Shown here: piece by piece, positions 1 through 64,000 of the stretch
Position numbering within the stretch: the first letter of the stretch is position 1
How the letters are laid out: each line of letters starts with the position of its first letter
Source: Siphonodentalium dalli
Taxonomy: Eukaryota; Mollusca; Scaphopoda; Gadilida; Siphonodentaliidae
Direction of reading: 5' to 3'
Length of the DNA: 64,000 bases
Assembly: GCA_032622095.1 (NCBI GenBank)
Contig: CP136067.1
Coordinates: 80,502,705 to 80,566,704, forward strand
The notes under the pieces: generated by a model
What the model saw: the letters and a program-made list of their open reading frames with translations, nothing else
Told to the model about the DNA's origin: nothing
The model's database searches: none
Translations under genes and position numbers: made by a program

Positions 1-1080
1 CCCTCCATGCAACTATTATTCACTCATCGTATATTATATTGTAATGTTGAATTATATGGAATAAATACTGTTACATCAATCGTATAATTTTCACGTATTT
101 TGGGTGCTCGTCATTTACTAGATCATGTCACGAAACTCTACTCTGGCGATGTTCGCAGTGATCATTCTCCACCAGTTGAAAACCTGAGAACTGTTTGATG
201 TTCTGACAGGGAAGTTTATGTATAGGATAATGGCTGAAAACTACATTATTTCAGCTCATGGATCGATCGAGGCCTGGTCCAATCCGTTACCTCTGAGCAA
301 AATGGATTAATCCGAAAATATGTCATGAAACATAAGTTGTACCATGTGGTCGGCCCTGTCCACCCGTCCATCCGCTGCACCGATGGCGTGACACCACACC
401 CCTTATCTGACACAAAAAGCCACTTGATTTTAGAGTTATCCATCTTCATCCGCAATTTGGTCCGAAACCGTCTTCCATTCAACTGTTTACTGTGCCACTT
501 AAAATTATTGGTGGTGAAAAATAATAGATTTCAAACAGCCTTGATGGGTGGATTCCTCGACTCGAATCAAATATTTTTTTACCCCCGAAGCCAAGGAAAT
601 AGTAATTTGCGAGAGTTAATTCGAATTGTGCATCTTTAACATCTTCCAACATATTAACGCGCACAAGAACAGCTATTAGCATGATCGGAAGCAAGATTAT
701 AAACCAATTCCCATATGTATCTGCCTCCAATCTTTTTTCCAACATTGAAATAATTCTCAGTAAATATAAGACATGCATTATGCATAGAGATTCCATCTTA
801 TGCCTGTAACATTCACCTCACAATTATAATGGTGTATAATTGTGCACATATATACAGCGTTCAAGTTTGTTGGTCTATATTTACACTCCAGGTTGCATGA
901 TTGCGTCCTAATGGACTGGGCAGTATGTCAGTGTTTGATTTCGCATTTGTGATATAGTTACCATCCCATACAAAATGAAATGGTTTTGTTAACCAGTGAC
1001 TGGTTTACAAGACTCAAGAGCATCAGAGTCAGTCAGAGGGCAAGATGATATCTGCAAACATGTGTTTTTATAATTGTATA
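1..1080. other. unassigned AT-rich DNA
   Basis: I see no gene here. Frames of about 100 residues on both strands overlap one another and lack recognisable domains or convincing splice contexts. The stretch from about 405 to 615 is a copy of a dispersed repeat listed separately. A short segment near 145-215 resembles, in inverted orientation, DNA near 10,440-10,490. Confidence 0.5.
405..615 (-). repeat. dispersed repeat, inverted copy of 47,540-47,735
   Basis: The phrases 'ttagagttatccatcttcat', 'gatgggtgg' and 'tacccccgaagccaagga' here reappear as reverse complements near 47,540-47,735, in the same order. The two copies are diverged with small indels, so this is an old interspersed repeat. 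I see no coding content or diagnostic transposon ends. Confidence 0.6.
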
Positions 1081-1215
1081 CAGTCTGGTCGATAAACTAA
1101 CATTTTAGGGTCAACCTAGAATAAATTTGGACTAAGTTGGTTTCTATTCCATTTTGAAGAGGAATATATACTCTATAACATATCCAAAATCCGCTAAAAT
1201 CCGCTTTGAGCCTTT
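1081..1215 (+). repeat. 135-bp dispersed repeat, left member of an inverted pair
   Basis: It begins 'cagtctggtcgataaac' and ends 'aaaatccgctttgagcc'. A reverse-complement copy lies at about 6,205-6,340, and similarity covers the whole block. Either these are two insertions of a short repeat in opposite orientation, or they are the ends of a 5.2-kb element. I found no clear target duplication to decide. Confidence 0.6.
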
Positions 1216-1628
1216 TCTGTAATCCAAGATGGCATCCATGATGGCAGTTCGTATCGAAAAATTCTGAACTAATACCAAATTAGTAATAAAATAAAATACA
1301 CACAAACAATGCTTAGTTGTAAACCATATCGGTAGATTGTCTGTCATACAAGAACGAACAAGCCCTCGAATTATACGAGGAAGAATGATTTCAGAGTATA
1401 AGGGGAGCTTTTAATAATAGATGTAAAAATTATCTCTAATGTATTTCGCGAGAGAGCAAACGAAGGCCAGGTCTCATACAACGATTAAATATGGACTTTT
1501 TGGGCACCAAGAAACAGAAGAATAACGCAGTTTTATCTGTACTGTTTATCTTGAATCGTGTAATATATGTGTAATTAAACATTTAAATGTGATATAAAAG
1601 GGATATATTGATTATGTGACCTTTTTAG

Positions 1629-2150
1629 CTCACCTGAGACGAAGTCTCCGGTGGAGCTATAGTCATCACTTCTCGTCCGTCGTCCGTCCATCCGTCTGTC
1701 CGTCAACAATTCTTTGAACATCTTCTTCTCTGGAAACGTAATACCGAATTGGTTCATATTTGGTGTGGATGTTCCCTAGGTGACTGTCAATCAGATTTGT
1801 TAAAATGAGGTCACTGGGTCAAATAGTTATGAAACCAGGGCCATAACTATATTCCTCCATAGTAATTCTTACAACGACTTCTTGTCCGGAACCATTGTGC
1901 CGATTTAGCTAATATTTGGTATGGAGGGTCCTTGGGTGACTGGTGTTCAGATTTGTTCAAATGAGGTCACCCGGTCAATTAGTTGAGAAACCAGGGCAAT
2001 AACTCATAGTAATTCTTAGAATGACTTCTTCTCAAAAAATATTGGGTCGATTTAGCTTATATTTGGTACGGAGGGACCTTGTGTGACTGGGGTTCAGATT
2101 TGTTCAAATGGGGTCACTGGGGCAGAGCCAGGGACATAACTCTACAAAAA
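1629..2150. repeat. tandem-block repeat with GTCCGTC head
   Basis: It opens with 'agctcacctgagacgaagt', then a gtccgtc/tccgtctgtccgtc microsatellite. Diverged units of about 150-170 bp follow, each carrying 'atttggt', 'tcagatttgttcaaatgagg' and 'aaccagggccataac' phrases. This is a very common repeat type in bivalve genomes. A second copy follows at 2,576. It is not coding. Confidence 0.65.
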
Positions 2151-2575
2151 TAATAACATTTTTTGCATTTTTACCTTTGATTTTTGTTTTAGACACATCA
2201 CAGCTACCCCACCCCACCCCACCTCCTGTCCCTGTCACACCATGCTGTACCATACCATGTTATCTCTGCCTAGTTTACCCCATTCAAATCCTTGTTTTGA
2301 TCACAGCTGTAGGAGTAACGCAAAGCTGTTTGTGCAGTCGTTAAAACCTAATTATCTAAATGTCAACACCTCTCCTCAAGACATACTGCTGGCTGATATT
2401 GGTTTCATGAATGGAATTTAATCCCAGAGAATATACTGGCTTTCAAGGTCATGGGAATTTTGTTAAGCTAATGTAGTCAGGCATTCAAATAAATCATGTA
2501 TGTCACATTCTCCCAGGGATGTCCCCACAGTGTTGGGGGTGATTGACAGATTTGTTCAATGAAATTTAATTTTGA

Positions 2576-3235
2576 AGCTCACCTGAGACGAAGCTATAAT
2601 CATCACTTCTCATATGTAACCTGTTCATCTGTCTTTCCATCCATCCACCTGTCAACAATTCTTTGAACATCTTCTCTAGACCATGAGACTGAATGGGTTC
2701 ATATTTGGTGTGGATGTTCCCTAGGTGACTCACATTCAGAGTTGTTCAAATGAGGTCACTCTGTCAAATGGTTGTGAAGCCAGGGCCATAACTCTTGCCC
2801 TCCATGGTAATTCTTAAAAACGACTTCTCATGTACCATCAGGTTGAATGTGTTCATATTTGGTATGAAGGGTCCTTTGATGATTGTAGTTCAGATTTGTT
2901 CAAATGGGTCACATGGTCAAATAGGGGCCAAACAAAGGACAGTTTTCCTCTTAATATGCTTCCTTCACACGGACCATCAGGTTTATTTTACTGATATTTA
3001 GTATGAAGGGTTCTTTGGTGTCTGGGATTCAAATTTATTCAGATGGGGTCACCAGGTTAAATAGGGTGGGACCAGGTAAATAACTATGTCTCTATAGTAA
3101 TACTTAAAATGTCTTCTCAAGAGAGGTTGGACTATTTAGCTTACATATAGTATGGAGGATCCTTTAGTGACTGAGCTTCAGATTTGTTAACATGAGGTCA
3201 ACCCGTTAAGAAATGACGGGGCTATGGGGACTTAA
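2576..3235. repeat. second copy of the 'agctcacctgagacgaag' repeat
   Basis: The head 'agctcacctgagacgaagc' and the internal units match the block at 1,629 with substitutions and indels. About four diverged units can be seen, each with 'tcagatttgttcaaatg'-type phrases. It is a direct repeat of the first copy, about 950 bp away. Confidence 0.6.
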
Positions 3236-5748
3236 GACTTTTGTGTCTAATAAAATGATTAAAATACAAAATTCATTAAAACATCTATCTTGGAACTACC
3301 TGACTGATTGATCTGACATACATATAGTGTTTTTGGGTCCATGGATAATTGGGCTTTAAACATGTCTAAATGGTTTTATAAAAAGGCGCTTGTGAGATTG
3401 GAAATTTCCAACAATTGAGAAAGTTTGAGATGTCGGTTGTGAAATTCCAACCTAAGACTTGGGAGTCTGGAGCCCGGTCGGGAGGGGACACGTTGAGCTG
3501 GAGGAGGATGGGGGTGATCAGTAGTGTACAGTTGATTATTTAAAGGTAGATATTCACTGATCTACATACATGAAGCCTCTCTATATAGCCACATATCCTG
3601 TTTAGATCTAATTCTTTTAAAGTGATTATGAAAAGTTCTGACTGTTGTGGTCTCCAGAGTCCAAATCTTATCAGTCTTTGCAGTCTGGTGAGCGACTCCA
3701 CAGTCTTTGACTGTCTTGTTTAGTAGCAGAAATGTATGTAATGAAAACAGTCTCACGAATGTGACCAATAATCATTTATTTTTAAATCAACAACACCAAA
3801 TCTGTCAAAATTCACTACTATAGAACAGTATGAGAGCTATTCATATGGTACTAGGTAAAATGTGTAGATCCTATTGTCCTTGTCTTAAAATAGTAGTCAT
3901 AGTTGCCTCCGGTCAAGCTAGTGATTAAACACGAATGTGTCGCTTTATCACACAAATACATGGTGGTATAGCATGAACGCAATTTATCAAAATACAAAGG
4001 AGAACAATAGACTATCTTCAATAAATTCTCAACATAACCAAATTTGCCTGCATACTCTGTGGCAGAGACTGTCTTTATACCTGTAAATTATATGTGCTTA
4101 AATGCACTAAGGCCACATATACGCGAAACGTACTACCTTTTCTGCAATCGCCTAGCCGCGTTTACCTATTCTCCCTAATGTTACACATATCTGCTGCATA
4201 CAAAACCATAAATAGAAACATTGAGTGAATGGTAAATGCAGGACTAATAACTTTAAATGCTGATGACCTGATATTTAGCGCAAGTATCTGGGTGGCAATG
4301 GTAATATAATTTCAAACAACAAGATGCTGAAACGCAATAGTGTGCATTGCGTGGTACATATTCCCGCTGTAAAGTGCCGATTGAAGTAATTTGAACAAAC
4401 TTGTCTACTAAGGAACCGGTTTGGAAGCAGCATGGAAATTAGTATTAAATAAAATGTACGATGCACAGTCTCTTCGATCTAGTGAGATAGGGTATTTACA
4501 CAGCAAGGGTGTGCATTTCAGCAGTTTCTGCGTTACATTCAATAATTAATCATCATTCCAAATGAAACTACCACGCACTGTGTGACGAAATATTACTTCG
4601 TGTGTTGCATGCCCGAAATAACTGTTTTCGGCCCGACTGTTGGGTGCATTCTAAGCAGAAAACCCGAACGTAAATTATTGGGTTAACGTGCGTTGCAGTG
4701 ATCGATAAATCATTCAGATATATCTGTTTTAATTATATGTGTACCTTTAAAGATATATAATTACAACTACTTTCGTTTTCGTCGAAATGCGGGCATTTGA
4801 TTGATCGAGAGGCTACCGCGTGACCTGTGTCTATCAGTGCATAGACTTTGCAGTAGACGAGTCACATCGCGTAGTGATCATCTATGGTGACACTTTAAGA
4901 AAATTGGGCGAGTCTATAATCGTCGCCCCACACGACGTCCCCGGATGACGCGAAAGCGCGGAATGAGAATTCCATTAGAATTTCAGTGAAAAAACAACTC
5001 GAAAACTCAATGTTAGAAACATTTGAACAAGTAGTCTATGTCTATATTCCATGTCTCTGCTTCTTATCTACACTATACTATACTTATGTCTGTTCATTTC
5101 AGCCGTATTCATGTTTTTGTAAAGCTCGATTGAACACTCAAAGTTCGTGCCGCGTTTTTTATTTGTCCAATTTTCGAAAAAGCGTCTATGACAACGTGTA
5201 TAGTTACTGCTGTGAACACAACTTATCATAAATCAGGCTGATCAACATGGCCAAATTTATTGGAAATAAATAAAATGTGTTACCCGATTACAACCCTTTT
5301 AACATTTTTCAGCTTTATTACAATGCTAATGAACATGACATTTGTCACGAGCACATTAGATATGATCAGTGCATTTGTTTACAAATTACTGTGGAGTCTG
5401 GACTGGTCTGGAATTAATAATTTTACCGGAGATCGCGGATTCGACTCTGTGTGTGTTGATAATTATTGGGTTGTTGTTGAGTCATTTTAAACGTAAATCG
5501 TAGCCAAACAAGTAATTCTTTTTATCATGGATTGTTCATTGCTGAAAATTGAAGTTGAAGCGTAAATATTTATTTTCTGAAAGTTTGCTTGACGAAGTTG
5601 ATCGTTGACAATTTCGGCCAATTTATTTTCGGCCCATCAACCAAATTTTGAGATCGTCCAACGGAAAATCATGTTTTGGCAATTAATTTTCTGAGATGGA
5701 TTAATAGTAGATAGCTGAAAATAAAGTGTTATAGTTGTAATTATAAGC
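3236..5748. other. no feature recognised
   Basis: No exon, RNA or repeat boundary can be supported here. The near-palindrome 'ttggaaatttccaac' at about 3,401 also occurs near 43,120, and partial copies lie near 46,935 and 47,100. The 80-residue frames near 4,986 and 5,260 have leucine- and phenylalanine-rich translations typical of AT-rich noncoding DNA. Confidence 0.45.
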
Positions 5749-5904
5749 CATCAACGTGGTTTTTCGGTTGATCTATGAGCGTATAGACCGATCAGTAGAC
5801 AAATAACATACTTAGTATAATCCGCTTCGCGGAATTATACAGTATGTTATTCGTCTACTGATCGGTCTATACGCTCATAGATCAACCGAAAAACGACGTT
5901 GATG
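5749..5904. mobile_element. 156-bp near-perfect palindrome (foldback element)
   Basis: The two arms are reverse complements along almost their whole length and meet at 'tccgcttcgcgga' (5,821-5,833). The outer ends are 'catcaacgt' and 'acgttgatg'. Such full-length palindromes are typical of foldback MITEs and would extrude as a cruciform of about 75 bp per arm. No coding capacity and no obvious target duplication. Confidence 0.75.
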
Positions 5905-6204
5905 ACATATATAACAACATACTTGTAAATTACCAATGTGTATTTTCGCTTATAGGTGATTATCCAATATGATGCTTTCGTTGTAGCATGGATTGGAGTT
6001 GCGGCCATTTTGACAGCCATTTCATCGCCGCGATTGCATTGTTTTCTGTCCTTGTCACTCTATTCGCCGCTATACTCTAATTTCACACAAACTGGTATAT
6101 ATCGGATGGAGGATTAATGCGTTCTGGTGTCGCCGATGAGGGATATTGTAGAAAAACGTACTTCACAAGGTCGAAAAATGGGCATTTTTTTTAAATATCT
6201 GTAA

Positions 6205-6340
6205 AAAAAAGTTTGCTCAAAGCGGATTTTAGCGGATTTTGGATATGTTGTAGAGGATATATTGCTCTTCAGAATTGAATAAAAACCAACTTAGTCCAAA
6301 TTTATTCTAGGTCAAACCTGTTATCGACCAGACTAACGTG
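6205..6340 (-). repeat. 135-bp dispersed repeat, right member of an inverted pair
   Basis: It is the reverse complement of 1,081-1,215. It runs from 'gctcaaagcggattttagcg' to 'gttatcgaccagact'. Divergence from its partner is moderate. Confidence 0.6.
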
Positions 6341-6734
6341 TGGATGTCACATTTTGTCATTCAAACTGGATTATGTTTAATCTGTGTAGTTATGTGGGAC
6401 TGCTTGTACATGTTTATTGACTTGAATATCGACTAGCAGTGATAATGAGAAAGCACAAGACCGTGATAGCCACTGCATGAAGAATATGTATAATGGTGTT
6501 ATTGAAAGTGAAATATAGACTTAATAATATCATTACGCCACAAGGTGGTGTAAGCTGTATTACAGTTTTTTCATGTTAGAGCGGACGATCGATAATCCAC
6601 TGGGCGAATGTATTATGGTTAGGTATTTTTTCGTACTTGAGTATAAACCGTACCGATAGAATGACGATAGTCCAACAAAGATTAGCACATGTGTTTACGT
6701 CACTGGTGTAATTGTGGGGACATGTTTCTATTAT

Positions 6735-6862
6735 GAAGGTTCGCTATCCCGAAGGTCCACTATTCCGAAGGTTCTCTATTCTGAATACTTGCTATTTCGA
6801 AGGTTCACTATTCCGAAGGTTCGCTATTCCGAAGGTTCTCTATTCCGAAGGTTTTTGTTATT
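6735..6862 (+). repeat. minisatellite, 16-17-bp 'ttcgctattccgaagg' units
   Basis: About seven diverged units of the form 'ttc(g/a)ctattccgaagg' stand in tandem. The same minisatellite recurs at about 7,274-7,405. Both copies are followed by the same 'tttttgttattt...attgagagggttcattatcacgaa' DNA, so the whole segment appears to have been duplicated. Confidence 0.75.
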
Positions 6863-7545
6863 TTTAGGTTAATTCTATATTCTAAAGTATTGAGAGGGTT
6901 CATTATCACGAAGATTCTTTTTATGGAGTGTGCGCTCACATTCGAACTGATCCTGCGCGCATACCGATACAGATACAGATACAGGAGGAAATAACTTAGA
7001 ACATTACATGTGATTTTGTTTTGTTTTCGCGGGTTTTCTTGAGATTTAATGTGATTACGTGGGCCCATACCTTTGAATTCTTGGCATATAATATGAATGT
7101 TGTGGTATATATGAACCCTCCTGCATTGGGACATGACACAGGTACAGTTGACTTAAGTGCTGTTCTGTGCGGGCTCCAATTTGGGGTTCAATATTTTAAG
7201 AGCCAAATTTTATAATTTTATGGGCCCATACCTTTGAACTCTGGGCATATAATATGAATGTTGGGGGGCATGTCTCTATTCCGAAGGTTCACTATCCCGA
7301 AGGTACACTATTCCGAAATATCTCTGAATGTTCGCTATTCCGAAAGTTCACCAATTCGAAGGTTCGCTATTCCGAAGGTTCTCTATTCCGAAGGTTTTTG
7401 TTATTTTAAGGTTAATTCTATTATATATAGTCTAAAGTATTGAGAGGGTTCATTATCACGAATATTTTTTTTATGAAGAAAATAACTTAAAACATTAAAT
7501 GTGATTTTGTTTTGTTTTCGCGGGTTTTCTTGAGTTTAATGTCAT
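6863..7545 (+). repeat. about 540-bp direct duplication including a second minisatellite
   Basis: The DNA downstream of the first minisatellite ('attgagagggttcattatca', 'tgttttgttttcgcgggtt') reappears after the second one at 7,440-7,540. A shorter phrase, 'gggcccataccttgaa', followed by 'atataatatgaatgttg', occurs near 7,060 and 7,220. This is a tandem segmental duplication of noncoding DNA with later indels. Confidence 0.65.
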
Positions 7546-8039
7546 TACGTATGACCTTATTTCTCATTACATATTCACACCAAGCAGCCCACACAATTGC
7601 TATGTTTCCATGCGATTTAATGTCATTACGTGTGACCTAATATCTCAATAATCTGAGGCAAGAGTACGCCTGCTAAAGGCGAATTATAACAGTGGGGCTA
7701 TAACGCTCAATGAATACTGGAGGCTATAACAAACTGCGCAGCAGAATATCGCTGACTAGACGAGTATGAGATGAGCCTAACTGCAATTGTGACTTTGTTT
7801 AAAGGCCCACTTAATTTTCGAGTCATTGATTTTTGTTATAGTATATACGGTTTTAATAACAATTTATGCCATAAAATTTGAATAAAATACTATAATTCAT
7901 CACCATTTGAAACGCAGAATAATTATATCTCCTAATTTGAAACACCTTTAAAAAACCGCGACAAGTCGTGCGTCGTATATCTAGCAATTAGCAACTAAAA
8001 TGTCCTCTTCGGTTTTCCATAGATTTCAACGTAATTTGA

Positions 8040-8602
8040 TTCTTTAGGGGTATTTGTGTCCGGGAAGTGTTTTGGACGTGTCAAATCGTGACCCCGACCT
8101 GATCTTGACCTTTAAAACTGTCAATACAAGGTCAATTTGGGTAAAACGGACGAATTTCGGCGAAATTTGATACCTAGGGATACTTTTGTATCGGGTAAAA
8201 TTTGTTTTGAACGGGTAAAATCGTGACCTCGGCGTAACCTTGACCTTCAATGTGGTCAATCAAAGGTCAAATCGGGTAAAACGGATGGATTTCGACGAAA
8301 TTTGATACCTATGGGTACTTTTGTCGGGGGAGTGTTTTGGACGGGTCAAATTATGACTCCGACCTTACCTTGGCCTTCAAAATTGTTAATTAAAGGTCAA
8401 GTGGGGTAACACGGACGGATTTCGACGAAATTTGATACCTATAGGGGTATTTTTCTCGGGGCGGGGGTGTTTTGGACGGGTCAAATCATGACCCTGACAT
8501 GAACTTGACTTTCGAAATAGTCAATTCAAGGTCAAATCGCGCCTTTCGCCGGAAATCAGATGGGAAACAGCCCGGACGAAGTCGGGCCCATCAGCTTGTG
8601 TA
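8040..8602 (+). mobile_element. degraded non-autonomous Helitron with tandem core (TGACCTTGACCTT family)
   Basis: Four units of about 130-140 bp carry 'gttttggacgggtcaaat', 'gaccttgaccttcaaa', 'ttcaaggtcaaatcgggtaa' and 'gatttcgacgaaatttgata'. The block ends with the GC hairpin 'cccggacgaagtcggg' and then 'cccatcagcttg'. The element at 36,805-37,542 has the same units and hairpin but an intact CTAG end. This copy lacks a recognisable 5' TC end and its 3' end has decayed. Confidence 0.65.
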
Positions 8603-10147
8603 ATAAAGAAGACAGTTTGAAGAATGTAATGTATAACACGGGAAACGGGAAAACTTGAAATATGGAAGTATGCAAATTTCCCACATAAAATTTGAAAGCT
8701 AGTTTATAGTATAATTATATTATAATTTATATTTATGGCTAATAATATATGATATTGGTGGCGTTACCATTTCTGACTATGGTTTTCTTGTTATTACCTG
8801 TGCCTCTGTAATCTGGGTTATACGGTATAATATAATCATGAGTGCCACAATAGTCGATGAAACGGTTGTCTTGGTTTCCATCATGTTGACGGCTCTAGAC
8901 GAAAACGTGGGATATGCTACGCGGTTCCCTGACAAACCAAAGACGCTGTTTCTTACTGGAGTAACATATTATTGTATCATGCATGCAGATCATATAAAAT
9001 TAGAATGCACTCAGAGAGATGCCAACGTGCGCAAAAATGTAATAAACAATAATTTAAAAAATAATTTCACTGTATTTTACTTAATTTATTTAATTTAATT
9101 TAATGTTAGCAAAAAAGACAATTACCAATTCTCATTTCATCACAGATAAAAGGCAAATTACTATATTAATCATTTAAGTAATTAAAACAAATTCCATGTT
9201 GCCGAAAGGATGAGACTTTAATATCGATTACATTTTTTTCAGCGGCATATTTTGATTTTCATTTTCCGATAGTCAAAGTTGACCAAAGGAGCAATTATAA
9301 GATATAATTAATACCATTTGTGTAAATATTGATAGCAGCCAATATGCAACAATAAATATCAATAATTAATCAATAATTAATCAATAACGATCATTTGATT
9401 TAATAATAAACTCTTCAAACGGTGTTTGTGTCAACAAATGCGTTTTGTTTTGTGTTACGTCATTCGTCGTATTTGACCCGGAACTCGGCTGAAGGTTAGG
9501 CTATTCAGCCCATTGCGTCGAATTACGAAATCGCGTTGTGAATGTCTCTCTTTTCCCGCACGATAAAAAGAGGTCTTCGCACGAACCAAAAATGATAAAA
9601 CTTCCCAATTATAAGTAAAAATACCCAAATGAAGGAGTCTATGTAGGTCCCGAAGGAGTCTATAGACTCTTTGACGCAGAGTTCTGATGGAGAAAATATA
9701 GGTCGATCTATTTTTGTCATAACTCTGACGTATTTTGAAAAAATCGAAATCGAGGCTCACTACGAGCATGCCAGTTTTAAATATAGAAACAGGGAATCCC
9801 GACAAATGGCGATATCGGCGACAAACACATAATCGAAAACAACACTTAAAATAAACATAGCAAAAACGCGGCACAGTCAAAATGTTAGAACGCCACGAGG
9901 TGTTATGTCGTTTTTGGTGACGTCATGGAGTGAAACGGAGCAGGGTGACACCAACGTACCTACGAATCTGTCTGATCGCAATACTGTTGCGCGAGCGCAC
10001 GTAATTAGATCGTTCACAGTGAATAACAGTCCATTAAATTGGGCATTGAGCGTCTGTTATTAAAATAATTGATCGTTGTTTGTAAAATAATGTACGCGAT
10101 CTCGGAAATAACCATCAATTATCCTATAGACTGGACGCGATGGTGTA
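8603..10147. other. no gene recognised
   Basis: It includes an open frame of 86 residues at 8,838-9,098 and a minus-strand frame of 141 residues at 9,455-9,880. Neither resembles a protein I know, and the second is rich in arginine and phenylalanine as expected by chance. A 'tgacgtca' site at about 9,921 could be incidental. Confidence 0.4.
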
Positions 10148-10425
10148 ATATATTCCTTAGCTAATACATGTTTCTCAATACTGTATTTCGCAGTAGGTGA
10201 AGGTCCCAGCTTGAGATTGCGTGATTTAGGTGAATTTGTAGAGTCGGTTTTGATTTACATCGCTTACAATCACTTTCAAGAACTCCGGGGAAATAATTCA
10301 ATGTCTATTGCGATTTCGACACACATTGCAAGAGCCACAAAAATCATGCAATCTCGAGCTGGGACCAACCCTTACTGTGAAATAGATTATTAAGGAACAC
10401 GTATTAACAAAGAAATATATTCCCT
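10148..10425. mobile_element. short inverted-repeat element (MITE-like)
   Basis: A strong inverted repeat of about 20 bp, 'ggtcccagcttgagattgc', pairs 10,202-10,221 with 10,347-10,366. Weaker pairing continues outward through 'ttcgcagta'/'tactgtgaa' and 'ttccttagctaatac'/'gtattaacaaagaa'. The total is about 280 bp with arms near 75 bp. No target duplication could be fixed. Confidence 0.6.
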
Positions 10426-11228
10426 GTGCTGTTTATTCAATGTTATAAAGTTCCCTGTCAGAACCGATCAGAACATCAAAATGTTTCCATGTAATTTTGA
10501 ACTGGGGGAATATGCTGATGATGTATAATGTGTAGCTATGCAGAGTAGAGATTCATGGAATTATCTAATCCTTAACCAACTCACCGCCGTCCTTTGTACC
10601 AACGAGTTCCAACAATGGTAGGTAATCCATGCATAGTAGAATGTCTTAAATAATAGCGCAACAATCTTCCCACACCGACATTTTCGTTGGCCTCCACATT
10701 ATCAGAGGTCTTCGTTGGAGATGTTGTTTCACCCATTGCGCAACGCTGACTGTTAGATCGTGACCCAGCAGTTGGTTACATTCAGTCCCATTTTATATAA
10801 TTTCCCTGGCACATGCCTTCTACGCGTGGATCTTCCCTTTGTAAATTCATTATATTTTATACTCTATGTCTGAAGGTATAATGCGTTCCGAATGCGTCTA
10901 CCACTTTCATGTGCTATCAACATTTCGGTGCATAGCATTGCGGATAGAAGAGGAACATAATTATTCCAAACAGTATAGATTATTCGGTTCTCAGCTTCGA
11001 GCTTTCAACTTAACTCGGCTGCTGAAATGAAGCTACAGACTACTAAATAATAAAGACATGCTCTATTGCCTATCATTATGTCAAGAACCGGCACAAACTA
11101 CGTGGATTTACGGTAGACTGCGCCCAGAGATGCAATACCATCAACAAAATCACATGACAGGAATCGTTCAGAAGGATCTGGCTCTGGGAGGCGACTGTCG
11201 GAAATGTGTGAGATTAACACTTTCTAAA

Positions 11229-11291
11229 CTGACTGGATTCTCCCATTCAGTTACAAAAGTATACATTGGAATGGTCTATCTTTCATCTGGA
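11229..11291 (+). repeat. short dispersed repeat shared with 44,575-44,640
   Basis: The stretch 'ggattctcccatt.agtta' continuing to 'ttggaatggtctat' occurs here and again at about 44,582-44,632 in the same orientation, with few differences. No transposon ends are visible. Confidence 0.55.
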
Positions 11292-11649
11292 TGGCTATTC
11301 ATGGAATTTATTGCAGACAACAGATATAACACAAGTACGGAAGGATTCCTGTGAAATGTGAAATGTTCAGATAATAAGTTCACCAAACGACACATGGTGG
11401 TCGTTGGTTGAATTATTATCAAAGAATTTCACAAGGAACTACTCGTCAATGAATATTTAGTATATAGAATATAATAGTATATATGGGGAGCTCATGCATG
11501 GGCGGTAGGTAGACAAACATCTTGGTTATATGCTGTCCCCGATAACTCATTGCATGTTATAACATTAAATCGTATTCGATAATTGTACAATCTGTGTGGA
11601 TGAGTTATCAATAAAAAAATTCATGATTATATACTATGAGGGAGCTATG

Positions 11650-12042
11650 GGGAGCTCCGTGGTCTGGCGGTTACAGCGTGTGGTACTTATCTTCGCTCTC
11701 AGCGAGATGAGTTCGCAGCCCGTTGGATGTTTGAGTTCTCACAATAGTGACTTGGTCGGATTAACGCATGGCTGTAGGGTCGGGTCGTATACGCAGTTCG
11801 GATTTCGCGCCAAGTTGTGACCATCGGGCAAGGTCACTTGTGCTGTGCTCGCTTCGTCGTAACTAGAAATGGGGACCTGCATGGTTTCTTGCGTTCACGC
11901 AAGCCACTCCAGTGAAGCGCCTATAAAATGGCAGCAGGCACAAGACTCTGCATTATTCTCAACAACTGGGGTAATAATGTGAATCGCTTAATAACCCTTG
12001 TGTTAGAGAGATAAGCTCTATAAAAGCGCCATTATTATTATA
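11650..12042 (+). mobile_element. tRNA-related SINE
   Basis: The head 'ggagctccgtggtctggcgg' followed by 'ttacagcgtg' resembles a Pol III A box (TGGCnnAGTGG-like). About 50 bp later 'gagttcgcagccc' resembles a B box (GGTTCGAnTCC-like). The body continues without long frames and ends in 'taaaagcgcc' followed by (att)n, a normal SINE tail. Its promoter would be internal Pol III. The tRNA cloverleaf is not intact, so it is not a working tRNA gene. Confidence 0.65.
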
Positions 12043-12239
12043 GAAAGTATTAAAGAAATAAACAACGACAAGGATGTTCTAACAGTATCTCAAGTCCCAA
12101 CTAAATTAGGTGCATTTTCATTTTCGTGTAAGAGGGTGGCACCCTCTCCCTGTTTTGGTACGTGGGAATCGTGACGCGGGGTTCATACCCCGCTCGTATT
12201 AAAATTGAAATAAAATTTTGTTACGCCACTAATTTGATG

Positions 12240-13010
12240 GCGACGAATTGTGGTATTTGATGGCTAGCTTTTTATGGTCTGGTTCTGTTAATTGGTGCTG
12301 TTTTGCCCACGTACGATATATAGGCTTTCATATAGGCGTCCCACGCGGTCGTCTGTATTCTAGTCGGATTCCTTATGTCATTTTGCATTTTTGGTTTGTT
12401 AAAAGCGATCTGAAAACGGATTATGTATGCCTAGTAGGTGTGTTTTCGGGATTCACTTGTTTCCATTCTTGAATTTTGGCGGGTCGGCCTAAATCGGGGT
12501 CAACATAATTTAGAGAGCGTTTCGTATCTACAGAAAACGATAGATGGTGCCAGCTGGCGTATGGTGATCGGTGCGATTTGAAACTTCTCCAAACTACTAG
12601 ATATGACCGTTACCTGTATTTTTGAAAAATTTGATGTGATCGGTTCATTCTTGTTGGCTACAGTTGTGATAAAAAATTAACACTGAGCCCTATGGAGATT
12701 CTAGTACTTTTGATAAATGGCGCCATTTTGCGTATTATGATATGCGCGTACTGATATTCCTATAAAAAATACTAAGTATGAAACACAGACGTAGTTTTAA
12801 AAAGAATGGATGTGATCAGATGATTCTTGCTAGGTACAGTTGCGATCAAAATGTAACACTTAACCCTATGGAGAATTTCGTGTTATTCTCAAACGTTGAT
12901 TGTAATATCACTTATTGGCAATCGTGCGCAACTATATATGTAGACTAACACTCGTGTTTGACCCACTGTAACTATCCGTGATTTAATAGATGCAATATAT
13001 GTGTAAATAC
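12240..13010 (+). repeat. diverged third copy of the inner arm of the 19-31 kb inverted repeat
   Basis: Phrases such as 'gcgatctgaaaac', 'acttgtttccattcttgaat', 'gagcgtttcgt', 'gtgccagctggcgtatggtg' and 'gacccactgtaactatc' match, in order, 21,440-22,010 (plus) and the reverse complement of about 24,400-24,960. This copy stands alone and is more diverged. The 74-residue frame at 12,248 runs through it and is not a gene. Confidence 0.65.
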
Positions 13011-13065
13011 ACAGGTGTAGATGGCAGTTGTTCGTTGGCGATAACTCAATCGTTGTCATCGGAGT

Positions 13066-13359
13066 CTATCCCACATGCACTGAGAGAATCTGTGTTTTCG
13101 CAGGATTTGTGCTACTGATAAATGGACATTTTGGTGCAGCTGAGATCTTTACTATAGCGGTATAGGCTTTGCTTTGACACTTCCCACGCCAGTTACATTT
13201 GGCCAACGTCAGTACAGCGAATGAAACCCAATATTCACCATCAATATTCTGACCACAGTTAATCTCCACGCTTCGTGTATAGCTGTGAAAATCAAGTAAA
13301 TTCGAATTTCCACTAAAGTAGAGCTTAATGAGTAAAATAGATATCAACCATATTTGCAT
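13066..13359 (-). CDS. small open frame with hydrophobic N-terminus, uncertain
   Basis: This is a 97-residue frame on the minus strand. It begins MQIWLISILLIKLYF, which could be a signal peptide or membrane anchor. The rest has four cysteines (INCGQ, KCNWRGKC, PKCPF) and balanced composition, unlike most chance frames here. A 'ctataaac' sequence lies about 50 bp upstream of the start. I recognise no domain. It could be a small secreted protein, a first exon, or chance; there is no splice or homology support. Confidence 0.25.
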   Translation of the reverse strand: MQIWLISILLIKLYFSGNSNLLDFHSYTRSVEINCGQNIDGEYWVSFAVLTLAKCNWRGKCQSKAYTAIVKISAAPKCPFISSTNPAKTQILSVHVG

Positions 13360-13429
13360 CTTCCTGCAAATTCCGAGTAGCTAGATGCCTAGTAGCCGTT
13401 ACCAAGGAGCTATAAACGGGGCCGGTGGC

Positions 13430-13890
13430 AAAGTCTCCCGATCTTGTAATGATCAGTGGCCTATGCAGAGCATGGCTGCATAGTTTTAGACATACGTGTG
13501 CCCAACTTTGAACAAAACCAGCACCACGTAATTAGACACTGACTAAATTAAGGCAATACGAATGAATGATTAGTGCACCATTGTGGCATTTGATTAGCAA
13601 CCGTTGCTAGGCTTAAATAAGACATATGGTTCACTTTGACGGCCAGGTATATCTCAAATTTCACATTTGGGTATTAACTGCATCGGAAACGCAAACGTTG
13701 AATTACGACCCTATCAGCTACAATTGCAATTTCCAGTGAATTCCCGGTAATTTCCTAGACTAAGTTTCCCGATGTTATAATGATCAATGGCCCATGGGGC
13801 ACTAACATGTACAGTTTCATATCTGTGTCACCATTTGAACATAACCAATACCATCGACTATAGACACTATCTAATTTATGGGAAAATACC
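13430..13890 (+). repeat. diverged direct duplication, two copies about 350 bp apart
   Basis: The phrases 'tcccgatcttgtaatgatca', 'tggcctatg' and 'ttgaacaaaaccagcacca' at 13,436-13,535 correspond to 'tcccgatgttataatgatca', 'tggcccatg' and 'ttgaacataaccaatacca' at 13,769-13,855. Noncoding. Confidence 0.55.
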
Positions 13891-14604
13891 ACGGCCCAGA
13901 TTGTTGATCAGTTCAAAGCCATGCAAGTATATTATTGGGGGAGAACGATCCATTAAGCCAAAGTCGATGGTTTGTTCACAACAGATGGAGTCATGATACA
14001 TCATGAAGGATGATGGAAGGTTCCCCTCAACTATGTTCTTCGACACAGTATTGTCCCCGCACTGTGTCACTTGCATCTTACTGTGTTGTACTACATATAA
14101 GACCAAGCACATAATGCACATATATATCTTCTTATAAATAAATGATCTCTTAGAAAGTGTCCAGAGATGTCTTGCCTATTTTTCTGACAATTTATTTTTA
14201 TTCTTGTGGCAAAGGATTTGAGGGAGTGATTTGTTATGTTGACTAATGTGTTAATTTAGTATGTGAAACATGTATCCGGGGGGTGTATATCGAGTGGACG
14301 GAGAAAGTGTTTTCTTTATCATCAGATGAACATAATTTAAACTCCCAATTTTGATAAACCAGACCAGGAATTATAGAACAACCATCAATATATGCCCAAT
14401 AATATTTAGCAATACATATGGACATGATAACATTGTTTAACATTTTTAAACAATACCACCCTATCCACATGTATGGCTAAACATATCATTGGCATAGATG
14501 AGTTGTTGTAGTTGTTGCATTGATGCTGGTCGGGTTTCTCCATATTTAATACTAAAACAGAATGATCCATAAGCTACGGTGGATGGTTTAGGACATGGGA
14601 AATT

Positions 14605-15668
14605 ATTTTTTTTTTATTTCGTGGCCACGAAATACTAATTCGTGGCGAATTATACCTGATTGACCTTTGCGTATATCCAGATACATTTACGGTATGGTTA
14701 CACTTGATGATGTTTTAGAAACAATGCGTACGATAGCAGAGAAGCTACTATAAACCCCTTATGGCGTGGGACCCGGGCTATATTGGGATATGAACGTCCG
14801 ATATAAACTAGCCCAGAGAGAACGGGGAAACATGGGTCAGGTGGCTCCAAGACAAACTGAATATTCATTAGTTTTTACCACAAGGGATCCAATGGGAATG
14901 ACATTTCACTTGGCATATTGGCCGATTTAAGTCAAATAAGGGGTTTTGTAGCCCCAAAAACAAACTTATAAATATTCACACCTTTCAATCATATCCGATC
15001 CAAAATGGTCGCCGTTCAGAAGGGTCAAATATGGTACACATTATTTCTCGGTCACTAGACCTATATAGATGAAATAAAGTGTGTTGTACGGTGGCTCGCA
15101 AAGCAAGCTAATTTTTCACACCTTCAACCCAATCGAGCGAAAATGATAACTGATCAGAGGGGTCCATATATGGTACCATGCAATTACCCCCCCCCCCCCA
15201 TTTTAGATCGAATACAGTGTGGCGTAGGGTGACCCCTGATGAGATGAGACAAACTAAGTATTCACCCGCTTTCACCATCCCCGATCCAAAATGGCCGCCC
15301 CAGATGGGTTCAAATGTGGCACCTGTACAATTTCTCGACCCCTTAACCGTTTGCTATTATAATTGGTGCTGTATGGTGGCCCCAAGATATACTGATGTCG
15401 TGGGTGCCATATGTGACCAACCCCAGGACGGCGGCAACTTTTGATCGGGTTGGTGAAAAAGTGATTACTTAATTTGTTTTACGGGCCACCCTACAACACC
15501 CTTTATCTCAAATCGCCGTGGCTCGTGCCAAGATGGTGGACAACTACAACCAGATCATCTCTATCCGCTTCCATTACAACAATGGGACTGACGATCGTAT
15601 ATCACAATTAGTTATTTCGTGGCCATGAATTAGTTATTTCATGGCCACGAATTAATAAAAAAAATATT
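14605..15668. mobile_element. about 1.06-kb element with TTCGTGGCCACGAA inverted ends
   Basis: The left end carries 'tttcgtggccacgaaatac', then 'taattcgtggc'. The right end carries the reverse complement, twice ('tttcgtggccatgaatta', 'tttcatggccacgaattaat'), bounded by T- and A-rich runs. The interior is built of diverged units of 150-180 bp with phrases such as 'gatccaaaatgg(t/c)cgcc'. This fits a non-autonomous DNA transposon with a tandem-repeat core. Family and target duplication are not determined. Confidence 0.6.
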
Positions 15669-17200
15669 CCTTTGTCATAAAAGTTTTGACTGACACTTAC
15701 ATAAATATGACTCGCATAATTATTAACACACAACTCCGTATTATGCGGTACTTCGTCCTGGCAATAAACATTAATTTTGTAATTATTGATGGGGGGAAAA
15801 AACATCAATCAATTTTACAACGACATCCTGAAACTTTAGTCATGATAAACATTACATTTGTAGAATAGTGGACATTATCACTGAAGCACGTGATTGTGAT
15901 GTATATGATTGATGTGAACCACATTTTTATCAACTATTGTATCTGGTGTCCTGACTATATTGCAAGTGAATTTTGTAAAATAACATGTAGTTACGATAGA
16001 TTACATGTATGGGCAATGGATATATGATAGCCATTAAGTTCCACCACTGAACATTTGAGTAAATTGTCAAACTCTCTATAGGGTCCAACGTTAGTTTTGT
16101 TCGCAACTGTAGTACACTTCCCGTGGAGACTTATCTGACGACACCATTCTCAAAAATACATTTCAGAGTCATACTTGACATATGTGCATATAATTTCAAC
16201 TCGCACCATTCATGAAAAAGCTAATCGTGTTAGTTAATATATCTGTATAATCAGGAAACGCTCTTTAATTTTTTTAAACCGTCCAAACAATTTGTTTCCA
16301 CTAAAATGTCAGACTGGAAACAATTAGTAGACTCTGAAAGTATACCGCCATATTTGATACTTTTGTTAATTTCAACGCACATCCACCAGAAGGTTAGTTA
16401 TGAGGATTAATATTTGTATAATAAGCAAACGCTCTTTAAATTCTTAAAACAGTCCAAAAACACTTTTTTTTTCAATAAAATTTCAACTGGACACAGGTAA
16501 ACTCTGAAAGTAGACACGCTATTGATAAATAAACCGTTCGCATGTCGTTTTAGACAATCCGAAATTGCGCGACCGTTGTTTCGACCAAAGGAATCTGACT
16601 TGTGAAATCAGCTAGGGTGGGGGTAGGGTTAGCTTTTCTGCGATATCTTTACCAAAAATCGATGTATCGAGTTCTGTTTGTGGCATATGATCAAGATATC
16701 CTTGTAGATTGTTCATGTTCGTCTATATGTGATGTAGCTGATTTTAAGAATATACAATACCTTAATATTTGGGAAAGAAAATTGAAAATGCAGTCATAAA
16801 TACAATTCATCTGATGATTTTATGATAAAATTCCACATTAAGATATGTAATTAAGTAATTTGTGGCAAGATCGCTCCATGTTTTTCGATTTCTAAGAACA
16901 AAGAAAGCCACCTACCGAACTTGCTATGCATCATAGCATGTTTTTTTTATTGCCAGGTGGACGGGGAAAAAATAGAGGCGTAGACAAACAAAAGCCTCAC
17001 ACAAACCTGTTTCCACTAACATATCAAGCTGGAAACAGGTAGATTCTGAAAATAGACATACTGGTGGTATAGAAACTGTTCTCATATCGCTTTTAACATT
17101 CCGAAAACGCGCGACCATTTTTTTCGACATAAGGAATCCGACTATTCCCCCTCTGTTAAATGGAATGGTTAGGGGGTGGGGCTGACACCCTCGTATAATG
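15669..17200. repeat. region with three diverged 'gcgcgaccrtt' repeat units
   Basis: Units near 16,240-16,390, 16,420-16,640 and 16,990-17,180 share 'aacgctctttaa', 'caatttgtttccactaaa', 'aactggaaacaggtaga', 'ctctgaaagtagaca' and 'cgcgaccgtt.ttcgac'. The last two are followed by 'gggtggggstagggtt'-like DNA. 'gagcgttt'-type phrases also link them loosely to the 12.2-kb repeat. I see no gene. Confidence 0.5.
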
Positions 17201-18250
17201 TATGAGCTAGTCTTGAGTGATTTTTAGATGGTATTTTATATTCCCAAAATATAGTTGCTATCAATAATCTCAATAATTAGCTAACAACATCCCTGGCCAT
17301 GGCAAGTGGTCCTGCTAATTGCTATTAAATTAATATGTGGGTCCTGTTGAATTGATATGACGCTGGTGGGACAAGCTGACGCTGTTAAAAAAATGTGCCG
17401 TTATTTTTTATAAAGTTGTGATTTTCGCGGTAATCTGGACATAAAGAAACGACAGTTACTTTTTTGAATCATTCAAAAACGACATAACAACACGGCCATT
17501 ATTAAAATAGATTCCTCAAATGGGCAAAACACCGCGAAAATGGCGACTTTAGCACTGACTTTAGACAACATAGCGGTACGTATATATACTTAAAGGTACG
17601 GTTGGCCTTGGCGGTGGGTATCCTGTGAAAATATTTCCACCCATCAAAAACCGCCACAAACAGATAGAACATCAAAATTTAGACAGACTTTGTCCGTATA
17701 CAAATAAGAAATATCGCATAAACAGTATGTTATTGTCATTTGTTTGACCATTGTTATGTAAATAAAAGCATAAAAAGTTACTTTTCTGGTGTTTGTTTAT
17801 ATTATGATGGTAAACATAAAGAGCGTTCTTTGTTGCTGAATTCCTGATATGGAAGTAATAAAGAGCGTTTATATAATTTGTGTGTGATTAGCCAGTGACA
17901 CTGTGTTGTCTTCTGTAACATAATCAGGCTCTTGCTTATGTAAAATATAGTAAGTCTTTATGATAGCATGCTGTTTACGCGATGGTAATGATATATGAAC
18001 GAAACTGTATGCGTTTTAATGTTTGTCTGTTTATGGTGTTTGGAACAAATATGAATATTTTCGACAACTAAGGCCAACCGTGCCTTTAACAGTATATCAG
18101 TTTGGTGAAGTCTGTTGAAGACATATATATCAGACACCAAATTGAGATTTGTTTTGCGAAATTAAAAGAACCAACGAACTAAACCGTTACATAATATTCT
18201 TCGACATCCAGCGCCACAATTATATCTCACTGCAGTGACACAAATATAAT
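17201..18250. other. no feature recognised
   Basis: AT-rich DNA with no supportable exon or repeat boundary. The phrase 'aaaggtacggttggcc' near 17,592 has an inverted partner 'ggccaaccgtgcctttaa' near 18,071, so these may be the tips of a roughly 490-bp inverted-repeat element. Confidence 0.4.
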
Positions 18251-18251
18251 A

Positions 18252-18362
18252 CACGAAACCGACCACGAAGGATATACATTTTAGAATATAATATAATATA
18301 ATATACACTAAACCGACGACGAAGGATATACATTTTAGAATATAATATAATATAATATAATT
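18252..18362 (+). repeat. two-copy 54-bp tandem repeat with (ataat)n tails
   Basis: The block 'cgaaggatatacattttaga' with a trailing run of 'atataatataat' occurs at 18,266 and again exactly 54 bp later at 18,320. The minus-strand frames with repeated 'YIILYYILKCISFVVG' are simply this repeat read through. Confidence 0.8.
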
Positions 18363-18754
18363 TATATATGACGCAGAATCGACATTTGTTTCCACTTAAA
18401 TGCATACTTAGCACATGCGCGCGTTATATAATTGACCAAAACCAAGAGGTACGCACCTGATTCTTAATTGGCAAAAGAAGCTGTGAGACATGATTACTGA
18501 ATTTTATTCTTAACGGCGTTATTAATGTCAATATCGGCGACGGAATTCATTCATCACACCAGATATTGGATTCTTGTGTGCCAACAAACTACTTCCGTTT
18601 GCCGGGACTCGATAATTTGTTTATATACACGTACAGGTGTTCAAAATCATAACTTGTTATGTTTCTTATAATACATGTTAGACGTATATAATAAGCTTGA
18701 ACGTTTATTGGCCACTCGTCTGTGTATATATAGGCAGGTTTCCGTGCTTTCAAA

Positions 18755-18802
18755 TTGCAACGAGAGGCCGATCGCGATCGGCAGACGTTTAACCCATACC
18801 TT
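18755..18802 (+). repeat. short repeat with GCCGATCGCGATCGGC palindrome
   Basis: The core 'gaggccgatcgcgatcggca' is a perfect 16-bp palindrome with 2-bp flanks and is followed by 'gacgtttaacccat'. A second copy with one change in the palindrome lies at about 50,312-50,357. The surrounding DNA differs, so this is a short mobile or conserved module. Confidence 0.65.
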
Positions 18803-19190
18803 AAACCAAGCTAGAACTGAATATTACACGTGTACACATAATGTGGAGATGATTGGATTTGGTGTTTCAAACCTTAACTTAAATTGGGTGTGTATAAATA
18901 TGAGACTGATCATATGAAGTATTGCATGTGTTCGTGTAATGGTTAGAGGTGGGGTTAATATTTTGACGACCAATCAATCGACACCAAACTCCATACATAC
19001 ATGTGAAGAATGTGTCATGATTAGGCTGGATGTTAATTATGAGAGTGATCGGGTGAAAACATATTTGTCACATTGGATTGCGTGTCTATGGAATTGTTGG
19101 ATGGGGTTAATATTAGCAAACCAACCTAATGACCCTCATAAGTCATGGGTGTGCCATCATAAACTGTGTCATGAGATATAAACACAATTA

Positions 19191-20184
19191 GTCCGGGAGC
19201 TAATAGGGGTACCCTTGCACCCCCCTGTGACTTAACTTCACCCCACTCATCTTGTTCCTTATTATGTCCTTCAACTTTTAAGCAATGTTAACAAGAAAAA
19301 AAAGTGGCCTTTTAGACTCCAGACAATATGGCGTCCATCATGGCCGCCGTTTTTCAGACCAGACCCTAAGTCAGTTTTATGCAAATTATAGCGGGAAAAT
19401 CTAGTAAAATGTATACAAATGTTTATATTTTCGTAAAGCTAAGACATAATGACACTTTTTTGGACCAAAATTGAAACTCACCATCCAAGATGGCCGCCAA
19501 AATGGCCGCCGGAAGTTGAAAATATGACATTTTTTCACAAATATCTTCTAGATCAATTCATTCTGTTTGGAACTGGTTGAGTAATATGACTTTATTTTGT
19601 GTTTTGTATATTAACTGATCATTGGAGCAATTAAATATGCAATTAATAGGGTCCTAACCCCTTCCAATTCCTCAAAAATTTGATTTTACAGAATGCGATA
19701 TAAAATTTCACAAAAAAACACAATTGGGATTCTAGTCATATTTTAACAAGAAATGAACAGAACTTTGTAATGCAAGTGAGGCATATCATTACCTATGAAT
19801 ATTCCAAATCACTCGAATCTAAATTCTTACTTTGGCTCAAAATGGCTGCCAATATGGCCGACAAAATATGGAAAATAGTAAATATTACACCAGCGTGTCC
19901 TGCAATCGCTTACAAGTTGTGGTTGGTGTATAAAATGGACTATTCTGCATTCTATACATTGAATACTAACATGTCTGATGCGCCATGGTTAATTGTTACT
20001 ATTGTCACCACTGACATCGTCAAAAATATTGGACTTTTCTCTCAAAAACTTGACATAAATATTGGCAAACATTCACTTTTCAGGTTTGGACCATTTTTTC
20101 AGGTAAAATATAACTATCTTTGGATTGAAAGGTGTTTATTGTTTTGGTCTATTTTAAATGTGTCACACTACGGTGTTTATAGAC
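19191..20184 (+). mobile_element. outer left arm of a 12-kb nested inverted-repeat structure
   Basis: It starts 'gtccgggagctaatagggg' directly after TA. It matches the reverse complement of 30,315-31,239 along its full length at high similarity, including 'atggcggccgyc'-type 'aagatggccgcc' phrases. The 152-residue frame at 19,770-20,228 crosses the arm, and the partner arm breaks it; I recognise no domain in it. This could be the long terminal inverted repeat of a large DNA transposon. Confidence 0.75.
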
Positions 20185-20539
20185 CAAATTACTCAAGATG
20201 GCTTCCAAAATGGCAACCAAATTTGTAAAATGTGAATTTTTTACATATATCCCGAATATTCTCTGCATTATCCGAAAAGGTAGCAAATTGTGACTCACTG
20301 GGTTATTATACGTGTTAGTTAATTAACTGACAACTACATGTTATATGCTGGTTGTCCCAGTTCCGTATGGGCATGCCAATTTCATTTTAAAGTATCTAAT
20401 TTTGCCGAGAACCTCTTTTGTGATTTTGGCCATATTTATTGAAAGGAAATGGGCAGAACTTTGAGACAGAACTGAGATGGACCATACTCTTTGGCTATTC
20501 TGGTCCAATGATAAACAAAATGTCAATAGGATACAGAGT

Positions 20540-20858
20540 GGATGCCACGATCGTAGCCAGGGAGTTACTCTATGGTCATATGTTGGGTGACATGACTGAT
20601 GTGTGTAGGCATACAGTGAGTGACTATATGGTTATGAGTGGGTTGTCCATGGTAAGATGCATCTAGGTATACAGGGAGATGTCATGGTCAGGTGTGAGGT
20701 GAATCGGTATGCATGGAGTGACTGTGTGGTGTATGATTGTGTATATCCAGTACGGGTGCACCCGGTGTGCCTGTATGGTCATTGATGTGGTGTGTGGATA
20801 TAGCTACATGGTCATCTATGTGTTGATTATATATATATATATGGAGTGACTGTAATAA
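20540..20858 (+). repeat. minisatellite, 'ggagtgactgtatggtcat' type
   Basis: Diverged units of about 40-55 bp carry 'tacagtgagtgactatatgg', 'ggtcatctatgtg' and 'gtatac'. The same minisatellite in the same orientation forms the longer block 25,543-26,930. This sits between the outer and inner left arms. Confidence 0.7.
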
Positions 20859-22285
20859 TATGGGCTCTCATTACACGAGGTGGCACTTGAACTGGGAATT
20901 TCAGCGACCACCATATCTATGTAGCCCAACTATTCTAATTTCGGGATCCAGTTGTTGCGGGGTCAATATAGGGCGCAAAATATGATTTTTTCACATTTTC
21001 TTCATGCTACCCAACCTTATTTTTATGCATTTATCGGGTTAGTTCCTGTGATGTTCATCAGTCTAAGATTCTTAAGCTGTATTCAATTTATCTTTTTCTT
21101 CATTTGATATGGATGGCAGTTATGTGAGCGGTATTGAAAATGGTAAACAGTTGCCAGATAATCGATTGACGTTTGAGCTGTGACGTATTTCGCTAATCGT
21201 GAACGTATTGTTTTTCGCTGATTCAGCTAAATGTGTCTGTTTCAACTCTGTTTAACAAAAACTTATCGGATTATGTCACCATATTTATGCATTTCTGTGA
21301 TCCGTGGCATATCTGCTATTGGATGGCTGTATTATTGGTGCCCTATGTTGTACGTAGTGCGAATACAGGGCAAAAACTTACCCCTCCCCCCCAAAATGAT
21401 ATTTATTGACACATTTAACAAATAGTCGGATTCCTAATGTTATATCACATTTGTTGCTTGCTAAAAGCGATCTGAAAACAAATGGTGTATGCCTATTAGG
21501 CATATTTTCTGGATTGACTTGTTTCCATTCTTAAATTTTGGAGTGTCGGACTAAAATGGTGTCATAATAATTTAAAGAGCGTTTTGTTTTTATCGAAAAT
21601 GATAGGTGGTGCCATTTGGCGTATGGTGATTGGTGCTAATTGAAATATTATGACAACTGCTAAGTGTGAACCTCACGCATATATTTTAAAATTTGGATAT
21701 GGTCAGTGGGTTCTTTCTGGCTACAGTTGCGATCAAAATTTAACATTGAACCCTACGGAGATTCTCGTATTTGGGATAAATGGCGCCCTTTTGTATATGA
21801 TAATATGTGAATTGAAATTTCCCAAAAATACTATGTATGAAACCCCAGGTGCAATTTAGAAAAAAAATGGATGTGATCAGATTATTCTTACTGACTACAG
21901 TTGCGATCAAATCTTTGATAGTAATATCACTAAACGGTCAGCATGTGCTACTATATGAAGACAATACAATCACGTCTGACCCACTGTAACTATCAGTAAT
22001 AAAATTCATGCAATAGTCGATATACTTATGCTTCTAGGTACAGTACTTGGCAAAAGTATGTGTATAATGGTTTGCAATGACCACGATACCATACAGTCTG
22101 ATGCATGTTGAGTCAAATGACAAGCCTATAGTTTTTTCACGATGTGGCTATATAGTAAATTATTGTTTTATTGATACCTGTTATCAACTGACTAGCGTTG
22201 AAGCCAAGTGTATATCATAAGGTGTTGCAATGTAACAAATATACTTACAAATGATAGTCCCTCATCATCGTCATCACAGTGATCT
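20859..22285 (+). mobile_element. inner left arm of the nested inverted repeat
   Basis: From 'atatgggctctcattac' to about 22,285, this 1.43-kb segment matches the reverse complement of 24,060-25,542. Shared landmarks are 'agcgaccaccatatctatgt', 'gtagcccaactattctaat', 'cgattgacgtttgagctgtg' and 'gttgagtcaaatga'. Part of it recurs a third time at 12,240-13,010. Open frames here are not conserved between arms. Confidence 0.8.
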
Positions 22286-24000
22286 CACATGTACCCACGC
22301 AGTGTTCCTGTGTCGTCCCTTCTATATTGTTGTTCTACATTTATATGGTGTCCATTCACCTTTGTGTGATGTGCAAATCATTTATGACTATATAGGGTGT
22401 CCACCTGGTGAGTACTGTTCTTTATATGGTGTGCATTCATCTTTACATATTGTCCATTTACCTTTATATGGTGTGTTTTACCTGTATATGGTGTCCGTTC
22501 ACCATCAATATGATGTCATCTTTTATCTATATGATATGCATACGTCTTTGTATGATGTGGTTCCACCTTTATATGGTGTCCATTCATCTTTATATGATTT
22601 TAAATTGTTGTCATGTGGTGTGGAAATGTATTTATATGGCTTGAAAATATATTTATATGATGTCAATTCACCATCATGATGCTATACCATATCATACAGA
22701 CATATACTCAGCATATAAAATCGTATGCACATCATGTAAAGTCGTATACACATCAGATCAAGTTCTATGTTCATCATACAAAGAACAGCGGCCATCATCA
22801 TAAATGGTTACCATATACAGATAAAGGTAAATGGACACCATATAAACTTATAAAGGTAAATGGACACCATATAAAGGTAAAAACCACGTTATATATATGT
22901 AAATCCACACAATATAAAGGTAAATATACACCATAATAAAGGTGAATGGACACAATATAAGGTAAATGTACAAACAAGAAAGATGAATGAAAACTACATA
23001 CAGGTGAATAGACACCATATAAAGGTGATGATTGGGAACCATATAAAGGTAAAACACTCCATGTAAATGTGAATTGAGTCCATACAAAGGAAACATCACA
23101 TAATGGACACCATATACAGGTGAATTGACATCACATAAAGACATTTGCACACCTTATAAAGGTGAATGGACATCACATAAAAACATTTGCACACCATATA
23201 AAGGTAAATTGACTCCATATAGCGGTGAATCGGCCCTATAGAAAGGTGAATAGACACCATATAAAGACATCTGCACACAATATAAAGGTGAATGGACACC
23301 ACGTGAAGACATTCGCATACCATATACAGGTAAATGACCACCATATAAAGACATTTACACACCATATGAAGGTTAATGGACACCATATAAAGATATCTGC
23401 ACACCATAAAAAGGTGAATTGGCACCATATACAGATATTTGCACATCATGTACAGGTGAATAGACACAGTATAAAGACATTTTCACAGCATATAAGGGTG
23501 AATGGCCAGCATACAAATATGCATGGACACCATATAAATGTGAATTAAAACCACATAAAGGTGAATGGACAACATAGAAAGGCACATGAATACCATATAA
23601 AGGTGAATTGACACCATATATCGGTGAATTGGCCCTATAGAAAGGTGAATGGACACGATATAAAGACATATGCACACCATATAAAGGTGAATGGGCAGCA
23701 TGTAAATGTGAATGGAAACCATATAAAGGTGAATGGACACCATATAAAGACATTTGCACACCATATAAAGGTGAATGGCAGCATATAATTATGAATGGAC
23801 ACCATATAAAGGTGAATTGTCACCACATAAACGACATTTTCTTACCATATAAAGGATACTGAATGCCATATAAATGTGTATGGACACCATATAAAGATGA
23901 ATGGACACCACATAACGACAAATGTACACCATAAAGAGGTGAATGAATGCTATATACAGTTGAATGGACACCATATAAAGGTGGAAGGATATTATGGACG
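22286..24000. repeat. 21-bp minisatellite that switches orientation near 22,680
   Basis: Units resemble 'tatatggtgtccattcacctt' minus one base. To about 22,680 they run in this orientation; from about 22,690 to 24,000 they appear as the reverse complement ('aaggtgaatggacaccatat'). Many units are paired with 'aaagacatttgcacac' variants, giving a 42-bp sub-pattern. The frames repeating MVSIHLY every seven residues are this 21-bp period read through, not proteins. It forms the core of the palindrome. Confidence 0.9.
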
Positions 24001-24059
24001 ACAACCCCATGAGACAGCTATTGACTTCCTTATAAAACAATACTCTCCTGATGTATGTG

Positions 24060-25542
24060 TGATAGACTCTTGACAGCGATGATGACGGAGTATAATTTAC
24101 AAGTGTATTTGTCACATTACAATTCGTTATGATCTACAATTTGGCTCCAATCACTAGTCTGTTACTAACACGTATAAACAAAACAATATAGTCATATTGT
24201 GAAACTGGTGATCATTTTTCATTTGACTCAACAGAATTATGCAACAGACTGCAGGCTGCATATTAGCAGTGGCATTACAAAGCAGTGTGCACGTATACTT
24301 TTGTCAAGTACTGTGTCTAGAAGCATAACTATATCGACTATATTGCATTACTAGTAATTATATTACTGATTGTTTCGGTGAATGTCTCTCCCTCCTATAT
24401 AGTAGCACTTTGTGGCCGTATATATAGCGATGTTACTATCAACGTTCGAGTAAAATAACACAATATTCTCCATAGGGTTCAATGTCAAATTTTGATAAAA
24501 ATGGTAGCCAGTGAGAATAGTCTAGTCACATAACCTTTTCCCCAAGCTGGGCCTGAATTTCATACATAGTATGTTTGAGAAATTTCAATTCATATAATCA
24601 TACGCAAAATGGTGCCATTTATCCAAAAATACAAGAATCTCCATAGAGTTCAATGTTAAATTTTGATCGCAACTGTAGCCAGTAAGAACCCACTGATCAT
24701 ATCCAAATTTTCAGATATATCTTTGAGGTTCATACCTAGCAGTTTTTTTTACAACATTTCAAATTGCACCGATCATAATACGCCAAATGGCACCATCTAT
24801 CATTTTGGTGGAAAAAAACGAAACGCTCTTTAAATTATGTTGACCCCAGTTTAGGCCGACACTCCAAAATTCAAGAATGGTGACAACTCATCCTGAAAAT
24901 AGACCTACTAAGCATACAAATCTGTTTTAAGATAGCTTTTAGCAAGCAAACATGTGATATGAAGTAAGAAATCTGACTATTTGTCAAACGTGTCACTAAA
25001 TATAGTTTTGGGAGAGGGGTAAGGTTGTGCCCTGTATTTGAGCTGCGTACGCCACAACGCCATAACATGATAACCATCCCATTGCAGATATGCCACGGAT
25101 CACAAAAATATATACATATGGTGACAACATCCGACAAGTTTTTGTTAAACAGAGTTGAAACAGACACATTAAGCTGAATCAGCGAAAAAAAATACGTTCA
25201 CGATTAGCAAAATACGTCACAGCTCAAACGTCAATCGATTATCTTGCAACTTTTTACCATTTTCAATACCGCTCACATAACTGCCATCCATATCAAATGA
25301 AGAAAAAGATAAATTGAATACAGCTTAAGAATCTTAGACTGATGAACATCACAGGAACTAACCCGAAAAATGAATAAAAATAAGGTTGGGTAGCATGATG
25401 AAAATGTGAAAAAATCATATTTTGCGTCCTATATTGACCCCGCAACAAACGGATCCCAAAATTAGAATAGTTGGGCTACATAGATATGGTGGTCGCTGAA
25501 ATTCCCATTCCAGGTGACACCTCGGGTAATGAGAGCCCATAC
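24060..25542 (-). mobile_element. inner right arm of the nested inverted repeat
   Basis: It is the reverse complement of 20,859-22,285, with modest divergence and small indels. It ends at 'ggtaatgagagcccatact', where the long minisatellite begins. Confidence 0.8.
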
Positions 25543-26930
25543 TATAAGGTCATGGGTGGGATGTACATGTGTTGTCTGTATGATCATGGATGGGGTGTGT
25601 GGATATATATTGGGAGTGCTTTTATGATTACGGGTAATGTGTATAGGTATACATGGAATGACTGTACGGTATTGAATATGAATACCTGGAGCAAACTGGT
25701 GGACATTATCGGGTATATAGGGACTGTGGGTATATAGGGAGTGTCCTTGTGGTGACGGGTGGGATGTATATTTATATATATCGTGGATGTATAATTATTG
25801 GTGGGTGTATAGGGCTTAGCTGTATTATCATGGATGGCGTGTATGATTATACAGTGAATTGCTGAATTGTCGTGTGTGAGGTGTATAAAGCAAGTATGAA
25901 TTGTTTTAGTGGTTGTGTGTGTGGGTTTTTGTGTATATCTGGAAGGGCTGAATGGCCATTAGTGAGGTTTACATGTATACCTGTAGTGAATATATGGCCT
26001 AGGGTGGACTGCATATGTATATCGACTGATTATATGACTATGTGTGTCGAATAGGTATACAGGTAGTGACTGTATGGTTGATGGTGAGATGAGTACATGT
26101 AAGTATACAAGTAGTGACTGCATGATCATAAATGTAATGAACGTCTATACGGGGGTGACTAAATGGTCATGTGTCAGGCGTATGAGTATACTTGGTGTTC
26201 CTGTTTGGTGACTCGTGGCGGTATGATTATGTGTAGGTTATACCAGTATACACACGTGTTGCTTTATTGTCATGGGCGAGGGATATGTGTATATAGCGAG
26301 TGGCTATATGGCCATGGATGAGGTGCATATGCATACATGGAGTGACTATACTGACATGACTGGGGTGTATTAGTATATCTTGGGTGGCTATTCGGCTATG
26401 GTGTGACAAATAGGGATACAGGGAGTGACATGGCCAATGTTGAGGTGAATATGTATACAAGGATTGACCATGATCATGTATGAATGTTTGGAATAGGTAC
26501 ACACGGGGTGACTGTATGGCCATAGGTCAGGTGAAGGAGTATACCAGGTGACATGGGTGACGGTGTGTGTATGAAGCGAGTGGCTATATGGCCATTGGTG
26601 AGGTGCATATGTATACCGGAGTGACTTTATGGTCATTGTTGTGGTGTTGATGTATATATTGATTGTCTATTTGACCATGCGTTTGGAGAATATGTATACA
26701 GGGGATGACCTTACGGCCAATGATGAGATGATTGGGTATAAAAGGAGTGAGTATATGGTTATGGCCATGTTTAGGAGTATACCCGGTGTGTCTGCATTAT
26801 GACGCGTGGCTGTATGGCCATCCGTGGTCATGGGTCAGGTGTACATGTATACAGTGGGTCACTATATTGTTGTGTCTGTGGTGTTTATATATAGTATATG
26901 TAATGACTGTGTGATAATGGGTGGCTATCG
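25543..26930 (+). repeat. minisatellite, 'gtatacaggragtgactgtatggtcat' type
   Basis: About 1.4 kb of diverged units carry 'gtatac', 'ggagtgactgtatgg' and 'catgggtgaggtg'. The orientation is the same as the short block at 20,540-20,858, although the arms next to both blocks are inverted. Frames across it have no domain. Confidence 0.75.
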
Positions 26931-27052
26931 TGTTCCACGATATGACTCTCTGACATGACCTCTCTATTGATTAACATATCCTGAGTTATTGTGGAAAGCG
27001 ATACCCACCCAATGTACACATGTACAACCCACCCATTACCCCAGTCACTCCA

Positions 27053-30000
27053 TCTATATATATATTTGCGAATGTCTGTCTGTCTGTCTGTCTGTGTTCT
27101 ATAGAAATTCACAGGGGACCATCTAGATGATGCCAAAGGGGTCTACTATGAGTAGCTTTTTACGAGAAAGATAATGGTCGGGGTTAGAATTTTCTAAAGT
27201 GACGCCGTTGTTGCCAGGGGCAGAAAAGGGGAAGGGGCAGGAAAAAAAATTGTCGCCGATTGCCACCAAACTTATACATAATAATCCCCATGATATGAGG
27301 AATCTAATGGTGTGGTTTAAATATGGCAAAAGTCGCGCCGTTCGCGTCAGGGGTGCCCGGAAGGGAGAGGGGCAGATTTTTTTTCTGTCGCCGAATTCCA
27401 CCAAACTTATATATAATCATCCCCATGATATGAAAAAACCAACGGTGTGGTTTAAAAGTGGCGTCGTTCGAGTCAGGGATGCACGGAAGGGGAGAGGGGC
27501 ACCAAAATTGAAAAACTAATTTTAGCGCCGATCTCCACCAAATTGATATATATTCTTCTACATGATATAAGGAATCTAATTGTGCGAATTAACAACGCCG
27601 AACCCATGATATGAAAAAACCAACGGTGTGGTTTTAAAGTGGCGTCGTTCGAGTCAGGGATGCACGGAAGGGGAGAGAGGCACCAAAATTGAAAAACTAA
27701 TTTTAGCGCCGATCTCCACCAAAAAATTGATATATATTCTTCTTCATTAAACAAGGAATCAAATTGTGCGCTTTAACAGCGCCAAATTGTTGTCTTTTGG
27801 TTGAGAGATTGGGAGCGGTGTGCACTAAATTTGATAGTAATTGGTTTAGTCGCCGATTGCCACCACACTTATACAAAATCATCCCCATGGTATGACGAGT
27901 CTAATGGTGTTGCTTATATATGTCAAATGTGGCCTCATTCGAGTCAGGGTTGCATTGAAAGGGACAGGGGCACCAAAATTGATGCACAATTTTTTTGCGT
28001 CAATTTCCACCAAATTGATACACGTTCTTATCCAAGATACGAGGAATCTAATCGTGTGATTTAAAGACGCCATAGTGGTGCTGTTTGTTTATTTAAAAAA
28101 AATTGGTTAGTCGCCGATTATCACCAAACTTATAAACAATCATCTCCATGATATCAGGAGTATAATCGTGTGGTTTAAGGATGTCATAAGTTGGGCCATT
28201 CAAGTCAGTGATGAATAGAGATGAGAGGGACACAACAAATTATATCTATATGTTTAGTGCCGATTTCCACCAGATTGATACATATTCTTCTCTGTGATAC
28301 GAGGAATCTTATCGTGTCGTTTAGATACACCAAATGTGTGCACTATGGGTGAGAGATATGGGGACCTTAAATTTGATACGAATTGATATACTCGCCAATT
28401 TTCACCAATTTCATATATATGCATCTCTAATATATAATGAGTCTTAGTGTGTGTAGCTTGAGACTGAAATAGGGACGGTGGGTCACCAAGACTGATACAC
28501 AATATTTTTAGTACTAATTACCATCAAATTCAGACATGTTCTTCTCAAATGATACAAGAAATCAAATCGTGCTGTCTGTCTTTCTGTCTGTCTGTGTGCG
28601 TTCTATATATAACTTCACGCGGTACAATCGAGATGGCACAAAGACGTTCTAAGAGGGGTAGCTGTTTACAAGGAAGATAACGGTGCGGGTAAATATTTTC
28701 TAAAATGACGCTGTTGGTGTCAGGGGAAGAAAAAGGGGAGGTCGGCAAAATTAAAAATATATCATGAAATAGTTTTGTCGCCGATTTCCACCAAACGAAT
28801 ACATAATCACCTTCGCAATATGGCGTTGTTCGAGTCAACGTTGCATCAACAATTGATTTAATAAACTATTTTTAGCCCAGATTTCCACCAAATTGATATA
28901 TTATTCTTCGCTATGATACGAGGAATATCGTCGTGTGATTTAAAGACGTCAAATTGCTGTCGGTTGGGTGAGAGATATGGGTCATAACTATTCTCAGAAT
29001 TTGTTCAGTTGCTGATTACCACCAAACATATATATAATCATCGCCAGTATATCATGCACCCATGAGTCTAATGGGAGTGTATGGTTTAAATATGTCCAAA
29101 GAGGCAAACGCTGGTACAAATTTATTTGGCACCAATTTCCACCGAATTCTCTAATGATATACCATGAATTATATCACATTTGGTCTCGTTTGCGTCGCGG
29201 ATGGCGAGCGGATATGCACTATCATTGATAAGATTGCTATTCGCCTTTATCCACATATAAGTTATATAGGAGTCACCCAGGCCATCGCCATATCATTTTA
29301 AGTAGTTTTGGACGTTCACATTTCACAATCCCGACATATGGTGACCCACTTAAGTCACTTGAACAATTATATCTTCTTAACTGTCATATTTATATGGGAA
29401 TAGCAATCAGGGCATTCACAAAATGAGCTAGCAAAAAGAGATACATAGAAGAGGCATTAAACGTATATTTATCATTCTATTGAAGAGATACACATATTCG
29501 TGCAAACTGATAGATCCCGAACCGTCAGAGGATTGCATATATATTATAACAAAATTGAGTATGTTTCATTCAATACAGTTTCCACAAAAAGTTACAATTT
29601 GTCAAGAGATATGGAAGGCCTGTTCAAAAATAGTGGTCACAGTGTGCAGTCAAATATAGTTTCTTCTGATGTACAAGAAAATGCAGTTAGTAGCATAAGA
29701 CTTTTCAGGATCCTCTCAATACTGCACATCTGACAAGGGTTTTATAACAGACTCCTCGACTGATATAAGCAACTCAAAATCTCGCTCTGTGTCTGGCACA
29801 TGTAGCTAATTTTTATGCGCATCAACATTTCGTTTAAACTGAGAATATTTAGCCAATATATATCACCATGAACAGAGGGGCACCTGGAAATTTCTTTAAA
29901 ACATCTGTATCTTCATGGAGATAGCCAGGTGTCCTCGAGAACTTAGTCCAACCCACTAAATTGATTGATACATCTCAATATTTAAAACCCACTGAATTAT

Positions 30001-30312
30001 CATCTTTTATCGAACTAATGTGTTTATGATGTTCATGTATCATATTATAACGTCTAATGTATACGCAGTTGTAAATAAATACATACTTCATTATTGTTGG
30101 AACGGATTAATCGCGACAAACAGAATGACAATTGACAAGGTGAGCCACTACTTATATCCCAATCATGTTTTATGATGCTATTTGAATATACAATTTATGA
30201 GAAAACGTATAACACTTTTAAGCAAGAGCATTCTCTATCCCCAACAAATATCCACAGCATACAGAGGGTTTCTCATCGCATTAACCTGGGCAACGCCGGG
30301 TAACCCTGCTAG
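27053..30312 (+). mobile_element. 3.26-kb non-autonomous Helitron
   Basis: The 5' end is A|TCTATATATATATATTTGCG and the 3' end is CCTGGGCAACGCCGGG (hairpin with one G-T pair), eight bases, then CTAG|T at 30,309-30,312. TC start, GC hairpin, CTRR end and insertion between A and T are the standard Helitron marks. A TCTG microsatellite follows the head. The core has units of about 135 bp ('gtcgccgattgccaccaaac', 'ccatgatatgaggaatctaa'). A second head-like copy at about 28,565-28,750 suggests a tandem or recombinant structure. No Rep/helicase frame is seen. Confidence 0.75.
27421..27727 (+). repeat. 181-bp tandem duplication inside the Helitron core
   Basis: The segment 'cccatgatatgaaaaaacca' through 'gcgccgatctccaccaaa' occurs at 27,422 and again 181 bp downstream at 27,603 with only a few changes, so it is much younger than the other core units. 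Confidence 0.75.
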
Positions 30313-30314
30313 TA

Positions 30315-31239
30315 GTCTATAAACACCGTAGTGTGACACATGTAAGATAGTCCAAAACAATATACACCTTTGATACCAAAGATAGTTGCATTTTACTTGA
30401 ACAAATGGTCGAACCCTGAAAAGTTAGTTTTTGCCGATATTTATGTCAAGTTTGTGAGAAATAAATCCAAATTTCTGGTGATGTCAGTGGTGACAATAGT
30501 AAAAATTATCCATGGTGCATCAGACATGTTAGTATACAATGTATAGAATACAGATTAGCCAATTGTATACATCAACCACAACTTGTAAGCGATTGCAGGA
30601 CACCCTGGGGCAATATTTACCATTTTCCATATTTTGGCGGCCATTTTCGCCGCCATTTTGAGCCAAGGTAAGATATTTGGTTCCAGAAAGTTGGAATATT
30701 CATAGGTAATGATATGCCTCACTTACATTACAATGGTCTTTTCATTTCTTGTTATTTTGTACCGCGTTCTGTAAAATATAATTTTTGAGGGGGTCGGAAG
30801 GGGCTAGGACCCTATTAATTGCATATTTAATTGCTCCAATGATCAGTTAATATAAAAAACACAAAATAAAGTCATATTACTCAACCAGTTCCAAACAGAA
30901 TGAATTGATCTAGAAGATATTTGTGAAAAAATGTCATATTTTCAAATTCCGGCGGCCATTTTGGCGGCCATCTTGGATGGTGAGTTTCAATTTTGGCCCA
31001 AAAAAGTATCATTATGTCTTAGCTTTACGAAAATATAAACATTTGTATACATTTTACTAGATTTTCCCGCTATAATTTGCATAAAACTGACTTAGGGTCT
31101 GGTCTGAAAAACGGCGGCCATGATGGACGCCATCTTGTTAACATTGCTTAAAAGTTGAAGGACATAATAAGGAACAAAATGAGTGGGGTGAAGTTAAGTC
31201 TCAGGGGGGGTGCAAGGGTACCCATATTAGCTCCCGGAC
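30315..31239 (-). mobile_element. outer right arm of the 12-kb nested inverted repeat
   Basis: It is the reverse complement of 19,191-20,184 and ends 'gctcccggac' followed by TA. Its inner edge coincides with the Helitron 3' end (CTAG|T at 30,309-30,313), so the Helitron truncated or split this arm. Continuation of the arm is not visible at the Helitron's 5' side. Confidence 0.75.
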
Positions 31240-31679
31240 TAAATCAGATGATAAAAGTTGAGATATCAAATCAAATAGCATATATCTGTAGAAAGTGGAA
31301 GTAAGGTGGAAGGGTTAATTTTGCCCAAACTAATCAATTGATCAACACAAATTAATTCATAATCAGCATGGAACTGGCCACATACACCTATGCAATAAGT
31401 CAGCGCCACAGAATACCAGTATTGTTTTTATCATACAGCCCTCATGCATTGAGGGAATTTCAAAAGACATCCCCATAAAGAGTGTTCATTAATGAACCTG
31501 GTTCACATTTGAAGGGTTCATATTTTCTGCCTAGTTGAAACAGTACGGTCATATTTGCCTATGGGAGACTCGCATATATCAAATAATGCACTGGAACATT
31601 CATTATCTTTAATGCTGCACCAGCGCAGCTCCCGCCATGAAAGGTTTAAATTATAAATAGTAACAAACATTTTATATGC

Positions 31680-32655
31680 ATGACGTTCTATTGGCAATTT
31701 CGTTTTATAAATTTTGGTGCCGGGCGACCCCGCCATATCTCAGAGGATGCCACTTTGGTATCTTCAAACCACACCATGCATTTGATTCATCTCATCATGT
31801 GCATTTAAATGCGACCATTTTTTTTGTGCCCTTCCCCACCCCTAACTCGAATAGGGAACTCTGGTTTATTTAAATCAGACCATTATATTGCTTATGCCAT
31901 GGAGGTTACGATATATTAATATTGATGGAAATCAAATTTACCACCAAAAAAAACATTACTATCAATTTTGCTGCCACTCCCTCCTCCATCCCTGACCCTA
32001 AAGGGCGCTAAATTGGCGTATTTAAACAACAATAAATTTGCACTGTCTCAAAAATCAAATTTGCTTCTAAAAATAGGCGCCTGTTGTGTTGTGTAGTTCC
32101 AAACATGTTCAAAGGGCAATGCTCGGCATGTTTCGGAGGCATAAAATTATAACATTGCTACTGTGCTATATCTCCTATATATATATATATATATATTTAT
32201 TTTTTATCAATTTGGTGTCCCTCCCCCATCCCTGGACCGAATGTCGGCAAATTGGTGTCTTTAAAACGCCCGATTAGATCAATCGTTCCATGTATGGAGA
32301 AAGACGAATGTATATTAATTTGGTTGAAATCGGAGTAAAAAATATTTTTATCACTTGTGTTGCCCTTCCCCTCCCAAATTCGTGACTCGAACGGTGCCTC
32401 TTTTTTAAAACCACGCCATTAGACTCATCAAACCGTGAGATGATTATATGTTTGGTGGAAATCGGCCACAAACAAAATGTCATCGATGCTGTTGTCCCTC
32501 CCCCTTTTTCTGTCCCTGACCCCGATACGTAGTGTCACTTTAACCCATCAATATCGTCCTTGTAAAATATTATCCCATTGGGGTGACGGGGTCATCTAGA
32601 TGGTCCCATGTTAATTTATATAGCGGACAGACAGACATTCGCAAATAGATATAGA
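31680..32655 (-). mobile_element. minus-strand Helitron fragment, relative of 27,053-30,312
   Basis: Read on the minus strand it starts A|TCTATATCTATTTGCGAATG, then a TCTG-type microsatellite and 'gggaccatctagatgaccc', as in the larger element. It continues into the same 135-bp core units ('gccgatttccaccaaacat', 'cgagtc...ggggagg'). No CTAG end was found near 31,680, so the 3' part is missing. Confidence 0.65.
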
Positions 32656-33105
32656 TTCCACCAACCCGAGAGATGAGTGCAACTTTCAACTGTTGCAATG
32701 TTTGTTTCGTTTGAATTTCTAATAAGGTGTATGGTCTCTTTACGCAATATCGGTTGACAAAATATTGACTATCCTGTATCATTTCTATCATAGCATGTTA
32801 TTGCCATATTTCAGGGCGCTCAGTACAATCTTACGAGTGCATTATACATTTGATGTTATTAGATCTTATTAGCCATATCGCTTTAACGGTGTTGATAATT
32901 AGTATGAGCCAAATTGGTACATTGATTCTGGAGATGATTTGATAAATTTACGGACAGCTAGAGTACAACAGACAGAAAAATTGATGGACAGTTGAGCAAC
33001 ATATACATAATTTATTTAAAATACTCGAAATTAGTCCGAACAGTGTAAATTACCCATGGAGCACACATATACGCTCTATTTTAACACGCATGTTTTTTTT
33101 ATCTA

Positions 33106-33315
33106 TCTCATATATATTTTGAAGACCTCTGTCTGTTTGTTTGTCTGTCTGTCTGTCTGTATGTTTGTCTGTATGTTTGTCATTAATACAAATCTACGAT
33201 TCTCGACCGATCGGGACGAAACTTGGTACGTGTGTGTAGTTTGACCAGGCGGTGGACGTTGTCGTATTGACGAGCCCGGATGAATAGCCCGGACAACGTC
33301 GGGCTCATCGGCTAG
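33106..33315 (+). mobile_element. Helitron unit 1 of array (210 bp, no core)
   Basis: It has the TC head, the microsatellite and the 'tctacgattctcgaccgatc' block, then joins directly to the 3' tail with hairpin GCCCGGACAACGTCGGGC and CTAG. The 122-bp core repeats are absent, which makes it the minimal unit. Confidence 0.75.
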
Positions 33316-33891
33316 TCTCATATATATATTTTGAAGACCTCTGTCTGTTTGTTTGTATGTTTGTCTGTATGTTTGTATGTTTGTCATTTATACAAATCTA
33401 CGATTCTCGACCGATCGGGACCAAACTTGGTACGTGTGTGTAGTTTGACCAGGCGGTGGACGTTGTCGTATTGGCGAGTCAGTGCGGCGCCCGCTTCGCG
33501 CATGCGCAGACGAGATCTCGGAAACGGGTGGAGCTATCGACTTGAAATTTGGTATGTGAATGTATCTTGCCCCGGATACGAATTTTATCGGGTCGCCGAG
33601 CCCGTGCGACGCCAGCTTCGCGCATGCGCAGACGAGATCTCGGAAACGGGTGGAGCTATCGACTTGAAATTTGGTATGTGAATGTATCTTGCCCCGGATA
33701 CGAATTTTATCGGGTCGCCGAGCCCGTGCGACGCCAGCTTCGCGCATGCGCAGACCAGATCTAGGAAACGGGTACAGCTATCGACTTGAAATTTGGTTTT
33801 TGAATAGCCCGGACAACGTCGGGCTGGGTAGAGCTATCGACTTGAAAATTGTTTTTTGAATAGCCCGGACAACGTCGGGCTCATCGGCTAG
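33316..33891 (+). mobile_element. Helitron unit 2 of array (576 bp, three core copies)
   Basis: It has the head, then core copies whose 'cgcgcatgcg' marks fall at 33,497, 33,619 and 33,741, exactly 122 bp apart. The 3' tail is partly duplicated: a hairpin, a short core fragment and a second hairpin precede CTAG. Confidence 0.75.
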
Positions 33892-34276
33892 TATCATATA
33901 TATTTTGAAGACCTCTGTCTGTATGTTTGTTTGTTTGTCTGTCTGTCTGTCTGTCTGTCATTTATACAAATCTACGATTCTCGACCGATCGGGACGAAAC
34001 TTGGTACGTGTGTGTAGTTTGACCAGGCGGTGAACGTTGTCGTATTGGCGAGCCCGTGCGGCGCCCGCTTCGCGCATGCGCAGACGAGATCTCGGAAACG
34101 GGTGGAGCTATCGACTTGAAATTTGCTATGTGGATGTATCTTGCCCCGGATGCGAATTTTATCGGATCGCCGAGCCCGTGCGACGCCAGCTTCGCGCATG
34201 CGCAGACGATATCTCGGAAACTGGTGGAGCTATCGACTTGAAATTTGGTATGTGAATGTATCTTGCCCCGGATACG
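33714..34276 (+). repeat. 563-bp segment with an inverted copy at 35,174-35,736
   Basis: Positions pair with a constant sum of 69,450 at both ends, so the two copies have the same length. Every stretch compared by eye was identical, including rare variants ('gatctaggaaacgggtacag') and the microsatellite length. Confidence 0.8.
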
Positions 34277-34788
34277 AATTTTATCGGGTTGCCGAGCCCG
34301 TGCGACGCCAGCTTCGCGCATGCGCAGACGAGATCTCGGAAACGGGTGGAGCTATCGACTTGAAATTTGCTATGTGGATGTATCTTGCCCCGGATGCGAA
34401 TTTTATCGGATCGCCGAGCCCGTGCGACGCCAGCTTCGCGCATGCGCAGACGATATCTCGGAAACTGGTGGAGCTATCGACTTGAAATTTGGTATGTGAA
34501 TGTATCTTGCCCCGGATACGAATTTTATCGGGTTGCCGAGCCCGTGCGACGCCAGCTTCGCGCATGCGCAGACGAGATCTCGGAAACGGGTGGAGCTATC
34601 GACTTGAAATTTGGTATACGAATGCATCTTGCCCCGGATACGAATTTTATCGGGTCGCCGAGCCCGTGCGACGCCAGCTTCGCGCATGCGCAGACCAGAT
34701 ATCGGAAACGGGTAGAGCTATCGACTTGAAATTTGGTTTTTGAATAGCCCGGATGAATAGCCCGGACAACGTCGGGCTCATCGGCTAG
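33892..34788 (+). mobile_element. Helitron unit 3 of array (897 bp, six core copies)
   Basis: Core marks lie at 34,071, 34,193, 34,315, 34,437, 34,559 and 34,681, exactly 122 bp apart. Two variant units alternate ('gacgagatctcggaaacggg' and 'gacgatatctcggaaactgg'), giving a 244-bp higher-order unit present about twice. The head reads TATCATATAT instead of TCTCATATAT. Confidence 0.75.
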
Positions 34789-35742
34789 TCTCATATATAT
34801 TTTGAAGACCTCTGTCTGTATGTTTGTCTGTATGTTTGTATGTTTGTCATTTATACAAATCTACGATTCTCGACCGATCGGGACGAAACTTGGTACGTGT
34901 GTGTAGTTTGACCAGGCGGTGGACGTTGTCGTATTGGCGAGCCCGTGCGGCGCCAGCTTCGCGCATGCGCAGACGAGATCTCGGAAACGGGTGGAGCTAT
35001 TGACTTGAAATTTGGTATGTGAATGTATCTTGCCCCGGATACGAATTTTATCGGGTCGCCGAGCGCGTGCGACGCCAGCTTCGCGCATGCGCAGACCAGA
35101 TCTCGGAAACGGGTGGAGCTATCGACTTGAAATTTGGTATGTGAATGTATCTTGCCCCGGATATGAATTTTATCGTATCCGGGGCAAGATACATTCACAT
35201 ACCAAATTTCAAGTCGATAGCTCCACCAGTTTCCGAGATATCGTCTGCGCATGCGCGAAGCTGGCGTCGCACGGGCTCGGCGATCCGATAAAATTCGCAT
35301 CCGGGGCAAGATACATCCACATAGCAAATTTCAAGTCGATAGCTCCACCCGTTTCCGAGATCTCGTCTGCGCATGCGCGAAGCGGGCGCCGCACGGGCTC
35401 GCCAATACGACAACGTTCACCGCCTGGTCAAACTACACACACGTACCAAGTTTCGTCCCGATCGGTCGAGAATCGTAGATTTGTATAAATGACAGACAGA
35501 CAGACAGACAGACAAACAAACAAACATACAGACAGAGGTCTTCAAAATATATATGATACTAGCCGATGAGCCCGACGTTGTCCGGGCTATTCAAAAAACA
35601 ATTTTCAAGTCGATAGCTCTACCCAGCCCGACGTTGTCCGGGCTATTCAAAAACCAAATTTCAAGTCGATAGCTGTACCCGTTTCCTAGATCTGGTCTGC
35701 GCATGCGCGAAGCTGGCGTCGCACGGGCTCGGCGACGGCTAG
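34789..35742 (+). mobile_element. Helitron unit 4 of array, rearranged by an inverted segment
   Basis: It begins with a normal head and two core copies. At 35,174 it switches into a 563-bp block that is the reverse complement of 33,714-34,276, spanning the end of unit 2 and the start of unit 3. It then ends with 'gacggctag', so its own hairpin is missing. Confidence 0.75.
35174..35736 (-). repeat. 563-bp inverted copy of 33,714-34,276
   Basis: This is the partner of the segment above. The left junction is a short palindrome, 'cggatatgaattttatcg' meeting 'tatccggggcaagatac'. It is either a very recent rearrangement or an assembly artefact. Confidence 0.8.
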
Positions 35743-36254
35743 TCTCATATATATTTTGAAGACCTCTGTCTGTATGTTTGTATGTTTGTCTGTATGTTTG
35801 TATGTTTGTCATTTATACAAATCTACGATTCTCGACCGATCGGGACGAAACTTGGTACGTGTGTGTAGTTTGACCAGGCGGTGGACGTTGTCGTATTGGC
35901 GAGCCCGTGCGGCGCCCGCTTCGCGCATGCGCAGACGAGATCTCGGAAACTGGTGGAGCTATCGACTTCAAATTTGCTATGTGAATGTATCTTGCCCCGG
36001 ATACGAATTTTATCGGGTCGCCGAGCGCGTGCGACGCCAGCTTCGCGCATGCGCAGACCAGATCTCGGAAACGGGTGGAGCTATCGACTTGAAATTTGGT
36101 ATGTGAATGTATCTTGCCCCGGATATGAATTTTATCGGGTCGCCGAGCGACGCCAGCTTCGCGCATGCGCAGACCAGATCTCGGAAACGGGTAGAGCTAT
36201 CGACTTGAAATTTGGTTTTTGAATAGCCCGGACAACGTCGGGCTCATCGGCTAG
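35743..36254 (+). mobile_element. Helitron unit 5 of array (512 bp)
   Basis: Head, microsatellite, three core copies (the last slightly shortened in 'gtcgccgagcgacgcc'), the hairpin GCCCGGACAACGTCGGGC and CTAG. Confidence 0.75.
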
Positions 36255-36804
36255 TCTCATATATATTTTGAAGACCTCTGTCTGTTTGTTTGTATGTTTG
36301 TATGTATGTTTGTCATTTATACAAATCTACGATTCTCGACCGATCGGGACCAAACTTGGTACGTGTGTGTAGTTTGACCAGGCGGTGGACGTTGTCGTAT
36401 TGGCGAGCCCGTGCGGCGCCCGCTTCGCGCATGCGCAGACGAGATCTCGGAAACGGGTGGAGCTATCGACTTGAAATTTGGTATGAGAATGTATCTTGCC
36501 CCGGATACGAATTTTATCGGGTCGCCGAGCCCGTGCGACGCCAGCTTCGCGCATGCGCAGACGAGATCTCGGAAACGGGTGGACCAAAAAAAGCGGGTAA
36601 AATTTAAAAAAGCACAATTAACTCATTGAAAAACAAAATAATTAACTCATTGAAAAACAAAATTAAATTAAAATTGTCATGTTTCTGACTATTGCCGAAA
36701 TTTGCTGCAAATTTATGCAGCACAAGTGTCTCGGAACCTGTTGCAATTGCTTTTTCGAACAAAGCCATGGGACGAATGCCGCCAGTGGCGGGCTAACCTG
36801 CTAG
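36255..36804 (+). mobile_element. Helitron unit 6 of array, with a different 3' end
   Basis: The head and core match units 1-5. After 'aaacgggtggacc' (near 36,580) the sequence changes to unrelated AT-rich DNA. The unit ends with another hairpin, CCGCCAGTGGCGG, nine bases and CTAG. This is an exchange of 3' ends between Helitron subfamilies. Confidence 0.7.
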
Positions 36805-37542
36805 TCTATTATATATTTTGGAAGATCTGTGTGTGTGTGTGTGTGTGTGTCTGTCTGTAATCGATGGACTCAAAAACGGCCGAGCCGATTTCGATGAAAC
36901 TTGGTATGTGTTGGTATTTTCGGCTGGGGAGTGACATGGGCCTATTAATTTACCCGTGCGACGTGACCTTGACCTTGAAATCGGGTAATTTCAAGGTCAA
37001 ACGCCCGAATATCACGGGATTTAGATGAAACTTGGTATGTGGGGTTACTTTCGTATGGGGAGTCTCATAAGCATATTAATTTGCCCGTGCGACGTGACCT
37101 TGAAATCGGGTCATTTCAATGTCAAACGCCCGAATATCGCGGGATTTCGATGAAACTTGGTATGTGGGGGTACTTTCGTATGGGGAGTCTCATAAGCATA
37201 TTCATTTGCCTGTGCGACGTGACCTTGACCTTGTAATAGGGTCAATTCAAGGTCAAATCCCCAATTTTGATGGTATTTCGACGAAATTTTATACATAGGG
37301 TTACTTTTGTCCACTGGGTGTTTTGGACGGGTCAAATCGTGACCCCGACCTGACCTTGACCTTCAAAATGATCAATTCAAGGTCAAATCGGGTGAAACCG
37401 GATGGATTTAGACGGGTACTTTTGTCGGGTACTTTTGTTCGGGCAGTGTTTTGGACGGGTCAAATCGTGACCCCACTTGACCTTGGCCTTCAAAATAGAC
37501 AATTCAAGGTCAAAGCCCGGACGAAGTCGGGTCACCTTCTAG
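36805..37542 (+). mobile_element. Helitron unit 7 of array (738 bp, TGACCTTGACCTT family)
   Basis: It starts TCTATTATATATTTTGGAAG with a (tg)n/(tctg) microsatellite, then core units of about 120-130 bp with 'tttcgatgaaacttggtatg' and 'gacgtgaccttgaccttg'. It ends in hairpin CCCGGACGAAGTCGGG, 'tcacctt' and CTAG|T. It is the same family as the decayed copy at 8,040-8,602. Confidence 0.75.
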
Positions 37543-37979
37543 TATATATATATTTCCACGACGCTCTCACCTCATAGTTCTAAACAGTAAACATGCAACC
37601 ATACTGTGAGATGAGCTGTGATGCTTGGCATATACACTGGATGTTAGTCCCCTGTCGATTCATGAATGTGCACTGAATTTATTTTATGACTTATATAGTT
37701 TATCATGGGAGTTGAAATTACCATGTGACGTGAATCGATATGGAAACACGCAGCTATTTATACAAACTTACAAAGCGTAATGGAACCAGAAAATCGAGGC
37801 CATTTCTCAAAATTCCGAGTTTTATAAAATGAAAGTGTCAATGACACTGTAGCTGAACATGGAAAATGAATAATTTCAAGTGTTTCGGTCAATGAAGTGA
37901 TTAGGAATGCGGAAAGTTGAAATATCTAAGTAATACTGGATTATCAACATGAAGATTTATAATTTTATATATAATATAT
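37543..37979. other. no feature recognised
   Basis: AT-rich spacer between the Helitron array and the next tandem block. No exon or repeat boundary can be supported. Confidence 0.45.
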
Positions 37980-38900
37980 AATCCAAGATGGCCACCGGCG
38001 GCTATATGTTTTCCAATAAATATCCAAAACATTTGATAGCTCCCATCTAGTAGATCAATATCAAGATCAATATGAAGTTTGGTTATGATCGAATGAGGGA
38101 AGTGGACAGTAGGGTGTGCCAAATGATTTAGTCATGCAAAGAGTAAAATCCAAGATGGCTGCCGGCAGCCATGTTTTATGACAGAATGACCCCGAAATGA
38201 CTCGTTCCCATCTACTAATTGTCAATATTAACACCCATGCAAATTTCACGATGATCCGACCAAATGTACAACCTATAGTCCGTGCCAAAGGATTTAGTCA
38301 TGGAAAGATTAAAATTCAAGATGGCTGCCGACGGCCATGTTTTATGGCCGAATGACCCCAAAAATGAATCGTTCCCATCTACATGTCAATATTAACATCC
38401 ACGACAAATTTCATGATGATCAGTGACAGCCATGACAAATTTCACAATAATCCGACCAAAGGTACGACTTGATGCCCGTGCCAAATTAGGATTTAACCAT
38501 GCAAAGAGTCAAATCCAAGATGATCAGACGAATACTCCGGCCTGTAGCCCGTGCTAATGAATTGAATTTTGAAATCCAAGATGGCTGCATTATCCAACAT
38601 TATTCGTTCTCATCTACATATAAATGCCAACAGCCAGAATTCATAATGATCCGAACAAAGGTACGACTTGCAGCCCGTGCCAAAGGATTTAGTCATGCAA
38701 AGAGTAAAATCCAAGATTGCTGCCGGCAGCCATGTTTTATGATCGAATGACCCCAAAATGACTCGTTCCCATCTACATGTCAATGTAAACAGCTATGACA
38801 AATTTCATAATGATCCTAACAAATGTACGACCTGTACATAGCCCATGCTAAAGTAAATTGATGACGGACGCACACACGGACGACGGATACCAAGCCATGG
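37980..38900 (+). repeat. tandem repeat, about 165-180-bp 'atccaagatggctgc' units
   Basis: Five or so diverged units carry 'aaatccaagatggctgccgg', 'ccatgttttatg', 'cgttcccatctac', 'aatttcatgatgatccgac' and 'cccgtgccaaaggatttagt'. The block ends with 'gacggacgcacacacgg', then 'accaagccatggcaatagct'. A related block lies at 45,840-46,500. Not coding. Confidence 0.75.
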
Positions 38901-39029
38901 CAATAGCTCAAACTTTACAAAGAAAAGTAAAACTAATACGAGTTATCCCTCTGTTAAAATATTATTCTAATTATAAGCGGTCAGTTGAACAGTATCCTGG
39001 TCCAGAACACACGGAACACTCAGACTCGG

Positions 39030-39780
39030 ATTCATTGTCATTTTTTTTACATTTGAAAATTCGCAGCATTAGACATAAACTTGAGAAAATAACTCAGCGA
39101 CATTATCTGTTTCACTGAAACACACATTGACTCAATGTCCCCAACGGATGGAATGAGATTGAATGGGTATCAGGACCCAATTAGATACGACAGATCTAGT
39201 CATGGCGGGAGTATCGCAGTGTATTTTTCAGATCATAGCATCTGCCAGTTTCAAATCTGAATGGTATATTTGCCAACCATCTATATACATATAGTATCAC
39301 AACTTATGGGAAGCATATACCGGTATAACATATGTATATTGCTATCTCTCATCGTATACCACCATATATCATTGTTATTACTTAACTTTGTCTCATGTAA
39401 TCCGTCCATTTTGTCTTGTTATTCTGTATCCATGTACATTTGACCATATATGGTGTACCGTACAAATAAACACGATTGATTGATTGATTGCTATCGAGCG
39501 GAAACATTATTGGAATTTGATACGGTTTGCCTTGAAGTCCAAGATCTCCTGTTACCTGCTGTGTTTGTCCTATCGTTCTGAACAATTTTGTGACAGGGTC
39601 TACTGGGAACTTCTCGACACTGCTGTAGACACCGCTTTATATACAATTCCATGCACCTATACTTCTTATAGGTGACTTCAATTCAAATGATATAGACAAG
39701 TTCATTAACTACCGGTACATATCAGCCACAAAACGCAATGCTCACGTGGATATCAACTGGAAGAGGCGTCCCATTACTTT
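39030..39780 (+). pseudogene. broken non-LTR retrotransposon endonuclease
   Basis: Frame-shifted pieces in order resemble an AP-type endonuclease of LINE elements. 'LKIRSIRHKLEKI' lies near 39,050-39,095, then 'FTETHIDSM' (the SETH-like motif) near 39,112. 'GYQDPIRYDRSSHGGSIAVYF' spans 39,166-39,228, and 'GDFNSND' (the GDFN motif) lies near 39,672. These match the order of the usual EN motifs. Stops, shifts and an inserted AT-rich segment (39,260-39,490) break it. It should be inactive. The assignment rests on motifs only. Confidence 0.65.
39260..39490 (+). mobile_element. insertion with (gatt)n tail inside the endonuclease remnant
   Basis: The endonuclease-like translation stops near 39,255 and resumes after 39,490. 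The intervening DNA ends in 'acaaataaacacgattgatt' and more gatt units, which resembles the 3' tail of a SINE or LINE. Its 5' limit is approximate. Confidence 0.45.
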
Positions 39781-40746
39781 TACACTGTCCGAAATACAAT
39801 ATATATATATATATATATATTATTATAACATTAGATCTACAATGGCCGACCGCCGTAGACGTGTAAACATTACCGTAATTTCAGAACATTCTCTTTGGAG
39901 ATTACAGTCTAGGCGATGATAGTATCGAAAGAGTTCAACCATGCATTTCACAATCTGACCCCGAGTTGATACACATCTTCCAGTGTCCCGACCAAACACC
40001 ACAGCTTACCCTGTACAAACATATTCCCACCACTCATGTTGCATGCATAAATTACTCAACCCTATAGCTCCCACATGAAATTATAAGGAACACCAACCGT
40101 GGCGCCATCTGCAAACGTAATTATCTAACACTTAAACGAAATATGCGATATCATACGGAGGGAGGTTCTTTATAACTAAGTTGCATAACTTGTGCTTCAA
40201 TCCCCAGCGGTTGCTCCCCATCGTTCATTGCCTCCACATCATCATATAATTGCCATTACTTTATATATTTGGAGACACAATAAATATGTTACAAACATGT
40301 TGAGCAATAAAAAACAGAAATTATATAATAATAGCTTCACCAATCACCAGTGATTTTGCCAAATGTAAGGGCAATTATTTAAACGGACATGGCTCGTTCG
40401 AACCCCAAAATTATGTATAGTTAATTTGTTGACAGGTATTTCAAAAGACACCTACGCGGAACACTTCCGAACAAATTCGACGATATATATCACTGAAAAT
40501 ACGTTTTGTTTCTTATATTTTTTCGATAAATTTGAGATCGCTTCGATTGGGCCGGTTCGAATGTTATAATCAGAGGGCGCGTATAAATGCACATATAGAC
40601 CATGGAACGTAAATGTAGAGATGTCTTCGCTCTGAATCGTTTATGATACCAAATAATTTTGATGATTAAAACAAAGAGAAATCAGTGCGTGAAGTTTTTA
40701 AATAGTTTCATGTTAACACAAAGCAACAAGCGAGACCACCAAGTCG
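39781..40746. other. unassigned, possibly more retrotransposon remnant
   Basis: An (at)n run lies at about 39,799-39,822. A frame near 39,958-40,065 (DPELIHIFQC...) is interrupted by a stop; I do not recognise it. I see nothing firm. Confidence 0.35.
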
Positions 40747-40936
40747 CAGCCATATTGAATTCATCCGCGGTTTAAGTGCTACAGGTCAAAGTTCTGGAGG
40801 TCCATTCCATATAATATGGAATTCGTGAATATTCAAAAGCTCCATATATGGAATTCATGAATATTCAAAACTCCATATATGGAATAAACCTCCAGAACTT
40901 TGACCTGTATCACTTATTGGATGGATTCAATATGGC
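40747..40936. mobile_element. 190-bp inverted-repeat element (foldback MITE)
   Basis: 'gccatattgaattcatcc' and 'acaggtcaaagttctggagg' on the left pair with 'cctccagaactttgacctgt' and 'ggatggattcaatatggc' on the right. The loop holds two direct copies of 'tccatatatggaattcatga'. No coding capacity. Confidence 0.75.
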
Positions 40937-41399
40937 CGTGACTTAGTGACAGGACTTATATAGTTTTTTTTCCAGACAGTCGCACGTTTTTTTCCGTATC
41001 CGATTCCATAATTGCAATGAATACAAATTGTTTAAATAGTGTTGGGGTCCCGAACATTGTGTTCGAAGTGGTATTTTTATGACTTCAGTGCGACTGCTAG
41101 AAAGGTATATAGTTCATGTATGTGTCGATCTATTCCGATACCGGGAACAATTCAAAAGCAAATATTATAAGGTATATTTTGGAGCACAAACTGCCATGTA
41201 CATTCTATTAGATTAGATTATTTATTGGTAATTATTATTTATTGGCAAAGATGACATATGCATATGATTTAAATGAGAAATATAAACAGGGATGTAATTG
41301 TGGTATACAACTTGAATATATTTTAAAAGTAAAAAAACAAATCTTTAAATAATATTTTTTTAAATTGAGCAAGGAGTTCAATCTAATTTTTATTTTCAT

Positions 41400-41900
41400 A
41401 AAAGGGCCATAACGCAATTCGTGAATTCGCACATAGCCACCACATGGGCAGATGGCGGGACAAAAAAAAACATTCCTTTGGGGTGGGGGATAACTCAAGA
41501 ACAGAAACAACAGCAAATGACGTCATCGATCACTCTTTTGAAAGCATTGTGGCGAACCTCTATATATACCAAATTTCATTCAGATCCGTTTCAGATATTT
41601 TCATAGCTGATATATTCAGGCGGATTGGGCAAATTAAACGGCAAAGATTTCAAGATAAACAAAGAAGGATAACTCTAGATTGGATAATGCGAACAAAATA
41701 ATGTTGAATGAAAGCAGTCACAATGGCGACTTCATACCAAATTTCATTCAGATCCAATTAGACATATGCCCGGATGGACAGAAAACCACTATTTCCAAAT
41801 CAACAAAGAAGTATAACTCTAGAGCGGAAACATGAACAATGTCATTGAGTTGTCTTTTGAAAGTACTCGCAATGCCGAACTGCTGAGATGTATGCCCATA
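41400..41900 (+). repeat. tandem block with 'ccaaatttcattcagatcc' units
   Basis: Diverged units of about 150 bp carry 'gataactctag', 'caaatttcattcagatcc' and 'gcggattgggcaaa/cggatggacagaaa'. It is the same broad type as blocks at 53,940-54,362, 59,647-59,770 and 62,800-63,050. Frames across it (61-93 residues) are not genes. Confidence 0.55.
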
Positions 41901-42032
41901 TGCATTTGGATGGACACACAATTGTTATTTACCGGATTTTGTCCTCTTAAAAGTTGGGTTGGTCATTTGAAATAAAAATAAAACTATAATTGCATGTTGA
42001 AACATCAAAATGGTTTTCAATCGATTTATAGC

Positions 42033-42432
42033 TTAACCCTTTACCCAACTAAACGGCCCTGTGCCAATGCATTCTCTTATATATGCGAGTCGACCATAGG
42101 TCGCCTCGCATATATAAGAGAATGCATTGGCTTAACACATTAAAAATTATAAAATTGTTAAAGAATGTAAGAAAAAATGGTAAAAAGTGTTAAAAAAAGA
42201 TTTTTTTTAGGCCAATGCATTCTCTTATATATGCGAGGCGACCTATGGTCGACTCGCATATATAAGAGAATGCATTGGCACAGGGCATAACTGTAACTAT
42301 CACAATGTGGTCAAGGAGCCGGTTCCAATGATATCCATATTTGTATGGTTCTATTGAGACAGACCGAAGATATTTTAGGCTGTTGAAGCTTTATTTGGCC
42401 GGTTTTGGCCGGTTTGTTGGGTAAAGGGTTAA
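42033..42432. mobile_element. piggyBac-like MITE with TTAA target duplications
   Basis: TTAA occurs at 42,033-42,036 and 42,429-42,432. Between them the ends are CCCTTTACCCAAC and its exact reverse complement, followed by a similar 'aaacgg'/'ccggttt'. TTAA duplication with CCC-starting ends is the mark of piggyBac elements. The 392-bp element encodes nothing, so it would need a transposase in trans. It carries the double palindrome at 42,056-42,286. Confidence 0.8.
42056..42286. repeat. palindrome made of two inverted palindromes
   Basis: Two 69-bp near-palindromes (42,063-42,131 and 42,211-42,279), each 'gccaatgcattctcttatat' folding back on itself, are inverted relative to each other around an AT-rich loop of about 79 bp. 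The outer tips 'gccctgtgcc' and 'ggcacagggc' also pair. The whole stretch can fold as one long hairpin or as two side-by-side cruciforms. Confidence 0.85.
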
Positions 42433-42439
42433 AACAAGG

Positions 42440-42920
42440 CTTTGGTTGTTGGGTGTTGTAACGTGTTCTTCCTCGTTGGTATGGCTTGCATTCATTATAC
42501 TGACTATTATAAGCTGGGATCGAGTAGATTGATCCACCCAATGTGTCCAGGAATTTTGCCGAATCGGTGACTTCCTCACCATGTACGGATCTTTAACGTG
42601 TGAACATTTTTGCACACGAGACAGCCTTTACCGTCGGCTCTCGATCTGACGGTGTGCATAGAGTAGTGTCATCCATGACCATGAAATTCCGAGAGTAACA
42701 GAGGTACCAAATTTAGGATGTATCTTTCAAATTTGTCTGGATTCTTTTTGCTTATGGAATCGTTCTCAGAGCACTGATCATGACACCGATGGTTGATTTG
42801 TGATGCCTATGCAGATGGCGACACAAAGTCCGACTGATACCGTGTCAGATTCGAGCCCTCTACTGCATTGAAAGTGTAGCTCAGAGGTCGGCACCCTAAC
42901 CAACTGAGCTATATCCGCTC
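42440..42920 (-). mobile_element. tRNA-derived SINE, minus strand
   Basis: Read on the minus strand it starts 'gagcggatatagctcagttg' with a perfect A box (TAGCTCAGTTGG). About 50 bp later 'gggctcgaatctga' is a good B box. The body contains 'cacacgttaaagatcc', a phrase I associate with marine invertebrate SINEs. The lower limit near the adjacent TTAA element is approximate. The head keeps Pol III promoter boxes but the acceptor stem is not tRNA-like. Confidence 0.7.
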
Positions 42921-43158
42921 ATCCTTGGTTGTAACATGCAGGTATGCATCAGCAAATAATGGTTTAAACAAGATAGTCAATAACTGTGAAGTCGCTCAGG
43001 GTCATCACCTTGAAATTTCTAATTGCAGACCAGTCCTACATGTAAGTTCACAAAATTCCTTTTACAAATCCCTCTTAGGTTGGAATTTTACAACTGCTAC
43101 TTCAAGCTCTCCTACTTTTGGAAATTTCCAACCAGTCATCACCCATAAAGTTAAAATT

Positions 43159-43300
43159 TGTGGCAACCTGTCCAATAATGTAAATGTTGGATGTTCGATT
43201 GGTGGAACTGCAGTTAATCACCTATGCTACGTGGACGATATGTGTCTGACTGCACCCTTAATCTCGGGGCTAAGGGACCCTGCTGTCAATATTGAATCCA
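43159..43300 (+). pseudogene. non-LTR reverse transcriptase fragment (YxDD region)
   Basis: Within a 150-codon frame (42,925-43,377) the stretch GCSIGGTAVNHLCYVDDMCL, then TAPLISGLRD, matches the palm motif C region of LINE reverse transcriptases, where 'NH..YADD' and 'L.P....L..L' are typical. Here the catalytic box is YVDD. Upstream 'EVAQGHHLE' may be a decayed GVRQGG motif, but the spacing is too long. The fragment is far too short for activity. It may belong with the endonuclease remnant near 39 kb. Confidence 0.65.
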
Positions 43301-44734
43301 AGGCTATAAAACTAGACTTGCTGTATAATACAATAAAAAAAATTGCTATGTCATTTATTCCATTTATGCAGATGTAACGCAAATGTGTGTTTGTGCATGA
43401 CAGTGTATTATCGTTTTGTATGATCAGACGCAAGAGTGTGTACAACTTTAGGGAATGAGTGAGCAAATTGCTGAATAGTATATATCAGTCTGATAAATAT
43501 CCAAATTCCATCTCATTACTTTCATCTATGTCTGAAGACACCGGGATTCAATCTGATTTCAGAGATGAAGGGGGGGATTCCCTTTTTTTGTGAAATAATT
43601 AGTATTCATAAGGCAGTGTTTATCATTGCGATACACACATAGATCTACACGTGCGCCTGAGGTCATGTAAACATTTAAGAGTAGTCACTCATTCTCTAAC
43701 CAATTTCCGTGCAATAAAATGCTCTCAAGGTTAATTGGTTCACTGTACATGCAGAATACAAGTTTCACAATTCAGATGCTATATAATAAAGAACAACGTA
43801 ATGAAAATATAGCGATAAGCACACTATAATAAATCTTATTGAGATGTACCTCGGTCATGTTGCATCATCTCCTTATTTACAATACGCGCTTGGAATTTAC
43901 TACTCAGTTGTAATGATCCTTATTTGGCACGTGACGTAATATCCATAGGTTAGGAGAAAATACTATTTTCTTGAATATCTTGGCAAATACAATTCTATTA
44001 TGTATACTTGTTCTGTCTGAACATTTCCCAATCATGAATAAACGTAAGTTAGTTGTGATTTTGAACATAATGACGTTTGGTCAGTTAAGATACGTGATGC
44101 TAACGTGTAGTTCATACAATAACTTCATGAGATTGCAGTCAAATGCCGCAGGTGTGGCTTGTATGAATGAGTGAAAATTAATTGAATTTGCAGGAAGCTA
44201 TTCATTGGTCAAGCAAGGAATTGCTCGCTGCGTGTTGGCTAGATTTCTCTCGTTTGGAATAATTTTAACCATGAGAGTCCTCAGATCGTAAGTTGATTGA
44301 AATGAAACACGGTCTGATTTTTGTTAGACTGAGTATATATCAGTCTGATGCAGTTATTGTCCACTACTTCAGAATGTGAAAAGATATATATAAACATTAT
44401 ATTTAATTTTTTTCTAGAAAACAAGCACTTGCACTGTTATAAATGCTCTAGCTTTTCAACGAGGCCATTATGATGATAGTGATTAATTTCTGGAAGATCT
44501 AAATTTTGATATATTTGCGATGACTATATATCCATATTGAAATAAGCCATTTATATGCCACTTCAACCCTTTATTTACCAAATGGATTCTCCCATTAGTT
44601 ATAAAAGTATATATTGGAATGGTCTATTATTCATCTGTAGCCAGAGGAGTGTTCAGAAGAAAAAAACAAGTGCATCACAGAGGATCCTCACAAAGGTGGC
44701 TTTCCACTGAGGTTAATTATGCCCCCGATCTCCG
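43301..44734. other. no gene recognised
   Basis: It contains the short dispersed repeat at about 44,575-44,640 shared with 11,229-11,291. Two phrases 'tatatatcagtctgat' (43,479 and 44,335) are direct copies. No exon can be supported. Confidence 0.45.
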
Positions 44735-45640
44735 ATGGAGATTTGGGGGTATATAGTGGAGCCCTCCGTCCGTCCGTCCTTCCTTCCGTCCTTCCGTCCG
44801 TACGAACGTTTCAACTCATAACTTTGGTTTCGCTAACTCAATTCAGTTGATCTTTGGTATGCTAATAGACCAGCCGGGGGGACAAGATTTCCCCATAACT
44901 GCGGTTTCGTCCGCCCATTTTTTCCAGAGTTACGCCCCTTTTTGGACTTAGAAAATTGTCGACCCATACGAACGTTTCAACTCATAACTTTGGTTTCGCT
45001 AACTCAATTCAGTTGATCTTTGGTATGCTAATAGACCAGCCGGGGGACAAGATTTCCCCTTAACTGCGGTTTCGTCCGCCCATTTTTTCCAGAGTTACGC
45101 CCCTTTTTGGACTTAGAAAATTGTCCGTACGAACGTTTCAACTCATAACTTTGGTTTCGCTAACTCAATTCAGTTGATCTTTGGTATGCTAATAGACGAG
45201 CCGGGGGGACAAGATTTCCCCATAACTGCGGTTTCGTCCGCCCATTTTTCCAGAGTTACGCCCCTTTTTGGACTTAGAAAATTCAGTTTTCTGTGGCATA
45301 CGAACGTTTCAACTCATAACTTTGGTTTCGCTAATTCAATTCAGTTGATATTTGGTATGCCGATAGACCAGCCGGGGGGACAAGATTTCCCCATAGCCGT
45401 GGTTTCGTCCGCCCATTTTTTCCAGAGTTACGCCCCTTTTTGGACTTAGAAAATTCAGGTTTTCTGCTACTTTTTTGGGTTTCCAGATGATAACTTGATT
45501 TTGGATCGTTTACTCATGAATAACATAACTTTACAAAGTGCCATTTAATAAGCATTTGCACAAAAATAAGAAAAATCCTCTCTGATTGTACAGTCGGGGG
45601 CGTTACCTCCGCCCAGCGGTGCACTTGTTAATTTATTTTC
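44735..45640 (+). repeat. tandem repeat, four units of about 170-185 bp ('atctttggtatgctaatag')
   Basis: The head 'gatctccgatggagatttgg' is followed by a tccgtcc microsatellite. Four close units then carry 'aacgtttcaactcataactt', 'tcaattcagttgatctttgg', 'cagccggggggacaagattt' and 'agagttacgccccttttt'. The tail is 'gtcgggggcgttacctccgc'. Units differ at few positions, so expansion was recent. This repeat type is common in bivalves. Confidence 0.8.
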
Positions 45641-45839
45641 TGACGTGGCTGAATTGAAAGATGTCTTAATCTGGCCTGTGATGACTGATGTATTAATTCA
45701 TCCCATCGTTATATACAAAAGATCTTTCACATCCCATCTAAGACAGCGATACAGGGATGGGTGTATTTTAAACTCTAAAGACCAAAACTTCGGAAAATGA
45801 AAGTGGACTGTAGCTCAACTTAAGGATATTTAAGCATGA

Positions 45840-46620
45840 AAGAATAAAATCCAAGATGGCTGTCATGTTTTTCATCGTAAATCGTTCAAATTAACTCCTA
45901 TCTAGAGGTGATCCTAAACATGCCTGTAAATTTTCAAGATCATTACTCCAATAATTGTGGGCTGCAGGGTGTACAGATTGATTAAAATGGGAAATCCAAG
46001 ATGGCTGCTGGTGGACATGTTTTTATACGAAATTTGTAAAAATTTATTATTCCCATCTGGAGGTCACCCTGAATATCCATATAATGTTTGGTATGATCGG
46101 ATGAGTGATGTGGGGTGTTGGGTGTGCCAAATGATTTAGTGATACAAAGAGTAAAATCTAAGATGGCTGCAGTGACAATGTTTTATATCGAAAATCGCTC
46201 AAATTCAATAGCACCCATCTGGAGGTTATTCTAAACATGCCTACAGGGTGTGCCGATGAATTTAAATGTGATATCAAAGATGGTTGCTGGTGGCCATGTT
46301 TTTTTTTTAATTTCGAAAAATTTAATATGTCCCATCTAGTCATCACCCCGAAGATCCATGAGAAATTTGTTGACGATTGGATGAGGGATATGGTGTGTAG
46401 GTTGTGCTGAAGGAAATTGTTGATGGACACAGACGAGTGGTGCCAACCCATGGTAATAGCTCAAACTTGACTTTGTCAAGTTGAGCTAAAAATGACTGCA
46501 AAACTCTGCATAATGTGGGAATCAATCTCTGACAAAGTTGTGTCCATACACGGACAGACAAATTAACAAGCTGAATCTAGTATACCCCGACAAGGTTGTG
46601 GGGAATGAGGGATGGTATAA
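45840..46620 (+). repeat. tandem repeat, 'aaatccaagatggctg' units (second block)
   Basis: Diverged units carry 'aaatccaagatggctg', 'catgtttttatac', 'tcccatctggaggtca' and 'ggtgtgccaaatgatttagt'. A tail follows with 'ccatggtaatagctcaaact' and 'tagtataccccgacaaggtt'. It is related to 37,980-38,900. A detached fragment recurs at about 46,965-47,025 ('gatgaatttaaatgtgatat'). Confidence 0.7.
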
Positions 46621-47539
46621 TGATGACAGTGTGTATGGAGTTTTCTTTCACCATGGAGACATGACAAACTCTTCATTTGGAGGTATTGTATATATTTCAT
46701 TTGTATAATTATGTACATCTTTGTTTATATATACAATTTACAATAGACTTACAGGAAATCCTTGACCATGGTTTCTTCATAAGTCAGCCACATGTGTCAA
46801 GATATTAAGTCGCTGAGCAGGGCTTGCACTTTCGGTGGTAAAATGACAATTGATGTTGATCAGATAACATTGCCTCAAGTGACATGACATACATTTAGGG
46901 AAGTGGTGACGGGGGGATCTAACGGTGAAATTTTAAACAGTTGGAAATTTCACATCTGCAAGGTGCGCCGATGAATTTAAATGTGATATCAAAGATGGTT
47001 GCTGGCAGCAATGTTTTTTAACGAATTAAAAAAATTGATACATGTTTCTCCCAAAGTGGGGACTGGATGGCATTTATCTTTGGGTAAAATGTTTAACAGT
47101 TGGAAATTTCACAGCATTAGTTGGAAATTCCACACCATAAATAGAATGAAATTGTTCTTGATATTCGTCACAACACACATTTTGCCTTCAATTACCAAAG
47201 GTTGTTTACTTAGCTAAACATCAAAAAGCACCCAAGAAACAAACTGTCTGAATGATGAATTGCGTTATCGAGGTATAGGCCTATATATACATGTGTATGT
47301 GCTCTATTTCTGCAAACTGCACAATTGTGGGCGAGAGTACATGTAAGTATAGCACCAGTTAGTGTCAAGTAGTCACGATACAAATCTGTCTGCTGATTAT
47401 ACGGTAATAATACCAAATCACATCGAGATTGATAATTAAGTGGAATCTGCATACTTATTGTGTGTGTTAATATACTTGGAAACATTTAAGTTAAATTACT
47501 AATGTATATACATTAAAGATGCATAATTAACACTCCTAA
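46621..47539. other. mostly unassigned, with a repeat fragment at 46,965-47,025
   Basis: The fragment duplicates 46,249-46,300. Partial copies of 'gttggaaatttcac' lie at about 46,938, 47,100 and 47,120. I see no gene. Confidence 0.45.
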
Positions 47540-47735
47540 ATTACTATTTCTTTGGCTTCGGGGGTAAAAACCCACCCATCAAAGCTGAGAATGATCAGAT
47601 ATAAAAAATTTATTTTGTTATTTCTCGAAATGTGTAATTATTTGTGGCCCAAAAAAGAGTTGTCAAATCGACGGTCTCAGACAAAATTGCGGATGAAGAT
47701 GGATAACTCTAAAATAAAGTGGTAATACGGCCAAA
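47540..47735 (+). repeat. dispersed repeat, inverted partner of 405-615
   Basis: 'ttggcttcgggggtaaaaac', 'ccacccatcaaag' and 'gatgaagatggataactcta' match the reverse complement of 405-615 in order. Confidence 0.6.
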
Positions 47736-49489
47736 TTTTGTGATACTCAAGTGATAATATGGCCATATTTCGCTGGACAACATGTTGATAAATAACACAT
47801 TTTGGGAAATTTTATACCATAGCTGACAGCAGTTAGCATTATTTTGTTGTAGTTAATCGATTCTGATAACAAAAGCGTATCTTTGAAGAATGTTGTTGTT
47901 GTTGTGACTTGATGATATGGGGACCATCTGATTGGATTGAGTACCTTGAAACAACCGGAGAATCCCACATGCATATGATGCGATGCTCTATTCTTTCAAA
48001 ATACTTTAGAGGAACCATGCTATGCACTGCGGCTAGACAATTCAATTTTATTCAATATCGACATCGGTGTCCCAATTCGATATCCGATTTTGAATCTGCG
48101 GAAAAGTACCGATTTGCAGGGCCCTAATAAAAAAAAAAAGTCTCCAAAAAAAATAAAAAATTGTGAGACTAGAAGAAACAGGTCTTAAGAGTATGTTGTG
48201 CAATACAAGTACAGTATCTAATAACAATATATAAAATGAAAGCAAGTAACACTTTTATTGACTATACATTTTGTGGTGGTTAAAGTATTAACGAATCAAT
48301 AGATACATGTATTACCCACTCTTATGGCTGAATTCATGATTATAGTGTATTATCTTCATTTCTATAGATCACAGAATGTGATACCGTAGTTTACAAGTTC
48401 CAAACTTAAATCCAACAAACATGAAAATTTTACAATTAAACTATAAATGTCTTCATTTAAATAAATTTATAAAATACAAAACTTACACTCAACAGATTTT
48501 TAGATTAAAAAAAGACTGCTATTTATGGTTATATCAGCATGAAAGCCAGGTTCTCCAAATTTTAGTAAATTAAAATCCGCACAATGTGTACTAAGACAGA
48601 CAAAGAGAGGTAATTCATCTTTACTGATATCGATCATGTCGAAACATCAATGACTGGGGAATGATTGGGGAAGATGGATTAATTAACATATTGAATCAAT
48701 ATAAAACAACAATACATCAATAACCAAAAGATGGATAAACACATATTTGCAACAGAATAACAGTGGTCTACCACTGAACATCACATTCAGAAGCGATATT
48801 TCAGGACTACTTTTGTGTCGATTAAGTTCATGAAACTATAATCATAAATGTTTGAAGACAAATTCTATGACAATTTAATATATAATATTTGTTGTCAAAC
48901 AGTATAGATATAACTTCAAAATTTAATCAAAATACCACTAATTTAATATATTTTAATACAAATGTTAGCAAAAACCCTATTTATGAAGATTATTTTACCA
49001 AAAAGTAGATATCTCTTGCCTTTTTTACACCAAAAAAAGTGACTCGGGGGGAACAAGATTATATCACTAAAAATTATCCCTCCTCCTGCACTACTGCCAA
49101 TACTTTAATTGCGCAAACATTGCAACAGCTGTCCTTCCATAACATCAGTGATTTCAATGTAATTTATGCCCTCCCCTAAGTAAACAAACAATCAATGTTA
49201 AGTTTATTTGAAGTGTCTACTAGTTGTTTTCCGTTATCTGTGCTGATCTGTGACTAAATTATTGTATAATTTAATAAGATAAAATTCTGAACATGGTTGG
49301 AATATCAAATTTTTAAGCAATCTTCAAAATATGGTTTAAATGCAAAACAAAAACAACCTCAGTCTATGTAATTATTTAAATCTGGGTATTGTCAAAGAAC
49401 TTATGCAGCACATATGTCATGCTTGGAAATGAAGTTTTCTCAATTTTGTCAATTCATTAGCACTATGCTTTCATGTGTGATTATTTAAA
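47736..49489. other. no gene recognised; DNA downstream of the minus-strand gene
   Basis: A 72-codon frame at 47,909-48,127 is followed by 'taataaaaaaaaaaa', which looks like a retroposed end rather than a gene. The rest is AT-rich and may include alternative 3' UTR of the gene ending at 49,670. Confidence 0.4.
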
Positions 49490-49509
49490 TATAGTTGAAT
49501 AATGTAAAC

Positions 49510-49669
49510 TTTATTGCATGAAGCACTGAAGGCCTTATCTTAGACTATGCACTATACAAAAATGTAAACCTGCAAGAGAACACATTGTAAACTAGGGATT
49601 TCGCTGGTGAATAGCACTTCAAAGTGTTTTCATTCAAGTGACACATTAATGACTTGCATACAGTAAAGA
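49510..49669 (-). other. 3' UTR with AATAAA polyadenylation signal
   Basis: After the stop codon at 49,672-49,670, the minus strand runs about 155 nt to AATAAA (plus-strand 'tttatt' at 49,510-49,515) in the context 'catgcaataaagtttac'. The cleavage site would lie 10-30 nt further, near 49,490. The UTR is AT-rich and free of repeats. Confidence 0.65.
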
Positions 49670-49769
49670 TCATGAAACAATATTGGCTGCAAAGGAGTGA
49701 AGGTTTCCCATCTGACTAAGTCCACTCTGTATATGGTTTGTGTGGATCTCAACGTTGTTTTCGAACGTG
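49670..49769 (-). CDS. terminal coding exon of the unidentified gene
   Basis: Acceptor 'cttttttccag'. The first base completes the codon split from the previous exon. 32 codons (TFENNVEIHTNHIQSGL, then SQMGNLHSFAANIVS) and a TGA stop follow. Polar helical composition. The fit in phase with the upstream exon is the main support that this is real. Confidence 0.75.
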
Positions 49770-52700
49770 CTGGAAAAAAGACAAGAGAAGTATGTTTCGG
49801 TCATTACTCAAGATTCTTTTAAAGGTTAACAGTCATGCAAAAAAGTAACAAGGTTAGAAAAGTAAGCCTATCTGCATCATGATAGCATGTCAGATTTATT
49901 CTCACAAGTAATACATTTTATTATATGCTTGCCCATAAAATAGCGGGAAATTACCGAAAAGTAGATCGTTGTATTTATCTCTTAGAAGCCACAGTGAAAT
50001 AGGATGTCGTTATTTCACTCTAGATAGCATTATTTCACTTTAGCTTATCAACATCCAATTATCGATAGATCATGCAAGTATCATCAGCAAGTGAGCGTTT
50101 TTGATTGGATAGCCGCAACTGATCATGCAGCATGCAGATGTGACCAGGCCGTGACATGGGATTTTTTATATTTTGACTGTGGTGACACGGAGACTTGTTA
50201 GTTTCAATTCCGTATTTCATTTGTCTTGTTGATTTATCTAGGTAATTGTGCACTTATGATTAGTAGGAAGTATTCTTCCTAGTATTGTTCAAATTGCTGT
50301 ACTATTAAAAGTAACGAGAGGCCGATCACGATCGGCAGATGTTTAACCCATCCCTTGGCGATAGTAAATTGTTAAGATCAGAATCATAATCTTTTAATGT
50401 TGAATTATAGAGTATACTGTTATGATCTAAAGTAGTATATGACAAATGTACATAATAACCAGTAATAACACAAATTATTGGAATGTATGAGTCAATATAG
50501 AAGGGTTAATATAACATCTAAACTCTAGAGCCTGTCACCACTATCATAGTGTGAGCAGTTCTATTCATGTTGTTGCAAATTGCCATGTGAGATATCAAAA
50601 TAATATAATTATTTATTTAATGGAAAAGGTTAAAAGACATGGAATGGGTAAAAGGGGTTAAATCACCTATCTCTGCCCTGTTTGATCCAATGTAGTCCCA
50701 TCATCCAAGGACTTAGAGAGCTCCATTGGTCTAGTTAAATAAATTCACCTGGCTAAGTTGTGGTTAAAAAGATAGCTAAATCAATTTATCCAATAATTCA
50801 CTGTGTCTCTTATACAGACCTAACATATGAGGGCTATAAATAACTCTCAAAGCAATAAACTATATTGTCTTTTATCTTGCTCACAGAGAAGCAGGTATTC
50901 ATTAATTGTAAGTTACTTGGGTTATAATCTGGATAATTCTTAGTTTAAAAAGGGCCATATCTCTGGTATAACAAATTGGATCTAACCCATATTCAAACTC
51001 GTTCTGTATTTTGAGTTGAGAAACTCACATACCAAATTTGGTTCCTATCAGATGAAAAATGGTTGATTTATCGAAGTACATGTATGTGTGAATCATATGT
51101 CAAAGGACCATAACACCATTAAAAAAAATCCGATCAAACCCATATTCGAAATCAATCTGTATGTTGGTCTGAGAAACTCATACACCAAATTTGGTTCCAA
51201 TCAGATAAAAAATGTTTGAGTTATGGCAGAATTAATGAATTCTAAGTCGAAAAAGGGCCATAACTCCGTAAAAAAAACTCCGATCAAACCCATATTCGAA
51301 CTCGATCTGTATTTTGGGTCGAGAAACTCACATACCAAATTTGGTTCCGATCAGATAAAAAATGTTTGAGTTACGGCAGAATTAATTAATTCTAAGTCGA
51401 AAAAGGGCCATAACTCCGTAATAAAAAGTCGGATCAAACCCATATTCGAACTCGATCTGTATTTTGGGCCGAGAAACTCACATACCAAATTTGGTTCCGA
51501 TCAGATAAAAAATGTTTGAGTTATGGCAGAATGCGTGAATTCTAAGTCGAAAAAGGGCCATAACTCTGTCAAAAAAAGTCGGATCAAACCCATATTCGAA
51601 CTCGATCTGTATTTTGGGCTGGTTTTGATCAGGTAAAAAATGTTTGAGTTATCGCATTACACGTAAAGTGTCTACGGACGGACAGACAGACAGACGGACG
51701 GACAGACGGACGGACGGACGCACGACGAGTGGTCAATCCGGACAACGACACTATGTTTACCATACATGGTATGGGTAAACATAAAAATGACGCATAACTT
51801 AGCAACTTTGAGCTTTAATAATGTGCATATAATAAAAACAATACCTACAGTTTTTTGTTTGAATACCTGAAACATCTCATTCGTGTCTGGAAAGAAATAT
51901 CGAATTTTCACTCGTGGCTGCCACTCGTGAAAATTTGATATTTCTCTCCAGACACTAATGAGATATTTTGGTATTCAAACAACAACTGTAGGTATTCTCT
52001 ATGTATATTGTTTGTTGGAGTAAGGTATATTGTGTTCTGATTTCGCTCAGTTCTAATTCCTGAAATGAATTTCTCACATCGCCACCATGTGAGGTGTCAG
52101 AAAAGGAAAATTGTAATATTTTAGCTAATAACAGCATTGTGCACCAGGGTAATTAATCATTGTGCATAGCATCATACCATTACTAAGTTAGAAGTTGAAT
52201 CACGAAGAAGGAACAGTTGCAGCTGAAACACAATTACCAATAAAGGGATGAAATATACTCACGTAATGTTATTCAAGTCTAAAGACTCTTTTATGGATTT
52301 GAGACTCTCCTGCAATGATTTGCACTCAAAAGAATTGAATTCAGCAGTCGAGAATGTCTGTAACAGAGTATAGCATGCAATAAATATACTGTTGACCACA
52401 GTAAATTTCAAAACAAGGTTAAGTTACCCACTAAATGATCACACCAAGCCAACACAGTTCACGTTTGATACAGGGTCAAATAGTTTCTTCATATGATTTT
52501 GGTGTGAACACTATTTAATATTCGCAAAAAAGACATGAATTTACAAGATGTATGTGATATAATATGGAAGAAGTCTGTTCAATAAGCCGGGGAAAATTTT
52601 AATTACTGTACATTTTTTATAGAAACACGCATGGAATTGAGATCGAAAAGACCCGTTTCCCAGTTCAGATTTACAATTCATTACTATAATTGGTAACTAT

Positions 52701-55700
52701 GTTCAAACATTTGTTGAACGCGTGACTGGATTGCGACCGCATTCTCAGGAAAAATGCATCGGTCACACTTGATTTGAGATATTTTTGACGAAAGAAATCA
52801 TATGGAATCTATCAACTAACTTTTTACGGACATCTGTTTGGGAAATAATGGCAATGGGCAACTGATATTAGACCCAGTGCTAGCCAATGCGGAAATATAA
52901 TTCTTCGTTGGCCCCAGAAACAGCCCTCATAATGGCTATGACAATCAGTAATGCCGAAGCCATTTGCTGAAGCAAAGTGGGCCATGCCAAAGGGTTGTCA
53001 TAGCAGATTGCCAAAGTCAAATAATCTGAATTAAGAGGGTTGCAGAAATAAATTTAAAAATATAAATATGTGTGCACGTATGATTTCAAAAATTGTTGGC
53101 CTCAGAAATGAGATAGTGACTTTGTTTTGTCCTTGGGGGGGGGGGGGGGGGGAATCAATGATTTTTTTTTTTAAATTGCAAATCTTCAAGTTTTTTGTGA
53201 ATGAACAATAGTAATTTCCTTGCACATGAGATAAAATGAAAGCAATGCCGAGCTAAAAACATCCCATTCCTATGGACGGTATATTTTTACCCGTATCAAA
53301 AATACTTATGACAACATTGCGAATGTGAGACATCACAAGAGTACTGGTACTATAATTTGTTATAAAAGTAAGTGATCCGGAAAACATAACCACTTGACAA
53401 AAGTAATTAATCATTTGACCATAACAGCAGTTTCTAAAACTGAAGTCAAGCATTTACAACAAAACGTTCAGTGAAATTTGCTTCGAGAAAAGCGATTGAG
53501 CCCAAATGTGATGAAATCTAGTTTGTGAGTTACAAACATTTTGGAACAGCATAAGATGGGAATATAATGTGGAGGAACCTTCGGATAACACTAGATGTGA
53601 TATGTCGGTCAGATGTGTAATAAATACAAAAGCTCATATGTGTTATTCACCAACAAATTATTACACACATGCGATGCCAAAATATAACACAAAGACTGGA
53701 TCACTATCCTTGCGTCACTGAACTCATGCCATGAATTGAAGTCTAATAACACACAAGTACATTCATGTTATTTCAATTAGATGTCACTGCTATCATTCAG
53801 AGCTTGAAAAAAAAATTAACTATGCTCTTTCTTTTCCCAGCATACACACATCACAGGTGAACAGTGTAATATTTAAAAAAACAGCCCAATTTTTTGTCCA
53901 GTGGAAACAAGATGTTGCACCTCGGGTGCTGGAATAATTGAAATATGGGCAGGACGGAAACCAAATTTAAAAAGATATATGAGTGGACAGACACAAATTC
54001 AACATTTTCAGATCAATAAAGAGGGATAACTCTTGAACAGAAAATGCAAACACCATAACTGAACTCTTTTGAAAGCCCTCCTGATGCCAAACCTTCATAC
54101 TAAATTTCAACAGAATCCAATAACCCATGGCTGAGATATATGAGGGGAAGAGCGGAAATCCAAAATTTTCAGATAAACAAAGAGGGATAACTCTTGAATG
54201 GAAAATGTGAACGTCAATGAATCCTCTTTTGAAAAGCCCTCCTGATGACAAACCTGCATACCAAATTTCATCGAGATGAGATTACCTATGGTTGAGATAT
54301 GTGAGCGGACGGACGGAAATCCAACATTTTCAGATAAACAAAGAGGGATAACTCTTGAATGGAATATGATATTTTTAAAAATATAATATATATTTCCTTA
54401 AAGAAAGCCTGAACACTGAACTATATGGATAGATGTCCTGCGTTTGTAAACCATAGCAGAAAAGGGTTAACTTTTTGGTCGGTCGCCTACGGTAACTAAT
54501 GGTCAGGGGCTTGCCTCGGTATCAGTCACGCATGCGCAGTCCCAATATAATTCACTGTACAGATTGAATTTAGCCAGTTTATTTTCAACTCAATCAGAAG
54601 ATTGGCGAGTCGCGGGGTTGGGAATGGCACCGCCATGGGAGGGCCCTATGATAGTTCAGTGTTCAGGCTTTCTTTAAGGAAATATATATTATATTTTTTA
54701 AAATATCATATTTCCGCCAAAGGAAGCCCTCACACTGAACTATATGGATTAGAATGCAAGCCCAGGAGGAGGCACGAGCAATAAAGTTAATAGCCAAATT
54801 TTGAGTAAAGGTACTCTTCTAAAACAGATTGTACCATATATGAACACTTTAATGAATCTGTTAGGATTATTTACGTGAAATAACTCATATAGTTAGAGTG
54901 CTATATTGCTCAAATGTGTACCGCCCCCCTTGTTTTGAAACAAACATCCCATGAGGTGCCATCCAATGCATAGTTGCGAGCGAACCGAGCAAGTATAACG
55001 TTAGAAGAAACTCTTCGTTCCTCTCTGTGTCGTCTTCTTCAGCTGTCTGTTCTAAGGTCCCACCCGTCAAGGTCCCATGATGCAGGATCATGAAGGAAGG
55101 AGACTAACTCACTCTCCGCCTTAGCGACAGAACGGCCTGCAGACGGAGGCCCACTCCATCGATGGCGAGACAACCTAAGTTAACTAACTGCTATTCGCCA
55201 AAGAAAAAGCCAGAGAACCTGATGCCAAATTTGTGGCACAGGGATTGAGTTGAGAACCCATTAGGCCAAACAGGTTGTACAACGATAATGGAGTCAAGCC
55301 ATCTGAACAGAGGGAGCCCTCTCTGAGGTACCTATGCAACACAGGATATCCGACAGAAATCCTGTGATACAAATCTTACGAGTATATAAACAGTCCTTCC
55401 CATGAGGAAAACACACCGAGAGCATTTATTTGCTCCCGTAATGCAGAAGACGGGTGTAATATGGCACCCATACGATACCATAATTGTACATGTAAGTTTG
55501 GTTTTTGCTCAAACCAAAAGTCATTGTGGAATAGACCTATGTCTAGTTACACTTTAATATGCCATAGTTGCACTGAGATGGTAAAGCATCTAAATAAACC
55601 TTAAAATAGTTCAATATTGAACCAACAATTACAGTCTCCATTAGTATTTTGTGAAGAAGGACGGGTGCGAATTTTAGCACACGTGAATTGAAAATTACGA

Positions 55701-58700
55701 GTGCATACGGGTTCGAGAGCAATCACTCCCGTCTCCTGGGAAGGACTGATATAAATATATAAAAATGATATAAAAATTATATATCAAGGTGATCTATAAG
55801 TCACAATGAGATCATTGCAGAAGGCCCTTTGGCTCTTTGACAACTGAAATCAGTTCAAATGATGTACAATGTAATCAGATGATAACCACGGGTAAATTGT
55901 CACCATGCGGAATATTCAGTTCGGAGCCTCTGCCCAGAACATCATGTCACTTTCCCCCCCAAACATGCAGCAGAACGACCTAGGTGTGTGATATGTTAGT
56001 GTGAGGCATGCAGCAAACTAGGGGAAGACCCCCTCCAAAAAGGCTCGCTGATTAAGGAAACAAATGAAAATTTTTATCCTCCTAGTAAAGGACACACATC
56101 CCTTTATAATGTTGTTACTTATTGAATTTTAAGAGCCATGATGGAGAGGAGCTCCCCCGACCTAAGTGGTCCTGTTGAAGGCATGTTTAAGGAAAATAGG
56201 ACAAATCCAGCATAGACCGAAGCGAGCAGAGTTGTCAGCATGATCTCAGGCCCTTATGATTGGGCGGCTGGTGCCATGTGGTTGGGATCCCCTCATATGG
56301 GTTGGTCCCTGCCTGCAAGGAAAGGTTTGATGGCTAGTCAAAGAGCTTCCTCGAAAGCTGAGCTGGACAGCGCAAACGTCTTTGCCTGTTTTTTATTGTC
56401 GAATGTTGATAGGACAATTCCGGCATATACCGAAGCGCGCAGAGTTGGCAGCATGGTTTCAGGCCCGTATGATCGGGTGCCATGGGGTTGGGATCCACTC
56501 GGACTGGGTGGTCCCCTGCCTGCAAATAAAGGTCTATAACGCTAGTCAATGAGCTTCCTAGAAAGCTGAGATGGACAGTGCAAACGTCTTTGCCCGCGTT
56601 ATTGTCTATTGTCTATAGGCGTGCAGTGCCCTGTTAATTTTATTACCATGTGCCAGATAATCAAATTGATATTGGTAATAGTAGTATGAAGAGCCATGAG
56701 ATGTACTCTGTCGGCCAGGCCATTGGCAGGGTCGTTGTGGCACGTGACAAGAGAAATGCTTTCCATGTAAATGTGCTTCATTCATGTGTGAAGTCTATTG
56801 ACCAGTGTGTCAGTTGCGGGTCGTGTCACTTACCTATGAAATGTATATCACAGGTAAGATAGATCGTGTTCTCGATGCATTTTGAAGACGGTGGTACGAG
56901 TGCGCAGGGCGAGCCAGGCGAGCTTGAGAGTACATAGTTCAGTAGGAAGAAGCATATAGATGAGATAATCCGTGGATAGGAAATCACGATCCGCAGCTTC
57001 TGCCTTACCGATGCCAGACTGTGACGACCGAAAAGACCCACAGTCTGACGTATTGTGCGCAGACGGGTCGTCATCGAAAGCCTCAGACGCCTTGGGGTGT
57101 AAGGATAGCATGTCGCTCTCTGCCCTAGCGTCGGAACGACCTGCAATAATGGACGACAAAACACTAGAGGGAGGCCCATTCCGGCGATGGCTCAATTGAG
57201 GAGTAAATACCTCCCATGGAATTTTAAGGCTGATAAACTGAGTTCCAATTTTGGAGTCCAGTGTCGAAATGAAGAATCCCATAGCCATTAGCCAAAACTG
57301 GTTTCTTCTAATAACCGGAAGGAGGTGGAGCCATCGGACCGGGGTGAGCCCCCCCCCCCAAATGCAGGTGGTCCCGACCAAGCTGAATGTCCTGTCCAAG
57401 CAGAACGATGGGTAGAGGCCATTGCAGCAGAAACCCCAAGACGGCTGAGAGGCAGGCAAGGCCGTGTCTTTATATAGATCGTGACCAAGGGGACCGGGCT
57501 TGCTACCTCATGGATAGGGCCACTGCCCTATGCCGAAGTCGCCGTAGGCCGCCCAGCCGGTGTTGTTACGTTCGCACGCGATTTTTGGCAACTTCAGCAC
57601 ACAGAACCGCTTGCGCCGGTGTGGGACCAAATGTCCTGGGGGTCCCAAGTACCCCTGCATCGCCACCGGTCGCTTCCCCACTAATTGATTTAATGCCGCG
57701 GCATAATCGGGGGAGCGTGAACTGTTCCTGCCCGAGAAGAGATCCGCCCGAGAAATACTACCTGGGAAGGATCCAGAGATGGTGCAAATAAAGGCTCTAT
57801 ATCATACTAGTAGACTATCTCATCCGATTTTCATGTTTAGTTGTTGAATTATTCTTCTCTTAGAAAAATTTGTTGAAATAATGGAGAACCACTTTAATAA
57901 TTACTATCCCCAGGGTCTCCAGAGTTTGAGCGCCCAAACCTGTAGCAGGTAGAAAAACATCCCTGGATCCTTCTCAGACATTTACAAGCCCACCGGTTCA
58001 GACCGGCTTGCTGAACCGGCTGGTGTATAATCGCAGCTATTGTTCATTAGACCTACCGCCATACTTAAAGTAATTAACCACCAATAACGTGGTGTCACCC
58101 AGTTAATATGGCGGTACTATACCGCGGTATCCTCCAACACCGCGGCACCGATACCGCTTGTTAACGCGAACAAGCATGCGCGAGTAAATACCTCCCCTAA
58201 AAGAGTTCCATGAAAATCACCGCGGTATTCCACAAAATTAATGCGGTGCCCGCTAAAAGACCACTGTATCATCACCCAATACCGTAACTTCACGCCATGA
58301 CCGTCTCGATACCGCTACCGTTTATTACCGGTATCACCGCGGTCATGACCGGGGTATCACCCCGTTTCTCTGGTCAATCACTTTGAGAATAGCGGTATAT
58401 ACAAGGTAGCTATTAATCGACATACCTCTATGACATGGCTGAGATTTATTCGTAGCACTACGGTACTACTGTCATATGAAGTTATTGTTATGCATGTGAC
58501 ATTGATAAACCAAGATCTAATCAACTGTCAGTATTCTTGGGTAGATTGTAATCAACTTCAAGGTCAAACGTGATTAACACATCTGGATCATTTGTATTGA
58601 AACATAGTATTATGTGAAAGCACGTTGTTCATAACATGACGAGAGATAGCGTCAGTAGCGATGGAATTATTGTTAAATAAATTTCCACGCATTAAAACGT

Positions 58701-61700
58701 CAAAATAATTCCCACGAAATTATGATATTTCCGGCGGAGAATCACGTGGCATTTTTGATATCTGACAAATTCAATCATACCTTATAGGTGCTATAATAAT
58801 TCCATAGATGTATTTCTCACAATAATCTGTGCGCCTCGTAAGGCCTTGAAATGGTATCTGGTTTTGACATTGATAAACCAAGATGTTAATGTTATCAACT
58901 TTAAGTTCGAATGTGACCAACACATCTGGATCAGTGGTATAGAACCATAAAACAACAAAGTATTATGAGAAAGAATGTTGTTCATAACATTATGATAGAT
59001 AGCGTCAGTAGCGATGGTAATTATTGCTAAATAAATGTCCACGCGTAAATAAATTCCCACGAAATTAGGAGACTTCCGTTAGAGAATCACGTGGCATTTT
59101 TTATATCTGACAAATTATATCATACCTTATAGGTTCTATAATAATTACATAGATGAATTGTTCACAGTAGTCTATGCGCCTCGTAAGGCCTTGAAATGGC
59201 GGCTGATTATGGCGAAATGTGCGCCTCGTATCGATTTTCATATTCGAAAATTTTGAAGTCAGCCGCCTATTCGAAAAACACGAACAATTATATGTTTGAA
59301 ACGAAACGGTCCGTGAATTCGAAACGATAATTATAAAAACGAACGCGTAGGCGACCAGTAATTATTGTATCGATAAATTGAATTTGTCGCTATTGTTAAA
59401 CGACAAATTCGGAAAAATACTCCCTTATGATCCGTTCGGTTGTAGCAGAAAAATAAACTGGCTAAATTCAATCTGTACAGTGAATTATATTGGGACTGCG
59501 CATGCGTGACTGATACCGAGGCAAGCCCCTGACCATTAGTTACCGTAGGCGACCGACCAAAAAGTTAACCCTTTTCTGCTATGGTTTACAAACGCAGGAC
59601 ATCTATCCATATAGTTCAGTGTGAGGGCTTCCTTTGGCGGAAATATGTGAACATAGTCAATGAACCCTCTTTTAAAAGCCCTCCTGATGCCAAACCTGCA
59701 TGCCAAATTTCATCGAGATCCGATTACCTATGGTTGAAATATATCAGCGGATGGATGGACAGTCACATGTAATCCAGTATATTTATTTGCTAGTACATAA
59801 TTTGATGTTGTCTGGTCTCTCTGACCCAAAATTATTGCTTGACACTGCAAAGTCTATACAGAAAATTCAAGGAAGAAATACAACTCTCTTTAACTTGTCT
59901 ACAAGGGGAGAAATGAGGCATGCGGTAGGTTTCAGGAGCATATGGGAAAGTTGTGAAAAAAAAGTATAACTTTGTGTGACCTTCAGTAAAGATGAAACTG
60001 TTTACTAACCTTAACTTGTAGCATTAATGATGTTAATTTGATAATGAGTTGAATAGAGCTGTCACTCTTGTCCTTCTTCCTGGACACCATCATACTCTGT
60101 AGAAAAAATATCATAATATTAAGGGCTTGTATGGTATTATCTGTAAATTTCATCGAAATTAACGAAAATGCGAGTATCATGGCATTTAAAACGATGAAAA
60201 ATATGGCATGTTGTCATTTTCATGCACTTCCAGATATCGTCCAATTACACGCTAATAGCACACAGACTACGTTAATATCACTCCAACTAACATGCATAAA
60301 TTAAGAAAATAAAAGCAAACATTTAACGGTGTGGCACTTGAAAAGTGTCATCATCAACAAACAAATATATATTTAGCACACAGAGCAGCAGTTCCGGCAC
60401 GCATATTAGAGTTTTAGGTGCAGATCAGGCCATTTGATTACGTGGTGTGGAGTTGATCAAATATATATTCACCACAAAAGTATAATATACATGCTTCAGT
60501 CACTCAATTTTAGTGAGCAATGACTCTTAAAAGATTACGATGGATAGAGATACAGACGAATGTATAGACCAGTAACACAATGCATTATGAATACAAATAT
60601 CTATTAGATGTCTTGATATATCTAGTATGAATTTGAAGATACAAATGCAAATTCAGAGCAATCTCAGTATTTGTTCTGTATACATGAGTCATCATTAAAA
60701 TTTCATCCCTCATTTTTGAAAATGTTCTAAGATTTCAAACTTAAATGAATATGCACAATTTTAATTATGGACTTTCACACAATCATTCGACTATCATGAA
60801 GTATCAACCTTTATTTCACACCCGTTGATGGAATCGCAGTCATTGAATACATATTGTTGTATACCACACGTTGTGTACAAGCGAGAACTACTTCGTGTTG
60901 AACTTGTCACCAGCAGTGTTCGCGCTGTCGGTAGCCAAATTAGCCAATGGCTAATCTTTTTCGAATTTGGCTAATAAAAATTTCATTTGGCTAAACATTT
61001 GGCTAAACTTTTTTTTTTACCCCAAATGGAGAATGAAAGCATGAATTTTTGGCAAGTGGGTTATCAATTCTGTGATGTGAACGATCTAGTCCAAAAACAT
61101 CGTAAGTGGGAATATATCGCCGACTGTACAAAGGGAAACCCGATCGCGGACAGTACAAAGGGAAACCACTAACAGCAAAAGTCTTTATTTTAAATTTAAT
61201 CCGCTAATCCCCCATTGTCTGTCTGGTCACTCACGGGGCTCCTGCACAATGCATGTTTATGATGACATTGTATTTATGACGGTCAAGGTTTATGAGCACC
61301 AAGTGTAAGACAATAGCTTAATCAGCCAAATGTGAATCACGACAGATATTTTGTGGCTATTTGTCAAAACCGATACATTCAAAATAATATGCATGCTTTT
61401 ATGACAGATTGTAATTTGATAATGGCGTAACAATATTAACTTATTAGTTTCCAGATGTCACTTAGATATTTTCGCAAGGATAATTAATATTTCATGATTT
61501 AATCAATTAAAAGATATTGATATAAAACAAAAACATAATGACATTAAGAAGGACAATCCCGGGTCCCCCCCCCCCCCCCCCAAATCACTCTTTCACATAG
61601 AGATTAATATTTTTTTAATAAATGATATATATATAAAAATATTTCTAGTTCATCAAAATTAGTTAAATTAATGTGCATTTTACCTGTGTCTGTTAGATTT

Positions 61701-63200
61701 GACGTTTTAGTCATTAATTGTGAACCGACCAGAAAACGATGATTTAATTTGGCCATAGTTTTTTTTAATTTGGCCAAAAAACATTTGGCTAAAGATTTTT
61801 TCATTTGGCTAATAAACTTTTCATTTGGCTAAACTTTTGGCTAAAGTTTTTTTCGGTCCAGCGCGAACACTGGTCACCAGGAGCAATGATGATTACGTCG
61901 ATGATACACTTTCAGTGATGCCCAAACATTGCCGTTTTTGTTAGGGCATATTTTCATAAGGCATAAATCACAATTATGGTAGTTATGGTATCAATGGAGG
62001 CTTGAACTTGAATCAAGGATTAAACTTACAAGACACAAGGGTGTGGAATAAATACAGAACATAACTGGCATCATTATCTCAAATATTTTATCGAACTCAT
62101 GTTTTTTCTATGTACAATCTGCAACTTAAGATAATATCTATTAAACACAGACGGTGTTTTATTAACCTCTTCGCTGCAATGACATCCGTAACTATTACAA
62201 TGACATGCCGTATGCTACTACTTCAGCACAATAACAGTAGACCATTATACATAATTGGAACTCAGAGATTGGAGCATCGGAATAACTGTATTTCGAAGTT
62301 TCAAACAGTGTATGATGTTCCACGATTGTGAACGATAATAGCCTTTCAACTGAGTCTGTATTATGGTTCTTGTGATATTCCCGTTATATTTTCCCACTCG
62401 AAAATGCCAATAACGTCAACAGCCCACGACGTCACAACGTCATTTAGCAGCTAAGAGGTTAAAGAAATGGATGTTGATTTTGTTGCGTTCCATGGAGTTT
62501 GAATGCATATTGGTCTGCCATTTCCTGTGCAACACTAAAGTTCCTGACTGTAGTCGGGTGCTTAAACATTAGTAGAACTAACACTTTCAGAATGTATAAG
62601 GCACTGGTGAAGTATCATGTGGTCATTGCCATACGTGCATGAACAAATTATCATTTCAAAATTGCTATGTTACGATTGGAATGGAACATTGATGTGTCCC
62701 TTAACTCATGATATGGACAGGCCCTAAAATAAGTTGAACAAGAGATGGACTGTCATCCGCGCATACCCCCATGTGGCATACCACCTAGTGTGGCATACCT
62801 ATAACCTATGACTGAGATACTCAGGCAGACGGACCCAAATATCAGCATTTTCAGATCAACAAAGATAAATCCGAACAAAATCGATTGAACACTTCATTGA
62901 ATGTCCTCATAGCAGTAAACATCCGTACCAAATTTCATTAAGATCCAATTACTACTGTTCAAGTTAGGATCAGAATAGACATCGGACAGACGTACAGATG
63001 GATGCACAGACGGACAGATGCAAAAACAATATACCCTCCTTTTTTGTATAATAATAAATAATTTGATAGAATCATGCGTATTATATGCTACTATAAATTA
63101 CCTGGCCCAAACTATCCACCATCTGTTCACCCTCTTTCTCACACTTCTCCTTGATGTCATTAGGTAACTGAACTGGAGGTAGTCCTTGTTCTGGTGCAAG
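49670..63200 (-). CDS. 3' part of an unidentified spliced gene (four coding exons)
   Basis: Four exons on the minus strand (63,200-63,102; 60,096-60,010; 52,357-52,263; 49,769-49,670) join in one frame. Their phases agree: 0, 0, then 2/1 across the last junction. All acceptors end AG after pyrimidine tracts, and the donors are gtaatt, gttagt and gtgagt. They encode about 126 residues ending in a stop, with a polyadenylation signal beyond. The peptide looks largely helical and charged, and I do not recognise it; no signal peptide or membrane segment is seen in this part. The 5' exons lie beyond the window. Introns of 3.0, 7.7 and 2.5 kb are filled with transposons. Confidence 0.75.
50312..50357 (+). 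repeat. second copy of the GCCGATCrCGATCGGC repeat
   Basis: 'cgagaggccgatcacgatcg' with 'gcagatgtttaacccat' matches 18,755-18,802, with three substitutions. It lies just beyond the 3' end of the minus-strand gene's last intron border. Confidence 0.6.
50935..51735 (+). repeat. tandem repeat, 150-bp 'accaaatttggttccgatca' units
   Basis: Five units carry 'aaaagggccataactccgta', 'gatcaaacccatattcgaac' and 'gagaaactcacataccaaat'. The last three are nearly identical and spaced exactly 150 bp (51,253, 51,403, 51,553). The block ends in a gacggacagacagac microsatellite. It lies in the last intron of the minus-strand gene. Confidence 0.8.
51840..51996. mobile_element. 157-bp near-palindrome (foldback element)
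   Basis: The arms 'aatacctacag', 'gaatacctgaaacatctcat' and 'gtctggaaagaaatatcgaa' fold onto 'atgagatattttggtattc' and 'ctgtaggtatt'. The centre is near 'cactcgtggctgccactcgtg' minus one base. The arms are diverged by several bases. It is intronic. Confidence 0.75.
52263..52357 (-). CDS. coding exon of the unidentified gene (third in window)
   Basis: The 95-nt exon has acceptor 'actctgttacag' and a consensus donor, 'ttac|gtgagt'. It starts in phase 0 and ends two bases into a codon. It encodes 31 full codons, TFSTAEFNSFECKSLQ then ESLKSIKESLDLNNI. The spacing of leucines and isoleucines suggests a coiled-coil-like helix. Confidence 0.75.
52358..53939. other. intron sequence without recognised repeats
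   Basis: Part of the 7.7-kb intron. It has a run of about 21 G residues at 53,131-53,151. Long poly-G tracts are hard to sequence, so the length may be inaccurate. I see no exon with matching phase. Confidence 0.5.
53940..54362 (+). repeat. tandem repeat, 'aagagggataactcttgaat' units, interrupted by a transposon
   Basis: Units of about 150 bp carry 'cattttcagataaacaaaga', 'ggataactcttgaatggaaa' and 'ccctcctgatgccaaacctg'. The last unit breaks off at 'cttgaatggaatat' and resumes at about 59,643 with 'atatgtgaacatagtcaatg'. This shows that 5.28 kb was inserted within one unit. Confidence 0.8.
54368..54709. mobile_element. small inverted-repeat element nested at the tip of a larger relative
   Basis: The ends 'gatatttttaaaaatataat' through 'aaagcctgaacactgaacta' (left) and the reverse complement (right, 54,650-54,709) give arms of about 60 bp. 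The left 225 bp also match the right end of the surrounding larger element in inverted orientation ('gtaaaccatagcagaaaagg', 'gtcagtcacgcatgcgcag'-like). It looks like a deletion derivative of the same family, inserted at or formed from the larger element's left tip. Confidence 0.65.
54900..55400 (-). repeat. diverged copy of the 56,850-57,400 region
   Basis: Read on the minus strand, 'ctgtttggcctaatgggttc', then 'gggcctccgtctgcaggccg' and 'gtcgctaaggcggagagtga', parallel 'agttttggctaatggctatg', 'gggcctccctctag' and 'cgacgctagggcagagagcg' at 57,300-57,110. Translations share AGRS-A-AES. This suggests an internal duplication of a once-coding segment. Confidence 0.45.
56210..56605 (+). repeat. 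two-copy tandem repeat, about 205 bp
   Basis: 'accgaagcgagcagagttgt', 'tcaggcccttatgattgggc' and 'agctgagctggacagcgcaa' at 56,217-56,370 recur with changes at 56,432-56,585. Both strands have frames across it, but the copies are not the same length and frames break. It lies within the 4.9-kb element. Confidence 0.7.
56848..57459 (-). CDS. 203-codon open frame inside the 4.9-kb element, function unknown
   Basis: This is the longest uninterrupted frame in the window. The N-terminal two thirds are hydrophobic and tryptophan-rich. Residues about 105-150 are acidic and serine-rich (AGRSDARAESDMLSLHPKAS, then EAFDDDPSAHNTSD). The acidic part recalls gag-like regions of some retroelements such as DIRS, but that is only an impression. 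A second, broken copy of the AGRS..AES segment lies at 54,900-55,400. It may be a transposon gene remnant or a chance frame in GC-rich DNA. Confidence 0.3.
   Translation of the reverse strand: MPASQPSWGFCCNGLYPSFCLDRTFSLVGTTCIWGGGLTPVRWLHLLPVIRRNQFWLMAMGFFISTLDSKIGTQFISLKIPWEVFTPQLSHRRNGPPSSVLSSIIAGRSDARAESDMLSLHPKASEAFDDDPSAHNTSDCGSFRSSQSGIGKAEAADRDFLSTDYLIYMLLPTELCTLKLAWLALRTRTTVFKMHREHDLSYL
58115..58395. repeat. cluster of ACCGCGGT-type palindromic motifs
   Basis: Within about 280 bp there are 'taccgcggtatc', 'caccgcggcaccgatacc', 'caccgcggtattcc', 'atgcggtgcccgc', 'taccggtatcaccgcggtca' and 'ccggggtatcaccccg'. The density of short palindromes is far above the surroundings. It lies in the subterminal part of the 4.9-kb element, so the motifs could bind a transposase or arise from slippage. 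Confidence 0.6.
58498..59205 (+). repeat. two-copy direct repeat, about 365 bp
   Basis: Copy 1 (58,498-58,852) and copy 2 (58,865-59,200) share 'tgacattgataaaccaagat', 'gttgttcataacat', 'agatagcgtcagtagcgatg', 'gagaatcacgtggcattttt' and 'gcgcctcgtaaggccttgaa' in order. Several indels separate them. It lies within the 4.9-kb element, and no coding is seen. Confidence 0.75.
59646..59775 (+). repeat. continuation of the interrupted tandem repeat
   Basis: 'gtgaacatagtcaatgaacc', 'aaagccctcctgatgccaaa' and 'aaatttcatcgagatccgat' continue the unit cut at 54,362. It is followed by 'cggatggatggacag', the usual end of this repeat type. Confidence 0.75.
60010..60096 (-). CDS. coding exon of the unidentified gene (second in window)
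   Basis: The 87-nt exon has acceptor 'gatattttttctacag' and donor 'aag|gttagt', phase 0 on both sides. Its 29 codons contain VSRKKDKSDSSIQ, then the hydrophobic stretch LIIKLTSLMLQVK, which could be an amphipathic helix. The sequence around it is intronic and full of stops. Confidence 0.75.
60914..61872. mobile_element. hAT-type non-autonomous DNA transposon, 959 bp
   Basis: The terminal inverted repeats are CAGTGTTCGCGCTG and its exact reverse complement. They are flanked by a perfect 8-bp target duplication GTCACCAG (60,906-60,913 and 61,873-61,880). An 8-bp duplication and CAGTG ends are typical of hAT elements. Both subterminal regions are full of 'atttggctaa', in the same direct orientation. 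No transposase is encoded; the interior is AT-rich with a C run at about 61,567-61,582. It lies in an intron of the minus-strand gene. Confidence 0.85.
62162..62462. mobile_element. TTAA-flanked MITE, piggyBac-like, about 293 bp
   Basis: TTAA at 62,162-62,165 is followed by CCTCTTCGCTGCAATGAC. The right end is GTCATTTAGCAGCTAAGAGG, then TTAA at 62,459-62,462. The ends are imperfect inverted repeats starting CC. 'acgtca' motifs cluster near the right end. The 73-codon frame across it is not a gene. Confidence 0.7.
62800..63050 (+). repeat. diverged unit of the 'accaaatttcattaagatcc' repeat type
   Basis: It carries 'atcagcattttcagatcaac', 'ccgtaccaaatttcattaag' and a gacggacagatg microsatellite tail, then 'aatataccctcctttttt'. 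It is the same type as blocks near 41.4 and 54 kb. It lies 50 bp from the exon at 63,102. Confidence 0.6.
63102..63200 (-). CDS. coding exon of the unidentified gene (first in window)
   Basis: The 99-nt exon has acceptor 'ctatattttag' and donor 'cag|gtaatt', and both borders are phase 0. Its 33 codons begin LAPEQGLPPVQLPNDIKEK and continue with CEKEGEQMVDSLGQ: a proline-rich start followed by an acidic and lysine-rich helix. It stays open and fits the phase of the next exon. No family recognised. Confidence 0.75.
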
Positions 63201-63245
63201 CTAAAATATAGTATAGATTTGTGTGTACAGAGAGTATAATGGTAA

Positions 63246-63701
63246 CAAGCCTGAGTTTAGTGAGTGTCATTTGCAGAATGAGGTCCCCAGAGGGTGAATT
63301 TAGTGATGCTATCCCACACAGCAGGCTAGCATCACCAAATTCACCTTCTGTGGACCTCATTCTGCAGGGCCTCATCTGCTATGGGAGACACGGACTCAGA
63401 TTGAAGTTCTCAAATCTCAAATGGTGAATATTGTTATGTACCCACTGGGAACCTCAATTATGCAATTTGTCTTCTGTCAATTTGGGGATACAGAGATTCT
63501 AAAGAATAAAAAAGAAATAGAATCTAAGTTTCCATAGAAATTTTATAATAAAGAAACTTTCCAGAGAAGATGAGGCCTAAGCAGAATGAGGTCCCCAGAG
63601 GGTGAATTTAGTGATGGTAGCCTGCTATGCGGGATAGCGCATTAAATTCACCCTCTGGGGATCTCATTCTGCAAATGACAGGCATACTAAACTCAGGCTT
63701 G
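63246..63701. repeat. 456-bp palindrome containing two palindromes
   Basis: The outer arms 'caagcctgagtttagt' and 'actaaactcaggcttg' pair. Inside lie two near-palindromes (63,273-63,365 and 63,581-63,672), each running 'gcagaatgaggtccccagag' to its reverse complement. They are inverted relative to each other around a spacer of about 215 bp. It lies 45 bp upstream of the exon 63,102-63,200 on the minus strand, so in the preceding intron. Confidence 0.85.
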
Positions 63702-63954
63702 AATGGTAAGGTACTGCTGAACGAATTGCATACAAAAACATCACAACATATTCTAATAAGATTCTATGTTTGAACTACAGATCAAACAACAAGGACAACC
63801 TAATCCGATAATCCACTCTGGTGAAACAGAGTAAAATGTTAGTATGGACAGATGGAAGTTGCATCGAACCTTCAACTACATGCCACAAACCTCCCCTGGT
63901 GATTGGACGCATAATAATTTATCCATTTAATACACAGATTAGACCAAAATATGT
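63702..63954. other. no feature recognised
   Basis: AT-rich intronic DNA. No exon or repeat boundary can be supported. Confidence 0.45.
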
Positions 63955-64000
63955 TTAACCCTTTTCCCAACAGCACCTGTACTTACACCACGTCATAGAG
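63955..64000 (+). mobile_element. possible left end of another TTAA/CCCTTT element
   Basis: TTAA at 63,955 is followed by CCCTTTTCCCAAC, one base different from the end of the MITE at 42,037. The window stops before a right end could be seen. Confidence 0.35.

Follow-up and report, generated by a model that had tools for sequence, protein, structure and literature searches.

Seven Helitron-like units lie head to tail and without gaps at 33106-37542 of the 64,000-nucleotide stretch of DNA that was analysed (the window), as found by direct reading of the sequence and by script. Judged by sequence comparison, the row draws on at least three sources, namely family A, family B, and the tail of the sixth unit. 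It is probably, if by no means certainly, a composite that has grown stepwise at one insertion point, the 5' junction, together with local rearrangement. The units (U1 to U7) and the related features are as follows.

33105, plus strand: host A, the left half of the A/T target (sequence reading and script)
33106-33315, plus strand: U1, family A, 210 bp, from TC through a hairpin to CTAG, without the 122-bp core repeat
33316-33891, plus strand: U2, family A, 576 bp, with three core-repeat anchors
33714-34277, plus strand: source segment of the inverted copy in U4, covering the end of U2 and the start of U3, CTAG/TA junction included
33892-34788, plus strand: U3, family A, 897 bp, with TA in place of TC at the 5' end and six core-repeat anchors
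34789-35742, plus strand: U4, family A, 954 bp, with two core-repeat anchors on the plus strand
35173-35736, minus strand: inverted copy inside U4, 564 nt, exactly equal (100%) to 33714-34277
35743-36254, plus strand: U5, family A, 512 bp, with three core-repeat anchors and a plain tail
36255-36804, plus strand: U6, chimera, 550 bp, with family-A head and core up to 36583
36584-36804, plus strand: unlike tail of U6, 221 nt, with a weak 5-bp hairpin followed by CTAG
36805-37542, plus strand: U7, Helitron-like, family B, 738 bp, from TC to CTAG, with repeats of about 125 bp that carry TGACCTTGACCTTGAA motifs
37543, plus strand: host T, the right half of the A/T target (sequence reading and script)

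Canonical Helitrons have a 5' TC and a 3' CTRR and are inserted between A and T without target duplication. The ends in the row are of this type, as the script found TC at the start of six of the seven units (TA in U3) and CTAG at the end of all seven. The six inner junctions are all seamless: CTAG runs straight into the T of the next unit (TC in five cases, TA in one), an arrangement that is expected of a rolling-circle concatemer and is equally predicted by serial insertion. The first 30 nt are identical in U1, U4, U5, and U6; the head of U3 differs by its TA and that of U2 by a 2-nt AT insertion. The last 34 nt are identical in U1, U2, U3, and U5 (4/7 units). Given these shared heads and tails, chance is of no concern for the row. 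All seven unit lengths differ (210, 576, 897, 954, 512, 550, and 738 bp). The initial annotation had described a Helitron-like, head-to-tail row of seven units of 210-954 bp with seamless CTAG/T junctions, and both reading and script bear out this description.

A/T flanks are seen for the row as a whole, and the inner units are without host flanks of their own. The flanks of the row are T- and AT-rich, and the bases directly adjoining it are A and T. No likeness to a unit tail was seen by eye in the 20 nt left of U1. Helentron and HINE elements are defined by subterminal inverted repeats, 11-15 bp long, at each end and by insertion into T-rich sequence beside T. When the first 60 nt were compared with the last 90 nt in six units (U1-U3 and U5-U7), exact inverted matches reached only 5-7 nt, no longer than in shuffles. 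Non-autonomous Helitrons of the canonical type are expected to be mobilised by the RepHel protein of an autonomous partner. No Rfam match was found in the whole window at gathering scores, and no Pfam family in five of its 32 open frames, all five outside the row; further open frames lie within the row. Searches with the family-A head in viral and genome contigs and with the tail in viral contigs gave no matches; the host is not expected in these collections.

In canonical Helitrons, a palindrome precedes the 3' end by about 11 nt. In U1, U2, U3, and U5, the hairpin scan found a 6-bp stem whose end lies 6 nt ahead of CTAG; in U4 it found a different hairpin 1 nt before CTAG, and it missed the ends of U6 and U7. 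In the folds made of U1, U5, U6, and U7, z was -2.51 for U1, -2.01 for U5, -1.17 for U7, and -0.25 for U6, whose tail folds no better than shuffles. A scan of the window for a hairpin with CTRR-T gave eight scattered candidates beyond the array, some with longer stems (up to 12 bp).

U1 to U5 belong to one family with like heads, and four of the five have the same tails. U1 is probably an internal deletion form of this family. The tail of U2 contains a 56-bp duplication, so that its hairpin is present in two copies, and U3 has a two-repeat (244-bp) higher-order unit and a tail duplication of 13 bp. Most of the 3' part of U4 has been replaced by inverted array DNA with loss of the family hairpin, and the unit still ends in CGGCTAG. 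The perfect inverted copy of 564 nt, the higher-order unit of U3, and the tail duplication of U2 clearly mark this as a row that rearranges.

The two units on the right are of different composition. In a plus-strand blastn comparison, U7 does not resemble U1-U6 in the core or over most of their length. Its head matches theirs over about 50 nt at 80-85% (118 nt at 69% for U4), and the other matches are pieces of at most 28 nt, stretches of 94-95 nt at 68-70% that start in the microsatellite, and an additional 18-nt hairpin stretch. On this sequence evidence, U7 represents a distinct, distantly similar family. The tail of U6 is not strongly matched anywhere else in the window, the next best match being 35 nt at 80% (E 0.038); it may represent either a third Helitron's end or flanking DNA that was carried along. 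The family of U7, the tail of U6, the hairpin loss in U4, and the lack of the 122-bp repeat in U1 had all been overlooked in the initial annotation. With the insert in U4 also considered, these are therefore not seven like units.

Variants among U1-U6 also point to several sources. The compared stretch leaves aside the microsatellite and U7 and takes in U1 only up to column 97, U4 up to 35175, and U6 up to 36583; the 2-nt insertion in the head of U2 was removed. It contains 20 variable columns, to which the 30-nt left head, with its one change in U3, does not contribute. Five of these columns are informative, being shared by subsets of units: {U2,U6} once, {U3,U5} once, and {U4,U5} three times. 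The {U3,U5} and {U4,U5} groupings conflict, and {U4,U5} is the one pair of the three that consists of adjacent units. Star-tree simulations with 21, 25, and 30 mutations gave at least five shared columns in 0, 0, and 3 runs out of 20,000, respectively, in a crude model of 360 sites that made roughly two thirds of the mutations transitions and allowed no conversion between units. Moreover, the tail string AGCCCGGATGAATAGCCCGGACAACG is common to the non-adjacent U1 and U3 and absent from the intervening U2. Across whole heads, U2-U6 differ pairwise at 5-15 of 290-300 positions; the count for U1 (24-28 of 194-202) is inflated by alignment of its tail to core repeats and was set aside. U7, the U6 tail, and the 5/20 subset-shared columns thus argue against derivation of the units from one template.

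Seamless CTAG/TC junctions have been read as a trace of rolling-circle replication. The row demonstrates again that repeated insertion and replication cannot be told apart by the junction alone, as a Helitron supplies half of its own target with its 5' end. The initial annotation had reasoned that independent insertions would each need an A before TC. This argument fails, since a normal A/T target arises where the host A adjoins the resident element's first T, and insertion between them leaves a seamless CTAG/TC. Likewise, the A and T outside the row, which had been taken to indicate one insertion, are indeed present, but any number of such insertions leaves both.

The proposed mechanism is as follows. 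The family-B element U7 would have been inserted first into a host A/T, and its 5' end would then have offered a fresh A/T target, in which the A belonged to the host and the T was the element's own first base. Into this target the U6 element would have gone, followed by the family-A elements, each newcomer on the left. Every insertion would leave CTAG/TC behind it and A/TC in front. Later, core repeats would have been gained or lost in place and tails duplicated, and one template switch could have copied 564 nt of the U2/U3 region into U4 in inverted orientation. We infer arrival from right to left, one insertion per unit, and template switching behind the inversion.

Several observations are in favor of such stepwise growth. 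Ends and flanks fit A/T insertion, the likeness-poor U7 and U6 tail, the subset-shared variants, and the tail string common to U1 and U3 speak for separate origins of the units, the odd family stands at the far right, which is the oldest place under 5' accretion, and there is a published precedent in unlike maize Helitrons joined by CTAG/TC (PMC2267711). Against it, seven unguided insertions at one point are very unlikely unless the 5' junction attracts them. The neighbours U4 and U5 with their three common variants fit local duplication or conversion equally, and conversion between units could also yield the variants shared among U1-U6. The right flank agrees with the family-A head at 13/20 positions, a score reached by 0.4% of plus-strand A/T sites outside the row, and with the family-B head at 9/20, reached by 33% of these sites (both post hoc). 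The likeness is suggestive for family A and absent for family B, and is thin evidence of a landing preference.

The idea of the initial annotation, that a rolling-circle concatemer from one circular Helitron was inserted once, accommodates the seamless junctions and the outer A/T. Units of one circle should be alike when inserted, and several sources are seen, so a concatemer of all seven units is unsupported. U7 and the U6 tail come from other templates, which contradicts it for the full row; variants are common to subsets of units, and the junction argument does not discriminate. We therefore regard this origin as extremely unlikely, and the row, whose units are not copies of one template, is not supported as the unusually clean record of Helitron replication that it had been called. 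A two-stage history is a better candidate, albeit still an unlikely one. U7 (perhaps with U6) would have come first, followed by one family-A multimer at the A/T in front of it, made by rolling-circle read-through past the hairpin and later altered by conversion and changes in repeat number; it is also possible that a multimer covers only some inner family-A units. Few insertion events would be needed, and U1-U5 form a single family in which the heads agree and four units also have the same tails. Helraiser is described as forming circles with an exact CTAG-TC joint and as having a 3' end that can be bypassed (PMC4778049), and tandem arrays in bats and silkworm have been attributed to bypass of the termination signal (PMC4067079). 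The subset-shared sites and tail markers nevertheless misfit a star unless conversion occurred. Hairpin and CTAG are moreover kept in 4/5 units, whereas many plant arrays explained by bypass are reported to have multiple 5' ends and a single 3' end (Xiong et al., in review PMC12628747).

Expansion in place, in which two or three neighbouring Helitrons were multiplied through unequal crossing over or replication slippage, is improbable in our judgment. It would suit the three variants that the neighbours U4 and U5 have in common and the evident tendency of the row to rearrange (the inverted copy and the changes in U2 and U3). Unequal crossing over should, however, repeat order and length, and no two lengths agree here; only one of the three sharing pairs is adjacent, and an initial seamless dimer is still required. 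Finally, the row could have been assembled elsewhere and moved as one composite that begins at TC in U1 and ends at CTAG in U7, with the inner terminators bypassed. The outer A/T is in place for such a move, and 3'-end bypass has been reported for Helraiser (PMC4778049). A single pass would have to ignore the terminators of U1, U2, U3, U5, and U6, the family-A head is found inside the row only (within the window, at up to 3 substitutions and no indels), and the origin of the row is left unexplained, all of which makes this history very unlikely.

A Helitron 5' junction (A/TC plus an AT-rich stretch) might act as a self-renewing landing site, with each insertion rebuilding the target. We consider this conceivable but doubtful. 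If true, unrelated Helitron families would pile up in order of arrival, and such rows would be readable timelines of activity. Combined with allele data, a row of mixed families could be used to test whether Helitrons prefer Helitron 5' ends, and such a preference is relevant to the origin of tandem Helitron arrays and satellite-like repeats.

Comparable arrangements have been described in several organisms. In silkworm, the words "tandem" and "head-to-tail" are absent from the main text of PMC3789558, and in wheat the tandem copies in reads are stated to derive from in vitro amplification (PMC13286980). In their layout of conserved head, microsatellite, core repeats, and 3' palindrome, the present units resemble oyster Cg_HINE and other Helitron/Helentron elements (PMC7492417, PMC11136912, PMC12628747), and in oyster, loci are reported to contain truncated parts, parts in tandem, and parts in differing orientations (PMC12628747). 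They differ from the Cg_HINE/Helentron type in having TC and CTAG ends and no subterminal inverted repeats detectable by the exact-match test. In the fungus Metarhizium acridum, three tandem Helitron copies were ascribed by the authors to repeated 5'-end insertion or rolling-circle replication (PMC5148889); those copies are FoHeli-like and non-canonical, in contrast to seven units with TC and CTAG here. The arrays of Myotis lucifugus (Pritham and Feschotte 2007, as cited in PMC2267711, PMC4067079, and PMC5876387) are perfectly head to tail with no A between units and were taken as Helitron tandem repeats, whereas at least three sources are mixed in the present row. Distantly related Helitrons are also described as directly adjoining each other in bat and maize (PMC4067079). 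In maize, two unlike Helitrons that meet at a CTAG/TC junction were interpreted as having been inserted one after the other (Du et al. 2008, PMC2267711). There, the A/first-T target was argued against the no-A argument made for bats; three lines had the left element only, which requires insertion between G and T or excision, and insertion order on the left side was not proved (PMC2267711). Both cases have the same G/T joint, unlike elements, and a consecutive-insertion reading, but the maize evidence consists of two gene-carrying elements and PCR across lines (PMC2267711), and ours of seven short, repeat-bearing units known from sequence alone. The row thus belongs to an arrangement already described, of which it is a longer and more heterogeneous case; similar rows are known from maize, bats, and fungi.

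The row at 33106-37542 splits, by reading of the sequence and by script, into seven Helitron-like units (U1-U7, left to right) with one common direction:

33106-33315: U1, 210 bp, no plus-strand anchor of a 122-bp repeat
33316-33891: U2, 576 bp, three anchors
33892-34788: U3, 897 bp, six anchors
34789-35742: U4, 954 bp, two anchors
35743-36254: U5, 512 bp, three anchors
36255-36804: U6, 550 bp, two anchors
36805-37542: U7, 738 bp

The 5' end is TC in six units and TA in U3, CTAG forms the 3' end of all seven, and at each of the six inner junctions CTAG directly abuts the T of the next unit. The row is flanked by A on the left and T on the right. These coordinates and junction calls agree with the initial annotation, and every result is based on a single assembled sequence. 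The ends are those of canonical non-autonomous Helitrons; the hairpins of U6 and U7 are weak. Subterminal inverted repeats of Helentrons/HINEs were not found in the units as tested, and membership of that group was rejected on this basis. As to the target, A and T lie next to the row, within flanks that are T- and AT-rich.

U1-U5 and the head and core of U6 are one kind of element (family A). U1-U6 have the head TCTCATATATATTTTGAAGACCTCTGTCTG in common; in U3 it starts with TA, and in U2 it carries 2 inserted nt. Also common to all six are a TCTG/TATG/TTTG microsatellite (29-45 nt) and approximately 100 nt of further sequence; copies of the 122-bp repeat come next in U2-U6. A 34-nt tail is common to U1, U2, U3, and U5, and its hairpin ends 6 nt before CTAG; among the tails with its 6-bp stem, folding was performed on U1 and U5. 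U1 has the look of an internally deleted form whose tail resembles that of U3.

Elsewhere in the window, at 44765-45455, a TCCG microsatellite leads into four 161-bp repeat copies, which resembles other microsatellite-plus-core-repeat elements in layout. At 50935-51724, an ACGG microsatellite comes after approximately 4.6 copies of a 150-bp repeat, and this stretch shows the same layout on the opposite strand. There is also a long degenerate 21-bp minisatellite (22419-23983; approximately 42 copies at 23102-23983). At 56001-58000, GC content is 0.494 (0.39-0.41 in adjoining 2-kb bins) and open frames reach at most 219 aa, two of which gave no match in a Pfam scan.

Compared in sequence, the units are not copies of one template. 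Likeness between U7 and U1-U6 covers approximately 50 nt of the head, at 80-85% (against U4, 69% over 118 nt), and further matches are an 18-nt stretch at the hairpin and pieces that are short or score low; on these matches, family A and the kind of element in U7 (family B) look distantly similar. U7 matches a decayed relative at approximately 8022-8599 over 253-313 nt at 72-77%. This family-B relative carries repeats of approximately 135 bp, the hairpin GCCCGGACGAAGTCGGGC, and the end CTTG in place of the expected CTAG. The final 221 nt of U6 do not resemble family A, and no strong second copy of them was found within the window. Among 20 variable columns in the compared stretch of U1-U6, five are shared by subsets (U2/U6, one; U3/U5, one; U4/U5, three). 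In star-tree simulations (20,000 runs per setting), at least five such columns never arose with 21 or 25 mutations and arose in three runs with 30. The U3/U5 and U4/U5 groupings are incompatible, and therefore, whatever the origin, the units must either have exchanged sequence or have mutated repeatedly. A tail marker common to U1 and U3 is absent from the intervening U2.

Within U4, 35173-35736 is the exact reverse complement (564/564) of 33714-34277, a source that runs across the U2/U3 junction, which is therefore older than the copy. The copy is either recent or an assembly error. By our own reading, approximately 3 nt are shared at the left breakpoint and approximately 1 nt at the right, which would fit template switching, the other option being misassembly. 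The family hairpin is gone from U4, displaced by the insert, and CGGCTAG alone is left. The segments 34813-35166 and 35173-35526 form a palindrome (354 nt, 95%, 6-nt spacer).

Helitrons insert between A and T; AT is highly preferred, with 46 of 1,751 Helraiser insertions elsewhere (PMC4778049). The initial annotation held that independent insertions need an A before each TC. This argument fails, as the host A and the initial T of a resident Helitron are themselves a legal target; insertion there joins the new CTAG to the old TC and leaves the A far left. Repetition gives exactly the observed arrangement, with the oldest unit rightmost, and CTAG/TC junctions are no proof of a concatemer. For two unlike maize Helitrons, Du et al. 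give two explanations, such insertion and insertion at G|T, and answer the opposite argument, made for bats by Pritham and Feschotte; their PCR panel leaves the order unsettled, since three lines with the left element alone require G|T insertion or excision (PMC2267711).

We lean slightly towards accretion followed by later rearrangement, in which each newcomer would have entered on the left at the 5' A|T and U7 would be oldest. Seven hits on one point without a landing preference are implausible, which counts against serial insertion alone. In a test chosen post hoc, the right flank was closer to the family-A head than were 99.6% of A|T sites on the plus strand beyond the row, and it showed no such likeness to the family-B head. 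For Helraiser, both circles joined exactly CTAG-TC and bypass at the 3' end are established (PMC4778049), and bypass has been held responsible for tandem arrays in bat and silkworm (PMC4067079), so a multimer may underlie some of U1-U5, a possibility that we regard as rather unlikely. Expansion in place is less probable again, and a composite that moved is quite improbable. The single clean concatemer of the initial annotation is barely credible, given U7, the U6 tail, and the subset-shared columns; its seamless head-to-tail junctions stand.

Three tandem copies in Metarhizium have been explained in the same two ways, by successive insertions at the 5' end or by rolling-circle replication (PMC5148889). 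In family layout (head, microsatellite, core repeats, palindrome), the row resembles the elements described from oyster (PMC7492417).
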